From Microbacterium sp. (GTDB lineage Bacteria; Actinomycetota; Actinomycetes; Actinomycetales; Microbacteriaceae): a stretch of 64,000 bases of DNA. Numbering within the stretch: the first letter of the stretch is position 1; each line of letters opens with the position of its first letter. This document shows positions 1-64,000 of this stretch, one piece after another. The notes beneath the pieces are model-generated. The model was not told where the DNA came from and ran no database searches. It was given only the letters and a program-made list of their open reading frames with translations. Where the stretch lies: the NCBI RefSeq assembly GCF_031179285.1, contig NZ_JAPSHY010000002.1, positions 62,001 through 126,000 on the forward strand. Reading direction: 5' to 3'. The position numbers were made by a program, and so were the translations under genes.

Positions 1-2
1 TG

Positions 3-2504
3 CGCATCCAGAACCAGGTCGCCCCATCGGCATTCAACACCGGACTCTTCGTCGACAACTTCTCCTTCACCGGCGGACTGCCCTGCGAGGACTACGGAGA
101 CGCCCCGGAGTCGTATGGGACCTCATTCGCGGCGAACGGCCCGGCGCATCTGGCCGTCGGTCCGGTGCTGGGTCTGGACCGCGACGCGGAGTGGGACGGG
201 GCGCCGAATGCGACCGCGACCGGCGACGACACCGCGGGCGCTCCGAACGACGAAGATTCTCTCGGTGCTCTCTCGTTCAGCCCAGGCGCCGCGACCGTCA
301 CCGTGCCCGTGACGGTGGCCAATCCCACCAGCGAGACTGCGACGCTTTACGGGTGGATCGATGCAGACGCCAACGGCCGCTTCGACGCGACCGAGTTCGT
401 CTCCGCGCTCGTCGCCCCTGGTTCGACGAGTGCAGAACTCACCTTCGCCGGCCAGCCGAGGTTCACGGGCGACGCCGACTACATGATGCGTCTGCGACTG
501 ACCACCGATCTGCTCGTCGATGACGGTGCCACGCCCGGAGATGAGCGCGCACTCGGCTCGGCCACCGACGGCGAGGTGGAGGATCACCTCGTCGCGGTAC
601 CCGTGCTGTCCAGCCTCACCGTCGCGAAGAGCGCGACCCCTGCCGCTGCTTCGTCCGTCGGCGATGACATCACCTACTCGTTCCTCGTGACCAACACCGG
701 CAACGTAACTCTGGCCGACGTCACGGTCGTGGAAGGAGACTTCACCGGAGCCGGCGAACTTTCCGACGTCGATTGCGCGGCGGGGGCGGCCTCGCTCGCA
801 CCGGGAGCGAGCGTCACGTGCACGGCGACGTACGAGTTGACGCAGACAGACGTCGACGCGGGCTCGATCTCGAACACCGCGACTGCCACGGCGACGCCTC
901 CGAGTGGTCCGACGCCCGTCTCTCCGTCCTCGACGACGGTCGTTCAGATCCCGCCCGCCCCGGGGCTCTCGGTCGTGAAGTCCGCTACGCCCTCGGAAGC
1001 CGGTGAATTCCTTGCCGGGCAGGAGATCGACTACTCGTTCGTCGTGACGAACACCGGCAACACGACGCTGTCGAACGTCGCGGTCGACGAGGTGTCCTTC
1101 ACCGGCACCGGTGATGCGCCGGTGGTCTCGTGCCCGGTAGGCGCTGCTTCGCTCGCCCCCGGTGCGCAGGTGGTCTGCACCGCCGAGTACACGCTCACGC
1201 AGGCAGATGTCGATGCGGGAAGCCTGACGAACTCCGCCTCGGCGACCGCCACGCCGCCGTCGGGGCCGCCGCTGGTGTCGCCGCCGTCAGCGGTTACGGT
1301 TCCGAGCATCGCAGCGCCGGCGATGACTGTGGTGAAGACCGCTGACACGGATTCCCTCGTCGCCGCCGGTCAGGATGTGACGTACTCGTTTCTCGTCACG
1401 AACACGGGAAACGTCACTCTGAATGACGTCGCGGTGAACGAGACGGACTTCACGGGTGCGGGTGATCTGGCTGCAGTGGTCTGCCCGACGGACACGCTCC
1501 TTCCCGGACAGTTCACCGTCTGCACGACGACCTACAGTGCGGCTCAGGCTGACATCGACGAAGGCGGCGAGCTGAGCAACACGGCGACAGCCGGCGCCGT
1601 CGATCCTGCGGGCGATGCGGTCTCGTCGGCACCGTCGACGTCAGTGATTCCGATCGACCAGGCGGCGGGCCTGACCGTCGTCAAGACCTCGGACGTCGTC
1701 GCCGCCGCCGTCGGACAGACGGTGACCTACTCGTTCGTGGTCTCGAACACGGGGAATGTGACCATCACCGACCCGACGGTCAACGAGATCGACTTCTCCG
1801 GTACGGGCGAGCTCTCCGCGGTCACCTGTCCGGAGGGGGACACGCTGGCACCCGGGGATGAGATCACCTGCACGGCCACCTACGAGGTGACGCAGGCGGA
1901 TGTCGATTCCGGTGAGCTGACGAACACCGCCACAGCGACAGGTACGACGCCGAGCGGCGAGCCCACCGAGCCCTCCACGCCGTCGACGTCGATCGTCACG
2001 ACTGACCCCCTCCCTGCGATGTCGGTCGTGAAGACGGCGGACGTCGAGCGGATCGTGGCGGTAGGACAGGTCGTGACCTACACGTTCATCGTGACGAACA
2101 CGGGGAACGTGACGATCACTGATCCGGCGGTCAACGAGGGCGACTTCAACGGCAAGGGTGATCTGTCGTCGATCAGCTGCCCGGAAGGATCAGCGACTCT
2201 CGATCCCGGTGAGGCTGCTGCCTGCACAGCCACGTACACCGTGGTGGAAGCCGACCTTGCCGGTGGTGGCACCCTGTCGAACACGGCTACCGTCAGCGGC
2301 ACCACGCCGACGGGTGACTCCATCACGTCGAGTTCTTCCACCGCGGTCGTCGATGCCGTGGCACCGTCCGCGGGAGCGGCACCGCTGCCCGCAACCGGCG
2401 GTGAGATCGCTGCTTGGGTGCTGATGACGGGCGTCGGGCTGCTGGTCGGGGGCGCGATCCTCGTGATGCTCCGCCGCCGCACCGGTAGCGTCGCTGCTGA
2501 GTAG
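3..2504 (+). CDS. Cell-surface protein with GEVED-like N-terminal segment, about five DUF11-type repeats and LPxTG sortase signal (5' end outside window)
   Basis: Frame open from base 3. Contains DYGDAPESYGT...GPVLGLDRDAEWDG and repeated ITYSFLVTNTGNVTL / SNTATATATPPSG units. C-terminus LPATGG + hydrophobic helix + RRR. Confidence 0.85.
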   Translation, partial: RIQNQVAPSAFNTGLFVDNFSFTGGLPCEDYGDAPESYGTSFAANGPAHLAVGPVLGLDRDAEWDGAPNATATGDDTAGAPNDEDSLGALSFSPGAATVTVPVTVANPTSETATLYGWIDADANGRFDATEFVSALVAPGSTSAELTFAGQPRFTGDADYMMRLRLTTDLLVDDGATPGDERALGSATDGEVEDHLVAVPVLSSLTVAKSATPAAASSVGDDITYSFLVTNTGNVTLADVTVVEGDFTGAGELSDVDCAAGAASLAPGASVTCTATYELTQTDVDAGSISNTATATATPPSGPTPVSPSSTTVVQIPPAPGLSVVKSATPSEAGEFLAGQEIDYSFVVTNTGNTTLSNVAVDEVSFTGTGDAPVVSCPVGAASLAPGAQVVCTAEYTLTQADVDAGSLTNSASATATPPSGPPLVSPPSAVTVPSIAAPAMTVVKTADTDSLVAAGQDVTYSFLVTNTGNVTLNDVAVNETDFTGAGDLAAVVCPTDTLLPGQFTVCTTTYSAAQADIDEGGELSNTATAGAVDPAGDAVSSAPSTSVIPIDQAAGLTVVKTSDVVAAAVGQTVTYSFVVSNTGNVTITDPTVNEIDFSGTGELSAVTCPEGDTLAPGDEITCTATYEVTQADVDSGELTNTATATGTTPSGEPTEPSTPSTSIVTTDPLPAMSVVKTADVERIVAVGQVVTYTFIVTNTGNVTITDPAVNEGDFNGKGDLSSISCPEGSATLDPGEAAACTATYTVVEADLAGGGTLSNTATVSGTTPTGDSITSSSSTAVVDAVAPSAGAAPLPATGGEIAAWVLMTGVGLLVGGAILVMLRRRTGSVAAE

Positions 2505-2526
2505 CCCGCGAAGCTGAGCTAGCCAC

Positions 2527-2570
2527 GACGACCCTCACCCGGCGCGACCGAGCGCCGGGTGAGGGTCGTC
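2527..2570. terminator. Strong intrinsic-type hairpin
   Basis: Perfect 19-bp inverted repeat gacgaccctcacccggcgc / gcgccgggtgagggtcgtc with 6-nt loop, between convergent genes. Confidence 0.85.
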
Positions 2571-2662
2571 ATTCATCGCCGCATCCGCTTCGTCCCGCGA
2601 GGTTCGCCGCCAGCGCCGACCACCCCGCCCGTGTGCTCCGTCTCGCCGGCTATCGGTTCTCT

Positions 2663-3367
2663 TCAGCCGTCGAGCGCGTCGCGGATCACGGCTGCCGAGC
2701 GCTGGAGCCGAGCGGCGATCGCCGCGTCGTCGAGTTCGGTCGCCACGTGCACGACGGCGATCGCGGCGGGACGCTGTCCACGCAACGCGAGCGGGACCGC
2801 CACTGACTGCACGGTGGGGATGACCTCGTCGTGACTGGTGGCGTAGCCGCGGGCCAGTGTGGCCGCGACCTCGGTGCGCAGCTGCGCCGGCGCATCCGGC
2901 TGCCATTCGCTCGCCGGAAGCTGGGCGAGGATCGCCTTTCCCGGAGCACCGACGGTCACCGGGTGCCGGGCGCCGGGCCGCTGCGCCACCGTGGCGACGG
3001 CGTGTCGTGGCTCGATGCTCGCGAGAGTGATGCACTCGCTGCCGTCGAGGACGGCGAGGAAGCACGTCATACCGAGCTCATTCGCGACGGCCGTCAGTTC
3101 GGGAAACGCCTCGGCCTGCAGGTCATGGGCGACGCCCGCGGCGAGCGCCGCCATGCGAGCGCCGAGACTGACGGCGCCCGCGGCGTCTCGCCCGATGAGT
3201 CCGTGGTCTTCGAGGGTGCGCAGCAGCCGGTATGCGATCGATCGGTGCACGCCGAGCAGCGAAGCGATCTCGTCGATCGCGAGAGGTGTGCGCGCGTCGG
3301 CGAGGATCTCGAGGATGCGGATTCCGCGGCTCAGCGTCTGCGATGCGGGCGTCGACGGCGCGTCCAT
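2663..3367 (-). CDS. IclR-family transcriptional regulator
   Basis: MDAPSTPASQTLSRGIRILEILADARTPLAIDEIASLLGVHRSIAYRLLRTLEDHGLI... then an effector domain. Divergent from the monooxygenase. Confidence 0.9.
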   Translation of the reverse strand: MDAPSTPASQTLSRGIRILEILADARTPLAIDEIASLLGVHRSIAYRLLRTLEDHGLIGRDAAGAVSLGARMAALAAGVAHDLQAEAFPELTAVANELGMTCFLAVLDGSECITLASIEPRHAVATVAQRPGARHPVTVGAPGKAILAQLPASEWQPDAPAQLRTEVAATLARGYATSHDEVIPTVQSVAVPLALRGQRPAAIAVVHVATELDDAAIAARLQRSAAVIRDALDG

Positions 3368-3418
3368 GTCGCCTCCCTCGGCGGGCTTGTGCGCGCGACG
3401 GGGCGCGCGTACTCTGGT

Positions 3419-3453
3419 GTTCAATAGTAGAACGGTCTGTTCGAATATAGAAC
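3419..3453. promoter_or_regulatory. Tandem IclR-type operator candidate, 2 x GTTC-N7-GAAC
   Basis: gttcaatagtagaac (3419-3433) and gttcgaatatagaac (3439-3453), 20 bp apart, in the IclR/monooxygenase intergenic region. Confidence 0.65.
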
Positions 3454-3508
3454 AGGATCGGGACGAGTGCAACACCCGAACGATGCAGTCCGGAAGGAAT
3501 CGACGACG

Positions 3509-5380
3509 ATGCAGTTCCACCACCACGGTTACGTCTCCGGAGATCCGCGCGTGCAGGATGCCGCCGGGATCGGAGTCGATCGTCCGGCAGACATCCCCGA
3601 CGAGATCGACGTCCTCATCGTCGGATCCGGCCCCGCCGGCATGCTTCTCGCCGCACAGCTGTCGCAGTATCCCGACATCTCGACCCGCATCATCGAACGC
3701 CGTGAAGGACGTCTCGTGCTCGGCCAGGCCGACGGCATCCAGCCGCGCAGCGTCGAGACCTTCCAGGCCTTCGGATTCGCCGAGCGGATCGTCGCCGAGG
3801 CCTACAACATCGGGTGGATGAACTTCTGGGGTCCGGATCCGGCGAACCGCGAGAACATCATCCGCACCTCGCGCACCGAGGACTACGCGCTGAAGATCAG
3901 CGAGTTCCCGCACCTGATCGTGAATCAGGCGCGCGTGCTGGACTACTTCGCGGAAGCCGCAGCGAACGGACCCGGCCGCATCGTTCCCGACTACGGGGTG
4001 GAGTTCGCCGGTCTCACGGTGCACGACTCCGGCGAGCATCCGGTGGAGGCGCGGCTGCGATACGCCACGGGGGAGCGCGCCGGCGAGGAGCGCATGATCC
4101 GGGCCAAGTACGTCGCCGGCTGCGACGGGGCGCGAAGCGGCGTCCGCCACGCGATCGGACGTCAGCACGTCGGAGCGTTCTCCGCTCACGCGTGGGGCGT
4201 GATGGACGTGGTGGTCAACACCGACTTCCCGGACTGGCGCACCAAATGCGCGATCAACTCGGCGGCGGGGAACATCCTGCACATCCCCCGCGAGGGCGGC
4301 TACCTGTCTCGCATGTACATCGATCTCGGTGAAGTGGCCGAGAACGACAACCATCAGGTGCGGCAGACACCCATCGAAGAGATCATCCGCAAGGCCAACG
4401 CGATCCTGCATCCTTACTCGCTGGATGTGAAGCAGGTCGCCTGGCACAGCGTGTACGAGGTCGGGCACCGTGTGACCGATGGCTTCGACGACGTGATCGA
4501 CGGCTCCGGCCGCACTCCTCGCGTGTTCCTGACCGGCGACGCATGTCACACGCACAGCGCGAAGGCGGGTCAGGGCATGAACGTCTCGATGCAGGACGGG
4601 TTCAACCTCGGCTGGAAGCTGGGATCCGTGCTCACCGGGCGGAGCCCCGAGTCGCTGCTCGCGACCTATTCCGCCGAGCGCATGCCCGTCGCTCAGCAGC
4701 TCATCGACTTCGACCGCGAATGGTCCGCGCTCATGGCGCGGAAGCCGGAGGAGATCTCCGACCCGCAGGATCTCGCGACCTACTATCTCGCGACGGCCGA
4801 GTTCCCCTCTGGATTCATGACGCAGTACGAGCGATCCGCGATCGTCGGCACGGATGAGCATCAGGGGCTCGCCGCAGGCTTCCCCCTCGGCAAGCGCTTC
4901 AAGTCCGTCGAGGTGACGCGAGTGTGCGATGGCAACGCCGTGCATCTCGGTCACCACGCGAAGGCCGACGGACGCTGGCGGATCTACGCCTTCGCCGACA
5001 CCGAGGCTGAGGCGCTGCGTTCCTGGGCCGAGGCCGCCGAACCGATCCTGGCCCGGTTCACTCCGGCGGGTGCCGACCCCGACGCGGTGTTCGACGTCAA
5101 GGCCGTCTACCAGCAGCGCCACGACGAGTTCGAGGTGACTTCTGCCCCGCCGCTGTTCCTGCCGAAGAGCGGCCCCCTCGGGCTCACCGACTGGGAGAAG
5201 GTCTACGCGGCGGGCCCGACGGTGTGGACGAGCGCAGATATCTTCGCCGAGCGCGAGCTCTCACGGGACGGTGTGGTGGTCATCGTTCGGCCGGACCAGT
5301 ATGTGGCGGCGGTGCTTCCGCTGACCGCGCCGACGGAGCTCGAGGGCTTCCTCGCGGGAGCGCTGCTGCCCGCGCGGTGA
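3509..5380 (+). CDS. FAD-dependent aromatic monooxygenase (phenol 2-monooxygenase / 3-hydroxybenzoate 4-monooxygenase family)
   Basis: VLIVGSGPAGMLLAAQLSQ Rossmann motif; FLTGDACHTHSAKAGQGMNVSMQDGFNLGWKL. RBS-like ggaagga upstream of ATG 3509. Confidence 0.85.
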   Translation: MQFHHHGYVSGDPRVQDAAGIGVDRPADIPDEIDVLIVGSGPAGMLLAAQLSQYPDISTRIIERREGRLVLGQADGIQPRSVETFQAFGFAERIVAEAYNIGWMNFWGPDPANRENIIRTSRTEDYALKISEFPHLIVNQARVLDYFAEAAANGPGRIVPDYGVEFAGLTVHDSGEHPVEARLRYATGERAGEERMIRAKYVAGCDGARSGVRHAIGRQHVGAFSAHAWGVMDVVVNTDFPDWRTKCAINSAAGNILHIPREGGYLSRMYIDLGEVAENDNHQVRQTPIEEIIRKANAILHPYSLDVKQVAWHSVYEVGHRVTDGFDDVIDGSGRTPRVFLTGDACHTHSAKAGQGMNVSMQDGFNLGWKLGSVLTGRSPESLLATYSAERMPVAQQLIDFDREWSALMARKPEEISDPQDLATYYLATAEFPSGFMTQYERSAIVGTDEHQGLAAGFPLGKRFKSVEVTRVCDGNAVHLGHHAKADGRWRIYAFADTEAEALRSWAEAAEPILARFTPAGADPDAVFDVKAVYQQRHDEFEVTSAPPLFLPKSGPLGLTDWEKVYAAGPTVWTSADIFAERELSRDGVVVIVRPDQYVAAVLPLTAPTELEGFLAGALLPAR

Positions 5381-5383
5381 TGG

Positions 5384-5399
5384 CATGACACGTGTCATG
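5384..5399. promoter_or_regulatory. Perfect 16-bp palindrome catgacacgtgtcatg, candidate operator
   Basis: Between the monooxygenase stop and the ABC transporter start; a further atgacacc half-site lies about 8 nt downstream. Confidence 0.5.
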
Positions 5400-5456
5400 T
5401 CGAGGAGATGACACCGGCCTCCGGTGCGGTGAGCGGCTTCCGGCGACGCTGGATAC

Positions 5457-6434
5457 ATGAAGACATCTCTCATGAACGGATCCGCGGCGCCCAGCGCCGA
5501 TGGGCCGCAATCCGAGACCCGGAACACCGCCCCCGTCGTCATCGAACTGACGGGCGTTCGCCGTCACTTCGGCACCGGAGAGCGCCGGGCGCAGGCGGTC
5601 GACGGGGTCGACTTGCGCATCCGGCGCGGCGAGGTCGTCGCGCTGCTCGGACCCAACGGAGCAGGCAAGACCACCACACTCGACATGCTGTTGGGGTTGA
5701 CCGATCCGAGCGCGGGAACGGTCAGAGTGCTCGGCGGCCGGCCGAGCACAGCCACCGCGAGCGGTTCGATCGGTGCCGTGCTGCAGACCGGCGGTCTGCT
5801 TTCGGACCTGACGGTGCACGAGACCGTGCAGGTGATCGCCTCCCTCTACGGCGCCGCCGCGCTCGCCCGCGTTCGGGAGGTGATGGCACGCGCCGATCTC
5901 GCGCATCTCGCCCGGCGGCGGGTCTCGAAGTGTTCAGGGGGTGAACAGCAGCGCGTGAAGTTCGCGCTCGCCATGGTGTCGGATCCCGACATCCTCGTGC
6001 TCGATGAGCCGACCGCCGGGATGGACGTCACCGCGCGCCGCAACTTCTGGGACGTCATGAGAGCCGACGCCGACGCCGGTCGCACCATCGTGTTCGCGAC
6101 CCACTACCTCGAAGAGGCCGAGCACTTCGCGCACCGGACCGTGGTGATGCACCGGGGCACCGTCGTCGCCGATGCGCCGACGGCCCGGCTGCGTGCCAGT
6201 CTGGGCGAGCGGACCGTTTCGGCCACGATCCCACGCGGTGGGGCGGCGGAGCTCGCCGCCTCGCTGAGCGACACCCCTGGCGTGATCGACGTCCGGGTGG
6301 ACGCAGACCGCATCACGCTCCGCGCATCCGATTCGGATGCCGTCGCCCGAACCCTCCTGGACGCCGGGGCGACTGATCTGGAGATCGCGGCACCGACTCT
6401 CGAAACCGCCTTCACCGCTCTCACGGAGGACTGA
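5457..6434 (+). CDS. ABC transporter ATP-binding protein (ABC-2/DrrA-like)
   Basis: Walker A LLGPNGAGKTTTLDMLLG; KCSGGEQQRVKFALAM; Walker B ILVLDEPTAGMD. Confidence 0.93.
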   Translation: MKTSLMNGSAAPSADGPQSETRNTAPVVIELTGVRRHFGTGERRAQAVDGVDLRIRRGEVVALLGPNGAGKTTTLDMLLGLTDPSAGTVRVLGGRPSTATASGSIGAVLQTGGLLSDLTVHETVQVIASLYGAAALARVREVMARADLAHLARRRVSKCSGGEQQRVKFALAMVSDPDILVLDEPTAGMDVTARRNFWDVMRADADAGRTIVFATHYLEEAEHFAHRTVVMHRGTVVADAPTARLRASLGERTVSATIPRGGAAELAASLSDTPGVIDVRVDADRITLRASDSDAVARTLLDAGATDLEIAAPTLETAFTALTED

Positions 6435-6436
6435 CC

Positions 6437-7192
6437 ATGCTGATCTCGACGACGATGCTGCGCATCGAGGGCGTCCGCCAGTTGCGCAACCCCTACACCC
6501 TCGCATTCACGCTCGCCATGCCGGTGGCAATGTATCTGCTGTTCGGCGCGAGCGCGGGCTACGGCAGTCAGTCCGTGGGCAACGGCAATGTCTCGTTCTA
6601 CGTCATGACCTCGATGGCCGCCTACGGCACGGCCGTGGCGATGAGCTCGCTCACCTCCCTCGCTGCGACCGAAGCGAAACAGGGGTGGGGACGTCAGCTG
6701 GCGATGACACCGCTCTCCGCCGCCGGGTATGCGGTGACCAAGCTCGCGACAGCGGTGGCTGCCGCGTCGCTGGCTCTGGTCGCGGTGTTCACAGCCGGGC
6801 TGCTGACCGGTGCCCATGTGGACGGCGTCGGGCGCTGGGTGGCGACTGCGGGGATCATCCTGGGGCTCGGTCTCATCTACGGCCTGTTCGGTCTCGGAGT
6901 CGGCCTGTTCTTCACCTCGGACTCGGCGGCCGCTCTCGCATCCATCTCGATGACGTTCTTCGCCTTCTTCGGCAATGTGTTCATGCCATTGAGTGGCGTG
7001 ATGCTCGACATCGCGCGCTTCACCCCGCTGTATGGGTTTGTGGCGCTGAGTCGGTGGCCGCTGACGGAAGGGCGACTCACCACCGGGCAGACGGATGAGC
7101 TGTGGCTGCTGCTGGTGAACGTCACCGTCTGGGTCGCAGTGTTCGCACTGCTGGTGGCGGTGGGCGTGAAGCGGTCGAGGGCGCGGCAGTAG
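6437..7192 (+). CDS. ABC-2 type transporter permease
   Basis: About six hydrophobic segments; adjacent to the ATPase gene (2-nt gap). Confidence 0.85.
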   Translation: MLISTTMLRIEGVRQLRNPYTLAFTLAMPVAMYLLFGASAGYGSQSVGNGNVSFYVMTSMAAYGTAVAMSSLTSLAATEAKQGWGRQLAMTPLSAAGYAVTKLATAVAAASLALVAVFTAGLLTGAHVDGVGRWVATAGIILGLGLIYGLFGLGVGLFFTSDSAAALASISMTFFAFFGNVFMPLSGVMLDIARFTPLYGFVALSRWPLTEGRLTTGQTDELWLLLVNVTVWVAVFALLVAVGVKRSRARQ

Positions 7193-7219
7193 CCGCCGTC
7201 GAGCAAGTAGGTTGAAAGG

Positions 7220-8320
7220 ATGAGTCAACAGGCGCGGGACCGGCCCTCCGCCTCTCAGGATCCGTGGGCACGGTTCGGATGGCTGATGGCGGTCATCTGG
7301 CTGGTGTTCCTCGTGTATCCGGTCCTGGCGCTGCTGCGCTCGGATGCCGACGTGGCGTGGATCGTCATCGGCTGGGTGGCGCTGGTGACGTTCGTCGCCC
7401 TGTACATCACCGGCTTCGTCCGCGGGATGCGACAGGGCGGCGTCCTCGGCGGGCCGACGCCGTCGCAGTGGATCACGTTCGCGGCGCTCATCGCGTGTGC
7501 CCTGATCTCGGTGCCGGCCGAGGGTGGCTCCGCGATGAGTTTCCTGCCGTTCATCATGACGTTCGCGTCGTACGGCCTCACAAGAGCCTGGCACTGGATC
7601 ACGAGCGGCATCGCCATCGCCGCCACCGCCTTCTGCGTCTTCGTGCTGCCCGGCGGGGGGCAGTATCTGTCGGTGCTCGCGATCGTCACGCTGCTCGGCG
7701 TCGTGAACACCGTCTCGACCGGCCTCATCATCCGCTCGGCCGAGGCGGAGCGACTCGGGCTGGAGCTCGCGACGAGCGAGGGGCGCGAGGCCGTCGCCCG
7801 TGACGTGCACGACCTCGTCGGACACTCGCTGACCGTCGTCGGACTGAAGGCGCAGCTCGCGCGCCGGCTCATCGACGCCGACCCGAAGCGCGCGAAGGCG
7901 GAACTCGCCGACATCGAGACGCTGACCGCCGAGGCGATCGCCGGGATCCGCACCTCGGTGGCCGGGGCACGCAGCGCCACCCTGCTCGAACAGCTCGCCT
8001 CCAGTCGGGCTGCACTGGAGGCGGCCGAGATCGGCATGCGCGTCGAGGGCGCAGCGAACGCGCTGTCGCCGGTGCAATCGCTGACGGCGAGCTGGATCCT
8101 GCGCGAGGCGACGACCAATGCGCTCCGGCATTCGCAGGCGCGATCGGTCCGGGTGGTCATCGCTCCGGGTTCGCTCATCGTGGAGGACGACGGCATCGGG
8201 GCGGACGACCGCACCGGGAACGGCATCCGCGGGATGCGGGAGCGCGCGGCCGCGGCCGGCGCGGCACTCACGCTCTCCTCGGTCGCCGATCGGGGCACGC
8301 GAGTGGAGGTGTCGTGGTGA
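7220..8320 (+). CDS. Sensor histidine kinase, DesK/HisKA_3 type
   Basis: N-terminal TM helices; VARDVHDLVGHSLTVVGLKAQLARR; HATPase motif VEDDGIGADDRTGNGIRGMRERA. Confidence 0.9.
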   Translation: MSQQARDRPSASQDPWARFGWLMAVIWLVFLVYPVLALLRSDADVAWIVIGWVALVTFVALYITGFVRGMRQGGVLGGPTPSQWITFAALIACALISVPAEGGSAMSFLPFIMTFASYGLTRAWHWITSGIAIAATAFCVFVLPGGGQYLSVLAIVTLLGVVNTVSTGLIIRSAEAERLGLELATSEGREAVARDVHDLVGHSLTVVGLKAQLARRLIDADPKRAKAELADIETLTAEAIAGIRTSVAGARSATLLEQLASSRAALEAAEIGMRVEGAANALSPVQSLTASWILREATTNALRHSQARSVRVVIAPGSLIVEDDGIGADDRTGNGIRGMRERAAAAGAALTLSSVADRGTRVEVSW

Positions 8321-8946
8321 CGTCGACGGAGGGCGATGCCGGCATCCGGCTGCTGATCGCCGATGACCAGGCCCTGGTGCGTGGCGCGTTGGGCGCCCTG
8401 CTGGACCTCGAGGAGGATCTCGAGGTGCAGGGGATGGCCTCGGACGGCGTCGAAGCGGTGCGTCTGGTCGGTGAGTTGCGGCCGGATGTCGTGCTGATGG
8501 ACATCCAGATGCCTGGAATGGACGGTGTGGAGGCGACGCGCAGGATCCGGGCGACCAGCCCGAGCACGCGCGTCCTCATCGTGACGACGTTCTCCCGGCC
8601 GGGGTACTTGCGTTCCGCGTTGGATGCCGGTGGGAGCGGGTTCATCGTGAAGGACACGCCGGCTGAAACGCTCGCCGAGGCGGTGCGCCGCGTGCACGCC
8701 GGGCTTCGCGTGGTGGATCCCGTGCTCGCGGAGGAGAGTCTGTTCGACGGCGCGAATCCGCTCAGTGACCGCGAACAGCAGATTCTGCGCCTGGCAGCGG
8801 ACGGGCGCTCTGCTGCCGCGATCGCCTCAGCGGTGTTCCTCTCGGCCGGAACGGTTCGCAACCACCTGTCGGCGGGGATCGGCAAGACCGGAGCGGCGAA
8901 CCGCGCTCAGGCCGTGCGGATCGCATCCGACAAGGGCTGGATCTGA
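8314..8946 (+). CDS. LuxR/NarL-family response regulator
   Basis: LLIADDQALVR; DVVLMDIQMPGMDG; C-terminal HTH LSDREQQILRLAADG. Overlaps the kinase stop. Confidence 0.92.
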   Translation: MVTSTEGDAGIRLLIADDQALVRGALGALLDLEEDLEVQGMASDGVEAVRLVGELRPDVVLMDIQMPGMDGVEATRRIRATSPSTRVLIVTTFSRPGYLRSALDAGGSGFIVKDTPAETLAEAVRRVHAGLRVVDPVLAEESLFDGANPLSDREQQILRLAADGRSAAAIASAVFLSAGTVRNHLSAGIGKTGAANRAQAVRIASDKGWI

Positions 8947-9055
8947 GGGTACTCCGCCGTTGATCCCGGCCCTGGCGCATTTCGCGTGCTCGCCGTAGCT
9001 TTGGTCCCGTGCGGAGCGCAGCGCTGCCGCCGAGACAGGTGAAACCTTGGACTGA

Positions 9056-9427
9056 AAGATCGAACTCATCTTCGTGCCGGTGAGCGACGTGGATCGCTCG
9101 AAGGAGTTCTACGAGAGGGTCGGCTTCAACGCCCACCACGACCAGACACCCGTCGACGGGCTGCGATTCGTGTAGATGACGCCGCCGGGCTCCGCCTGTT
9201 CCATCGCATTCGGCACGGGTCTCGGCGGCGATCTCGAGCCCGGGATGCAGAACACGATCCAGGTCGTGGTTCCGGATGCCGACGAGGCGCTCGCGCGGCT
9301 GCGCGGGCCGGGCGTCGAGGCCGAAGGAGTGGACGAGCAAGCCTGGGGACGCTTCGTCACCTTCGACGATCCCGACGGCAACACCTGGACGCTGCAGCAG
9401 CTGCCCGACGACAGCGCCGAAGGCTGA
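9056..9427 (+). pseudogene. VOC/glyoxalase-family protein, disrupted by in-frame TAG and lacking a normal start
   Basis: KIELIFVPVSDVDRSKEFYERVGFNAHHDQTPVDGLRFV*MTPPGSACSIAFGTGLGG...TFDDPDGNTWTLQQ. TAG at 9173-9175; TGA immediately upstream of the KIEL codons. Confidence 0.75.
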
Positions 9428-9484
9428 CTTCCGCGGGGATATGGTGGCTCGCGCTGAGCGTGGTGCTGCGCGGCGGCGCCCCGT

Positions 9485-9734
9485 GAGACCTCATTTCGAG
9501 CGTGAGACACCATGCCACGCGTGGTTCCTCACGCCGGATGTGTGGATTAGTGCGGAAAGTGGTGTCTCGAGCGGGAAGTTGCGTTTCGAGAGAGAGGTGG
9601 TGTCTCGCGTCGGACGTGATGCCTTGAGGCGGGCAACCTCGCGAGACCTCATTTCGAGCGTGAGACACCACGCCAGGCGTGGTTTCTCACGTCGGATGTG
9701 TGGATTCGCGCGGGACGTGGTGTCTCGAGCGGGA
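9485..9734. repeat. 92-bp direct repeat, two copies (9485-9576, 9643-9734) within a GAGACACC/GGTGTCTC-rich intergenic block
   Basis: gagacctcatttcgagcgtgagacacca...ggtgtctcgagcggga occurs twice, 84/92 identical by eye, period 158. Confidence 0.85.
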
Positions 9735-9800
9735 GATGATGTCTCGCGCTCCCCGCGTCCCGAAATGCTCTCTCGTCACGGACAGCGAAGAGCAGGATGG

Positions 9801-11498
9801 TCAGGAATTCACTCGAATGATCTCCTGCTGGTACGGCGCGATGACGTCGCCGGAGATGCGCAGATCCAGCAGCAGGAACCGACGGGTGGCGGCATCCTCA
9901 CGCGTCCAGCTCTGGAGTCGGTCAAGGTCCGCCAGCGTCCGTACCACGACCCCCTCGGCACCGACGGCGGCGCCGAATGCCGCGAAATCCACCTCGGGAA
10001 TACGCATCGGTCCCTCGGCGAGGCCCTTGAGCCCATACAGGTTCACCTCGGCGCCATAGGCGGCATCGTTCCAGATCACGGCCATGCCTCGCCCTCCCGC
10101 GGCGCGGACCGCGGATTCGAGATCGGCGATCGCCATCAGGCCGCCGCCGTCACCCGAGGTCAACACGATCGTCGAGTCGCGCCGGGCGAGCGCCGCGCCC
10201 ACGACGCTCGGCCAGCCCTGTCCGATGGACTGGAACGCGGTGCCGACCATCATCATCCGGTCGGGTGCCGCCACCGGCCAGTACATGTTGGCCCAGCCGA
10301 TGAAGTGTCCGCCATCCGAGACGACGACCCGGTCTTCGGGCAGCAGCTCCGCGATGCGGCGGGCAGCTGAGCGGGGGTCGAGTCGGCCGTCGGGCGCGAG
10401 ATCGTCGCCCGGATCGTAGGAGCGCGCGGCAGACACGTCGACGCGGTCGCGCCACGCAGGCAGGTCCCGGGTGTGCGTGGATGCCGCCAGAGACACTTCC
10501 GGGAGCGGGCTGTCGTCGCCGTCGCGGAGCCGCGCGACGAGCGCCTCGGCGGCGAGGCGCGCATCCGCGCGGACGAAGCCGCCCACGTGGGGATGCGTGG
10601 CCGTGGGCGCGGTGTCGACCTGGAACACGCGGGTTCCCGGCGCGAACAATTCACCGAAACGCATCGTGAACTGATTCAGCGAGGCGCCGAAGACCACGGC
10701 GACGTCGGCCTCGCGCACGAGCGACATCGCGCCGTCCGCGCCGAAACCTCCGGTGACGCCGAGGTCGTGGTCCGGATCGGGGAAGACGCCTCGACCCAGA
10801 GCGGACGATGCCGTGAGGGCGCCGGTTGCGTCGGCGAGCGCTCCGAGCGCCTCGGAAGCGCCGGCCAGCCATGCCCCGCGGCCGGCCAGGAGGAACGGAC
10901 GCTCGGCGTCGCGCAGAGCCGCGGCGATCTCGTCGAGCATCCCTTCGGCGAACTCGCCCCTCGGCGCAAGCGGTTCGGGGATCCGTGGTGCCGGAGCCGC
11001 GGGAAGCACGCCGGCGTCGAGGGCCGCGACGTCGTAGGGGATGGCCAGCACGACGGGCACCCGGTAGGTGAGGGCGTGCTCGACGGCGATCACGGTGGTG
11101 GCGGCGGCATCCGCGCGTCCCACGGTATAGGTGCGGGCGCCCACAGCCGACGCGAGCGCGATCTGATCGACGTCCCAGGGGCGCGGACCCGACGTGGGCT
11201 CGTCACCGACGACGAGGACCAGCGGGACATGCGCCTGCACCGCCTCGGCGAGCGACGTGACGGTGTTCGTGAAGCCGGCGCCATAGGTCGACGTCGCGGC
11301 CGCGATCCGGCCGGAGGCGCGGCAATGCGCGTCGGCGGCGACGACGGCGCCTGCCTCGTGGCGGACCGCGGTGAAGACGGCATCCGTCTGCTTCTCGAGC
11401 GCGTCGAGGAAGTAGGCGTTGCCGTTGCCCATCACTCCGAAGACGGCGTCGATGTGCTGAGCGAGGGTGAGGGCGACGTGAGCGGAGACGGAGGGCAT
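9801..11498 (-). CDS. Thiamine-pyrophosphate-dependent decarboxylase/synthase family protein
   Basis: HIDAVFGVMGNGNAYFLDAL; AVRHEAGAVVAADAH; ThDP-binding TSGDGGGLMAIADLESAVRA...WNDAAYG. Confidence 0.85.
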   Translation of the reverse strand: MPSVSAHVALTLAQHIDAVFGVMGNGNAYFLDALEKQTDAVFTAVRHEAGAVVAADAHCRASGRIAAATSTYGAGFTNTVTSLAEAVQAHVPLVLVVGDEPTSGPRPWDVDQIALASAVGARTYTVGRADAAATTVIAVEHALTYRVPVVLAIPYDVAALDAGVLPAAPAPRIPEPLAPRGEFAEGMLDEIAAALRDAERPFLLAGRGAWLAGASEALGALADATGALTASSALGRGVFPDPDHDLGVTGGFGADGAMSLVREADVAVVFGASLNQFTMRFGELFAPGTRVFQVDTAPTATHPHVGGFVRADARLAAEALVARLRDGDDSPLPEVSLAASTHTRDLPAWRDRVDVSAARSYDPGDDLAPDGRLDPRSAARRIAELLPEDRVVVSDGGHFIGWANMYWPVAAPDRMMMVGTAFQSIGQGWPSVVGAALARRDSTIVLTSGDGGGLMAIADLESAVRAAGGRGMAVIWNDAAYGAEVNLYGLKGLAEGPMRIPEVDFAAFGAAVGAEGVVVRTLADLDRLQSWTREDAATRRFLLLDLRISGDVIAPYQQEIIRVNS

Positions 11499-11574
11499 GG
11501 AGAAGCCTTTCGAGACGGACGGAGAACGATGGGATCCGTATGTGTCTCGCCCCCGCATCATCGCTGGGCGCTTC

Positions 11575-11610
11575 GTGCCCCTTTTTCGGGCACCGGCGTC
11601 GCTGCGCCGG
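11575..11610. terminator. Tandem small hairpins, candidate terminator for the DNA ligase gene
   Basis: gtgccc-ctttttc-gggcac and ccggcg-tcgctg-cgccgg just past the ligase stop (minus strand). Confidence 0.5.
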
Positions 11611-11637
11611 ACACTCCCAGTCTAGCCGCGGCGTCGC

Positions 11638-13161
11638 TCAGCCGCGGAGCAGCGCGCGAAGCGTCAGGATGGTGTCGGCGTCGGCCGCGCTCTTGTCGGC
11701 CCGATACTGCTTCACGCGGGCGAAGCGCAGCGCGATACCGCCGGGGTAGCGCGGCGAACGCTGGACCCCGTCGATCGCGATCTCGACGACGATCTCGGGG
11801 CGGAGGAAGACGGCGGGACCGCTGCGGTGTGTCTCGAGCGCAGGGAAGGTCTCGGTCTGCCAGCGGAGCAGTTCATCGGTCAGCCCTTTGAACGTCTTTC
11901 CGACCATGACGAACCCGCCCGGTTCTCCGAACTCGCCTTCCGGATCGAGAGCACCCAGGTGGATGTTCGACAGCCACCCGCGACGACGGCCCGAGCCCCA
12001 CTCGGCGGCGAGTACGACGAGGTCGTAGGTGTGCACGGGTTTGACCTTGACCCACGACTTGCCTCGGCGACCGGCGGTGTACGGCGAGCCGGTGGCCTTG
12101 ATGACAACGCCCTCGTGCCCGGCGGCCAGAGCCTCGCGGGAGAGCTGCTCGGCTGCCTCGGCGTCGTCAGTGACGATGCCCGGCATCCGCCAGTCTCGTG
12201 CGACGCGGTCGAGTTCTGCGAGGCGCACCGACAGCGGCTCGTCGATGAGGTCGCGCCCGTCGACGTGCAGGACGTCGAAGAACCAGGGGCGGAGCACCAG
12301 TTCGCGAGCGACATCCGCACCGAAGCGCGACATCGTCTCCTGGAAGGGGCGGGGCCCGCCGTCCTCATCGAGTGACAGCGTCTCGCCGTCGAGGATGAGA
12401 TCGTGGGCGGGAAGGGTCCGCACGATCTCGACGATCTCGGGGACGCGGTGTGTGACATCGGCGAGACTGCGGGTGTAGACGCCGACCTCATCGCCCCGGC
12501 GGTGCACCTGGATGCGGGCTCCGTCGAGCTTGTACTCCACCGAGGCCTCGCCGGTGATCTCCAGCGCTGCCGTCGGGGTCGCGGCGGTGGCGGCGAGCAT
12601 GGGAAGCACCGGTCTGCCCACCACCAGACCGACGGCGTTGAGATCTTCTTCCGTTCCGGTCAGCGCGAGCAGCGCTGTCTCGCCGAGGTCGCCGGACAGC
12701 ATCGCCGCCCGCCGGACGGATGCCGGTGCACGCCCGGACGCACGGGCGATCGCGTCGACGAGGACCCCGGCCAGAGCCCCGGTGCGCAGCTCGCCGAGCA
12801 TGGCACGAGCGAGGAAGTCCCATTCCGGTGCGGTGGCGCGCGATGCGAGGTCGCCGAGCCGGGCGCTTCTGGCGGCATTCGAGCCAGTGCCCGATGACGC
12901 CGCGAGTGCGGTGAGAGCGGCATCCACGTCGGAGATCGTCAGCGTCGCCGCGACCGCGTGCGAGACGTCGAGGGCGGCGATGCCGCGCCAGCCGACTCCG
13001 AGTCGCCCTTGGCGCGGGCTCGCGAGCAGAAGTCCGGTCAGCGGAAGGATGTCGTCAGTCTCGGCCCGCTCGAGCAGCCGGGCGAGCGCGTCGATCTTCG
13101 CCAGCCGCGACGACGTGGCCGTGACCTCGTCGGCCGTGGCGACCAGCTCGGAGAGCATCAT
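11638..13161 (-). CDS. lig: ATP-dependent DNA ligase
   Basis: Adenylation motif EYKLDGARIQVHRRGDEVGVYTRSLADVTHRVPEI; DGETL; EGVVIKATGSPYTAGRRGKSWVKVKP. Confidence 0.93.
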   Translation of the reverse strand: MMLSELVATADEVTATSSRLAKIDALARLLERAETDDILPLTGLLLASPRQGRLGVGWRGIAALDVSHAVAATLTISDVDAALTALAASSGTGSNAARSARLGDLASRATAPEWDFLARAMLGELRTGALAGVLVDAIARASGRAPASVRRAAMLSGDLGETALLALTGTEEDLNAVGLVVGRPVLPMLAATAATPTAALEITGEASVEYKLDGARIQVHRRGDEVGVYTRSLADVTHRVPEIVEIVRTLPAHDLILDGETLSLDEDGGPRPFQETMSRFGADVARELVLRPWFFDVLHVDGRDLIDEPLSVRLAELDRVARDWRMPGIVTDDAEAAEQLSREALAAGHEGVVIKATGSPYTAGRRGKSWVKVKPVHTYDLVVLAAEWGSGRRRGWLSNIHLGALDPEGEFGEPGGFVMVGKTFKGLTDELLRWQTETFPALETHRSGPAVFLRPEIVVEIAIDGVQRSPRYPGGIALRFARVKQYRADKSAADADTILTLRALLRG

Positions 13162-13229
13162 CCCGAAAGTCTCGCATCGGCCACCGACATCGGCGAAGGG
13201 GTTGCGCCGAGGTCCCGGGTCCGGCAAGC

Positions 13230-13288
13230 GATGGAAGAAGGAAGATGCCGGTTGTCGGGCGTCAGGACCGACGTTCGCCTTCTTCCGT
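13230..13288. repeat. Dispersed hairpin repeat, copy A
   Basis: gatggaagaaggaagatgccggttgtcgggcgtcaggaccgacgttcgccttcttccg; similar in sequence and fold to 26427-26483. Confidence 0.7.
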
Positions 13289-13501
13289 GGCGTGCAGTAC
13301 CGGCCGTGGCGTGTAGAAGCGGATGCCGGGATCGACACGGCCTGTCGGCCCGACTCGCCGCGCCGGAGGCGCACACGAGTCAGGAAAAGCCGGCACCACC
13401 GAGCGGTGCAGCCGCGGAAAACCGGGCATCGGACCGGGCTCGGACGGCATCCTTCCTGAATCATCGGCGCGAGGTCTGAGCGCCGGACAGAGTCGGCCCA
13501 T

Positions 13502-14272
13502 TCAATGCCCGCGGAACTCCGGCTTGCGCTTCTCCTGGAACGCGGCGAACCCCTCGCGGTAGTCGTCGGTGTCGCAGAGCGCGGCCTGGGCGGCGTTCTC
13601 GATGTCGATCGATTCCCAGAGCGCGAGACGCTCATCGCGGATGCGGGCGATGAGGCGTTTGCTCGCCAGGAACGCCGCCGTGGCACCTCGCGCGACGGTC
13701 GCGGCGGCGGTCTCGGTCGCCGCGACCACCTCGTCGTCGGGGAACACGCGGGAGAACAGCCCCGAAGCGACCGCCTCGCTGCCGCTCATCAGACGGCCCG
13801 TGTAGATGAGGTCGAGCGCCTTGTGGGCTCCCAGCCGCTCGAGGAACAGGGCATGTCCGCCCGAGTCCAGCGTCGCGCCGAGCGCGGCGAACGGCGACCC
13901 GATCTTCGCGCCCTCACCGACGTACACGACGTCCGTCGCGATCAGCAGACCGAGTCCGACGCCGAGGCAGGGGCCGTGGGCGATCGCGAACGTGGGCGCG
14001 GGAAAACGAGACATGCGCTGCAGCAGGGGAGTGACGAGACCGCCGAGATAGCCGATCACGTCGTCATCCCGGGGATCGACGCCTGAGATGTCGCGCCCCG
14101 CGCAGAACGCACGGCCCTCGCCGCGCAGCACGAGCGCACGCACTCCTTCCGCCTCGGCATCGTCATACGCTCGGACGAGGTCTGTCAGCGCGGTCTCGTC
14201 GAGCGCGTTGAGTTTCGCCGGAGCGTTCAACACGACGGTGGCGACCCCGTCGGCGACGGTGAGATCGATCAT
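13502..14272 (-). CDS. Enoyl-CoA hydratase/isomerase (PaaG-like candidate)
   Basis: LRGEGRAFCAGRDISGV; AHGPCLGVGLGLLIATDVVYVGEGAKIGSPFAALG. Immediately 3' of paaE. Confidence 0.88.
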   Translation of the reverse strand: MIDLTVADGVATVVLNAPAKLNALDETALTDLVRAYDDAEAEGVRALVLRGEGRAFCAGRDISGVDPRDDDVIGYLGGLVTPLLQRMSRFPAPTFAIAHGPCLGVGLGLLIATDVVYVGEGAKIGSPFAALGATLDSGGHALFLERLGAHKALDLIYTGRLMSGSEAVASGLFSRVFPDDEVVAATETAAATVARGATAAFLASKRLIARIRDERLALWESIDIENAAQAALCDTDDYREGFAAFQEKRKPEFRGH

Positions 14273-14304
14273 GCAGGCTCCATTCGTGCGAGAAGGTCGC
14301 AGGG

Positions 14305-15468
14305 TCACACGTCGTAGTCGACGACGACGCGGTCGCTGGTGGGGTGCGACTGGCAGGTCAGCACGAAACCCCGCTCGAGCTCATCAGGCTCGAGGGCGTA
14401 GTTCTCGGTCATCGTGACGCTTCCCTCCACCACTCGCGCTCGGCAGGTGCCGCACACGCCGCCGGCACACGCGAACGGTGCGTCCGGCCGCACGCGAAGT
14501 GCGGCGTTCAGCACCGACTCGTGCGCGTCGACCGGGCTCTCGACCGTCGACGAGACCCCGTCGAGGGTCACCTCGATCTGCACGGTCCGGTCTCCGCTGC
14601 GCACCCGCACCGGACGGGCGGCCCGCGCCGGCTCGTCGCCGGTGGTGAAGAGCTCGAAGCGGACGTGGGATCGGTCGACGCCCACATCGCTGAGCACTTG
14701 GCGGCACATGTCGACGAGAGCGAGCGGACCGCAGAGGAACCATTCGTCGACGCTCGACGGCGGGATCAGTGCGCCGAGGATCGTCCGCAGCTTCTCCTCA
14801 TCGATCCGCCCCGACAGCACGGGAGCGGTCCGCTGCTCGCGTGAGAGCACGTGGTGCAGGGTGAGGCGGGAGGGGAACCGGTCCTTGAGGTCGGCGAGGT
14901 CCTCGAGGAACATCACGTCGAGCGTCGAACGGTTCGTGTACAGCAGCGTGAAGCGCGACGTGTTCGATCGGGACAGCACGGTGTGTGCGAGTGCCATCAG
15001 CGGCGTGATGCCGGAACCGGCCGCGATGCCGACGATGTGCCGATCATCGAGGCCGTCCAGCCCCGACGTGAAGGTGCCCTGGGGGCTCATCACGTCGATC
15101 CGATATCCCGGATGCAATCCGGTCTGCGCCCAGGTCGAGAACAGTCCGCCCTCGTCGCGCTTCACCGCGACGCTGAGCCGCGTGTCGCCTTCGTCGGAGC
15201 GATGCTCCGGCGGGCGGCAGAGCGAGTACGAGCGGCGCACCTCGGTGCCCTCGAGTGTGGTCCGCAACGCCACGTACTGCCCCGGCAGATAGTCGTATTC
15301 CTCGGCCAGCGCCGCGGGGACGGTGAAGGTGACCTCGACAGCGTCATCGGTCAGCGGTCGCACGCTCTCCACCGTCAGGGTGTGAAAGCGGGCGCGCTTC
15401 TTCGTCGGCACGACGAAGGGCCGACGCGGGGCGGGCGCGGTTGCCGGGGGAGCGGCGAAAAGCGACAT
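14305..15468 (-). CDS. paaE: Phenylacetyl-CoA epoxidase reductase subunit PaaE
   Basis: FAD/NAD domain YLPGQYVALRTTLEGTEVRRSYSLCRPP; C-terminal 2Fe-2S APFACAGGVCGTCRARVVEG. Last in paaABCDE order. Confidence 0.92.
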   Translation of the reverse strand: MSLFAAPPATAPAPRRPFVVPTKKRARFHTLTVESVRPLTDDAVEVTFTVPAALAEEYDYLPGQYVALRTTLEGTEVRRSYSLCRPPEHRSDEGDTRLSVAVKRDEGGLFSTWAQTGLHPGYRIDVMSPQGTFTSGLDGLDDRHIVGIAAGSGITPLMALAHTVLSRSNTSRFTLLYTNRSTLDVMFLEDLADLKDRFPSRLTLHHVLSREQRTAPVLSGRIDEEKLRTILGALIPPSSVDEWFLCGPLALVDMCRQVLSDVGVDRSHVRFELFTTGDEPARAARPVRVRSGDRTVQIEVTLDGVSSTVESPVDAHESVLNAALRVRPDAPFACAGGVCGTCRARVVEGSVTMTENYALEPDELERGFVLTCQSHPTSDRVVVDYDV

Positions 15469-15469
15469 G

Positions 15470-15961
15470 TCAGTGCACCTTGAAGTGGTCGAACGGCTCG
15501 AGGCATGCACGACACTCGAAGAGGGACTTGCAGGACGTCGAACCGAATCGGGAGACCTCTCGCGTGTCGAGCGAGCCGCAGCGGGGGCAGCGGACGCTGA
15601 TCGCGAGCCGGATGGGGCCGGACGGCACCGCGGCCCGGCCGGATGGCGGTGCGATGCCGTACTCGGTGAGCTTGCGCTTGCCGGCATCCGTCATCCAGTC
15701 CGTCGTCCATGCCGGAGACAGCACCAGTCGCACCTCGACGTGGTCGAAGCCTGCCGAGGTCAGCGCGAGGACCACGTCGTCGCGGATCGCGTCCATCGCC
15801 GGGCAGCCGCTGTAGGTGGGGGTGATGTCGACGTGCACCGCATCGCCGGTGAACTCGACGCGGCGCAGCACTCCCAGATCCTCGATCGTGAGAACCGGCA
15901 CCTCGGGATCGGCGACCGCCGCCGCGATCGTCCAGGCGCGCTCCTGCTCGCGGGTCACCAT
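15470..15961 (-). CDS. paaD: Phenylacetyl-CoA epoxidase assembly protein PaaD (DUF59 + zinc motif)
   Basis: DPEVPVLTIEDLGVLR; TPTYSGCPAMDAI; VRCPRCGSLDTREVSRFGSTSCKSLFECRACLEPFDHFK. Confidence 0.93.
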   Translation of the reverse strand: MVTREQERAWTIAAAVADPEVPVLTIEDLGVLRRVEFTGDAVHVDITPTYSGCPAMDAIRDDVVLALTSAGFDHVEVRLVLSPAWTTDWMTDAGKRKLTEYGIAPPSGRAAVPSGPIRLAISVRCPRCGSLDTREVSRFGSTSCKSLFECRACLEPFDHFKVH

Positions 15962-16785
15962 GTCGCTCCCGGATGCCGCCGGGCGAGCACCTGCATCTCG
16001 GCGAGGATATGGCCGAGCGCGGACGCGTGCGAGCCGTGCCGGCCGCCGGCCGACGAGGCGGCCACCGACGGGATGGCGAGTTCCGCCTCGGTAAACACCG
16101 TCTCGACGACGGCGTCGAAGCCGGCTCGGAGTGCCGACGGCCGCACGGCCGCGTCGCCGAGACGCTCGATCAGGTCGTCGTCACGGAACAGTTCGTCGAC
16201 GTACGGCCAGACATCGCCGACGGCACGCGTGATTCGGCGGCGCGATTCGTCGGTGCCGCCCGCGAGTCGCAGCATCCACTGCACGCTGTGATCACGGTGG
16301 TAGTCGACCTCTTTGATGGCCTTCTCGGCGATCGCGGCGATCGTCGCGTCACTGCTGGAGCGAAGGGCCGAGTAGAGCTCGAACATGTAGGTCGCCACGA
16401 CGAACTGACGGGCGATGGTCTGCGCGAAGTCGCCGTTCGGCTGCTGCACGATCCACGCGCAGCGGAACTCCGGCTCGTCGCGGAAGTAGGCCAGGTCGTC
16501 CTCGCTGCGCCCGTCGAACGACCCGGCGAAGTGCAGCAGCGAGCGGGCGTGTCCGAGCAGATCCAGGGCGATGTTGCCGAGCGCGACATCCTCTTCGAGC
16601 TCCGGCGCCCGAGAGATCCAGGCACCGAGCTGCTGAGACAGGATGAGCGCGTCGTCGCCCAGCCGCAACGCATACTCGGCGATGTCGGGGGACGTCGCTC
16701 GCGTGCCGGCTCCCGCCAGCTCCTGCGCGAGGCGGAGCTCCTCGACCATCACGTCGCCGTGCGGCGAATCGATCTGCTCGCTCAC
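15955..16785 (-). CDS. paaC: Phenylacetyl-CoA epoxidase subunit PaaC
   Basis: ALRLGDDALILSQQLGAWISRAPELEEDVALGNIALDLLGHARSLL; EVDYHRDHSVQWMLRLAGGTDESRRR. Confidence 0.93.
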   Translation of the reverse strand: MSEQIDSPHGDVMVEELRLAQELAGAGTRATSPDIAEYALRLGDDALILSQQLGAWISRAPELEEDVALGNIALDLLGHARSLLHFAGSFDGRSEDDLAYFRDEPEFRCAWIVQQPNGDFAQTIARQFVVATYMFELYSALRSSSDATIAAIAEKAIKEVDYHRDHSVQWMLRLAGGTDESRRRITRAVGDVWPYVDELFRDDDLIERLGDAAVRPSALRAGFDAVVETVFTEAELAIPSVAASSAGGRHGSHASALGHILAEMQVLARRHPGATW

Positions 16786-17090
16786 AGGTGGGGCACCCCC
16801 TCGGAGGCGGTGTAGTAGACGGCATGCCGGTAGTTCTTGCCCGCGGGGCTCTCGAAGTAGGCGCCCTTCGCGTCGGGGTCACTGGTCGTGATCGCCTCGG
16901 CGGGTGCCACCCAGATCGACACGCCCTCGCCCCGGCGGGTGTACAGGTCGCGGGCGTTGCGGATGGCCATGTCGGCGTCCGGCGCGTGCAGCGAGCCGAC
17001 GTGCACGTGGCTGAGACCGCGATTGGCACGGACGAAGACCTCCCAGAGGGGCCACGGCTCGGATTCGTCTGTGCCGGGGGTCGCCATCAT
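16782..17090 (-). CDS. paaB: Phenylacetyl-CoA epoxidase subunit PaaB
   Basis: [55 protein letters not shown]. Confidence 0.93.
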
Positions 17091-18064
17091 GCCACCGCCG
17101 GGGCCGTGGCGGCCTTCTTGCGCGCATACTCGGCAGCGGCCTCGCGCACCCACGCGCCTTCCTCCTGCGCGGTGCGACGACGCTCCAGGCGCTCGGCGTT
17201 GCACGGCCCGTTTCCGCGGAGCACCTCGAAGAACTCGTCCCAGTCGATCTCGCCCATCTCGTACCGGCCGGTCTCCTCGTCGAAACGCAGTTCGGGGTCG
17301 GGGAGGGTCACGCCGAGGATCTCGGCCTGCGGCACGAGCATGCTCACGAAGCGCTGGCGGAGGTCGTCGTTGGAGAACCGCTTGATCTTCCATGCCATCG
17401 ACTGCGCCGAGTTCGGCGACTGATCATCCGGCGGGCCGAACATCGCAAGGCTCGGCCAGTACCAGCGGTTCACGGCATCCTGCGCCATCGCGCGCTGCTC
17501 ATCGGTGCCCTGCATGAGGGTGAGCAGGATCTCGAACCCCTGACGCTGATGGAAGGACTCCTCTTTGCAGACGCGCACCATCGCTCGGCCGTACGGCCCG
17601 TACGAGGCCCGGCACAGCGGCACCTGGTTGCAGATGGCAGCGCCGTCGACGAGCCAGCCGATGGCGCCCATGTCGGCCCAGGTGGGCGTCGGATAGTTGA
17701 AGATCGACGAGTACTTCGCCTTGCCGGAGATGAGTTGATCCATCATCTCGTCGCGCGTGATCCCGAGGGTCTGCGCCGCGGAATAGAGGTAGAGCCCGTG
17801 TCCCGCCTCATCCTGCACTTTGGCGAGGAGGATGGCCTTGCGTTTCAGGCTCGGCGCCCGGGTGATCCAGTTGCCCTCGGGCTGCATGCCGATGATCTCG
17901 GAGTGCGCGTGCTGCGAGATCTGCCGGATGAGCGTCTTGCGATACGCGTCCGGCATCCAGTCGCGGGGTTCGATGCGTTGCTCGTGCGCGATGAGGTCAT
18001 CGAAGAGGCGCTGTTGCTCGGATGTGTCTTCCGCGACGAGAGAGAGGTCTGCGGGGCTGGTCAT
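17087..18064 (-). CDS. paaA: Phenylacetyl-CoA epoxidase catalytic subunit PaaA
   Basis: [71 protein letters not shown]. Confidence 0.95.
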
Positions 18065-18093
18065 CGTCGACTCCTGTGCGCTCGGGGCTCTTT

Positions 18094-18115
18094 ACTGACC
18101 GATCGTTAAGTTATT
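18094..18115. promoter_or_regulatory. Candidate PaaR-type (TetR) operator upstream of paaA
   Basis: actgaccgatcgttaagttatt; left half intact, right half degenerate relative to the remembered corynebacterial PaaR motif. Confidence 0.4.
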
Positions 18116-18222
18116 CTCGCATGGAGGAATGCGGACACGCAAGGATGCTCCGAGCAAAGGGCGCCCGCTACGCTGTGCCGGTCAGGCCCCGCAGCCGGCG
18201 GAACGCCGTGAAAGGAACCTCC

Positions 18223-18414
18223 GTGGACGTCGATCCCTCCTATGACGCGCGCCAGGCGGCCTTCGATGCCGCGAGTTCTGCGCAACGCCGCGCCATGACG
18301 GCATTCGAGGAGCACCTCGCCGACGCGATCGTGAACATGGTGCTTGCGATCGAACAGCTCGATAGCAAGCTCGACACTGTGCTCTCCGCGCAGCGCCCGG
18401 CCGAGCCCAGCTGA
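18223..18414 (+). CDS. Small conserved-looking hypothetical protein (63 aa)
   Basis: GTG start after gaaaggaac RBS: VDVDPSYDARQAAFDAASSAQRRAMTAFEEHLADAIVNMVLAIEQLDSKLDTVLSAQRPAEPS. Confidence 0.5.
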   Translation: MDVDPSYDARQAAFDAASSAQRRAMTAFEEHLADAIVNMVLAIEQLDSKLDTVLSAQRPAEPS

Positions 18415-18478
18415 TGTGAGGGGGCGCTGCTTGCCGCTCAGCACCGCTGAGAGTCCCGCGGCTGGGAGCCACCGGGGG

Positions 18479-18898
18479 TCAGTGCGAGCGGGAGATGAGC
18501 TCGAGGAGGGCCCGCCCGTATGCCTCCGCGGGATCGGGGTGCTCGAACTGCACAGGCTCTCCGGCGATCTCGATCTCGACGCGGAAGGTGTCCTCCAGAC
18601 GTACGAGCCGCCGGAACGTGCCGCGCAGCAACTCGCGGAGCTGGTCCTCGCGGGGCAGCCATACGGCATCCTCGAGCGTCACCGCGTCGAGCGCCCATTC
18701 GGTGGTCCCGTTGAAGGCGAGGTCGGTACCGCTCGGGGTGCGCCGTGCCTCGATCGTCATCTCGCTGACGGTGAAGATCTCGGCTTCGGCTTCGAGTTCG
18801 ACGTCGTCTGGAAGGTCGAGCTGGAACCGGTCGCCGCTGTCGGGATGCCAGACGAGGCCGGCTTCGCGCAGCGCGATGGCGAGTTCACGGGTGATCAC
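18479..18898 (-). CDS. Hypothetical protein, 139 aa
   Basis: Intact ORF MITRELAIALREAGLVWHPDSGDRFQLDLPDDVELEAEAEIFTVSEMTIEARR... Confidence 0.7.
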   Translation of the reverse strand: MITRELAIALREAGLVWHPDSGDRFQLDLPDDVELEAEAEIFTVSEMTIEARRTPSGTDLAFNGTTEWALDAVTLEDAVWLPREDQLRELLRGTFRRLVRLEDTFRVEIEIAGEPVQFEHPDPAEAYGRALLELISRSH

Positions 18899-18932
18899 GT
18901 CTCCACGCTAACCCGCGGTGCCCGGTCGGGCG

Positions 18933-19700
18933 TCATTCCTCGGCAGGTGCCACCCGCGGCGGCCAGGCGGTGGCACCCAGCTCCCGCGAGATGTTGCGGG
19001 CCGTCTCGCGCAGTGCGTCGAGCACGGCGTCACTCGCCGGAAGCTGCGTCGACGGCAGGACCACGGCGACCGCGGCGACGATGTCGTTCGCGGCGTCGGC
19101 GATCGGTGCCGCCACCCACGACTCGCCCAGCACCGCCTCATCGTTCTCGCTCGCGCTGCCGCGATCGGCGATGGCCGGGAGGTCCAGGGTGAGGCGCGCG
19201 ACATCGGTGATCGTGTCGCCGGTGAGGCTCTGCAGCGGCTGCTCGAAGACGCTCCGCTGGAAGCCCAGGTCATACGCGAGCAGCACCTTGCCCATGGCGG
19301 AGGCGTGCGCCGGGATCGCCACACCGGTCTCCAGCATCTGCTGGCTGTCGTCGGGTCGCAGGTTGTGGTGGATGACGAGCACGTCGGTGAAGTGGGGAGC
19401 TCCGAGCCGGACGGAGAGGCGCGTGCGCCTGGCGAGCTCCTGCGTCCAGCGCATCGCGCGCGCCCGCACGTCCAGGGTGTCGAGGTACACGTTGCTGAGC
19501 CGCAGGAGCGTCGGACCGAGCATGTAACGCTGGCCCCCTCGCTCCTTGGCGACCAGCCCGTGCGCGCGCAGCGACTTCACGATGCCGTGCACCGTCGAGG
19601 GGGGAAGGCTCAGAGCCGACGCGAGATCGCTGATGCCGAGGTGCCGGGCCCCCTGCAGCAGTTCGAGCACCTTCGCGGCGCGATCGATGGCCTGGATCAC
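18933..19700 (-). CDS. IclR-family transcriptional regulator (divergent from dhaK)
   Basis: VIQAIDRAAKVLELLQGARHLGISDLASALSLPPSTVHGIVKSLRAHGLVAKE; IclR effector domain IPAHASAMGKVLLAYDL. Confidence 0.9.
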   Translation of the reverse strand: MIQAIDRAAKVLELLQGARHLGISDLASALSLPPSTVHGIVKSLRAHGLVAKERGGQRYMLGPTLLRLSNVYLDTLDVRARAMRWTQELARRTRLSVRLGAPHFTDVLVIHHNLRPDDSQQMLETGVAIPAHASAMGKVLLAYDLGFQRSVFEQPLQSLTGDTITDVARLTLDLPAIADRGSASENDEAVLGESWVAAPIADAANDIVAAVAVVLPSTQLPASDAVLDALRETARNISRELGATAWPPRVAPAEE

Positions 19701-19761
19701 GGCCTGCCCTCCTTCTCCGGCTCGCCTTCGAGTCGGGTGTTCTCGTCGCGCCGAGATGCTC

Positions 19762-19790
19762 TTGACATCCCGGCACAGCCCGAGCATATT
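19762..19790 (+). promoter_or_regulatory. Candidate sigma70-type promoter for dhaKLM
   Basis: ttgaca (19762-19767), 17-nt spacer, catatt (19785-19790). Confidence 0.5.
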
Positions 19791-19847
19791 CGACATTAAC
19801 GAAAAGTATTCCGATTCCTCGGATTTGAGATCAAAGGAGATCGCACG

Positions 19848-20840
19848 ATGAAGAAGCTCATCAACGCACCGGAAGACGTGCTCGTCGAGTCGCTGCGAGG
19901 AGTGAGCCTCGCTCATCCCGAACTCGCGGTCGACCTCGAGAACCACGTCATCACGCGTGCGACTCCCAAAGATCAGGGCAAGGTCGCCGTGCTCTCCGGA
20001 GGCGGCTCAGGGCATGAGCCCCTGCACGGCGGTTTCGTCGGGCTCGGGATGCTGGATGCCGCCGTCGCCGGCGAGGTGTTCACCTCTCCGACCCCCGACA
20101 AGGTGCAGGTGGCGACGAAGGCCGTCGATCGCGGTGCCGGCGTGCTCCACATCGTGAAGAACTACACCGGTGACGTGCTGAACTTCGAGATGGCCGCCGA
20201 GCTCGCCTCGATGGAGGGCATCGAGGTCGGCACCGTCGTCGTCGACGACGATGTCGCCGTGCAGGATTCGCTCTACACCGCCGGGCGCCGGGGCGTCGGC
20301 CTCACGGTGCTGCTCGAGAAGCTCGTGGGAGCGGCCGCCGAGGAGGGGCGCGACCTCGCGTCGGTCGTCGAGCTCGCGAAGCGCATCAACGGTCAGGGCC
20401 GTTCCATGGGGATGGCACTCACGAGCTGCACGGTGCCGGCCGCGGGCAAGCCCACCTTCGACCTGCCGGACGATCAGATGGAGATCGGCATCGGCATCCA
20501 CGGTGAGCCAGGGCGCCACCGGGAACCCCTCGCGCCGGCATCCGAGATCGCACGACAGCTCGTCGAGCCGATCCTCGCCGACCTCGACGCGGCAGGCCCT
20601 GCCATCGTGATGCTGAACGGCATGGGCGCCACCCCGCTCATCGAGCTCTACCTCATGTACGCGGAGGTCGCCGCGCTCCTCGAAAAGGGCGGAGTGCAGA
20701 TCGCCCGCAACCTCGTGGGCAACTACATCACCTCCCTCGACATGGCCGGATGCTCCGTGACGGTCCTCAAGGCCGACGACGAGCTGCTGCGCCTCTGGGA
20801 CGCACCGGTCAACACGCCGGGGCTGCGCTGGGGCGCGTGA
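19848..20840 (+). CDS. dhaK: Dihydroxyacetone kinase subunit DhaK
   Basis: [71 protein letters not shown]. Confidence 0.95.
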
Positions 20841-20875
20841 CCCGCGCCGACGACGACGAACAGCGAAGGATCACC

Positions 20876-21520
20876 ATGACAGACACCATCGACACCGGCA
20901 CCCTCACCGCGTGGATCACCCGCTTCCGTGACGCGGTGACGGAGAAGCGCGAATGGCTCACCGAACTGGACTCCGCCATCGGCGATGCCGACCACGGAGC
21001 CAACATGGCGCGCGGGATGGCGGCGGTGGCGGACAAGCTCGGAGGTGTCGCACCCGGCACCGTCGATGAGCTGCTCAAGGGGGTCGGCATGACGCTGGTG
21101 AGTTCGGTCGGCGGGGCGAGCGGGCCCCTGTACGGGACGTTCTTCCTGCGCATGGGGATGACGGCGGGCACCGTCACAGAGCTCGACGCCACCGCGCTCG
21201 CCGCAGCGCTGCGGGCAGGACTCGACGGGATCGTGGCTCGTGGAAAGGCGGAGGCGGGCGACAAGACGATGTTCGATGCGATGGCGCCCGCCGTCGACGC
21301 GCTCGATGCCGCGATCGCGGGCGGGGCGAGCATGGCCGATGCGGCGCGCACCGCCGCCGAAGCCGCATCCGCCGGGCGCGACGCCACCCTCCCGCTCGTC
21401 GCCCGCAAGGGCAGGGCCAGCTACCTCGGCGAGCGCAGCACCGGCCACCTCGATCCGGGAGCGGCATCCACGGCGATCCTGTTCGAGACCCTCGCCACGA
21501 CGATCGCCGAACGCACCTGA
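20876..21520 (+). CDS. dhaL: Dihydroxyacetone kinase subunit DhaL
   Basis: LTELDSAIGDADHGANMARGM; GGASGPLYGTFFLRMG; KGRASYLGERSTGHLDPGAAS. Confidence 0.95.
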   Translation: MTDTIDTGTLTAWITRFRDAVTEKREWLTELDSAIGDADHGANMARGMAAVADKLGGVAPGTVDELLKGVGMTLVSSVGGASGPLYGTFFLRMGMTAGTVTELDATALAAALRAGLDGIVARGKAEAGDKTMFDAMAPAVDALDAAIAGGASMADAARTAAEAASAGRDATLPLVARKGRASYLGERSTGHLDPGAASTAILFETLATTIAERT

Positions 21521-24039
21521 TGATCGGCATCGTCGCCGTCTCCCACAGCGCTCGTCTCGGGGAGGCGGCCCTCGAGCTTGCCCTGCAGATGGTGCCGAGC
21601 GGGGGTGCCCGCGTGCTCGTCGCCGCCGGCGCCGGAACCGATGCCGACGGCGGAGCCGTGCTCGGCACCGATGCCGTCGCCGTCGCCTCGGCGATCGACG
21701 AGCTGGCGACCGACTGCGACGGCGTCGTGGTGCTCATGGATCTCGGCTCGGCCGTGCTCAGCGCCGAACTCGCGCTCGAGCTGCGCGCGAGCGATGTGCC
21801 GGTGCGGCTGGTGCCGGCGCCCTTCGTGGAGGGACTGCTGGCGGCGGTGGTCTCGGCTGCGGCCGGGGCGTCGCTTGGGACCGTGGCGTCGGAGGCGACG
21901 GCGGCTCTCGGCGCCAAGACCGGGCAGCTCGGCGAGGAACGGGCGGATGCCGGCGACAGGACGCAACCGGACGGGCAGGGCGATTCCGCGACGGCGGCGG
22001 CGGCGGATGACGGCGGCGTCGAGACGCGGATCGTGACGGTGCGCAATCCGCTCGGCATCCATGCGCGTCCCGCAGCTCTCATCGCGGAGGCGTCGGCGGG
22101 TTCGGATGTGCGGCTGCGCCGTCTGCCGGACGGCCCGGAGGCGGCGGCCGGGAGCCTCTCCCGCCTCCTCATGCTCGGCGCCCGCCAAGGTCAGGAACTG
22201 GAGCTTCGAGCGGCCGGATCCCACGGCAGGGCGGCACTCGAGCGCCTCGTCGCTCTGTTCGATGACGGGTTCGGCGAGGGGACGGCGCCGGCGACCGCGG
22301 CATCCGCCGCCACGGCGACCACTCCCTCGGAGCGTGCCCAGGCAGCGTCCGCGGAGCGGGAAAACCGCATGGCGGTGCCCTCCGGCACGACGCTGCGCGG
22401 GCGGGGCGTCAGCGCCGGTCTCGCGGCCGCCGAGGTCGTGCATCTCGCACCACCGGTTCCGGAGCCTGCCGCCGGAGTGATCATCGAACCGTCCGCGCGC
22501 GCTGACGAGGCGGCGAGCATCGAGTGGGCGGCCGTCGCCGTCGCCGACGACCTCCGCTCCCGCACGGACGCCGCGACCGGTGAGGCGCGGGCGATCCTCG
22601 ACGCGTCGCGACTGCTCGCGTCCGATCCCGAACTGGTGTCGGAGGCGACCGCCCTTGTACGCACCCGGGGGCGCAGCGCCGCACGGGCGGTGTGGGAGAC
22701 CGCCGCGGCACATGAGCGGGCGCTGGCATCCCTGGGCGGCCGGATGGCCGAGCGGGTCGCCGACATCCGCGACGTCCGCGACCGCATCGTCGCCGAGATC
22801 CTCGACCTGCAGATGCCCGGCATCCCGAAGCGCGACGAACCGTTCGTGCTCGTGGCGAGCGATCTCGCCCCCGCCGACACGGCCGCGCTCGAAGGAGGCA
22901 ACTGCGTCGCTCTCGTGACAGAGCACGGCGGGCCGACCTCGCATACTGCGATCATCGCTCGCTCGCTCGGCCTGCCGGCGGTCGTGGGGGTCGCGCAGGC
23001 GACCGCCATCCCCAGCGGAACAACGGTCGTCGTTGACGGAGACCGCGGCATCGTCGAGGTCGACCCGCCCGAGTCGGCAGTGCAGCATGCACGAGCCGCC
23101 GCGATCGTGGTCGCCTTCGACGGAGCCGGCCGGCTCGCGGACGGACGCTCGATCCCGCTCCTCGCCAACGTCGGCGGTGACGCCGACGCCGTGTTCGCCG
23201 CGGCGGCACACGCCGAGGGCGTGGGGCTGTTCCGCACCGAGTTCTGCTTCCTCGACAGGACCGATGCGCCGACCGTCGATGAGCAGGTCGCAGCCTACCG
23301 CGGCGTGCTGGCGCCGTTCCGTGGACGGAAGGTCGTTGTGCGCACCCTCGACGCCGGAAGCGACAAGCCGCTGCCGTTCGCGAACGCCGACCACGAGGAC
23401 AACCCCGCACTGGGCGTCAGGGGTCTGCGCATCGCGCGCCGGGCGCCGGGGCTGCTCGATGACCAGCTGCGTGCTCTTTCCCTCGCGGCATCCGCTGAGG
23501 GCGCCGACGTCGAGGTGATGGCTCCGATGGTGTCGACGATCGACGAGGCCGCGGACTTCGCCGAGCGCTGCCGCAGCAACGGCCTCGCGCGGGTCGGGGT
23601 GATGATCGAGACACCGTCCGCCGCGCTCCTGGCCACCGAGCTGTTCGAAGTGGTCGACTTCGCCAGCATCGGCACCAACGACCTCGCGCAGTACACGATG
23701 GCCGCCGATCGCCTGCTCAGCGATCTCGCCGACCTCAACGACCCGTGGCAACCCGCGGTGCTGCGCCTGATCGCCGCGGTGGGAGATGCGGGTCGGGCAG
23801 CCGGCAGAGGCGTCGGCGTCTGCGGCGAGGCCGGGGGAGACCCCGCGCTGGCGCCGGTGCTCGTCGGTCTCGGTGCGACGAGCCTCTCCATGACGTCGCG
23901 AGCGCTGGGCCGAGTGGCGGCGGCGCTGTCGACCGTGACTGATGACGACTGCCGCCGGGCGGCATCCGCAGCTCTCGCAGCGCCGTCGGCCGATGAAGCC
24001 CGTGCGGCGGCATCCGCGGTGCTGACGCGCCGGCCCTGA
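21520..24039 (+). CDS. dhaM: DhaM-HPr-Enzyme I fusion (PTS-dependent dihydroxyacetone kinase phosphotransferase subunit)
   Basis: EIIA-like IVAVSHSARLGEAALEL; HPr-like VRNPLGIHARPAALI; EI-like TEHGGPTSHTAIIARSLGLPAVVG, LFRTEFCFLDR, SIGTNDLAQYTMAADR, VCGEAGGDP. Confidence 0.93.
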   Translation: MIGIVAVSHSARLGEAALELALQMVPSGGARVLVAAGAGTDADGGAVLGTDAVAVASAIDELATDCDGVVVLMDLGSAVLSAELALELRASDVPVRLVPAPFVEGLLAAVVSAAAGASLGTVASEATAALGAKTGQLGEERADAGDRTQPDGQGDSATAAAADDGGVETRIVTVRNPLGIHARPAALIAEASAGSDVRLRRLPDGPEAAAGSLSRLLMLGARQGQELELRAAGSHGRAALERLVALFDDGFGEGTAPATAASAATATTPSERAQAASAERENRMAVPSGTTLRGRGVSAGLAAAEVVHLAPPVPEPAAGVIIEPSARADEAASIEWAAVAVADDLRSRTDAATGEARAILDASRLLASDPELVSEATALVRTRGRSAARAVWETAAAHERALASLGGRMAERVADIRDVRDRIVAEILDLQMPGIPKRDEPFVLVASDLAPADTAALEGGNCVALVTEHGGPTSHTAIIARSLGLPAVVGVAQATAIPSGTTVVVDGDRGIVEVDPPESAVQHARAAAIVVAFDGAGRLADGRSIPLLANVGGDADAVFAAAAHAEGVGLFRTEFCFLDRTDAPTVDEQVAAYRGVLAPFRGRKVVVRTLDAGSDKPLPFANADHEDNPALGVRGLRIARRAPGLLDDQLRALSLAASAEGADVEVMAPMVSTIDEAADFAERCRSNGLARVGVMIETPSAALLATELFEVVDFASIGTNDLAQYTMAADRLLSDLADLNDPWQPAVLRLIAAVGDAGRAAGRGVGVCGEAGGDPALAPVLVGLGATSLSMTSRALGRVAAALSTVTDDDCRRAASAALAAPSADEARAAASAVLTRRP

Positions 24040-24052
24040 CCCTGGCCTCGGC

Positions 24053-24102
24053 GGGTCGCCCCTGACCCAGACGGGTCGCCCCTGATCTGGCCGGTCGCCC
24101 CT
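24053..24102. repeat. Three short tandem GGTCGCCCCT repeats, about 20-bp period
   Basis: gggtcgcccctga at 24053, gggtcgcccctga at 24073, cggtcgcccct at 24092. Confidence 0.65.
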
Positions 24103-24109
24103 TTCAAGC

Positions 24110-24165
24110 TCGAAGTGCGCAAAGTGCTGCATATCCGCGCGGATCGAGCACTTCGCGCACGTCGA
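24110..24165. repeat. Nested inverted repeat between dhaM and recQ
   Basis: tcgaagtgcgcaaagtgct ... agcacttcgcgcacgtcga (2 mismatches) enclosing the perfect palindrome atccgcgcggat (24133-24144). Confidence 0.7.
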
Positions 24166-24215
24166 ACGGTTCGGTGGCGGTCGTCGTGTCGGTCGCGTGA
24201 GGCAGAGTGGGACCC

Positions 24216-26336
24216 ATGACTTCGACCACACACACCCGCGACGCCGCGATCACTGCGCTGCGCGAACTGGTCGGCCGCTCTGATGCGGAGTTCCACGAGG
24301 GGCAGTACGAGGCGATCCAGGCACTCGTGGAGGGTCGTCGCCGCGCCCTGGTGGTGCAGCGGACCGGCTGGGGGAAGTCGGCGGTCTACTTCGTGGCGAC
24401 GCTGCTGCTGCGACGGCAAGGCGCCGGACCCACCGTCCTCGTCTCACCCCTGCTGGCGCTCATGCGGGATCAGATCTCGGCGGCCGAGCGCGCCGGCGTG
24501 CGGGCGGTGGCCATCAACTCCACGAACGCGCACGAGTGGAGCGATGTGCTCGCGCAGCTCGATCGTGACGAGGTCGACGTCCTGCTGGTGTCACCGGAAC
24601 GGCTGAACAACCCGGCGTTCCGCGAGCAGCAGCTTCCAGCGCTCGTCCGCCGCATCGGGATGCTCGTCGTCGACGAGGCACACTGCATCAGCGACTGGGG
24701 GCACGACTTCCGGCCGGACTACCGCCGGCTGCGCGACCTCATCGCCCAGATGCCGGCCGAGGTGCCGGTGCTCGCCACCACGGCCACGGCGAACAGCCGT
24801 GTGGTGGCGGACGTCGCCGAGCAGCTGGGCGCCACCGCGAGCGGTCCGGGGGAGGAGGCGGGTGAGGGAGTGCTGACCATCCGCGGGCCTCTCGCGCGAG
24901 CGTCGCTCCGCCTGGGGGTGCTGCGGCTGCGCGATTCCGCGAGCCGACTGGCATGGCTGCTCAGCCACCTCGACGAGCTGCCCGGCTCGGGGATCATCTA
25001 CACCCTGACGGTGGCCGCCGCCGTCGACACCGCGCGACTTCTCAGCGACCGCGGGCATGCCGTGCGCGCGTACACCGGCCAGACCGACACCGACGAACGC
25101 ACGGAGTCGGAAGCGATGCTCAAGCGCAACGAGGTGAAGGCGCTCGTCGCGACGAGCGCGCTCGGGATGGGTTTCGACAAGCCCGACCTCGGTTTCGTGC
25201 TGCACCTCGGTGCGCCGTCCTCGCCCGTCGCCTACTACCAGCAGGTCGGTCGCGCCGGCCGGGCGAGCGACAGCGCCGACGTGCTCCTGCTCCCTGGCAC
25301 CGAGGATCGCGACATCTGGCACTATTTCGCGACGGCGTCGATGCCGGATCAGGAACGTGCCGAACGCGTCATCGCGGCCCTCGGAGATGCGCCGGTATCC
25401 ACGCCGGCACTGGAGGCGATGGTCGACATCCGCCGGACGCCGCTCGAGCTGCTGCTCAAGGTGCTCGACGTCGACGGTGCGGTGCGCCGGGTGCAGGGCG
25501 GATGGGTCGCGACCGGCCAGCCGTGGGTGTACGACGCCGCACGCTACGAGCGCATCGCGGCCGAACGCGTCGCCGAGCAGCAGCACATGATCGACTACGA
25601 GCACACCGACGGATGCCGGATGGAGTTCCTGCAGCGCTCGCTCGACGACGACACGGCAGCGCCGTGCGGCCGATGCGACAACTGCGCCGGCGTCTGGTTT
25701 CCTCGTGAGATCGGCGCGGCGGCGACCACCGCGGCGGCGCAGTCTCTGGATCGCGTCGGCGTCCCGATCGAGCCGCGGCGCGCGTGGCCGACGGGTGCCG
25801 ACCGTCTCGGCGTTCCCGTCAAGGGCCGGATCGCCGCGAGCGAGCAGGCCGGTGAGGGCCGGGCGCTGGCGCGGCTGACCGACCTCGGCTGGGGCGGCGC
25901 CCTGCGCGAGTTGTTCGCCGCCGGCGCCGTCGACGCACCCGTCGCCCCTCAGCTCCTCGCGGCGTGTGTGCGCGTGCTCGCGGACTGGGACTGGGACGAA
26001 CGGCCGGTGGCTGTCGTCGCGATGCCTTCCCGCTCCCGCCCGCTTCTCGTCGACTCCCTCGCCCGCGGGCTCGCCGAGGTCGGCCGGCTGCCGTACCTCG
26101 GGGCCCTCGAGCCGGCGGGCGGAGGACCGGCGGGCCAGCCCGGCGGTAACAGTGCGTTCCGACTCGCCGGCGTCTGGGAGCGATTCAGCGCGGATGCGCT
26201 CGACATCCCGGTGGGACCTGTGCTGCTGGTGGATGATCAGGCGGACAGCCGCTGGACGCTCACCGTCGCCGCTCGGGCGCTCCGGCAGGCGGGCGCGACC
26301 GCGGTGCTCCCGTTCGTGCTCGCGCTGCGCGGCTGA
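24216..26336 (+). CDS. recQ: RecQ-family ATP-dependent DNA helicase with C-terminal PRTase-like region
   Basis: VVQRTGWGKSAVYFVATLLL; DEAHCISDWGHDFRPDYRRL; YYQQVGRAGRAS; zinc Cys set CRMEF...PCGRCDNC; C-terminal VGPVLLVDDQADSRWTLTVAARALRQAGA. Confidence 0.9.
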   Translation: MTSTTHTRDAAITALRELVGRSDAEFHEGQYEAIQALVEGRRRALVVQRTGWGKSAVYFVATLLLRRQGAGPTVLVSPLLALMRDQISAAERAGVRAVAINSTNAHEWSDVLAQLDRDEVDVLLVSPERLNNPAFREQQLPALVRRIGMLVVDEAHCISDWGHDFRPDYRRLRDLIAQMPAEVPVLATTATANSRVVADVAEQLGATASGPGEEAGEGVLTIRGPLARASLRLGVLRLRDSASRLAWLLSHLDELPGSGIIYTLTVAAAVDTARLLSDRGHAVRAYTGQTDTDERTESEAMLKRNEVKALVATSALGMGFDKPDLGFVLHLGAPSSPVAYYQQVGRAGRASDSADVLLLPGTEDRDIWHYFATASMPDQERAERVIAALGDAPVSTPALEAMVDIRRTPLELLLKVLDVDGAVRRVQGGWVATGQPWVYDAARYERIAAERVAEQQHMIDYEHTDGCRMEFLQRSLDDDTAAPCGRCDNCAGVWFPREIGAAATTAAAQSLDRVGVPIEPRRAWPTGADRLGVPVKGRIAASEQAGEGRALARLTDLGWGGALRELFAAGAVDAPVAPQLLAACVRVLADWDWDERPVAVVAMPSRSRPLLVDSLARGLAEVGRLPYLGALEPAGGGPAGQPGGNSAFRLAGVWERFSADALDIPVGPVLLVDDQADSRWTLTVAARALRQAGATAVLPFVLALRG

Positions 26337-26426
26337 GACAACCCGAGCGTCGGGCGGTGAGCACGCCCCGGGTAGGGTGCGCGCGCCCGGCGGCATCCGC
26401 GCGCCGTGCGGCATCCGCGCGTCGAC

Positions 26427-26483
26427 GATGGAAGAAGACAGATGTCGGTTCTCGCGACCCTCGATCGACGTCTGTCTTCTTCG
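26427..26483. repeat. Dispersed hairpin repeat, copy B; probable bidirectional terminator
   Basis: gaagaagacagatgtcg ... cgacgtctgtcttcttc (16/17 pairing) between convergent recQ and paaZ. Confidence 0.75.
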
Positions 26484-26497
26484 TTGGGCGCGCGCGG

Positions 26498-28570
26498 TTA
26501 CTCCTTCGACACGAGAGTGAGGACGTCGTAGGTCGCGACCGTCTCCTCGTCCTGATTGCGGATGACGGCATCCCACCGCACCTCGCCGTACTCGTCGGTC
26601 TCACGTGGTGTGATCTGCTTCGCGGTCAGCTCGACGCGGATCGTGTCGCCGGGTGAGACGGGTGTGAGGAACCGCAGGTTCTCGAGGCCGTAGTTCGCCA
26701 GCACCGGACCGGGCTCGGGATCGACGAAGAGACCGGCCGCCCACGACACCAGCAGGTACCCGTGCGCCACCCGCCCGGGGAAGAACGGGTTCGCGGCAGC
26801 GGCGTCCTCGTCCATATGCGCGTAGAACGTGTCGCCCGTGAAGTGCGCGAATGTCTCGATGTCGTCGAGCGTCACCTTCCGCGATGCCGAGACGACCTGG
26901 TCGCCGATGCGCAGTTCGGTTAGGGGCTTTCGAAACGGATGCCGGCCGTCGCTGTTCGCGGCGGCACCGGCGTGCCACTGCCCGGTGAGCGCGGTCAGCA
27001 TCTCGGGCGAACCCTGCAGCGCCGTGCGCTGCATGTGGTGCAGCACGGCTCGCATGCCGCCGAGCTCTTCGCCCCCGCCGGCACGACCGGGCCCGCCGTG
27101 CACGAGGTTGGGAAGCGGTGAGCCGTGCCCGGTGGAGGATCGGGCATCATCGCGGTCGAGCAGCAGCATCCGCCCGTTGAACGGGGCGATGCGGGCGGCG
27201 AGTTCCATCGCCTGCACCGGGTCGTGAGTGGCGATGCTCGTCACGAGCGAGCCGCCCCCGCGGGCCACGAGCCCTCCCGCCTCCGCCGTGGTGTCGTAGG
27301 TGAGCATGGATGCGACCGGGCCGAACGCCTCCACGGTGTGCACCGCGTCTGCTGCGGAATCGTCGAAGCGCAGCAGCATCGGCGAGACGAAGGCACCGTC
27401 GGGCGCCGGTGCCGTGCTGCCGTCGTCATGGAGCACGTCGGGAGCGTCCATCGTGCCGACGACGATCCGCCCGCCGGCATCCGTGAGCCTGCCCACCTGT
27501 CGGAGCACCTCATCGCGTTGCGCGGGTGAGGCGAGCGGCCCCATGGTCGTGCCCTCAGCGCGGGGGTCGCCCAGCACGACCTTGTCGGCGATCCGGGCGC
27601 GAACGGCCTCGACGACGGCATCCGCCGACACCGCCGGCACGATCGCACGCCGGATCGCCGTGCACTTCTGACCCGCCTTCGACGTCATCTCGGTGACGAG
27701 CTGACGCACGTAGGCGTCGAACTCGGGAGTGCCGGCCGTCGCATCGGTGCCGAGCACCGAGGCGTTGATCGAGTCGGTCTCTGCCGTGAAGCGCACACCG
27801 CCGGTCTGCACGGCCGAGTGCGCTCGCAATGACTCGGCGGTGGACGCACTGCCGGTGAAGCCGACGATGTCGCCCAGCCGGAGGTGATCGAACAGGTCGG
27901 ACACGCTACCGCTGATGAGTTGCAGCGAACCGGCAGGCAGCAGGTCCGATTCCACCAGGATGCGCACGAACGCCTCGGCGAGATAGCCGGTCGGGGTGGC
28001 GGGCTTGACCACGGTGGGGACGCCGGCGAGGAAGGCGGGGGCGAACTTCTCCAGCGACCCCCAGACCGGGAAGTTGAACGCGTTGATCTGGACGGCGACA
28101 CCGGGAAGGCGGGAGTACACGTGCCGGCCGAGGAATGAGCCGTCCTTGGACAGCGGCTCGACCGGGCCGTCCACGTAGATCTGGCCGTCGGGCAGCTCGC
28201 GCCTGCCCTTGCTCGAGTAGGAGAAGAGCACGCCGATGCCGCCATCGATGTCGACCCACGAGTCCGTCCTGGTCGCACCGGTGCGAGCGGAGACCTCGTA
28301 GAGCTCGCTCTTGCGCGCGGTCAGTGCCAGGGCGAGCTTCTTCAGCAGCACCGCGCGTTGGTGGAAGCTCAGGCGCCCGAGGCTCTCCTGCCCCACGGTG
28401 CGCCCGTATTCCAGCGCGCCTGCGAGATCGAGGCCGTCGGTGCTCACCCGCGCGACGACCTCACCGGTCGATGCATCTCGTACCTCGGTGCCGGACGCCG
28501 GGTCCTGCGACACGGTCGCAGCGGGCGTCCACCACTCGCCCTCGACATAGCTGGGCAGGATGCCGGTCAT
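26498..28570 (-). CDS. paaZ: Bifunctional PaaZ (aldehyde dehydrogenase + MaoC-type hydratase)
   Basis: MTGILPSYVEGEWWTPA...; TSKAGQKCTAIRRAIVP; MaoC domain ...FAHFTGDTFYAHMDEDAAAANPFFPGRVAHGYLLVSW. Confidence 0.93.
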   Translation of the reverse strand: MTGILPSYVEGEWWTPAATVSQDPASGTEVRDASTGEVVARVSTDGLDLAGALEYGRTVGQESLGRLSFHQRAVLLKKLALALTARKSELYEVSARTGATRTDSWVDIDGGIGVLFSYSSKGRRELPDGQIYVDGPVEPLSKDGSFLGRHVYSRLPGVAVQINAFNFPVWGSLEKFAPAFLAGVPTVVKPATPTGYLAEAFVRILVESDLLPAGSLQLISGSVSDLFDHLRLGDIVGFTGSASTAESLRAHSAVQTGGVRFTAETDSINASVLGTDATAGTPEFDAYVRQLVTEMTSKAGQKCTAIRRAIVPAVSADAVVEAVRARIADKVVLGDPRAEGTTMGPLASPAQRDEVLRQVGRLTDAGGRIVVGTMDAPDVLHDDGSTAPAPDGAFVSPMLLRFDDSAADAVHTVEAFGPVASMLTYDTTAEAGGLVARGGGSLVTSIATHDPVQAMELAARIAPFNGRMLLLDRDDARSSTGHGSPLPNLVHGGPGRAGGGEELGGMRAVLHHMQRTALQGSPEMLTALTGQWHAGAAANSDGRHPFRKPLTELRIGDQVVSASRKVTLDDIETFAHFTGDTFYAHMDEDAAAANPFFPGRVAHGYLLVSWAAGLFVDPEPGPVLANYGLENLRFLTPVSPGDTIRVELTAKQITPRETDEYGEVRWDAVIRNQDEETVATYDVLTLVSKE

Positions 28571-29514
28571 GATCGTCCTCCGTTCTCCGCCGGGGCGGAG
28601 CTCCAGTTGTAGAAACCTTCGCCGCTCTTGCGGCCGAGTCTGCCCTCGGCGACCATCGTGCGCAGCAGGGCGGGCGCCTCGAACCGCGGCCCCAGAGCCG
28701 AGGCGAGCTCCTCCGCGATCCCCAGCCGCACGTCGAGCCCGACGATGTCGGTGGTACGCAGCGGGCCGAGGGGATGCCGGTACCCGAGGGTCATCGCGGC
28801 ATCGATGTCCTCTGCGCTGGCGACGCCCTCCTCCAGCATTCGGATCGCTTCGAGGCCCAGCATCACGCCCAGGCGCGAGGAGGCGAAGCCAGGGGAGTCC
28901 TTGACCACGATCGGTGCCTTGCCGAGTGCTCGAACATGGCCCTGAGCATCGTCGACGACGGCTGCATCCGTGGCGGTTCCCCGAACGATCTCGACGAGGA
29001 GCGATGCCGGAACCGGATTGAAGAAGTGCAGGCCGAGGAAACGATCCGGCCGGGTGAGGACGGATGCGAGGTCGTCGATCGAGATGGACGAGGTGTTGGA
29101 GGCGAGAACGGCGGTCTCGGTCATCGCGGCCTCGGCCGACTGCAGCGCCGACGTCTTCAGCGTGCGATCCTCGGGCACGGCCTCGATCACCAGGTCGCAT
29201 GCCTCGAACGACGCGAAGTCCACCCCGCACGACAGGCGTCCGATGATCTCGGAGGCGTCGAGTGCCGCGTCACGCTCCACCGAGCGCCCGACGGTCTCCG
29301 CGATGCGCCCCGACGCGGCCTCCGCCGCGCCGGAATCGCGCTCGACGACCGCGACGCGGGATCCGGCGAGGAGGAAGGCGTGCGCGATCCCGGCGCCCAT
29401 GCGTCCGCCGCCGAGCACGCCGACGCGTGCCGGCGCTGGGCGCCCGGCGTTCGTCATCGCGGTGGCGGAGGTGTCGGGGCGGCCGTGAGCCGACCCGGAG
29501 GAGCTGTGGATCAT
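28567..29514 (-). CDS. 3-hydroxyacyl-CoA dehydrogenase (PaaH-like)
   Basis: VGVLGGGRMGAGIAHAFLLAGSRVAVVERD; SNTSSISIDDLA; LHFFNPVPASLLVEIVRG; KDSPGFASSRLG. Confidence 0.9.
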   Translation of the reverse strand: MIHSSSGSAHGRPDTSATAMTNAGRPAPARVGVLGGGRMGAGIAHAFLLAGSRVAVVERDSGAAEAASGRIAETVGRSVERDAALDASEIIGRLSCGVDFASFEACDLVIEAVPEDRTLKTSALQSAEAAMTETAVLASNTSSISIDDLASVLTRPDRFLGLHFFNPVPASLLVEIVRGTATDAAVVDDAQGHVRALGKAPIVVKDSPGFASSRLGVMLGLEAIRMLEEGVASAEDIDAAMTLGYRHPLGPLRTTDIVGLDVRLGIAEELASALGPRFEAPALLRTMVAEGRLGRKSGEGFYNWSSAPAENGGRS

Positions 29515-30245
29515 CGGTGTGCACGCCGTTCGAGGAAGTCGGTCATCCGACGGAGTTTCTCCGGAGACTCGAACAGTTCGGCCTGCAGCTCGAACTCGAT
29601 GGCCGGATGGTCTTCCGGCCGCGCTCGCAGCGCGCGCTTGGTGTGCTGCACGGCGAGCGGGTCGCTGGCCGCGATCCGATCGGCGATGGAGTGCGCCGCC
29701 GCCAGCAGCTCATCCGCGGGATGGAGTGAAGAGACCAGTCCCCAGGCCAGTGCCTCCTCGGCATCGAGGATCCTGCCGGTGAGAAGCAGTTCACAGGCCC
29801 GCGCGTCTCCCACGATCTGGGGAAGGCGCCAGGTCGCGCCGGCTGCCGCCATGATGCCCAGTCCCGGCTCGGGGTTGCCGATCCGGAGTCCCTGGCTTCC
29901 GATGCGGATATCGGCGGCATACGCCAGCTCCGCCCCGCCCCCGAGCGCATATCCGTCGATGGCCGCGATGACGGGCATCGGCAGTTCGCGGACGCGGATG
30001 AAGGCGGTGGCGTTGATGCCACGGCGCGCGTCCGCCGCGTATCTGTCTCGCAACTCGGCGATGTCGGCGCCTGCCGCGAAGACGCCGCCCCCGCCCGTCA
30101 CGATGAGTGTGCGCGGCGCCTCTTCGAGCTCAGCGCACAGTGCGTGCAGCGCGTCGATGGTGTGCGCGTCGATCGCGTTGCGCTTCTCGGGGCGGTCCAG
30201 GGTCGCGACGATCCGGTCGCTCTGCTTCTCGACGCGCAACGTCAC
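29511..30245 (-). CDS. Enoyl-CoA hydratase (PaaF-like)
   Basis: LDRPEKRNAIDAHTIDALHALC; GGGVFAAGADIAELR; AIDGYALGGGAELAYAADIRIGSQGLRIGNPEPGLGI. Confidence 0.9.
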   Translation of the reverse strand: MTLRVEKQSDRIVATLDRPEKRNAIDAHTIDALHALCAELEEAPRTLIVTGGGGVFAAGADIAELRDRYAADARRGINATAFIRVRELPMPVIAAIDGYALGGGAELAYAADIRIGSQGLRIGNPEPGLGIMAAAGATWRLPQIVGDARACELLLTGRILDAEEALAWGLVSSLHPADELLAAAHSIADRIAASDPLAVQHTKRALRARPEDHPAIEFELQAELFESPEKLRRMTDFLERRAHR

Positions 30246-31429
30246 GACATCCGCTCCACGATCATGGCCGTGCCCTGGCCGACGCCGACGCACATGGTGG
30301 CAAGTCCGTGTGAGGCGCCTTCACGCTCCATCCGGCCCAGCAGCGTCACCACGATCCGGCATCCGCTCGATCCCAGGGGATGACCCAGCGCGATCGCACC
30401 CCCGTCGCGGTTGACGAGGGCAGGATTCATCCCGAGCCGGCGGATCGTGGCGATCGACTGGGTGGCGAACGCCTCGTTGATCTCGATCGCGCCGAGGTCG
30501 TCGATCTCGAGCGCGGCGCGCTGCAGGGCCTTCTCGGTCGCCGGTACCGGACCCAGCCCCATGATCTCGGGGGCGAGCGCAGCCGAGGTAGCGGTCACGA
30601 TGCGCGCTCGGGGCACGAGGCCGTGTCGGCGCACGGCGTCGGCGCCGGCGACGACGATCGCCGACGCGCCGTCGTTGAGCGCGCTGGAGTTGCCGGCCGT
30701 GACGACCGTGCCTCCCGGTACGACGGGCCGAAGCGCCGCCAGCGCATCGAGACCCGTATCGCGGCGCGGCCCCTCGTCGACTGTGACCTCACCCGCGCGT
30801 GTGGGCACGCCGAGGATCTCCGCCGCGAAGCGACCCGCATCGATCGCGGCGACAGCGCGCTGCTGGCTCTGCAGCGCGAATGCGTCCGCATCCTCGCGGC
30901 TGATCCCGTCGCGACGGGCGACCTCCTCAGCCGTCTCCGGCATCGAAAAGGTGGTGTCGCCCCTGGCGGCGAGGCGGGGGTTCGTGAACCGCCAGCCGAT
31001 CGACGTGTCGAACGTCTCGCCCGGCTTCGCCCATGCGCGTTCGGGCTTCGCCTGCACCCACGGTGCGCGCGTCATCGATTCGACGCCACCCGCGACCATG
31101 ATGTCGGCGTCGCCGGCACGGATGGCCTGGGCAGCCATCGCGATGGCCGACATGCCCGATGCGCAGAGGCGGTTGACCGTGATACCGGGAACGGTGTCGG
31201 GCAGTCCTGCCAGCAGCACCGCCATTCGCGCGACATTGCGGTTGTCCTCGCCCGCCTGGTTCGCCGCTCCCAGGATGACCTCGTCGATGGCGTCGTCCGA
31301 GACAGCGGCGCGCGTCACCGCTTCACGTACGACGAGTGCGGCCAGATCGTCCGCTCGCACACCCGACAGCGCTCCGCCGTATCGACCGACCGGGGTGCGC
31401 ACTCCACCGATGAGGAAGACGTCCTGCAT
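30242..31429 (-). CDS. Acetyl-CoA acyltransferase / 3-oxoadipyl-CoA thiolase (PaaJ/PcaF-like)
   Basis: MQDVFLIGGVRTPVGRYGGALSGVRADDLAALV; NRLCASGMSAIAMAAQAIRAGDADIMVAGGVESMTRAP; DGGAIALGHPLGSSG. Confidence 0.92.
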   Translation of the reverse strand: MQDVFLIGGVRTPVGRYGGALSGVRADDLAALVVREAVTRAAVSDDAIDEVILGAANQAGEDNRNVARMAVLLAGLPDTVPGITVNRLCASGMSAIAMAAQAIRAGDADIMVAGGVESMTRAPWVQAKPERAWAKPGETFDTSIGWRFTNPRLAARGDTTFSMPETAEEVARRDGISREDADAFALQSQQRAVAAIDAGRFAAEILGVPTRAGEVTVDEGPRRDTGLDALAALRPVVPGGTVVTAGNSSALNDGASAIVVAGADAVRRHGLVPRARIVTATSAALAPEIMGLGPVPATEKALQRAALEIDDLGAIEINEAFATQSIATIRRLGMNPALVNRDGGAIALGHPLGSSGCRIVVTLLGRMEREGASHGLATMCVGVGQGTAMIVERMS

Positions 31430-32871
31430 CACACCCTCCCGAAGGCACGCAGCGGGTGCTCGATCAGCTCGGTGACCCGGCGGAGGAAGCCCGCGGCATA
31501 ACCGCCGTCGCACACCCGGTGATCGAACACCAGTGACAGCTGGGCGATGCGACGCGCGACGATCTCGCCGTCGACCACCCACGGCCGCTCGATGATCCGC
31601 CCGATGCCGAGGATCGCGACATCGGGGTGGTTGATGATCGCAGCGGACCCGTCGACGCCGAGACCGCCGTAGTTGTTCAGTGTGAAGGTCGACCCCCGCA
31701 GGCGCTCCGGCGGCATGGAGCCGGCGCGAGCCGTCTGCCCGAGTTCGCGCAGTGCCGCATCCAGCTCCTCGACGCTGAGGGCATGCGCCCGCGGGATCAC
31801 CGGCACCATGAGACCGCGTTCGGTGTCGGCGGCGACGCCGAGGTTGACGCCGTCGAAGCCGATCAGCTCTTCGCCGTCGTCGCTGAGGCGTGATGCCAGC
31901 ACCGGATAGTCCTCGAGGGCCAGCAGCACGAACCGCGCGATGAGCGCCGTCACCGACGGTGCCTGTACCCCGTCCGGAGTCATCTGCGCCCGCAGCTCCC
32001 AGAGGGCGGTCGCATCGACGTCGACCCAGACCGTCGCCTCGGGAATCTCGGCGCGGCTGCGGCTCAGCTTGGCGCTGACCGCCTTCCGCAGCGGTGACAG
32101 GCGCACGCGCGAGCGCGCCGGAAGGCCGTCGACGCCGGCGTCCTCGTGTCCTGCAGAGGCGGCCGCGGTATCGCGGTGATGAGCGGCGGCTCCGTCGACG
32201 GCGCTGTCGACGGCGGCGCGCAGCACATCCGCGCGGGTGATGGCACCATCGTGTCCGGTGGCCACGATGGTGTGGACGTCGAGGCCGAGATCCCGCGCGA
32301 GGCGTCGAACGAGCGGGGAGCGCACGGCGACCGGACGGCGATCGCGTGAGAGCTCACCCCGGGCCGGTTCGGTCGCCGGTGCCGGCATCGGCTCGTCCGT
32401 TTCATCCGGCGCGTTCGATCCGGAACGTGGCCCTGCCCCGGCCGCGGCGGGCCGACGCCGTCGGCCGCTCGTCGCGGGCGACGCGGTGCCATAGCCGATC
32501 AGCACGTTCCCCGAGCCCGCGCGCTCCTCCTCGCGGTAGGCGTCCTTCTCCGTCGTCGTCTCCGTCGCCGCCTCCCTCGTCGTCTTCGTCGTCACTGTCG
32601 TGTCCGTCGCGGGGGCGTCGGAGACCTCGAGCACCGGGGCACCGACGTCGATCGTGTCTCCGGGTGAGCCGTGCAGCGCCACCACGACACCCGCGAACGG
32701 TGAGGGCAGTTCCACGACGCTCTTCGCCGTCTCCACCTCGGCGATCGGCTGGTCGGTGGCGACCGTGTCGCCGACCGCGACGAGCCACTGCACGAGGCCC
32801 GCCTCGGTGAGGCCTTCGCCCAGATCGGGCAGACGGAACACCTGCGTCGTGCCGGAGAGCTCGGTGCTCAT
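31429..32871 (-). CDS. bkdC: Branched-chain 2-oxoacid dehydrogenase E2 (dihydrolipoamide acyltransferase)
   Basis: Lipoyl domain QPIAEVETAKSVVELPSPFAG; peripheral-subunit-binding SPLVRRLARDLGLDVHTIVATGHDGAITRADV; C-terminal DHRVCDGGYAAGFLR. Confidence 0.92.
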   Translation of the reverse strand: MSTELSGTTQVFRLPDLGEGLTEAGLVQWLVAVGDTVATDQPIAEVETAKSVVELPSPFAGVVVALHGSPGDTIDVGAPVLEVSDAPATDTTVTTKTTREAATETTTEKDAYREEERAGSGNVLIGYGTASPATSGRRRRPAAAGAGPRSGSNAPDETDEPMPAPATEPARGELSRDRRPVAVRSPLVRRLARDLGLDVHTIVATGHDGAITRADVLRAAVDSAVDGAAAHHRDTAAASAGHEDAGVDGLPARSRVRLSPLRKAVSAKLSRSRAEIPEATVWVDVDATALWELRAQMTPDGVQAPSVTALIARFVLLALEDYPVLASRLSDDGEELIGFDGVNLGVAADTERGLMVPVIPRAHALSVEELDAALRELGQTARAGSMPPERLRGSTFTLNNYGGLGVDGSAAIINHPDVAILGIGRIIERPWVVDGEIVARRIAQLSLVFDHRVCDGGYAAGFLRRVTELIEHPLRAFGRV

Positions 32872-33896
32872 GCGTCCTCATCCCAGTGCAGCGTGTCGAT
32901 GGCGTCGAGAACGCGGTCGACGTCCGGTAGATACCAGTGCTCCAGCTTCGGCGGCGCGAACGGCACGTCGAACCCGGTGACCTTGCGCACGGGGGCAGCG
33001 AGGAACTCGAAGCAACGTTCGAAGACCCGCGCCTGGATCTCGGAGGCCACCGAGACGTGGCCGGGGGCTTCGGCGATGACCACGGCGCGCCCGGTCGATC
33101 GCACCGCGGCGGTGACGGTCACGTCGTCGAACGGAGCGAGCGAGCGTACATCCACGACCTGCACACTCCGCCCCTCCGTCGAGGCCGCCGTCGCCGCCTC
33201 CAGCGCCAGCGGCACCGCGGCGCCGTAGGCGAGAAGCGTCACATCGGTGCCGTCGCGCACGATGCGGGCCGACGTCAGCTCGGTGCGGATGCTGGTGTCG
33301 ACGTCCCCCTTGGCCCAGTAGAGCTTCTTGTGCTCGAGGAAGACGACGGGATCAGGGGAGGCGATCGCGGCGCGCAGCAGCGAGTACGCGTCCTGCGGAG
33401 TGGACGGTGCGACCACCGTGAGTCCCGGCGTATGCGCGTAGTACGACTCCGACGAATCGCAGTGGTGTTCGACGCCTCCGATACCGCCACCGAACGGGAT
33501 GCGGATCACCATCGGCGCCCGGACAGCGCCTCGGGTGCGGTTGCCGAGCTTGGCGACATGGCTGACGATCTGCTCGAAAGCCGGATATGCGAACGCGTCG
33601 AACTGCATCTCGACGACCGGACGCATTCCGTTCATGGCCATGCCCACGGCCGCTCCGACGATGCCGGATTCGGCCAGCGGCGTGTCGAAGCAGCGTTCCT
33701 CTCCGAACCGCGCGGTGAGGCCGTCGGTGATGCGGAAGACCCCGCCGAGGGCTCCGACATCCTCGCCGAAGACCACGACGGACTGGTCCTCCTCGAGCGC
33801 ATCCGCCAGCGCGCGGTTGAGGGCCGCCGCCATCGTCATCCGGGTCGTCGTGGAAGCGGCATCCTGGACGCGCACGGCGTCATCGGCGATGGTCAT
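32868..33896 (-). CDS. bkdB: 2-oxoacid dehydrogenase E1 beta subunit
   Basis: MTMAAALNRALADALEEDQSVVVFGEDVGALGGVFRITDGL; EAPGHVSVASEIQARVFERCFEFL. Confidence 0.92.
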   Translation of the reverse strand: MTIADDAVRVQDAASTTTRMTMAAALNRALADALEEDQSVVVFGEDVGALGGVFRITDGLTARFGEERCFDTPLAESGIVGAAVGMAMNGMRPVVEMQFDAFAYPAFEQIVSHVAKLGNRTRGAVRAPMVIRIPFGGGIGGVEHHCDSSESYYAHTPGLTVVAPSTPQDAYSLLRAAIASPDPVVFLEHKKLYWAKGDVDTSIRTELTSARIVRDGTDVTLLAYGAAVPLALEAATAASTEGRSVQVVDVRSLAPFDDVTVTAAVRSTGRAVVIAEAPGHVSVASEIQARVFERCFEFLAAPVRKVTGFDVPFAPPKLEHWYLPDVDRVLDAIDTLHWDEDA

Positions 33897-34996
33897 CGCA
33901 CACCTCCGGCGTTGCTCATCTGCTCGCGTTCGATCTCGCCGCGGAGCATCGCCCACTGCTCGTCGAGCTGCGCCGAACGATTGGCCCTGACGAAGCGGAA
34001 CAGGTCTTCCGGGTCGTGCTCGACGTCGGTGTTCAGCGCCAGGCGGAGGTCGGCGGCGATCTCCGCGGCGCCGGCAGCGAGGGCCGATTCGGTCTCGTCG
34101 TCGAGGACTCCGAGGCCGCGCAGGAAGGTCTGCAGCCGCAGCAGGGGATCGCGCGCGACCCAGGCCTGCACCTCGGCGCGCTCACGGTATCGGGTGTCGT
34201 CGTCGGCGTTGGTGTGCGCCTGCATGCGATACGTGTGCGCCTCGACGAGCGACGGTCCGCCGCCGGATCGTGCACGCTCGATCGCCTCGCGCAGCACCGC
34301 GAGGATGCCGGCCGCGTCGTTGCCGTCGACGCGCTGCCCCGGCATGCCGTAACCGATCGCCTTGTGCGCGAGCGATGGTGCAGCGCTCTGGCGCGACAGC
34401 GGCACGGAGATCGCGAACTCGTTGTTCTGCACGAAGAACACGACGGGCACCCGGAAGACCGCTGCGAAGTTCAGCGCCTCGTGGAAGTCTCCCTCGCTGG
34501 TGGCGCCGTCACCGCAGAGCGCCATGACGACGGTGTCCTCGCCGCGCATCTTCGCCGCATGCGCGAAGCCGACCGCGTGCAGCAGCTGTGTCGCGAGCGG
34601 CGTCGCCTGCGGGGCGACGCGACGGTGCCGGGGGTCGTAACCCGAATGCCAATCGCCCTTCAACAACACCATGGCCTGCGCCGGTTCCACGCCGCGCGCG
34701 ATCACGGCGACGGCATCGCGGTACGTCGGAAACAGCCAGTCGTGATCTCCCAGGAGCATCGCCGCCGCCACCTGGCATGCCTCCTGGCCGTGCGACGAGG
34801 GATACACCGCGAGGCGGCCCTGGCGCACGAGCGCCGTGCACTGCTCGTTGATGCGGCGGCCTTCGACGAGGCCGCGGTATGCGCGCAGCAGCAGATCGAC
34901 ATCGGGGAGCGGATACTGATCGTCCGCGATGGCCTGGCCTGCGGGATCGATGAGCTGCACCGGGGTGTGCCGGGGGAGCAGGGCGTCGTCGTCCAT
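33893..34996 (-). CDS. bkdA: 2-oxoacid dehydrogenase E1 alpha subunit
   Basis: YRGLVEGRRINEQCTALVRQGRLAVYPSSHGQEACQVAAAM; ThDP motif LCGDGATSEGDFHEALNFAAVFRVPVVFFVQNN. Confidence 0.93.
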   Translation of the reverse strand: MDDDALLPRHTPVQLIDPAGQAIADDQYPLPDVDLLLRAYRGLVEGRRINEQCTALVRQGRLAVYPSSHGQEACQVAAAMLLGDHDWLFPTYRDAVAVIARGVEPAQAMVLLKGDWHSGYDPRHRRVAPQATPLATQLLHAVGFAHAAKMRGEDTVVMALCGDGATSEGDFHEALNFAAVFRVPVVFFVQNNEFAISVPLSRQSAAPSLAHKAIGYGMPGQRVDGNDAAGILAVLREAIERARSGGGPSLVEAHTYRMQAHTNADDDTRYRERAEVQAWVARDPLLRLQTFLRGLGVLDDETESALAAGAAEIAADLRLALNTDVEHDPEDLFRFVRANRSAQLDEQWAMLRGEIEREQMSNAGGVR

Positions 34997-35055
34997 CGGT
35001 TCGCCTTCCTTGCCGAACGTGATACGCCCAGCATGAGCCAGATTCCGCAGGCGTC

Positions 35056-35065
35056 CAATGCATTG
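35056..35065. promoter_or_regulatory. Palindrome caatgcattg in the bkdA/Lrp divergent intergenic region
   Basis: Perfect 10-bp palindrome about 60 nt upstream of the bkdA start. Confidence 0.35.
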
Positions 35066-35147
35066 CATCGAAACGTGGACGATTGCTCGCCACGAGGTGG
35101 GTTGCGGTGCAGACTGTCAGCATCACTGACGAATCGAGGCGGAGCCC

Positions 35148-35585
35148 ATGGCGGAGTTGGATGACATCGATCAGGCGATCCTGCGGATGCTGGAACGCGA
35201 TGCCCGTGCATCCATGACGGCGATGGCCGACGCCGTGCACGTGTCACGTGCCGGCGTCCACGCCCGTATCAAGCGCATGACCGATGTCGGCGTCATCACG
35301 GGCTACACCGTCAGGACGGATCCCGTGCTGCTCGGCCATCACGCTTCGGCGTACATCACGCTGTCGATCGAGCAGGCGACCTGGCAGAGCGTCCGCGACC
35401 AGCTGCAGGCGATCCCCGAGGTCGAGCACATGGCGCTCGTCGGGGGAGACTTCGACGTCATCCTGCTCGTGCGCGCGCGGGATGCGAGAGACCTCCGGCG
35501 GATCGTGCTGGAGGACATCCAGGCGATTCCGTCAGTGCGTTCCACCCGGACGACCCTGATCTTCGAGGACTTCACGAAGAGCTGA
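35148..35585 (+). CDS. Lrp/AsnC-family regulator (BkdR-like)
   Basis: MAELDDIDQAILRMLERDARASMTAMADAVHVSRAGVHARIKRM; RAM domain. Divergent from the E1 alpha gene. Confidence 0.92.
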   Translation: MAELDDIDQAILRMLERDARASMTAMADAVHVSRAGVHARIKRMTDVGVITGYTVRTDPVLLGHHASAYITLSIEQATWQSVRDQLQAIPEVEHMALVGGDFDVILLVRARDARDLRRIVLEDIQAIPSVRSTRTTLIFEDFTKS

Positions 35586-35614
35586 GCGCCGATCACCGTG
35601 ACACACTGGACGGC

Positions 35615-36214
35615 GTGACGGACGCAGCGACGGCGAAGCGCGGCCGCCCCGGCTACGACCGGCGCGGGCTGCTCGATGCCGCGGTCTCGGTGTTCAACGA
35701 GTCCGGCTACGACGCGACCTCCGTCGCCGCCCTGGCCGCCCGGCTGGGCCTTTCGAAGGCGGCGCTGTATCACCATTTCTCGTCGAAAGAGGAGATCCTC
35801 GAGACGGCGGTGGGCGAGGCGCTCGACGGCCTCGAGGGTGCGCTCGCCGGCGCGGGCGCGGGAGCGGCGAGCTCGGGCGACCGGCTCGCCGAGGTGCTGC
35901 AGGGCGCGGTGCGCGTGCTGGTGGAGAACCTGCCGTCGGTGACGCTGCTGCTGCGGGTGCGGGGGAACAGTGAGGTCGAGCGGCGAGCACTGGAGCGCAG
36001 ACGCGCGTTCGACCAGGAGGTCGCAGCGATCGTGCAGGCGGCTCAGGACGAGGGGGCGATCCGGGCCGATGTCGACGCGGCGATCGCGACGCGACTGCTG
36101 TTCGGCATGGTGAACTCGCTCGTCGAGTGGTACCGCCCCAGCGGACCGGAAGGGGCAGAAGCGCTCGCGCGCGACGTGCTCACCGTCGCGCTGGACGGGC
36201 TGCGCACCCGCTGA
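35615..36214 (+). CDS. TetR-family regulator (PaaR-like candidate)
   Basis: RGRPGYDRRGLLDAAVSVFNESGYDATSVAALAARLGLSKAALYHHFSSKEEIL. Confidence 0.88.
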   Translation: MTDAATAKRGRPGYDRRGLLDAAVSVFNESGYDATSVAALAARLGLSKAALYHHFSSKEEILETAVGEALDGLEGALAGAGAGAASSGDRLAEVLQGAVRVLVENLPSVTLLLRVRGNSEVERRALERRRAFDQEVAAIVQAAQDEGAIRADVDAAIATRLLFGMVNSLVEWYRPSGPEGAEALARDVLTVALDGLRTR

Positions 36215-36229
36215 ACTCCGGCATCCGCC

Positions 36230-36886
36230 TCAGCGCAGGTTCAGCGTGAACCCGTCATCCGTATCGACGACGGTCACCTGGGTGAGATCGTCGACGTGGT
36301 GGGTCGGACCGTGCGTGACAGCGTGCTTTCCCACGCCGATCACCCGCATCCCGGCGGCGAGGCCCGCCTGGATGCCGGCACTCGAGTCTTCGAAGACGAC
36401 GCAGTCGGCCGGGTCCACGCCGAGTAGCTCGGCTGCTCGAAGGAAGCCCTCCGGATCCGGCTTGGATGCGGACACGTTCTCCGCCGTCACCGCGATCGCG
36501 GGGACAGTGAGTCCGGCCGCTGTCATGCGGGCGTTCATGAGGGTGAGATCGGCGGAGGTGACGATGGCGTGCGGGTGAGGCAGGAGAGCCGTCAGTAACT
36601 CGTCGGCGCCGGAGATGGTGACCACTCCGTCGACGTCGCTGCTCTCGTTGGCGAGCATCACGGCGTTCTCATGGATGTTGACCTCGTGGTCGCGCTCGGG
36701 AAGGAGGATCGCCATGCTCTGGTGTCCCTGACGGCCGTGGATGACGCCGAGCACGGTGGCGGGGTCGAGACCGTGCGGTTCGGCCCAGGCGAGCCAGAGG
36801 CGTTCCACCACGGCTGTCGAGTCGACGAGGGTGCCGTCCATGTCGAGCAGGACGGCGCGGGCATGGATGGTCTCGGTCACCGTCAC
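36230..36886 (-). CDS. HAD-superfamily phosphatase (phosphoglycolate/sugar phosphatase-like)
   Basis: AVLLDMDGTLVDSTAVVERLW; SKPDPEGFLRAAELLGV; VFEDSSAGIQAGLAAGM. Confidence 0.9.
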   Translation of the reverse strand: MTVTETIHARAVLLDMDGTLVDSTAVVERLWLAWAEPHGLDPATVLGVIHGRQGHQSMAILLPERDHEVNIHENAVMLANESSDVDGVVTISGADELLTALLPHPHAIVTSADLTLMNARMTAAGLTVPAIAVTAENVSASKPDPEGFLRAAELLGVDPADCVVFEDSSAGIQAGLAAGMRVIGVGKHAVTHGPTHHVDDLTQVTVVDTDDGFTLNLR

Positions 36887-36982
36887 AGAGTATCGCTGCG
36901 GCCACACCGGCCGATGCCACGGCCGATGCCACGGACGGCCGACCCCGCCGCGCCGAGGTGCGACGGAGCCGGCACGCCCTCG

Positions 36983-38389
36983 TCAGTCTCGCGTCGACCG
37001 GAGCATGACGGCTGCCGCCACCAGTCCGAATGCGGCTATCACTGCCGCACCGGCGAAGGCGGCGCTGTAGCCGGCCGCGCCTGACGCCGCGGTGGTGGCG
37101 ACGCCGGCCGAAACCGCCGACAGGATGGCCAAGCCGACGGCCGAGCCGATCTGATAGCTGGTGTTCACCAGTCCGGAGGCGACGCCGGCCTCGGCTGGGG
37201 CCGCGCTGGCGATCGCAGTGCTCAACGATGGCACGAACGCCAGAGCCATGCCGGATGCCGCCACCAGCGACGCCGGAAGCACGTGCGCCAGGTAGCTGCC
37301 GTCCGCAGGCGCGAATGCGAGCCAGCCCACACCCGCACCGAGCAGCGCGAAGCCGCCGACCACCATCGCCCTCGTGCCGAAGCGCGCAGCCAGCCGGGGC
37401 GCGATGACGGTCATCCCGATGACGATCAGCAGGGTCATGGGCACCAGTGCGGCGCCGGCAGCGAACGCCGACGCGCCGAGGACGTTCTGCAGGTACAGGT
37501 TGAGGAAGAACCACATCGGGATCCAGGCGGCACCGAGCAGCAATTGCGCGAGGTTCGATCCGGCGAGCAGTGGCATCCGCAGCATCCCGAGCCGCAGCAG
37601 GGGGTGCGTCGCGCGGGCCTGACGGATCCCGAAGCCGACGAGGAGCACGATACCGGCGGCCAACGTCCCGGCGGTCTCGAGGGTCGCCCAGCCGGCCTCG
37701 GGTACCCGCACGATGGCGAACACCGTGAGCGCGAGTCCGGCCGTGCCGGTGACGGCTCCGACGAGGTCGACACGTCCCGTCGTCCGTGCGCCAGCCGAGA
37801 ATGCGCGCGGGGTCAGGGCGAGGATCACGACGGCGATGGGAACGGTGATGTAGAACACCCATGGCCAGCCGAAATACTCCGTCAGCACGCCGCCGAGGAA
37901 CACGCCGGCGGTGCCGCCGATCGGCGCTGATGCACCGTACACCGCGAAAGCTCGGGGCAGGAGTGGCGTGCCACCGAAAGTTGCCATCAGCAGGCTGAGG
38001 GCTGCGGGTGCGATGAGGGCAGCACCCGCACCCTGCACGGTCCGGGAGGCGATCTCGATCCACGGCATGGTGGCAAGACCCGCTCCGACGGACCCGGCGA
38101 GTATCGTCACCCACCCGATCGTGAAGATCCTCCGCGCGCCGAACAGGTCGGAGAGTCGCCCGCCCAGCAGCAGCAGCCCGCCGAACGCGATGACGTACGC
38201 GTTGAAGATCCAGGAGAGCCCGTCCGGGGTGAATCCGACGTCGCGCCGGATGTCGCTGAGCGCGACTCCGATGATCGAGGTGTCCATGATGACCACGAAC
38301 TGCGCGGCGGCGATCAGCGTGAGGGCGAGGCGGGGGCGGGCTATACGGGCGGATGCGGAGGTTCCGACATCGTTCTCTGTCGCGGACAC
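36983..38389 (-). CDS. MFS drug transporter (DHA2-like)
   Basis: QFVVIMDTSIIGVALSDIRRDVGFTPDGLSWIFNAYVIAFGGLLLLGGRLSDLFGARRIF. Confidence 0.9.
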   Translation of the reverse strand: MSATENDVGTSASARIARPRLALTLIAAAQFVVIMDTSIIGVALSDIRRDVGFTPDGLSWIFNAYVIAFGGLLLLGGRLSDLFGARRIFTIGWVTILAGSVGAGLATMPWIEIASRTVQGAGAALIAPAALSLLMATFGGTPLLPRAFAVYGASAPIGGTAGVFLGGVLTEYFGWPWVFYITVPIAVVILALTPRAFSAGARTTGRVDLVGAVTGTAGLALTVFAIVRVPEAGWATLETAGTLAAGIVLLVGFGIRQARATHPLLRLGMLRMPLLAGSNLAQLLLGAAWIPMWFFLNLYLQNVLGASAFAAGAALVPMTLLIVIGMTVIAPRLAARFGTRAMVVGGFALLGAGVGWLAFAPADGSYLAHVLPASLVAASGMALAFVPSLSTAIASAAPAEAGVASGLVNTSYQIGSAVGLAILSAVSAGVATTAASGAAGYSAAFAGAAVIAAFGLVAAAVMLRSTRD

Positions 38390-38505
38390 GGGAATCCCTT
38401 CGGTCGGATGCCGCCGATCGGCATCGCTCCATGAGGAGAAGCCAATACCCCCGGGGGGTATTCCCGATTGTGCAGAAGTGCCTCGATTCGATGCTGTGCG
38501 TGGGA

Positions 38506-39363
38506 TCAGACGGAACGGAAGCTGCGGGCGGCGTCGGCCGTGCGCTGCAGCGCGTCGACCGTGTCATCGAAGCGGCGTTGGGCGACGCCGAGGAAGATGC
38601 AGTCCACCAGTGCCAGTTGAGCGATGCGGCTCACCATCGCCCCGGCTCGGAATCGGGGTTCTCGAGCGAGGGTGAAGAGCGTGTGATCGGATACGCGGGT
38701 GAGCGGTGAGCCGCTTGAGCCCGTGATGCCGATCGTGGCCGCTCCGGCCGAACGGGCGGCCTCGAGGAAGCGCACCGTCTCGACCGTCGATCCCGATTGT
38801 GAGAAGCCGACGGCGGTCGTCGGTGCCGCGCGCACCACGGCAGAGGCTGTCGCCTCGTGCGCGTCGGAGAGCACGATCGCGTTGCGTCCGACCCGGAGGA
38901 GCTTGTGTCCGAGGTCATCCGCGACCAGCCGGCTGGCGCCGACGCCGAAGAGAAGGATGCGCTGTGCACCGTCCAGCGCGTCGACGACGGCTTCGAGCAC
39001 GTCGTAGTCGAGGCTGCTCACGGTCTCCTCGATCGCGAGGGCTTCGAGTCCTGCGACCTTCGCGGTCGCTTCGCGCAGCGAATCCCCGACGGCGATCTCT
39101 GATCCGAAACCCGCATGGACGCTGAACGCGGACTCCCTGCCGAGCTCGGAAGCCAGTGCGCGCCGCAGCGCCGCGTAGCCGTCGAAGCCGATCGCCCGGC
39201 AGAAACGCACGACCGACGCGACAGACGTGCCGCACCGTGCCGCGAGTTCGTTGATCGTGCTCTCGACCGCCGCGGACGGGTCGTCGCCGACCAGGCGTGC
39301 GATACGGGCGAGCGACGGGGGCAGGGCGGTGACCGCCCCCGCGATCGTCGTCTGGATGCTCAT
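38506..39363 (-). CDS. RpiR/MurR-family regulator with SIS domain
   Basis: AARCGTSVASVVRFCRAIGFDGYAALRRALA; SIS segment AVGFSQSGSTVETVRFLEAARSAGAATIGITGS. Divergent from kinase and murQ. Confidence 0.9.
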   Translation of the reverse strand: MSIQTTIAGAVTALPPSLARIARLVGDDPSAAVESTINELAARCGTSVASVVRFCRAIGFDGYAALRRALASELGRESAFSVHAGFGSEIAVGDSLREATAKVAGLEALAIEETVSSLDYDVLEAVVDALDGAQRILLFGVGASRLVADDLGHKLLRVGRNAIVLSDAHEATASAVVRAAPTTAVGFSQSGSTVETVRFLEAARSAGAATIGITGSSGSPLTRVSDHTLFTLAREPRFRAGAMVSRIAQLALVDCIFLGVAQRRFDDTVDALQRTADAARSFRSV

Positions 39364-39390
39364 GTGACTCCTCACGACTGCGGCTACAGC

Positions 39391-39407
39391 CTGAATAATT
39401 GTTTCAG
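39391..39407. promoter_or_regulatory. Imperfect palindrome ctgaataattgtttcag, candidate RpiR/MurR operator
   Basis: CTGAA-N7-TTCAG centred in the divergent region, overlapping the proposed -35. Confidence 0.5.
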
Positions 39408-39436
39408 CTCAGCAACCCTTTGCGTAGACTATTTTC
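39402..39436 (+). promoter_or_regulatory. Candidate leaderless promoter for the kinase/murQ operon
   Basis: tttcag (39402-39407), 17-nt spacer, tagact (39425-39430), ATG at 39437. Confidence 0.45.
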
Positions 39437-40333
39437 ATGTCTTCATCGCCCCCCGTGATCGCCGTCGACCTCGGGAAGTCGCGTTGCCGGGTTGCTGTGA
39501 GCGACCGGCCGGGTCTTTGGGAAGGTCTCGGTTCTCCCGGTCTGGCTGAGTTCGAGGGGGCCGCCGCGGCATATCAGGCGATCTCTTCGGTGCTCGGAGA
39601 CATCGAGCTGCCCATGGGGGCACTCGGTGTCGGCGCAGCCGGAGCCTGGACGGCTCCCGACGCGGCATCCGACCTGGCGCGCCGCCTCGCGGACTCGACG
39701 CGAGCGCCCGTCGCCGTGGCGTCGGATGTGGTCACCGCGCACGCTGGAGCCCTGGCCGGCGCGGAGGGCGTGCTGCTCATCGCCGGAACCGGATCAGCGG
39801 CACTGGGCATCGAGACCGACGGTGCACGCCTCATCGACGGCTGGGGTCCGGACGTCGGCGACTTCGGAAGTGGATCGTGGTTGGGACGAGAGGCGCTTCG
39901 CGCTGTGCTGCGGGCGGATGCCGGCCTCGGCCCGGGTACCGTGCTGCGAGAAGCGATCGCTGGTCCTGTCGGCGCTCCGGGCGACATCGTGACATGGGCG
40001 GCCCAGAGCCAACCGCTCCCGCGCCACCTTGCCACGCTGGCGCCGCTCGTCCTCGATGCCGCAGCATCCGGCGATCCGGTTGCGACGGGCATCGCCGCAG
40101 AAGCCGTCCGACTGCTCACCGCCACGGCCGTGGCCGCATCTTCCCGCACGACGCAGGTCGCTCTGCATGGCGGGCTTGTCGCGCACGAGTGGTTCCGAGG
40201 ACGACTCACATCGTCGCTGGATGCCGCAGGGCGCGGTGTCACCCGCTCAATCGGCGACGCTCTCGACGGCGCCGCTCTGATCGCCCGTCGCTTCGATCTT
40301 CCCCATGAAAGGTTCGTTCACCGTGCCGAATGA
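39437..40333 (+). CDS. BadF/BadG-type ATPase, N-acetylglucosamine/MurNAc kinase-like
   Basis: VIAVDLGKSRCRVAV; LIAGTGSAALGIETDGARLIDGWGPDVGDFGSGSWLGREALRAVLR. Confidence 0.88.
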   Translation: MSSSPPVIAVDLGKSRCRVAVSDRPGLWEGLGSPGLAEFEGAAAAYQAISSVLGDIELPMGALGVGAAGAWTAPDAASDLARRLADSTRAPVAVASDVVTAHAGALAGAEGVLLIAGTGSAALGIETDGARLIDGWGPDVGDFGSGSWLGREALRAVLRADAGLGPGTVLREAIAGPVGAPGDIVTWAAQSQPLPRHLATLAPLVLDAAASGDPVATGIAAEAVRLLTATAVAASSRTTQVALHGGLVAHEWFRGRLTSSLDAAGRGVTRSIGDALDGAALIARRFDLPHERFVHRAE

Positions 40334-41258
40334 CGACTCTCGACTGACTGCCTTGCTGGACGTTCTCTCCCAGCTCGACACTGAAGCCTCGACAACGGAG
40401 CGAGGTGATCTCGATCTGCTGAGCACGGCAGAACTGGTTCGCCGGATGAACGCGGAGGATCGCCTCGTGCCCGCTGCCGTCGCGGAGTGCTCGCACGAGA
40501 TCGCTGCGGCGGTCGACCGGATCACGGAGCGATTTCGGCGGGGCGGACGACTCATCTACATCGGAGCCGGAACCGCTGGACGCATCGGCGTGCTCGACGC
40601 CAGCGAATGCCCGCCGACGTTCGGCACCGATCCATCGATGGTCGTCGGTGTCATCGCAGGCGGAGAGACCGCGATACGGTCGGCCGTCGAGAACGCCGAA
40701 GATGACGAGGAGGCCGCGGGTGTTTCGCTGCGCGAGCTCGGTATCGGCGAACGCGACACGGTCGTCGGCATCTCGGCGTCCGGTCGCACGCCGTATGTCG
40801 TCGGGGGTCTGACGTACGCGCGCAGTGTTGGAGCGCTGACGGTCGCGATCGCCTCGAATGCAGGGTCTGAGATCGGAGCCGCGGCCGACATCGCGATCGA
40901 AGTGGTGACGGGTCCGGAGTTCATCTCAGGATCGACGCGGCTGAAGTCGGGGACGGCGCAGAAGCTCGTCGTGAACATGCTGACGACGCTGTCGATGATC
41001 AAGCTCGGCAAGACGTATCGCGGGGTCATGGTCGATCTGCTCGCCACGAACGAGAAGCTGCACGCGCGATCCATCCGCACCGTGTCGCAGCTTGCGGGTG
41101 TCGACGTCGACGATGCCGCGCGTGCGCTCGCCGCGGCCGGCGGCTCGGTAAAGCTCGCCCTCCTGATGCTGGCGACAGGTGCCACGGCGCCGGTCGCCTC
41201 CGACGCTCTGGAGCAGGCGAAGGGAATTCTGCGCGACGCGATCGCCGCGCTCTCCTGA
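40305..41258 (+). CDS. murQ: N-acetylmuramic acid 6-phosphate etherase
   Basis: GGRLIYIGAGTAGRIGVLDASECPPTFGTDPSMVVGVIAGGETA; GISASGRTPYVVGGL; KSGTAQKLVVNMLTTLSMIKLGKTYRGVMVDL. GTG 40323 is an alternative start. Confidence 0.94.
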   Translation: MKGSFTVPNDDSRLTALLDVLSQLDTEASTTERGDLDLLSTAELVRRMNAEDRLVPAAVAECSHEIAAAVDRITERFRRGGRLIYIGAGTAGRIGVLDASECPPTFGTDPSMVVGVIAGGETAIRSAVENAEDDEEAAGVSLRELGIGERDTVVGISASGRTPYVVGGLTYARSVGALTVAIASNAGSEIGAAADIAIEVVTGPEFISGSTRLKSGTAQKLVVNMLTTLSMIKLGKTYRGVMVDLLATNEKLHARSIRTVSQLAGVDVDDAARALAAAGGSVKLALLMLATGATAPVASDALEQAKGILRDAIAALS

Positions 41259-41379
41259 CGGCAGATCACGGGAAGCCCGACCTGCGTCACAGTGCGTGAG
41301 CGGATTGCGAACCGGGTGACGTGCGATGCATGAGAGATGCATTTGTGAAAGCACGTGCCGCGAACGGGGAATACCTAGT

Positions 41380-41980
41380 GTGAGCACCGACAGCGACATC
41401 ATCGAACGCTCTCACCGAGAACCGCAGGCGTTCGGTGAGGTCTTCGACCGCCACGCGAGGGTCGTGGAGTCCTTTCTTCGGCGACGGCTCGGCGCCGATG
41501 CCGCGGAGGACTGTCTGAGCGAGACGTTCCTGATCGCTTTTCGGCGTCGCGGCTCATTCGATCGTGAGTGGGCATCGGCTCGACCGTGGTTGCTTGGGAT
41601 CGCTGTTCGAGTCGCCGGTAGACACCGTGCGACGGAAGCCAAGCATTGGCGTGCAGTGGACGCATCGGCTGCACGAGGTGAGCACACGAGCGGGGGCGGC
41701 ATCGCCGAGGCGGACGGGCGAGTGGATGCTGCCTCCGCCATCCGAATCCTCGCCCCGGATCGCGGCCCTGTCCAAGAGGGATCGTGACACGTTCCTGCTT
41801 CATGCCTGGGGCGAGCTCTCGCATGAAGAAATCGCGGAGGCGCTGGGAATCCCGGTCGGTACCGTCGGATCCCGGCTTCATCGCGTCCGGCGCAAGCTTG
41901 CGCCACCCGGAGCACCGACAACACGACTCAACTGGATCGGAAGGGAGATCGATGATGGAACTGTCAGAGCTCGTGCGTGA
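41380..41980 (+). pseudogene. ECF-type RNA polymerase sigma factor, frameshifted
   Basis: Region 2 in one frame (RSHREPQAFGEVFDRHARVVESFLRRRLGADAAEDCLSETFLIAFRRRGSF...SAIRILA). Region 4 in the +1 frame (RIAALSKRDRDTFLLHAWGELSHEEIAEALGIPVGTVGSRLHRVRRKL). Switch near a CCCC run at about 41753-41758. Confidence 0.8.
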
Positions 41981-42996
41981 GATCGAGAGTGCACCCGATC
42001 CCGCCGTCACCGCACGCATCGAACGATCGCGCGCACGTGTGATGACGTCGATCACTACACCGCGCGGGCGGCGGGTGCCGTCCCGATGGGTGTGGGGCGG
42101 GACGGTCGCGGCAGGAACGGTCACCGCGGGAGCGATAGTCGCGACCGTCGTCATCGCCGGGGCGGTCGCGCCCCTGGCAGCTCAGCCGGCGTCAGCCGCC
42201 GCGGTCGCCGTGCTCGATCGCGCGGCGAGCCTCGTGATCCGCGAGACAGAACCCGTCGTCGGGCCCGGTCAGTATCTGCGAGTACGCCGGGTTCAATGCC
42301 TCGATACTTACAGAATCCGAGGGTGCAGTGCACGCCCGGGGTGTCCGCGACCTCTACGTCCCGAGCGACCGGTCAGACGACTGGATACTCGATGACCGAC
42401 TGACCAACGAGATTCTCAATGTCTTCGGCGACCAGCAGGTGCTGCCCGCGTACGAGCGGATGCTGGCGGCGACGCCTGAACGTGACGCCGACCCTGCCGG
42501 CATCGAGTCCTTGCCCGGAGGGCTTCAGACCTGGGAGACCGACGTTACGGAAGATGATCAATACTGGGATCCTTTCCGCGAGGACTATGCCGACATGCCG
42601 CGTGACCCTCAGGAGTTGTTGAACTGGTACCGACAGCACCTGTCGTCTCCGGACGACTGGTACCTGTTTCACACGATCGGTCGCTATCTCAGCACCGATG
42701 TGATGCCGAGTGATCTACGTGCGGCGTCGCTACGGGCGCTTGGCCTCATCCCAGGTGTCGACGTGGCCGGCTCGACTGGCTCCGTGACCACCTTGCGAAT
42801 GTCCGCGGCGCTCAGCGAAGGCAACGAGTTCGGAGACCTGCTCGTGTCGGAACTCGACATCGACACGAGTACCGGTCGAATCGTCGGCAGTCGCGAGATA
42901 TACCCGCATAGGTCCACGAAGCTTCTTCCCCGTGGCATGCCTTGGGTCTCGTGGAAGGTCGATGTTTCGATCGTGGAGGTTGCACCCGCGCCGTGA
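41952..42996 (+). pseudogene. Membrane-anchored sigma-partner protein (CU044_5270-like), frameshifted
   Basis: MMELSELVREIESAPDPAVTARIERSRARVM + TM helix ... GPGQYLRV in one frame. Then YAGFNASILTESEGAVHARGVRDLYVPSDRSDDWILDDR...WKVDVSIVEVAPAP in the +1 frame. Confidence 0.7.
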
Positions 42997-43083
42997 CGTC
43001 GCAGCTATCCCGCTCGTCGACATCGCGGTAAAGGAAGGGGCGCGGCGCCCGGGCTCCCATCACCGATGAGTAGCCTTCGAAGA

Positions 43084-44512
43084 TCAGATGCGTCTGACCA
43101 GCGCGGGTTCTCGGGTGGGGTGGTGCGTGCGCCATTGTCGCGCGGGGTCCCACCAGGCGGGTCCGCGGATTTCGGGTGTGCCGTGATTCATGCGGATGTC
43201 CCATCCGCTGGTGTGGAGTGTGCGGTGGTGGAACCAGCACAGCGCGACGCCGTTGTCGGTGTGGGTGGGCCCGCTCTTGGCGTGGTCTTGAACGTGGTGG
43301 ATCTCGCACCAGGTGGCGCGGACGTGGCAGCCGGGGATGACGCACTCCCTGTCGCGGAGGGTGATGGCGCGTCGTTGGTGGTGGGTGAAGATCCGGTCGG
43401 TGGTGCCGATGCTCACGATCCGCCCGTTCTTGTCGAACAGGACGCGTTGGATGCCGCCCGCACACGCAGTGTGAGCGGCGACCGAGACCGGGACGGGAGT
43501 GTCGATCCCGTCGACGTGCGACCACCCGGACCCGGACGCGAGGTCCTCCGCCGTTACAGAAACGACAAGGGTGGGGGCGGCGCCACCGAGGGTGGGGACG
43601 TCGTCGTGACGGGCAGCGACCGTGAGTACCGCAGCCAAGGCGTCATGGCGTTTCTGCGGCGCGGTGCGAGAGTCGACGAACTCGAGGGGAGCGGTGTCGT
43701 CGTCGCTGGTGTCACGGGTGGAACATCACACCCGACTCACCCGGGTGCGGTGGCCCGTCGACCTTCGGAGAGCAGTACGCGTCGAGGAGGCGCTGCAACT
43801 GTCCCGCTGCATCCGGAAGAAGCGCACCGCGGAGGGAGACCACGCCGTTCTTCTCCCGCCCGAGGGTGAGAAACCTCTCCCGCAGCGCCCGCTCATCCGC
43901 CGGCTCCGCACCGTCTTCATCAAGATAGGTGACGATCACCTGGGCGAGCACTCGCAGATCGTCTGGGATCGCAGGAGGAGCCGCGTCGTCTGGGTCGGTG
44001 GCACCGTGTCCGCGGGCGAAAGCCGCAAGCTCCGCATCCGCCCGCAATCGGTCCGCCGCACCCACGCGCGGCCCGGCCTGCTCGATCGGCCCGGTCGCCG
44101 CCAGCAACCCCGAAACGCCGACCGTCCCGTCCAGCAGCGCTTCCCGCAACGCTGGCCACCGCGCCGGCAACGGCGCCCCGGTGGTGAGCTCGACCTCACG
44201 ATGCATCAGGTTCGCCGTCTTCAGCACCCGACCCGCCTCGTGCGAATCCGTACGCAGTACCCGCTGCAGCAGTTCGTTTATGTTCCGGCATCCGAACCGC
44301 CGCGGAAAAGTATCGACTCCTGAGACACCCGGGCCGCCGTCTATCGACGCCACCGTCTCCAGGATCAGGGCATCCAACAGCCGTTGCGCATGCCCGGCCG
44401 CCTGCAACAGCTCCATCTTCTCGGTCTCAGACAGCGTCGCGCCAGCATCCGCAGCGGCCAGCCGACCCAGGTCGGAAACGACCCGATCGAGGAGCTCCGC
44501 GGTGCTGTTCAT
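43084..44512 (-). pseudogene. DUF222/HNH endonuclease-domain protein split by a +1 frameshift
   Basis: N-part MNSTAELLDRVVSDLG...PDAAGQLQRLLDAYCSPKVDGPPHPGESGVMFHP*. C-part DTSDDDTAPLEFVDSRTAPQKRHDALAAVLTVAARH...CVIPGCHVRATWCEIHHVQDHAKSGPTHTDNGVALCWFHHRTLH. Confidence 0.85.
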
Positions 44513-44672
44513 ACCCACCATTCAACACTGGGCCACCGACATTGACAGCGGTGCTTTCCCCAGATCAGGAGATCTTTAGAAGCCGATCCTCGCCTGCTCT
44601 CGCATACTCCCACCTAAGACCATTTCGCCCTCCAGAACATCCTTGTCGCTAGGCGTCCGGTAGCGTGTCCGG

Positions 44673-45338
44673 ATGCCCCTCGCTTTGATCACCGGTGCCG
44701 CGCGCGCCGACAGCATCGCCGCCGGCATCGTTCCTCGCCTGCGTGCCGCCGGCTGGACGGTCGTCACCAGCGATCTCTCTGACGCCGACCTTGACGCCGA
44801 CCTCTCGACGGCGGACGGACCCGACGAACTCATCGCCCAGGTGAACCGCGAGCACGGCACGATAACCGCCCTCATCCTCAGTCACGCCCACGACGTTCAG
44901 TCCGGCATCCTCGACACGACCGCCGCCAGCTTCGATCTGCATGTCGCCGTGAACGCCAGGGCGAGCCTGCTCCTGATCGCCGCCTTCGCCCGTCAGGCAG
45001 GCGATGATGGCGGCGTCATCGTCGCACTCACGAGCGACCACGTCACGGGCAATCTGCCGTACGGCGCGTCGAAGGGCGCCCTCGATCGCCTGGTGATCTC
45101 GGCGGCGCGCGAACTCGGGCCGCGCGGAATCTCAGCGAACGTGCTCAACCCCGGCCCGATCGACACCGGCTGGATGGATGACGACACCCGCAGCAGTCTC
45201 GGAGCCATGACGCCGCTGGGCCGGCTCGGGCGTCCGGCCGACGTCGCCGCCGTGGTGGAGTTCCTCGTGTCGGAGGAAGGGCGCTGGATCTCGGGGCAGT
45301 TGCTCAAGAGCGACGGGGCGTTCTCCGCGCGATACTGA
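44673..45338 (+). CDS. SDR-family oxidoreductase
   Basis: MPLALITGAARADSIAAGIVPRLRAAGWTVVTSDL; LTSDHVTGNLPYGASKGALDRLVISAARELGPRGISANVLNPGPIDTGW. Confidence 0.88.
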   Translation: MPLALITGAARADSIAAGIVPRLRAAGWTVVTSDLSDADLDADLSTADGPDELIAQVNREHGTITALILSHAHDVQSGILDTTAASFDLHVAVNARASLLLIAAFARQAGDDGGVIVALTSDHVTGNLPYGASKGALDRLVISAARELGPRGISANVLNPGPIDTGWMDDDTRSSLGAMTPLGRLGRPADVAAVVEFLVSEEGRWISGQLLKSDGAFSARY

Positions 45339-45426
45339 GAAGCGGCACTGTCCCGACGAGGGGCCAACGCGACGAGGCCACCGCGTCCCATCCCACCCCG
45401 TCGGTCGTCCGCGGCATGATGAACTC

Positions 45427-46473
45427 ATGAAGACCGACACCCTGCTCGCCGAGCGTCTCCGATCCCACCGGCTCACCGCTCCGACGCGCACGGTGGCTGA
45501 TGCGGCAGGCCACATGCTCGCCGTGCAGAGTCAGGACTTCACGGCCGGGCGGTGGGCTTTGGCGGTGCGGACGAGCGGTTCGCCGACACTGCGCGACGTC
45601 GACAGGGCGTTCGACCGCGGCGACCTCGTGCGGGCATGGACGATGCGCGGAACCCTGCACACGATCCCGGCGCGCGACCTCGGCTGGGTGCTTTCGGTGA
45701 CTGCGGCGCGGCAGCGCCAGCAGGGCGCATCCCGAAATCGTGACCTCGGAATCGACGGCGAGATGATCGCCGTGGCGGCGCGCGCGCTGACACCCGCGCT
45801 GCGTGACGGCGGGCGGACGCGCACCGAGGCGTTCGAACTGCTCGACGGGGTGGGGATCGATCCGACAGGGCAACGCGGACTCCACCTGTTGTTCGCCCTC
45901 ACCATCGACGGGCTGATCTGCCAGGGCCCCGTCGTCTCCCGCGACGGGGTGACACGCGAGCAGCGCTTCGTGCTCGTGGAAGACCACATCCGCGAGCACG
46001 CGACGCCCGACGATCCGCTCGCGGAGCTGTTCGTGCGGTACCTCGACGGGCACGGGCCGGCGAAGGTCACCGACTTCGCATGGTGGTCCGGACTCACGCT
46101 CGGTGTGTCGAGGGAGGCCGCCGAGCGTGCCGCCGCTCGCGTCGAGGAAGTCGCCGAGGGCGTGTTCGCCGCGAAGAGCCGCCCGCGCCGCTCGCCGAAG
46201 GCGGCATCCGTCCATGCCCTCGGCGCCTTCGACGAGTACTACATCTCGTATGCGGACCGCGCCACGGTCTGCGCGCCCGAGCACCTCGCCGCCGTCGGCC
46301 CCGGCAAGAACGGAATGGTGCGCGCCACGCTCGTCGAGAAGGGGCGGGTCATCGGATGCTGGACCCATGCGAGCGCGTCGCTCGGAGCCCCGGCCGAGTT
46401 CTTCGAGGCAGCGGCCGACACGGATGCCGTCGCCGATGCGCTCGTCCGGTTCACGCGATTCATCGGAGCGTGA
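45427..46473 (+). CDS. Winged-helix DNA-binding protein of the AlkZ/YcaQ-like (HTH_42) family
   Basis: AAGHMLAVQSQDFTAGRWALAVRTSG; VRAWTMRGTLHTIPARDLGWVL. Confidence 0.85.
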   Translation: MKTDTLLAERLRSHRLTAPTRTVADAAGHMLAVQSQDFTAGRWALAVRTSGSPTLRDVDRAFDRGDLVRAWTMRGTLHTIPARDLGWVLSVTAARQRQQGASRNRDLGIDGEMIAVAARALTPALRDGGRTRTEAFELLDGVGIDPTGQRGLHLLFALTIDGLICQGPVVSRDGVTREQRFVLVEDHIREHATPDDPLAELFVRYLDGHGPAKVTDFAWWSGLTLGVSREAAERAAARVEEVAEGVFAAKSRPRRSPKAASVHALGAFDEYYISYADRATVCAPEHLAAVGPGKNGMVRATLVEKGRVIGCWTHASASLGAPAEFFEAAADTDAVADALVRFTRFIGA

Positions 46474-46477
46474 GCGC

Positions 46478-47920
46478 CTACTCGCTCGCGTGCCGCCCGA
46501 GGAAGGCGTAGACCTCGTTGTCGTCGACCCCGGGGAAGGCGCCACGGGGGAGCGGCGAGAACATGTGTGTGTGCACACGCGCGCTGGGCCAGGCCTTGCC
46601 GTTCCAGCGGTCGGCGAGCTCTGACGGCGGACGTCGGCAGCACGCCTCGTCGGGGCAGGTCGATGTCGCCCGATCCGTCGTCTCGCGTCCGCGCCACCAG
46701 CGCGCGTCGTCGAACGGAACGCCGACCGTCACCGAGAACTCCCCGTCGCTGGACGCACCCGTCTGCGTCGAGCACCAGAAGGTGCCAGACGGGGTGTCGG
46801 TGTACTGGTGGTGCTCTGTCGTGCGGTTCTGCTGCGTGAACGCGGCCCTGGCCTGGAACTTGCGGCACACGCGCTGACCCTCGACGGCCCCGGTGACGTC
46901 CATCGGCAGTGGCAGATCGTCGTTCTCGTAGACGCGGGCGATCGCCCCGGTGGCGTCGACGCGGAGGAAGTGCAGACGCATCCCGAGATGCTGGGTGAGC
47001 AGATTCGTCATCCGCATTCCGGCGGCCTCATGGGTGACGCCGAATGCGTCTCGGAAGTCCTCGACGGCGAGGTTGCGGTCCTTCTTCGCCTGCTGCAGGA
47101 ACGCGACGGATGCCGTCTCCGGCATGAGGCAGCAGGCGGCGAAGTAGTTGATCTCGAGGCGCTGCTGCAGGAAGTCGGCGTAGTCGGTCGGGGGAGTGTG
47201 ACCGAGAAGGCGGTGCGCCATCGCCTGGAGGGCCATGGACCGCAGGCCGTGTCCTCCCGGGATGGATGCCGGGGGCAGATAGATCCGTCCGTTCTCGAGG
47301 TCGGTCACCGATCGCGTGGAGTGCGGCAGGTCGTTGACGTAGATCAGCTCGAAGCCCAGCTTCTCGGCCATGATGTTCACCGTGCGGTGCGTGAGGGCGC
47401 CCTGCGTGTGACCGGCGGAGCGCAGCTGCTTCTCGGCGAGCTTCTCGATCTCGGGAAGGTAGTTGTGCTGGGCGCGCATGCGCAGGCGCAGTTCGGTGTT
47501 CGCGCGCCTCGCCTCCTCCGGTGTGGCGATCGCCTCCCGCTCTCGGCGCTGCAGCTCGCGGTGAAGACCGAGGAGCGACTCGAGGGTCTCGTCACTCATC
47601 GCCTTGGTGACCCGCACCGGTGCGATTCCCAGTTGACGGAAGACCGGGCTCTCCTGCGCGCGCTCGAGCTCGATCTCCAGCGCCGCTCGCCGGTTCGGCG
47701 GCTCCCCGGAGATGAGGTCCGCGACCTCCGTGCCCGTGGCGTGAGCGATGGCCTGGAGGAGCGACAGTTTGGGCTCGCGCTTGCCGTTCTCGATCAGGCT
47801 CAGCTGTGAGCCGGCGACACCCACGAGGGCACCGAGTTCGTCGAGTGTGAAGCCGTTGTCGAGCCGGTGGTGGCGGATGCGGTGGCCGAGGGTGGTGAGG
47901 TGGATGCCGGAGGACGCCAT
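46478..47920 (-). CDS. XRE/ImmA-type short-chain acyl-CoA regulator (RamB-like)
   Basis: [49 protein letters not shown]; ImmA-like middle region; long C-terminal Cys-containing domain. Divergent from pckG. Confidence 0.88.
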
Positions 47921-48030
47921 TCCTTGAGCATAGCGAAAGATCTGAACTTTTTACGAGGCATCAAGCCGGAAAATCCTGTGATTCGCGAAGAAGATGGATG
48001 CACAGCCGCACACTTCAAAGGAGCAGAGCC

Positions 48031-49896
48031 ATGGCCATCGCCGAAGTCTTCACCCCGCGCACGTCCGCCGTCGCCCCCGCGCGCACTTTCGGAACGGCCC
48101 CGAGCTACGACACTCCCGCGATGGCAGAGCTCGTGGCGTGGGTGGCGGAGATCCGCAGCCTCACCCAGCCGGCCGACGTGCACTGGGTGGACGGCTCGCG
48201 AGCCGAGAACGACTGGCTGCTGCGCGGTCTCGTCGACGAGGGCAAGCTCATCAAGCTCAATCCGGAATGGCGGCCGGGGTCGTACCTCGCACGCTCCCAC
48301 CCGAGCGACGTCGCCCGGACCGAAGGCCGCACTTTCATCTCGTCCGAGCGGGAGGAGGACGCGGGCCCGACCAACAACTGGGCGGATCCCGCCGAGATGC
48401 GCCAGAAGATGAACGGACTCTTCGAGGGATCGATGCGGGGACGCACGATGTACGTCGTGCCGTTCTCGATGGGGCCGGTGGGCGGGCCCTTCTCTCACAT
48501 CGGGGTGCAGATCACCGACAGTGCGTACGCGGTGGCATCCATCGGCATCATGACCAGGGTGGGCGACGCCGTGACGCGTCGGATCGCAGACGGCGCCCCG
48601 TGGGTCAAGACGGTGCACTCGGTCGGTGCTCCGCTGGCGCAGGGGGAGCCTGACGTCGAGTGGCCGTGCAACGACGAGAAGTACATCGTGCACTTCCCCG
48701 ACACCCTCGAGGTGTACTCATACGGCTCTGGCTACGGCGGGAATGCGATTCTCGCGAAGAAGTGCTTCGCGCTGCGCATCGCGTCGGTCATCGCCCGAGA
48801 CGAAGGCTGGCTCGCCGAGCACATGCTGCTCATCCGGGTGATCGACCCGAACGGCAAGCAGTACCACGTGGCCGCAGCGTTCCCCTCCGCCTGCGGAAAG
48901 ACGAACCTGGCGATGCTGCGTCCCACGATTCCGGGCTGGCGGGTCGAAACCCTCGGCGACGACATCGCCTGGATCCGCCCCGGCGAGGACGGGCGACTGT
49001 GGGCGATCAACCCCGAGGCGGGGTTCTTCGGCGTCGCCCCGGGCACCGGTGAGTCGACGAACGTCACGGCGGTCGAGACGCTCTGGGGCAACACCATCTT
49101 CACGAACGTCGCACTCCGCCCCGACGGGGACGTCTGGTGGGAGGGCCTGACCGAGGAGGCGCCCGCCGAGCTCATCGACTGGGAGGGCAACGACTGGACT
49201 CGTGACTGCGGACGGCCGGCGGCGCACCCGAACTCGCGCTTCACTGTCTCTGCTGCGCAGTGCCCGCAGATATCCGAGGACTGGGAGCAGGCCGTGCCGC
49301 TCGATGTGATCCTCTTCGGGGGCCGTCGTGCCACCAACGTTCCGCTCGTCGTCGAGGCGACCGACTGGACGCACGGTGTCTTCCTCGGCTCCAACATCTC
49401 CTCCGAGCGCACGGCAGCAGCCGAGGGCACCGTCGGAGAGCTGCGCCGCGACCCCTTCGCGATGCTGCCCTTCTGCGGCTACAACATGGGCGACTACTTC
49501 GCTCACTGGCTGAAGGTCGGACGCTCTCTGCGCTTCGACCGTGCGCCGCGCATCTTCCAGGTGAACTGGTTCCGCCGCGGTGACGACGGCCGGTTCCTGT
49601 GGCCGGGCTTCGGTGACAACTCGCGCGTCGTGGACTGGATCATCCGCCGCATCGCCGGAGAGGTTCCCGCCGTCGACAGCCCGATCGGCCGGCTGCCGCG
49701 CGTGAGGGATCTGAACCTCGACGGTCTCGACCTGCCTGAGGCCGACCTCGAGGAGCTGTTCTCCATCGATCCGGCGGCCTGGTCGACGGAAGCCGACCTG
49801 ACCGAGGAGTTCTACGACACCTTCGGTGACAAGCTCCCGGCTGCCCTGCGCGCCGAGCTGGCCGCGCTCCGCTACCGACTCGCGCAGGCGCGCTGA
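48031..49896 (+). CDS. pckG: Phosphoenolpyruvate carboxykinase (GTP)
   Basis: [55 protein letters not shown]-free GTP-PEPCK motif [25 protein letters not shown] aaaggag at 48017. Confidence 0.96.
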
Positions 49897-49951
49897 CAGA
49901 CCGGTGCCGGTTCGGGGAGCCGGCACCTCTGCACCGCTCGGTGCCCATGCC

Positions 49952-50013
49952 CGCGAAGGCGGGATGCCGCGGACGAACCCATGGCTGAGTGGTTCCGGCA
50001 TCCCGCCTTCGCG
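49952..50013. terminator. Large hairpin after pckG
   Basis: Perfect 18-bp arms cgcgaaggcgggatgccg (49952-49969) / cggcatcccgccttcgcg (49996-50013), 26-nt loop. Confidence 0.75.
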
Positions 50014-50119
50014 CCCCCTTCCCCTTGTTGATCCGCGAGAGTGCACGTGCGCGCCGGGAGGCTGACTTTGCGCCACTGTCTCGGCGTGAAGATGCAGTCT
50101 CGCGGAGGAGGGAGAGATC

Positions 50120-52003
50120 TCAGGCCAGGAGCTGGTGGCGGGCGAGGTCGCGGTACAGCGGCGTCGACTCGATCAGCTCGGCGTGCGTGCCCTGACCCAC
50201 CACGACGCCGTCCTCGAGCACGACGATCAGGTCGCTGTCGACCACGGTCGAGAGCCGGTGCGCGATGACGACGAGCGTGCGATCGGCGGAGACGGCGTCG
50301 ATGGCTTCCCGCATCCGCTGCTCGTTCACCCCGTCGAGGGATGATGTCGACTCGTCCAGCAGCAGGATCGGCGCATCGGTCAGCAGAGCCCGCGCGATCG
50401 CGAGACGCTGGCGCTCGCCTCCGGACAGCATGACGCCGTCCTCTCCGACGGGCGCCTCCAGGCCGAGCGGGTCGCGCTCGAGCACGTCACCCAGATTCAC
50501 CGCGCGCAGAACCTGCGCGCACGCGGCGTCGGAGGCGTCGGGTGCTGCCAGTCGCAGGTTGTCCGCCAGGGTGCCGGCGAGCGTCGGCGCGTCCTGCTCG
50601 ACGTAACCGAACTGGCGGCGCAGCTCGTCGCGGGGATAGGTGCGAACATCATGGCCGTACAGGCGGATCGACCCACCCGTCGAGTCGTAAAAGCGCTCCA
50701 GGAGTGAGAGGATCGTGCTCTTTCCGGCCCCGCTCGGCCCCACCAGCGCGACGCGGGCGCCCCGCGGCACGGCGAAGGAGACGCCTCGGAGCACCTCACG
50801 GTCGGTTCGCGGGCCGGGCTCGTCCTCGACACGCTCGAGATGCGCGTCGGCCAGCACGTTCTGAGCCTCCCTGGCGGCGGCTGCGCGAGCGGCGACCACA
50901 TTCGCCGGATAGTGGAAGTGCACGTCGCGGAACTCGATCGCGGGCGCGAGAGCATCGGGCTCGTCCCGGAGAGACCTCTCCGTGAGCGGGGCGTCGCCCT
51001 CCGTCTCGGTGGGGAGGTCGAGCACCTCCTGGATGCGACCCAGCGCGCCGAGCGCCTGGTTCACCGAGGTGATGGCGCCGAAGGTCGAGGCCAGCGGCAT
51101 CACCAGCAGGAACAGGAACATGATGAACGAGATCAGCTGCCCGATCGTGATCGCCCCGGCGGCGACGCGGAACCCGCCCACGCCGAGCACGACCAGCAGC
51201 GACAGCTGCAGAGCGATGCCGGCGATGGGGACCACGAGGGACGAGATCTTCGCGATCCGCACGCCGATGACGTACGCATCAGCAGCCAGCTCCGACACCG
51301 CCGCCGTCTCTCGGTCTGTCGCACCGGATGCGCGGACAGTCCGGATCGACCCGACCGCGCGCTCGACGCCCGATGCGAGCTGGCCGACCGTCTCCTGTTG
51401 GGCGGTGGATGCCGTGCGGATGCGGTCGCTGAGGGCCACCACGATCGCCACGGACACGCCGATCACGACGACGATCAAGAGCAGCAGGATCGGGTCGATG
51501 AGCAGCATCGCGATCAGGGCACCGAGGAACAGGATCGCGCTGCCGACGGCATCCGCCAAGCCCTGCGTGAGCACGGCGTACAGCAGCGTCGTGTCCGTAC
51601 CCACCCGGGAGACGAGGTCGCCGGTGCGGCGGGCGTCGAACTCGCTGATCGGCAGGTGCAGGATGCGGGCGATCAGTTTCCGGCGGCTCGAGTGCACGAC
51701 GGCGGTACCTGTTCGCTGCAGCAGGTAGTGCTGATAACCGGAGATGATCGACGACACGATCACGAATCCGACGAGCAGCCACACCAGGATGCCGATTCCA
51801 CGATCGGACTGCACCGCCTCGATGACCTGCCCGACAAGCAGTGGCTGCACGAGCGAGGTCGCTGCGCCGATGACGCTGAGCACGGCGACGACGATCAGCG
51901 TGCGCTTGTGCTCGAAGAGGAAGGGGAGAAGCTGGCGGAATGTGGCGCGCGGACCTTCCTGCTGCGCACCCCTTCCGCGTCGGCGCGTCGCCGTGCTGGA
52001 CAT
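50120..52003 (-). CDS. ABC transporter, fused permease-ATPase (multidrug/lipid exporter type)
   Basis: TM domain plus ALVGPSGAGKSTILSLLERFYD; LSGGERQRLAIARALLTDAPILLLDESTSSLD. Confidence 0.93.
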   Translation of the reverse strand: MSSTATRRRGRGAQQEGPRATFRQLLPFLFEHKRTLIVVAVLSVIGAATSLVQPLLVGQVIEAVQSDRGIGILVWLLVGFVIVSSIISGYQHYLLQRTGTAVVHSSRRKLIARILHLPISEFDARRTGDLVSRVGTDTTLLYAVLTQGLADAVGSAILFLGALIAMLLIDPILLLLIVVVIGVSVAIVVALSDRIRTASTAQQETVGQLASGVERAVGSIRTVRASGATDRETAAVSELAADAYVIGVRIAKISSLVVPIAGIALQLSLLVVLGVGGFRVAAGAITIGQLISFIMFLFLLVMPLASTFGAITSVNQALGALGRIQEVLDLPTETEGDAPLTERSLRDEPDALAPAIEFRDVHFHYPANVVAARAAAAREAQNVLADAHLERVEDEPGPRTDREVLRGVSFAVPRGARVALVGPSGAGKSTILSLLERFYDSTGGSIRLYGHDVRTYPRDELRRQFGYVEQDAPTLAGTLADNLRLAAPDASDAACAQVLRAVNLGDVLERDPLGLEAPVGEDGVMLSGGERQRLAIARALLTDAPILLLDESTSSLDGVNEQRMREAIDAVSADRTLVVIAHRLSTVVDSDLIVVLEDGVVVGQGTHAELIESTPLYRDLARHQLLA

Positions 52004-52083
52004 GCGGACCTCGTTCTGAAAGGGCTTGCTACGACAGTACTTCGTGCGGTCGCGAATCCTGTGGGTGGGCTGTGGGGCCGACG

Positions 52084-52290
52084 TCACCGGCGGCCGTACT
52101 TGCGGTGGACTGCCTGCTTGGAGACTCCCAGCGCGCTGGCGATCGCCTGCCACGAGTATCCGGAGTTGCGGGCGCGTCGCACCTGGACCTCCTCGGCGCG
52201 CGAGATCTCCTGGCGAATCCCGGCGAGGCGGGTCAACTCCGCCAGGGGTTCGCCGCCCTCATCCTGTGCCAATGCCGTGCGTATCGTCAT
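52084..52290 (-). CDS. Small helix-turn-helix protein (68 aa)
   Basis: [43 protein letters not shown] preceded by cggagg. Confidence 0.8.
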
Positions 52291-52303
52291 CTCGACCTCC
52301 GTG

Positions 52304-52348
52304 CGTCAATCGTCGTTGACGCCTGGTGAAATGTCAACATGCATTGAC
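52304..52348. promoter_or_regulatory. Tandem GTCAA-N6-TTGAC sites upstream of the small HTH gene
   Basis: cgtcaatcgtcgttgacg (52304-52321) and gtcaacatgcattgac (52333-52348), overlapping a candidate -35/-10 on the minus strand. Confidence 0.6.
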
Positions 52349-52370
52349 GTAGGATTCTGACCCACGTGCA

Positions 52371-52403
52371 GAATGGCTGCACCCGACTCGGGTGCAGCCA
52401 TTC
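52371..52403. terminator. Hairpin terminator after the MFS/MHS symporter
   Basis: Perfect 14-bp arms gaatggctgcaccc / gggtgcagccattc, 5-nt loop. Confidence 0.8.
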
Positions 52404-52418
52404 ACGACGGAGGGAAGA

Positions 52419-53879
52419 TCAGAGCTCAGCGGATGCCGCGAGTCCGAGATCCTCCTCGTAGTCGCTGTCCTTCGTCTCGGGCGTGAGGATCAGGGCGACG
52501 AAGGTCAACACGCCCATGGCGGACAGGTACAGACCCACGAGCCAAGGCTCTCCGCCACCCATTCGCCACAGTTCGATGGCGATGAGGGGAGCGACGGCCG
52601 CACCGAGGATCGACGAGACGTTGTACGAGATCGCCGAGCCCGTATACCGCACGTTCGTCGGGAAGAGCTCCGGCAAGAGGGCGCCCATCGGGCCGAACGT
52701 CGCGCCCATGAGCAGGAAGCCGAACACGAGGAACGCCTGTACCAGGGCTCCGGTGAACTTCGGGTCGGAGGCCGGCAGGAGGAAGGCGTTGAACGACAGC
52801 CCGAACACGACGATCGCACCCGTCACCCACAGCAGGAGCTTGCGCCGGCCTACGGCGTCGGCGATCGGGCCGGAGAGGAGCGTGAAGATCCCGAAGAAGA
52901 CCACCCCGATGATCTGCATCAGCACGAAGTCGGTGTAGCCGAAGCCGAGCCCCGGGTAGAACTGATCCGCGAAGGCGGCGGCGTCGAAGTCCTTGCCGGT
53001 GGCTTCGGCAGCCGCCTTCGCCGCGGCGGACGCGGTCTCGAGAGAGGCGGCCTTCGTGCCGTAGGCGAGGGTGAAGTTCGTCATCAGATAGAACAGCACG
53101 TAGGTGGCCAGCATGATGAACGTGCCGAGAATCAGCTTCTTCCAGTGATGACGGAACACCGTCGCCAGCGGCAGCTTGCGCAGGGCGCCCTTCTTCGACG
53201 CCTTCGTGAAGGTCTCGGATTCCACGAGCTTCAGCCGCACCCACAGGCCGATGATGACCATGACGGCGGAGAAGAGGAACGGGATGCGCCAGCCCCATGA
53301 CAGGAAGGCCTCGGACTTCAGCGCCGGGTTCTCGGAGTGCGGCAGCATCCAGTTGATGGCCAGGAACAGGAAGTTCGCGATGATGAATCCGAGAGGGGCT
53401 CCCAGCTGCGGGAAGGTGCCGTACCAGGCGCGCTTGCCCTTGGGCGCGTTCTCCGTCGCGACGAGCGCTGCTCCCGACCATTCACCGCCGAGTGCGAAGC
53501 CCTGGGCGAGGCGGAGGATCAGCAGCAGGAGCGCTGCCCACCAGCCGATCTGCTGGAACGTCGGCAGCAGTCCGATGATGAACGTCGCGATGCCCATCGT
53601 GAGAAGAGAGGCCACCAGCGTCGCCTTGCGGCCGAACTTGTCGCCGAAGTGACCGAACACGACAGCGCCGATCGGGCGTGCGACCATCGCCGCGCCGAAC
53701 ACCGCGAACGACGACAGCAGCGACGTGGTGTCGTTGCCGGTCGGGAAGAACAGCACCGGGAACACGAGCACGGCAGCTGTCGCGTAGGCGTAGAAATCGT
53801 AGAACTCGATCGTGGTGCCGACCAGGCTCGCCGTGATGACTCGCGAACGGGGGTTCGCGGGCGCGGTTGCAGTGCTCAA
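52419..53879 (-). CDS. MFS transporter, metabolite:H+ symporter (MHS/ShiA-ProP-like)
   Basis: ITASLVGTTIEFYDFYAYATAAVLVFPVLFFPTGND; RPIGAVVFGHFGDKFGRKATLVASLLTMG. Confidence 0.92.
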   Translation of the reverse strand: MSTATAPANPRSRVITASLVGTTIEFYDFYAYATAAVLVFPVLFFPTGNDTTSLLSSFAVFGAAMVARPIGAVVFGHFGDKFGRKATLVASLLTMGIATFIIGLLPTFQQIGWWAALLLLILRLAQGFALGGEWSGAALVATENAPKGKRAWYGTFPQLGAPLGFIIANFLFLAINWMLPHSENPALKSEAFLSWGWRIPFLFSAVMVIIGLWVRLKLVESETFTKASKKGALRKLPLATVFRHHWKKLILGTFIMLATYVLFYLMTNFTLAYGTKAASLETASAAAKAAAEATGKDFDAAAFADQFYPGLGFGYTDFVLMQIIGVVFFGIFTLLSGPIADAVGRRKLLLWVTGAIVVFGLSFNAFLLPASDPKFTGALVQAFLVFGFLLMGATFGPMGALLPELFPTNVRYTGSAISYNVSSILGAAVAPLIAIELWRMGGGEPWLVGLYLSAMGVLTFVALILTPETKDSDYEEDLGLAASAEL

Positions 53880-54225
53880 GATTCTCCTTCGTTCCTCGCT
53901 CCGTGCGGAGCACGTGGGAGTTTACGCGGTGTTGAGCGTTCGCTGTGCGAGCGCGGCCGGTCTCATTCGACGTGTCGAGGAACAGGTCCGAAGCCTCGGG
54001 CAGGGAGAGCTCGCCCGCCCACGCCGAATGGCCAGCGGTGCGCTCGCCGTCGATGCGCTGCCGGTGCAACTCGACGGTCGCGGTCCGGTTCAGACGCCGC
54101 TGGTGGGCACTGAGCTCATCGTGCGGGGGAGCACGGCAGCGCCGCGCGCCGCGACCCGCTGACCTGCTGCCCACGGCCACCGGTGGTGCTCCGTCGGGGA
54201 GCACCACGCCGGGCGTGCGAGTCGG

Positions 54226-54579
54226 TCAGCGCCAGAGCACCCCGAGACCGGCGTTGACGAGGGTCAGCACGCCGATGAGCCAGAACATCACCGGAGGCAC
54301 CCCCTCGTCGCGCTTCTGGCGGGCGGTGCCGATACCGAGCAGGGCGCCGATGACGATCAGAACGACCAACTTGACGCCGATCTTGACGTAGTTGAGCTCG
54401 CCGTCGATGCCCCACGGCGCTGCGAGCGCGAGACCGGCGAGACCGGCGATCAGCAGGCCGTAGTCCATGATCCTGGTGATCTGACGCCCGCCGCCGAACG
54501 CCTGCGCGGCCCACGCGCCGAACAGGACGGCGAAGCCGACGAGGTGGATGAGGACGACGATCAGACGCAGAGTCTCCAT
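54226..54579 (-). CDS. Small integral membrane protein, hypothetical
   Basis: METLRLIVVLIHLVGFAVLFGAWAAQAFGGGRQITRIMDYGLLIAGLAGLALAAP...; about four hydrophobic segments. Confidence 0.8.
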   Translation of the reverse strand: METLRLIVVLIHLVGFAVLFGAWAAQAFGGGRQITRIMDYGLLIAGLAGLALAAPWGIDGELNYVKIGVKLVVLIVIGALLGIGTARQKRDEGVPPVMFWLIGVLTLVNAGLGVLWR

Positions 54580-54662
54580 GCCTTTACCGTAGCCATCAGG
54601 TGACCGCATCCGCCAGGTAGGTGAGCCTCAGCGTCTGCGGGTGGTGTCCCGACTGCGCCGGG

Positions 54663-55136
54663 TCAGCCGAGGAGGTCCTTGATGACCAGCGCCGTACGCA
54701 GCGCGGCATCCGCCGCCTCGGCGCCCTTGTCCTCCTTGGACCCCTCGAGACCGGCACGATCCAGCCCCTGCTTCTCGTCGTCGAGAGTGAGCAGACCGAA
54801 ACCCACCGGCTTGCCGGCATCCAGCGACACCCGGGTCAGCCCGTCGGTGGTCGCCGCGGACACGTACTCGAAGTGGGGTGTACCGCCGCGGATGATCACG
54901 CCGAGCGCGACGACGGCGTCCGCGCCGCCCGCGAAGGCCGCCTGCGCTGCCACGGCCAGCTCGAACGAGCCGGGAACCCGCACCAGCCGGTGGCTGGCAC
55001 CGGCGGCATCGAGGACCCGCTGCGCGCCCGCGATGAGACCGTTGCTGATGATCTCGTGCCAGGTGCCTGCGATGACGACGACGTTCAGTCCTCGTCCGTC
55101 GATGTCGCCCGTGGTCGGTGCTCCTGCGCCGCTCAT
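54663..55136 (-). CDS. ribH: 6,7-dimethyl-8-ribityllumazine synthase
   Basis: GRGLNVVVIAGTWHEIISNGLIAGAQRVL; VRVPGSFELAVAAQ; ALGVIIRGGTPHFEYVSAATTDGLTRVSLD. Confidence 0.95.
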   Translation of the reverse strand: MSGAGAPTTGDIDGRGLNVVVIAGTWHEIISNGLIAGAQRVLDAAGASHRLVRVPGSFELAVAAQAAFAGGADAVVALGVIIRGGTPHFEYVSAATTDGLTRVSLDAGKPVGFGLLTLDDEKQGLDRAGLEGSKEDKGAEAADAALRTALVIKDLLG

Positions 55137-56401
55137 GCGTTGCTCCTTCCGTTGGCGAGAGCCTCTGCCAGCTCCGCCTCGCCGATGATGTGTCCCATGC
55201 GGTCCCGCTTGGTCTCGAGGTACTGGTGGTTGTTCGGGCCGACGCCGACGATGAGCGGCACCTGCTCGATGACGTCGAGGCCGAGCTCGCGCAGCTGGTT
55301 GACCTTGTCGGTGTTGTTGGTCAGCAGCCGCACCCTGGAGACGCCGAGGTCACCGAGGATGCCGGCGGCGGCGGCGTACTCCCGAGCATCCGCCGGCAGC
55401 CCGAGTGCGAGGTTCGCGTCGACGGTGTCCAACCCCTCCTCCTGCAGGCTGTATGCGCGGAGTTTGTTGATCAGTCCGATTCCTCGGCCCTCGTGACCGC
55501 GCATGTAGATGACGACGCCGCTCTCTCGCTCGATCGCGTCGAGTGCGGCCTCCAGCTGCGGTCCGCACTCGCATTTCAGCGATCCGAACGCCTCACCGGT
55601 CAGGCATTCCGAGTGCACTCTGACCAGTGCCGTCTCGGAGAGTTCTCCCGACACGACGGCGATATGGTCGGTGCCGGTGACGCGGTCCTTGTACGCGAGG
55701 AAGCGGAAGGTGCCGTGCGTGGTGGGGACGGTGGAGTCGGCGCGCAGGCTGACCCGACGACTCTTGGGGGCGCTCGCCGCCTCGTCCCGGGGATCGACCT
55801 CGTCGAGGTGCGCGATGAGCTGTTCGATCGTGATGACGGGGACGCCGTCGCGCTCGCCGAGCTCGATGAGCCCCGGCAGGCGCATCATGCTGCCGTCTTC
55901 GGCGACCACCTCGGCGATCGCGCCCACCGGACGCAGGCCGGCCAGCCGCATGAGTTCGACCGCTGCCTCAGTGTGCCCGCTGCGCTCTCGCACGCCGCCG
56001 TCGACGGCACGCAGTGGGAGCACGTGACCGGGGCGGATCAGACTCGACGCCGTCGAGGCCGGGTTCGCGAGCACGTTGAGGGTGTGGGCGCGATCGAACG
56101 CGCTGATACCGGTGGTCACGCCCTCGGCTGCATCGACGCTGACGGTGTACGCGGTGGACCGGGCGTCCTCATTGGACTCGACCATCGGCTGCAAGTTCAG
56201 GCTGTCGGCGAGATCGGCGGGCATGGGCGCGCAGATGAAGCCCGATGACCAGCGAACCGTCCACGCCACCCACTCCGGCGTGGCGAGCTCGGCCGAGAGG
56301 ATGACGTCCCCCTCGTTCTCGCGGTTCTCATCGTCGGCGACGATGACCGGACGCCCGGCGCGCAGCGCTTCGAGCGCCTGCGGGATGGTGGCAAGGCTCA
56401 T
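55133..56401 (-). CDS. ribBA: Bifunctional DHBP synthase / GTP cyclohydrolase II
   Basis: VIVADDENRENEGDVILSAELATPEWVAWTVRWSSGFICAPM; HSECLTGEAFGSLKCECGPQLEAALD; RGHEGRGIGLINKLRAYSLQ. Confidence 0.95.
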   Translation of the reverse strand: MSLATIPQALEALRAGRPVIVADDENRENEGDVILSAELATPEWVAWTVRWSSGFICAPMPADLADSLNLQPMVESNEDARSTAYTVSVDAAEGVTTGISAFDRAHTLNVLANPASTASSLIRPGHVLPLRAVDGGVRERSGHTEAAVELMRLAGLRPVGAIAEVVAEDGSMMRLPGLIELGERDGVPVITIEQLIAHLDEVDPRDEAASAPKSRRVSLRADSTVPTTHGTFRFLAYKDRVTGTDHIAVVSGELSETALVRVHSECLTGEAFGSLKCECGPQLEAALDAIERESGVVIYMRGHEGRGIGLINKLRAYSLQEEGLDTVDANLALGLPADAREYAAAAGILGDLGVSRVRLLTNNTDKVNQLRELGLDVIEQVPLIVGVGPNNHQYLETKRDRMGHIIGEAELAEALANGRSNA

Positions 56402-57027
56402 CGCGAGCCTCCTTCCGTGACGGCCCGGAAGGCGAGCAGACGCTCGACGTGCCGGGCGAGGATGTCGGTCTCGAGGCTGACGCGATCGCCGACCGCGCGA
56501 GAGCCGAGCGTGGTGGCGACGAGAGTCTCGGGGATGAGGGAGACCTCGAACCAGGCCGCCGTCTCGCCGGGGTCGCTGACAGCGCTGACGGTGAGCGAGG
56601 TGCCGTCGACCGAGATCGATCCCTTGTCGACGACGAGCGGCGCCAGGTCTGCGGGGAGGCTGATCCGAAGAACACTCCACTCGGCGCCGGGGCGCACCTC
56701 CAGCACGTCGCCTGTGCCGTCGACGTGACCCTGCACGATATGGCCGCCGAGCCGGGCGCCGACGGGCATCGCCTTCTCGATGTTGACGCGGCTGCCGACC
56801 GAAGCGCCGCTGAGCGCGGCGACATCCAGGGTCTGCTTCATCACGTCGGCGTCGAAGGTGTCAGCCGTCGAACCGACCACGGTCAGGCACACGCCCGAGA
56901 CGGCGATCGATTCGCCGTGCACGGCATCGGCCGCTGCCCGGGGCGCACGCACGGTGAGCCGCCAGCCGTCTCCGGCGGGTGCGATGGCGGTGATCTCGCC
57001 GATCTCCTCGATGATTCCGGTGAACAT
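56398..57027 (-). CDS. ribE: Riboflavin synthase alpha chain
   Basis: MFTGIIEEIGEITAI; SIAVSGVCLTVV; LGGHIVQGHVDGTGDV; DGTSLTVSAV. Confidence 0.95.
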   Translation of the reverse strand: MFTGIIEEIGEITAIAPAGDGWRLTVRAPRAAADAVHGESIAVSGVCLTVVGSTADTFDADVMKQTLDVAALSGASVGSRVNIEKAMPVGARLGGHIVQGHVDGTGDVLEVRPGAEWSVLRISLPADLAPLVVDKGSISVDGTSLTVSAVSDPGETAAWFEVSLIPETLVATTLGSRAVGDRVSLETDILARHVERLLAFRAVTEGGSR

Positions 57028-58115
57028 CAGGCGGCTCCTTCGTTCGTGACACGCGAGTCGTTCGCGGCGTCGTCTTCGGTCGGGTGGGTTCGGGTCGGGT
57101 GGTTCTCGGCCGGACGCGCGACGACGAGCAGGTCTGCGCCGAGGGGGATCCACTCATCGACGGTCAGGCGTCGTGCGCCGTCGATGGATGCGACGCCGAT
57201 GTCGGTGAGGGCGAGTCGTCCGCCGCCGAGGAGCACCGGCGCGACGTATGCCAGCACGCGGTCCGCGAGGCCTTCCGCGATGAACGCGCTCGCGAGTGTC
57301 GGGCCGCCCTCGATGAAGGCCGTCTGGATGCCGCGTGCGTGAAGGTCCGCGACGACAGCGCGCAGGTCTCTCGTGTCGTACAGGAGAGGGTCGCGCGGAT
57401 GGCGCCGGAGGGCCGCATCCGCCGGAATCGCCCGAGAGCCGATCACCACGGGAATCGGCTGGTGGTCGTGGAGGCGGTCGCCGTCGCGAGCGGTGAGGGC
57501 AGGGTCGTCGGCGAGCACCGTGCCGGTCCCGACCACGATGGCATCCGCCGCTGAGCGCCTCCGGTGCACGTCTGCGCGCGCGGCGGCGCCGGTGATCCAC
57601 TGGCTGGTGCCGTCATCAGCCGCCGCGCGGCCATCGAGACTCTGCGCCCATTTCACGGTGATGTGCGGCCGGCCGAGCCGCGCGGCGGTCAGCCAGTCCG
57701 CGATGACGCGGCCGGCGGCATCCGCCTGCTCGCCGGCGACGACGGCGACGCCCGCGTCGCGAAGCCGCTGTGCTCCGCCGCCGGACTGCCTGCCAGGGTC
57801 GTCGAGCGCGTAAACGACGCGCGAGATTCCGGCATCGATGAGAGCGAGCGCGCAGGGGCCCGTGCGTCCGGTGTGGTTGCAGGGCTCGAGGGTGACGACG
57901 GCGGTCGCGCCGTGCGCGGCACCGGGTGCGAGTTTCGAGAGCGCGTCGACCTCGGCGTGAGCGGTACCGGCACCGCGATGCCATCCCTCGGCGACCACCT
58001 CGCCCGCAGGTGACAGGATGACCGCTCCGACCTGCGGATTCACGCCGCGGGGGCCACGGACGGCGAGCTCCAGTGCGCGGGCCATCGCATCGCGCTCTGC
58101 CTCGTTCACTGCCAT
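57027..58115 (-). CDS. ribD: Bifunctional pyrimidine deaminase/reductase RibD
   Basis: AEVDALSKLAPGAAHGATAVVTLEPCNHTGRTGPCALALI; RPHITVKWAQSLDGRAAADDGTSQWITG; FIEGGPTLASAFI. Confidence 0.95.
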   Translation of the reverse strand: MAVNEAERDAMARALELAVRGPRGVNPQVGAVILSPAGEVVAEGWHRGAGTAHAEVDALSKLAPGAAHGATAVVTLEPCNHTGRTGPCALALIDAGISRVVYALDDPGRQSGGGAQRLRDAGVAVVAGEQADAAGRVIADWLTAARLGRPHITVKWAQSLDGRAAADDGTSQWITGAAARADVHRRRSAADAIVVGTGTVLADDPALTARDGDRLHDHQPIPVVIGSRAIPADAALRRHPRDPLLYDTRDLRAVVADLHARGIQTAFIEGGPTLASAFIAEGLADRVLAYVAPVLLGGGRLALTDIGVASIDGARRLTVDEWIPLGADLLVVARPAENHPTRTHPTEDDAANDSRVTNEGAA

Positions 58116-58170
58116 CCGTCGTCCTTCGGTGAGGCTCCGGGGTCGGCAGAACGCGCGCGTCGGCGCATCG

Positions 58171-58310
58171 TGCTGCCTCCCATCCGGACTAGCGAAGTCT
58201 CCTTCGCATCACCGTCGGTTCCGGAATTCCACCGGATCGGCACCGAGGTCTCCCTCGGCGCTCGCGGACTGTCACCGCCGGTTCGGATTCTCACCGACCC
58301 CGGAGCACGT
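58171..58310 (-). ncRNA. FMN riboswitch (RFN element) upstream of ribD
   Basis: Minus strand reads ggggtcggtgagaatccgaaccggcggtgacagtccgcgag...ccggtggaattccggaaccgacggtga...agtccggatgggaggcagca, the canonical RFN core. Confidence 0.95.
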
Positions 58311-58398
58311 TGATGCTCTGAGTGTACTCAACGCATCTGAATGGATTTCATTCCGTGCGCGATTCTCACGTGATCGGGCACCGCTGCCGCTGGCGGAG

Positions 58399-59262
58399 CT
58401 ACTTCAGAAGGCGCGACAGGCGGCGGTCGGCGAGCGGCTTGCCGCCGGTCTGGCACGTCGGGCAGTACTCCAGTGAGCGGTCGGCGAAGAAGACGCTGCG
58501 AACCGTGTCACCGCAGACCGGGCATGCCTCGCCGCGTCGCGCGTGCACCTGCATGCCGCGGCGCTTGGCGTCCTTGAGGTCGGCGGGCGGTTTGCCGGAG
58601 GCTTCGGCGACGGCGTCCCTCAGCGTGCTCTGCGTCGCCTCGAACAGCCGCTCGACGTCCTCGGTATCGAGCGTGGCGGCGATCGCGTACGGAGACATGC
58701 GCGCCGCATGCAGGATCTCGTCGGAATAGGCGTTGCCGATACCCGCGATCACCGCCTGATCCCGAAGGAGCCCCTTGATCTGCATCCGCTTGCCCGCCAG
58801 GAGGCCGGCGAACACCTCCAGGGTGAACTCGGGCTCGAGCGGGTCGGGCCCGAGCCTCGCGATCCCTGGGACGTCCTCGAGGTCTCGCACGACGTAGACC
58901 GCGAGCGACTTCTTCGTCCCGGCCTCCGTCAGATCGAATCCGCTGCCGTCGCCGAGCGCGACGCGCAGAGCGATCGGCGTCTTGCCGGGCTTGATCAGGG
59001 TGGTGGGAAGCGCGTCGTACCAGCGCAGCCACCCGGCCTTCGCGAGGTGGAACACCAGGTGCAGCTCCTCGCCGAACGAGAGGACGATGAACTTGCCGCG
59101 GCGGGTCGATGCCGACACCACCGCTCCCTGCAGGGCCGTGACCGGGGGATCGTACGTCTTCAGTGCGGCGATCGCTGACACGCTGACGCGCGTGAGTGTG
59201 CGGCCGACGGCGCGCTCGCCGAGGAAGGCTGCGAGCCCCTGGACCTCCGGCATCTCCGGCAT
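58399..59262 (-). CDS. Fpg/Nei-family DNA glycosylase
   Basis: MPEMPEVQGLAAFLGE; GIGNAYSDEILHAARMSPYA; zinc finger CPVCGDTVRSVFFADRSLEYCPTCQTGG. Confidence 0.92.
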   Translation of the reverse strand: MPEMPEVQGLAAFLGERAVGRTLTRVSVSAIAALKTYDPPVTALQGAVVSASTRRGKFIVLSFGEELHLVFHLAKAGWLRWYDALPTTLIKPGKTPIALRVALGDGSGFDLTEAGTKKSLAVYVVRDLEDVPGIARLGPDPLEPEFTLEVFAGLLAGKRMQIKGLLRDQAVIAGIGNAYSDEILHAARMSPYAIAATLDTEDVERLFEATQSTLRDAVAEASGKPPADLKDAKRRGMQVHARRGEACPVCGDTVRSVFFADRSLEYCPTCQTGGKPLADRRLSRLLK

Positions 59263-59346
59263 GAACTCATCCTGCCATCCGCATCCGACATCGTCACGGG
59301 GGTTCCCGGATTCCTGGCGCCTCGATTCCGATCGGAGCGGGGGCGG

Positions 59347-59517
59347 TCAGACGCGGTCGCCGACCGCCTCGTCGCGGACCGGCGACGCCACGGGGAAGCG
59401 GTCATCCGTCGCGAGCAGCCCGGCGACCCACCCGTCGACGCGCCCGCGCGGGCTGACAGGGGCCTGCGCTGCAGACCCTCGTGCCTGAATCCAGGAGGAG
59501 GAACTCCATCCCGGCAT
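59347..59517 (-). CDS. Small hypothetical protein (56 aa)
   Basis: MPGWSSSSWIQARGSAAQAPVSPRGRVDGWVAGLLATDDRFPVASPVRDEAVGDRV; intact between fpg and mfd. Confidence 0.5.
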   Translation of the reverse strand: MPGWSSSSWIQARGSAAQAPVSPRGRVDGWVAGLLATDDRFPVASPVRDEAVGDRV

Positions 59518-59644
59518 CCTATTGGCGCGCCGGCGGATGCCCTGACCGCCCATGTGTGAGCGTCCGAACCTGCAGTCCGACGGGGCGCGGCGAAGCTCCG
59601 TCCGCGCACAGCCCGATGTCGGATGCCGCGACTAGGCTTATCCG

Positions 59645-62600
59645 GTGACTGTTCCGGGGATTCTGCGCGCCTTGGAAGAGGCGACCCTTTACCGCGATGC
59701 CCTCACCTGGGCGCAGACGGATGCCGATCTCGGCCTCGTGGACGGGCTGGACGCGCCGGCACTCGCCGGGCTGCTCCGTCGTCGCCACGAGGCAGGTCAC
59801 CCCGCGGCTCTCCTGGCCGTCGCCCCGACCGGCAGGCGGGTGGAGACCCTCGCCGCAGCGCTCGAGGCGTACGCTCCCGATGCCCAGGTGCTCACCTTCC
59901 CCGCGTGGGAGACGCTGCCGCACGAGCGGCTGAGCCCGAGCCCCGACACGGTGGGTCATCGCCTGCAGACGCTGCGCCGCATCGCGCAGTGGTCGGGCGA
60001 TGCTCCGCTGATCGTCGTCGCTTCGGTGCGCGCCGCCCTGCAGCCGATCGCCGGCAACCTCGGCGAGCTCGCCCCGCTCGAACTCGCACTCGGGAGCCGC
60101 GGCAACGAGCTCGACCGCGTCGCCGAGCAACTCGTCGAACGCGCGTACTCCCGGGTCGACATGGTGTCCCGTCGCGGCGAGTTCGCGGTCCGAGGCGGAA
60201 TCCTCGACGTCTTCCCGCCCACATCCGAGCATCCACTGCGCGTCGAGTTCTTCGGCGACGAGATCGACCAGATACGGGCGTTCTCGGTCGCCGATCAGCG
60301 CTCGCTTCCCGGTGACATCGACCACGTCGACCTGCCGCCCAGCCGTGAGCTGCTGCTCACCGCAGACGTTCGCGAACGAGCACGCGCGCTCATCGACGGA
60401 TTCCCCGCCATCGCCGGGATGCTCGAGAAGATGGCGGAGGGTATCCCGGTCGAGGGGATGGAGTCGCTCCTGCCCGCCGTCTCCGGTCCTCTGAAGTCGC
60501 TCGTGGAGTATCTGCCGGCAGGAAGCGCGACCGCACTCGTCGATCCCGAACGCTCCACCGCGCGAGCGATCACTCTGGGCGACACCAACCGCGAGTTCCT
60601 GGACGCGGCATGGAGCGCTGCGACCTCCGGCGCGTCCGCGCCCATCGATCTCGGTGCCGGAGACTTCCTCACCGTGGCGCAGCTTCGTGAGGTGGTCCGC
60701 GAACGCGGCGGCGTCTGGTGGCGACTGAGCCCGTTCGGTGCCGGGCTCGGCGAGGGCGACGTCGACGACGCGAACCTCGATGCCGCCGTCATCCCGTCGT
60801 TCCACGGCAACGTCGACGGGGCGATCGAGTTCGTCGACGCTCGTGTCGCCGACGGCTGGCGGGTCGTGGTCATCGCCGCCGGTCACGGGCTCGTCGAGCG
60901 GGCAAGGGACGTGCTGGCAGATCGGGGCATCGCCGCGCGCATCGTCGACAGCCTCACCGACGCGCCTGACCCGGCAGTGGCAACCCTGGTGACCGGTTCG
61001 GTCGAGGCCGGCTTCCAGATCGCTCAGGCGAAGCTCGCCGTCCTCACCGACAATGAGTTCTACGGGCGCACGATCGGCGGAGACCAGCGGGTCGTCAAGA
61101 AGCTCGCCTCGCGCCGCAAGAACGTCGTCGACCCCCTGCAGCTGAAGCAGGGCGACTACGTCGTGCACGCCACCCACGGCATCGGCCGCTTCGTCGAGAT
61201 GACGCAGCGCGAGGTGTCGACGGGCGGGCGCAATGCGACCAAGTCCCTTCGCGACTACCTCGTGCTGGAGTACGCGCCCTCCAAGCGCGGCTACCCCGGC
61301 GACAAGCTCTTCGTGCCGACCGATCAGCTCGACCTGCTGTCGAAGTACGTCGGAGGCGAGGCGCCGACCCTGTCGAAGATGGGCGGAAGCGACTGGGCGC
61401 AGGCCAAGGGCAAGGCGCGCAAGGCCGTCAGAGACATCGCGGTCGAGTTGGTCAAGCTGTATTCGGCCAGGATGAGCGCGAAGGGTCATGCGTTCGGGCC
61501 GGACACCCCGTGGCAGCGCGAGCTCGAAGAGGCGTTCCCCTTCGCCGAGACGCCCGATCAGCTGCAGACGATCGACGAGATCAAGGCCGACATGGAGCGG
61601 CCGATCCCGATGGACCGGCTGCTCTCGGGCGACGTCGGATTCGGCAAGACCGAGGTCGCGGTGCGCGCGGCCTTCAAGGCGATCCAGGACGGCAAGCAGG
61701 TCGCGATGCTGGTGCCGACGACCCTGCTTGTCAAACAGCACCTCGAAACGTTCACCGAGAGGTTCGCGGGCTTTCCGGTGAAGGTGCGTCCGCTGTCGCG
61801 CTTCCAGAGCGACAAGGAGGCGAAGCTCACGCTGCAGGGACTCCTCGACGGCACGGTCGACATGGTCATCGGCACCCACCGGATCCTCACCGATCAGATC
61901 ATGTTCAAGGACCTCGGCCTGATGATCATCGACGAGGAGCAGCGCTTCGGGGTGGAGCACAAGGATGCGCTGAAGAAGATGAAGACGAACGTCGACATCC
62001 TCGCGATGAGTGCGACCCCGATTCCCCGCACGCTCGAGATGGCGGTGACCGGCATCCGCGAGATGTCGACGCTGCAGACCCCGCCGGAGGACCGGCATCC
62101 GATCCTCTCGTTCGTGGGTCCCCGCAGCGACAAGCAGATCGCGGCCGCGATCCGGCGCGAGATCCTGCGCGAGGGGCAGGTGTTCTTCGTCCACAACCGG
62201 GTGCAGTCGATCCAGCGCGTCGCGTCGCAGCTCGCGGAGCTCGTCCCGGAAGCACGCATCGCGGTCGCGCACGGACAGCTGGGTGAGCACCAGCTGGAGC
62301 AGGTCGTCGACGACTTCTGGGAGCGCAAGTTCGATGTGCTCGTCTGCACCACGATCGTCGAGACGGGGCTCGACATCTCGAACGCGAACACGATCATCAT
62401 CGATCGCGCCGACAAGTACGGCCTGTCGCAGCTGCACCAGCTGCGCGGCCGTGTCGGCCGTGCCCGCGAACGCGCGTACGCGTACTTCCTCTACGACGAG
62501 ATGAAACCGCTGTCGGAGACCGCCGCCGACCGGCTGCAGACGATCGCCGTGAACAATGATCTCGGTTCCGGAATGCAGGTCGCGCTCAAGGATCTGGAAC

Positions 62601-63229
62601 TCAGGGGAGCGGGGAACCTCCTGGGCGCGGAGCAGGCTGGGCACATCGCCGGCGTCGGATTCGATCTGTATCTGCGCATGATCGGCGAGGCTGTGGCGAC
62701 GTTCCGCGGCGAGGAGGTCGAGACCGGGACAGAGCTTCGCCTCGAGCTCCCGCTCGACGCCCGGATTCCTGAGGACTACATCGACAGTGAGCGGCTTCGT
62801 CTCGAGGCGTACCAGAAGCTCTCGGCGGCGTCCGCGGCGACGGCGAAGGATGACGCGATCGATCTGGTGATCGAGGAGCTGACCGACCGCTACGGTGCGC
62901 CGCCGGCAGAGGTGTCCGGTCTGATCTCCATCGCGAGGCTGCGTCGTCGCGCGGCACGTGCCGGGTTGACGGATGTCGTCGCGATGGGATCGAACCTGCG
63001 GATCGCACCGGCGCGCTTCGAGGACTCCATGAGGGTCAGGCTGCAGCGGTTGTATCCGAACGCGAAGCTGCTCGCGGGCGGAGAGGCGCTCGTCGTGCCG
63101 ATGCCGCGCCCGGGCGGGGAAGCCCCGACGGACGCAGGACTGTTGGAGTGGGTGGAGCAGCTGTTCACCGCGATGTTCCCGGAATCGGTCGCGGCCGCGG
63201 ACGATCAGACGGTGTCGAGCCCGAGATAG
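59645..63229 (+). CDS. mfd: Transcription-repair coupling factor
   Basis: GTG start; KQGDYVVHATHGIGRFVEM; RLLSGDVGFGKTEVAVRAAFKA; DEEQRFGVEHKD; VHNRVQSIQRVASQLAELVPEARIAVAHGQL. Confidence 0.96.
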   Translation: MTVPGILRALEEATLYRDALTWAQTDADLGLVDGLDAPALAGLLRRRHEAGHPAALLAVAPTGRRVETLAAALEAYAPDAQVLTFPAWETLPHERLSPSPDTVGHRLQTLRRIAQWSGDAPLIVVASVRAALQPIAGNLGELAPLELALGSRGNELDRVAEQLVERAYSRVDMVSRRGEFAVRGGILDVFPPTSEHPLRVEFFGDEIDQIRAFSVADQRSLPGDIDHVDLPPSRELLLTADVRERARALIDGFPAIAGMLEKMAEGIPVEGMESLLPAVSGPLKSLVEYLPAGSATALVDPERSTARAITLGDTNREFLDAAWSAATSGASAPIDLGAGDFLTVAQLREVVRERGGVWWRLSPFGAGLGEGDVDDANLDAAVIPSFHGNVDGAIEFVDARVADGWRVVVIAAGHGLVERARDVLADRGIAARIVDSLTDAPDPAVATLVTGSVEAGFQIAQAKLAVLTDNEFYGRTIGGDQRVVKKLASRRKNVVDPLQLKQGDYVVHATHGIGRFVEMTQREVSTGGRNATKSLRDYLVLEYAPSKRGYPGDKLFVPTDQLDLLSKYVGGEAPTLSKMGGSDWAQAKGKARKAVRDIAVELVKLYSARMSAKGHAFGPDTPWQRELEEAFPFAETPDQLQTIDEIKADMERPIPMDRLLSGDVGFGKTEVAVRAAFKAIQDGKQVAMLVPTTLLVKQHLETFTERFAGFPVKVRPLSRFQSDKEAKLTLQGLLDGTVDMVIGTHRILTDQIMFKDLGLMIIDEEQRFGVEHKDALKKMKTNVDILAMSATPIPRTLEMAVTGIREMSTLQTPPEDRHPILSFVGPRSDKQIAAAIRREILREGQVFFVHNRVQSIQRVASQLAELVPEARIAVAHGQLGEHQLEQVVDDFWERKFDVLVCTTIVETGLDISNANTIIIDRADKYGLSQLHQLRGRVGRARERAYAYFLYDEMKPLSETAADRLQTIAVNNDLGSGMQVALKDLELRGAGNLLGAEQAGHIAGVGFDLYLRMIGEAVATFRGEEVETGTELRLELPLDARIPEDYIDSERLRLEAYQKLSAASAATAKDDAIDLVIEELTDRYGAPPAEVSGLISIARLRRRAARAGLTDVVAMGSNLRIAPARFEDSMRVRLQRLYPNAKLLAGGEALVVPMPRPGGEAPTDAGLLEWVEQLFTAMFPESVAAADDQTVSSPR

Positions 63230-63570
63230 ATGTGGTTGCCGTCGGGGTCGCGAAGCTCTGCGACGCGCTCGCCCCACGGCATGTCGGCGGGGCCGCTCAG
63301 CGCCTCGGCGCCCGCAGCGACGGCGGCGGCGAAGTCCGCCTCGATGTCGTCGGTGTAGATCCAGAGCGCGATGGCGTCGCCCGTGGCGACCTCCGGCTCG
63401 AACCCGATGCCGATGGTGCCGCCCCCGACGGCGAGTGCCACGTACACGACGTCGCCGCCCTCGGGAGCGAACCGGTAGGTGACCTCGGCGGCGAAGGCCT
63501 GTTCGTAGAACGCGATCGACGCGGCGAGGTCGACGGAGCGAAGGATCGGGAAGAGGCGCGTCACGCTCAT
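63205..63570 (-). CDS. VOC/glyoxalase-family protein
   Basis: MSVTRLFPILRSVDLAASIAFYEQAFAAEVTYRF; WGERVAELRDPDGNHIYLG. Overlaps the mfd 3' end by 25 bp, convergent. Confidence 0.88.
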   Translation of the reverse strand: MSVTRLFPILRSVDLAASIAFYEQAFAAEVTYRFAPEGGDVVYVALAVGGGTIGIGFEPEVATGDAIALWIYTDDIEADFAAAVAAGAEALSGPADMPWGERVAELRDPDGNHIYLGLDTV

Positions 63571-63646
63571 GGCGGCACCGTACGATGAAGGCTCCGCGCG
63601 GTCAACGCCCGCGGCTGCCCGCCGTTCGATCCGAGACGATGTCGAC

Positions 63647-64000
63647 ATGCACGATCTGGACCTCGAAGCACTCCTCGATGTGGAACGGCGTGGCTGGGAC
63701 TCGCTCTGCGCGTCGCGGGGCGGGCGATTCTACGGCGAATTGATGACGGCGGGTGCGGTGATGGTGCTCGTCAACGGGATGGTCCTCGACCGCGAAACCA
63801 TCCGATCGTCCCTCGATGGGTCGCCGGCATGGGATCGGTACGAGATCGATGATGCGCAGGTCGTTCCCGTCGGGGCGGATGCCGCAGCGCTGGTCTATCG
63901 GGCGCGAGCCGAGCGCGCCGGCGAGGCGCCCTTCGTCGCGCTGATGTCGAGCGTGTACGTCCGTCGATGGGCAGTTGCGTCTCGCGCTCTACCAGCAGAC
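63647..64000 (+). CDS. DUF4440/SnoaL-like protein, truncated by window edge, with possible frameshift near 63962
   Basis: MHDLDLEALLDVERRGWDSLCASRGGRFYGELMTAGAVMVLVNGMVLDRETIRSSL...VALMSSVYV. The family-like tail VDGQLRLALYQQ lies in the +1 frame. Confidence 0.65.
   Translation, partial: MHDLDLEALLDVERRGWDSLCASRGGRFYGELMTAGAVMVLVNGMVLDRETIRSSLDGSPAWDRYEIDDAQVVPVGADAAALVYRARAERAGEAPFVALMSSVYVRRWAVASRALPAD

Follow-up and report, generated by a model that had tools for sequence, protein, structure and literature searches.

Introduction

Of 378 pseudogenes in Salmonella, 346 have just one lesion, and short deletions are the most frequent type (Kuo and Ochman 2010, PMC2916853), while horizontally acquired genes are enriched in pseudogenes (Liu et al. 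2004, PMC522871). Caution over any newly found break is nevertheless needed, since 28 of the 73 gene interruptions in M. smegmatis turned out to be errors of sequencing (PMC1852416). Here we describe three neighbouring broken genes in a stretch of 64,000 nucleotides from a Microbacterium sp. (contig NZ_JAPSHY010000002.1, positions 62,001 to 126,000), hereafter referred to as the window. They encode an extracytoplasmic function (ECF) sigma factor, a membrane partner of the CU044_5270 family, on which a literature search found no paper, and a DUF222-HNH protein. The three genes are probably the contents of one dispensable accessory insert that was recently inactivated by separate short deletions.

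Results

The broken genes are located between murQ (40305–41258) and a gene for a short-chain dehydrogenase/reductase (SDR; 44673–45338), which are separated by 3.4 kb in the window. The corresponding spacing is 39–43 nt in four congeners (G022, G002, G040, and G201) and ~108 nt in two others (G278 and G204). Alternative cargo at this site comprises a 180-residue membrane protein, an amine-oxidase-like gene with a TetR-like regulator, and a transposase-like gene, all named from the sequence and not by a family search. Because the site is near-empty or differently filled in relatives, the three broken genes together make up one entire accessory insert, whose approximate boundaries are 41260–44657. 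No convincing terminal or target-site repeats of a mobile element were found around it. Across the genus the murQ–SDR gap is a variable slot, which is empty, filled with other cargo or occupied by the sigma–partner–HNH insert (the window; L167, L168, L177, and L179).

Six-frame translation showed that the sigma gene (41380–41980, plus strand), the partner gene (41955–42996, plus strand), and the DUF222-HNH gene (44512–43084, minus strand, convergent with the sigma–partner pair) each have one open frame as far as a break, 3' of which the coding sequence resumes in the +1 frame. Stop codons are otherwise absent from all three. Family-specific sequence flanks every break: Sigma70_r2 and Sigma70_r4_2 in the sigma gene, DUF222 and DUF222 plus HNH in the HNH gene, and NF038083, which matched both halves of the partner in a profile search. 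These results agree with the original prediction, made from the sequence, that three adjacent genes are split between two frames.

The 5' part of the sigma gene (41380–41745, plus strand) has a GTG start, contains region 2 (Sigma70_r2, E = 1.7e-9) and is 80–83% identical to the orthologues in G142 and G143. The 3' part (41753–41980, plus strand, +1 frame) contains region 4 (Sigma70_r4_2, E = 1.8e-16). Regions 2 and 4 with little else, both above the Pfam cut-off, are the composition of an ECF sigma factor; here they are placed in two frames and not in one polypeptide, and the gene is a disrupted member of the family. A codon alignment with 14 intact orthologues located the break at 41740–41756 (plus strand), where two bases are missing within the codons of the LAPRIAAL motif. 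The predicted position of this break at a C run was borne out, as the site holds CCCC within a CG-rich stretch. The base composition of the gene is mildly atypical (GC3 of 0.665); long decay as the cause of this low value was rejected, since the dN/dS analysis described below indicates recent decay.

A promoter-like motif, TGAA...GGAATACC, is present just 5' of the sigma GTG start (41346–41375, plus strand) in an alignment of the upstream regions of the window gene and 10 orthologues, and it persists in the window despite the break. The motif is conserved at the equivalent place, a few bases 5' of the GTG, in L033–L046. Judging from the aligned sequences, it probably serves as an ECF-type promoter for a message with little or no leader, and its placement suggests that this sigma family may make an autoregulated, leaderless ECF transcript.

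The partner gene is directly 3' of the sigma gene, an order kept in all of the 14 close orthologues. Its 5' part (41955–42280, plus strand; NF038083, E = 1.9e-12) includes a hydrophobic segment, and its 3' part (42286–42996, plus strand; E = 5.2e-11) is in the +1 frame. The two halves scored 47.6 and 42.9 bits, below the curated NF038083 cut-off of 100 bits, which many intact relatives of this partner subgroup likewise do not reach. At the break (42270–42295, plus strand), comparison with orthologues revealed a deletion of 38–74 nt (59–74 nt relative to six of the seven), which removed ETY..(V/I)(S/T/A)LWDAD, a segment shared by all eight orthologues in the comparison. The junction string CGAGTACGC is readable as part of either flank, a pattern that would be expected of a deletion between short direct repeats.

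The 5' part of the DUF222-HNH gene (43712–44512, minus strand; DUF222, E = 9.8e-10) ends at a TGA just past the break. The 3' part (43084–43690, minus strand, +1 frame) matches the C-terminal part of DUF222 (E = 7e-6) and retains an intact HNH motif, visible in the translation although the HNH profile match is weak and under its cut-off. An anti-phage role of the gene was considered and dropped, as the search for it gave just a weak HNH-motif match. The break (43700–43736, minus strand) is situated in a length-variable linker that is two bases shorter than that of an intact paralogue on contig C28 of the same genome (L096; 81% identity). The gene has the arrangement of DUF222 followed by an HNH motif that is typical of the multicopy actinobacterial proteins of the 13E12-repeat type, and differs from them in being interrupted in the linker.

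The predicted +1 frameshifts therefore need a partial revision: the common direction is real, but the lesions are not single-base slips, with two bases missing from both the sigma and HNH genes and 38–74 nt from the partner. No single-base correction would restore the partner. Each of the net losses is congruent to 2 modulo 3, and this accounts for the common direction. Agreement among three shift directions has a chance of ~1 in 4, and a common mechanism is unnecessary.

The ortholog alignment that had been proposed as a check showed that all of the 14 close sigma–partner orthologues are uninterrupted and that it is the window that lacks bases at the breaks. A disrupted frame with intact orthologues elsewhere is the pattern of a recent pseudogene. 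In a genus-wide search the closest orthologous pairs were those of G142 and G143, with 76% DNA identity. The latter, from Microbacterium galbinum SSW1-36 (L187), shares with the window the gene pair and the upstream motif but, unlike the window pair, is intact and placed elsewhere in the genome, so that a synteny comparison of the frameshifts is not possible. A search of the genome contigs for a closer relative that might share the breaks found none, the nearest being M. galbinum at 82%.

Most copies of these families in relatives are intact, but broken ones also occur in other Microbacterium genomes. Among the fetched loci, a non-random set selected for their similarity to the window, the sigma gene is broken in two of 45 (G305 and G010; 43 full copies), the HNH gene in four of about 28 (G022, G005, G201, and G202; 24 full copies), and the partner occurs as 47 full copies and one fragment. 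Some of the broken copies come from near-complete assemblies. The two sigma orthologues (L049 and L018) are split by frame changes at positions different from that in the window, and the DUF222-HNH genes are broken at different points, by an in-frame stop (L079) or by frame changes (L083, L084, and L085). The HNH gene family thus appears to be often broken in the genus. In six loci (L006, L010, L011, L013, L054, and L056), two sigma(–partner) copies are close together, which suggests tandem duplication of the pair.

Selection on the three genes was estimated with a custom branch model with F3x4 codon frequencies and a single dN/dS for the window branch. The window-branch values were 0.067 (sigma), 0.053 (partner), and 0.118 (HNH), and the background values were 0.079, 0.099, and 0.110, respectively. 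Values above about 0.14, 0.11, and 0.20, respectively, were rejected for the window branch at the 5% level, and dN/dS was low on both sides of every break. Because the window branch is as constrained as the intact relatives, the breaks are recent, and the rejection of higher values limits the selection-free span to no more than about the final tenth of the branch.

Discussion

The cluster of three breaks is not due to chance. Breakage of all three genes of one insert exceeds the expectation for independent breakage and suggests that the insert as a whole was no longer needed. Among the explanations offered by the original prediction, the evidence most favours a decaying stress-response island: the genes form one accessory insert that is absent in several congeners, and each carries one lesion of the usual type. 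In this scheme, the need for the insert would have ceased, and separate short deletions removed 2 nt from the sigma gene, 38–74 nt from the partner, and 2 nt from the HNH gene. Loss of either the sigma factor or its partner would have left the other without a function to keep. Probably none of the products is functional: a sigma fragment with region 2 only, a shortened membrane partner, and a piece of the HNH protein with DUF222. What counts against decay is that three lesions within 3.4 kb, with no further signs of decay, require three events in a short time.

The strongest alternative is that one or both of the 2-nt losses are sequencing or assembly errors and that just the partner deletion is real, which we consider unlikely. 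The genome sequence is in draft form, with 79 contigs, M. smegmatis offers a precedent for such errors, and the sigma break has CCCC in CG-rich surroundings. Moreover, relaxed selection was not detected on any of the three genes, and breaks born of error would also leave dN/dS low. On the other hand, the usual platform errors are single-base slips in homopolymers, whereas the losses here are of two bases and outside long homopolymers. At 38 nt or more, the partner deletion is not a base-calling slip, and both 2-nt losses are near it, the sigma break within 600 bp and the HNH break ~1.4 kb away. A coding-frame scan over 628 kb of the same genome flagged 26 of 271 same-strand gene junctions; two were window breaks, and 19 of the others resemble ordinary gene boundaries by eye. 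Because the scan missed the sigma break, its sensitivity is limited, but no comparable cluster was seen in contigs C32, C28, and most of C39, and an assembly-wide error was rejected on this admittedly weak ground. The local assembly problem raised by the original prediction is accordingly improbable for the partner, with its missing segment and short-repeat-like junction, and conceivable for the two 2-nt losses, although these would be atypical errors.

Phase variation, that is, reversible on/off switching of the locus via indels at short repeats, is highly improbable. The sigma break lies at a short run of C, as the suggestion of reversible indels had pointed out, and in CG-rich sequence. However, no long tract or tandem repeat is present at any break, and the HNH linker break is away from any tract. 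At the sigma site LAP(R/K)IAAL is kept in all of the 14 orthologues, so the length variants that accompany a hypermutable tract in phase-variable genes are lacking, and the partner has lost a unique conserved segment that is beyond repair by slippage. The suggestion of reversible indels is thus unsupported.

It is hardly credible that the genes still function, either through programmed +1 frameshifting that would yield full-length proteins or through a sigma factor working as two subunits in the manner of the SigO/RsoA pair of Bacillus subtilis: the low dN/dS flanking every break and the one direction common to all shifts would fit, but no common slippery site is apparent, a start-codon scan found no in-frame start for the region-4 part 3' of the sigma break, the conserved partner segment would be missing even after recoding, and relatives encode uninterrupted proteins. 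If the sigma and partner genes did still give rise to product, whether through recoding or in the form of separate subunits, the locus would be a re-engineered ECF switch and not a dead one, a prospect to which we assign next to no weight.

The breakage of the three genes is therefore best read as ordinary gene decay, not as a new regulatory trick. Annotation would do best to label them probable pseudogenes instead of counting them as a functional stress-response module or nuclease. The locus also illustrates that unrelated deletions can yield one shared frameshift direction. With every gene broken and little other erosion, the insert is a tidy example of early accessory decay.

The insert resembles the failed horizontal transfers and decaying accessory genes described previously (Liu et al. 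2004, PMC522871) in occupying a variable slot and having no counterpart at that place in relatives, and differs from them in that its base composition is just mildly atypical. With the young bacterial pseudogenes (Kuo and Ochman 2010, PMC2916853), it shares one short deletion per gene in frames and upstream sequence that are otherwise intact; what sets it apart from these is that three neighbours in one insert were struck at about the same time.
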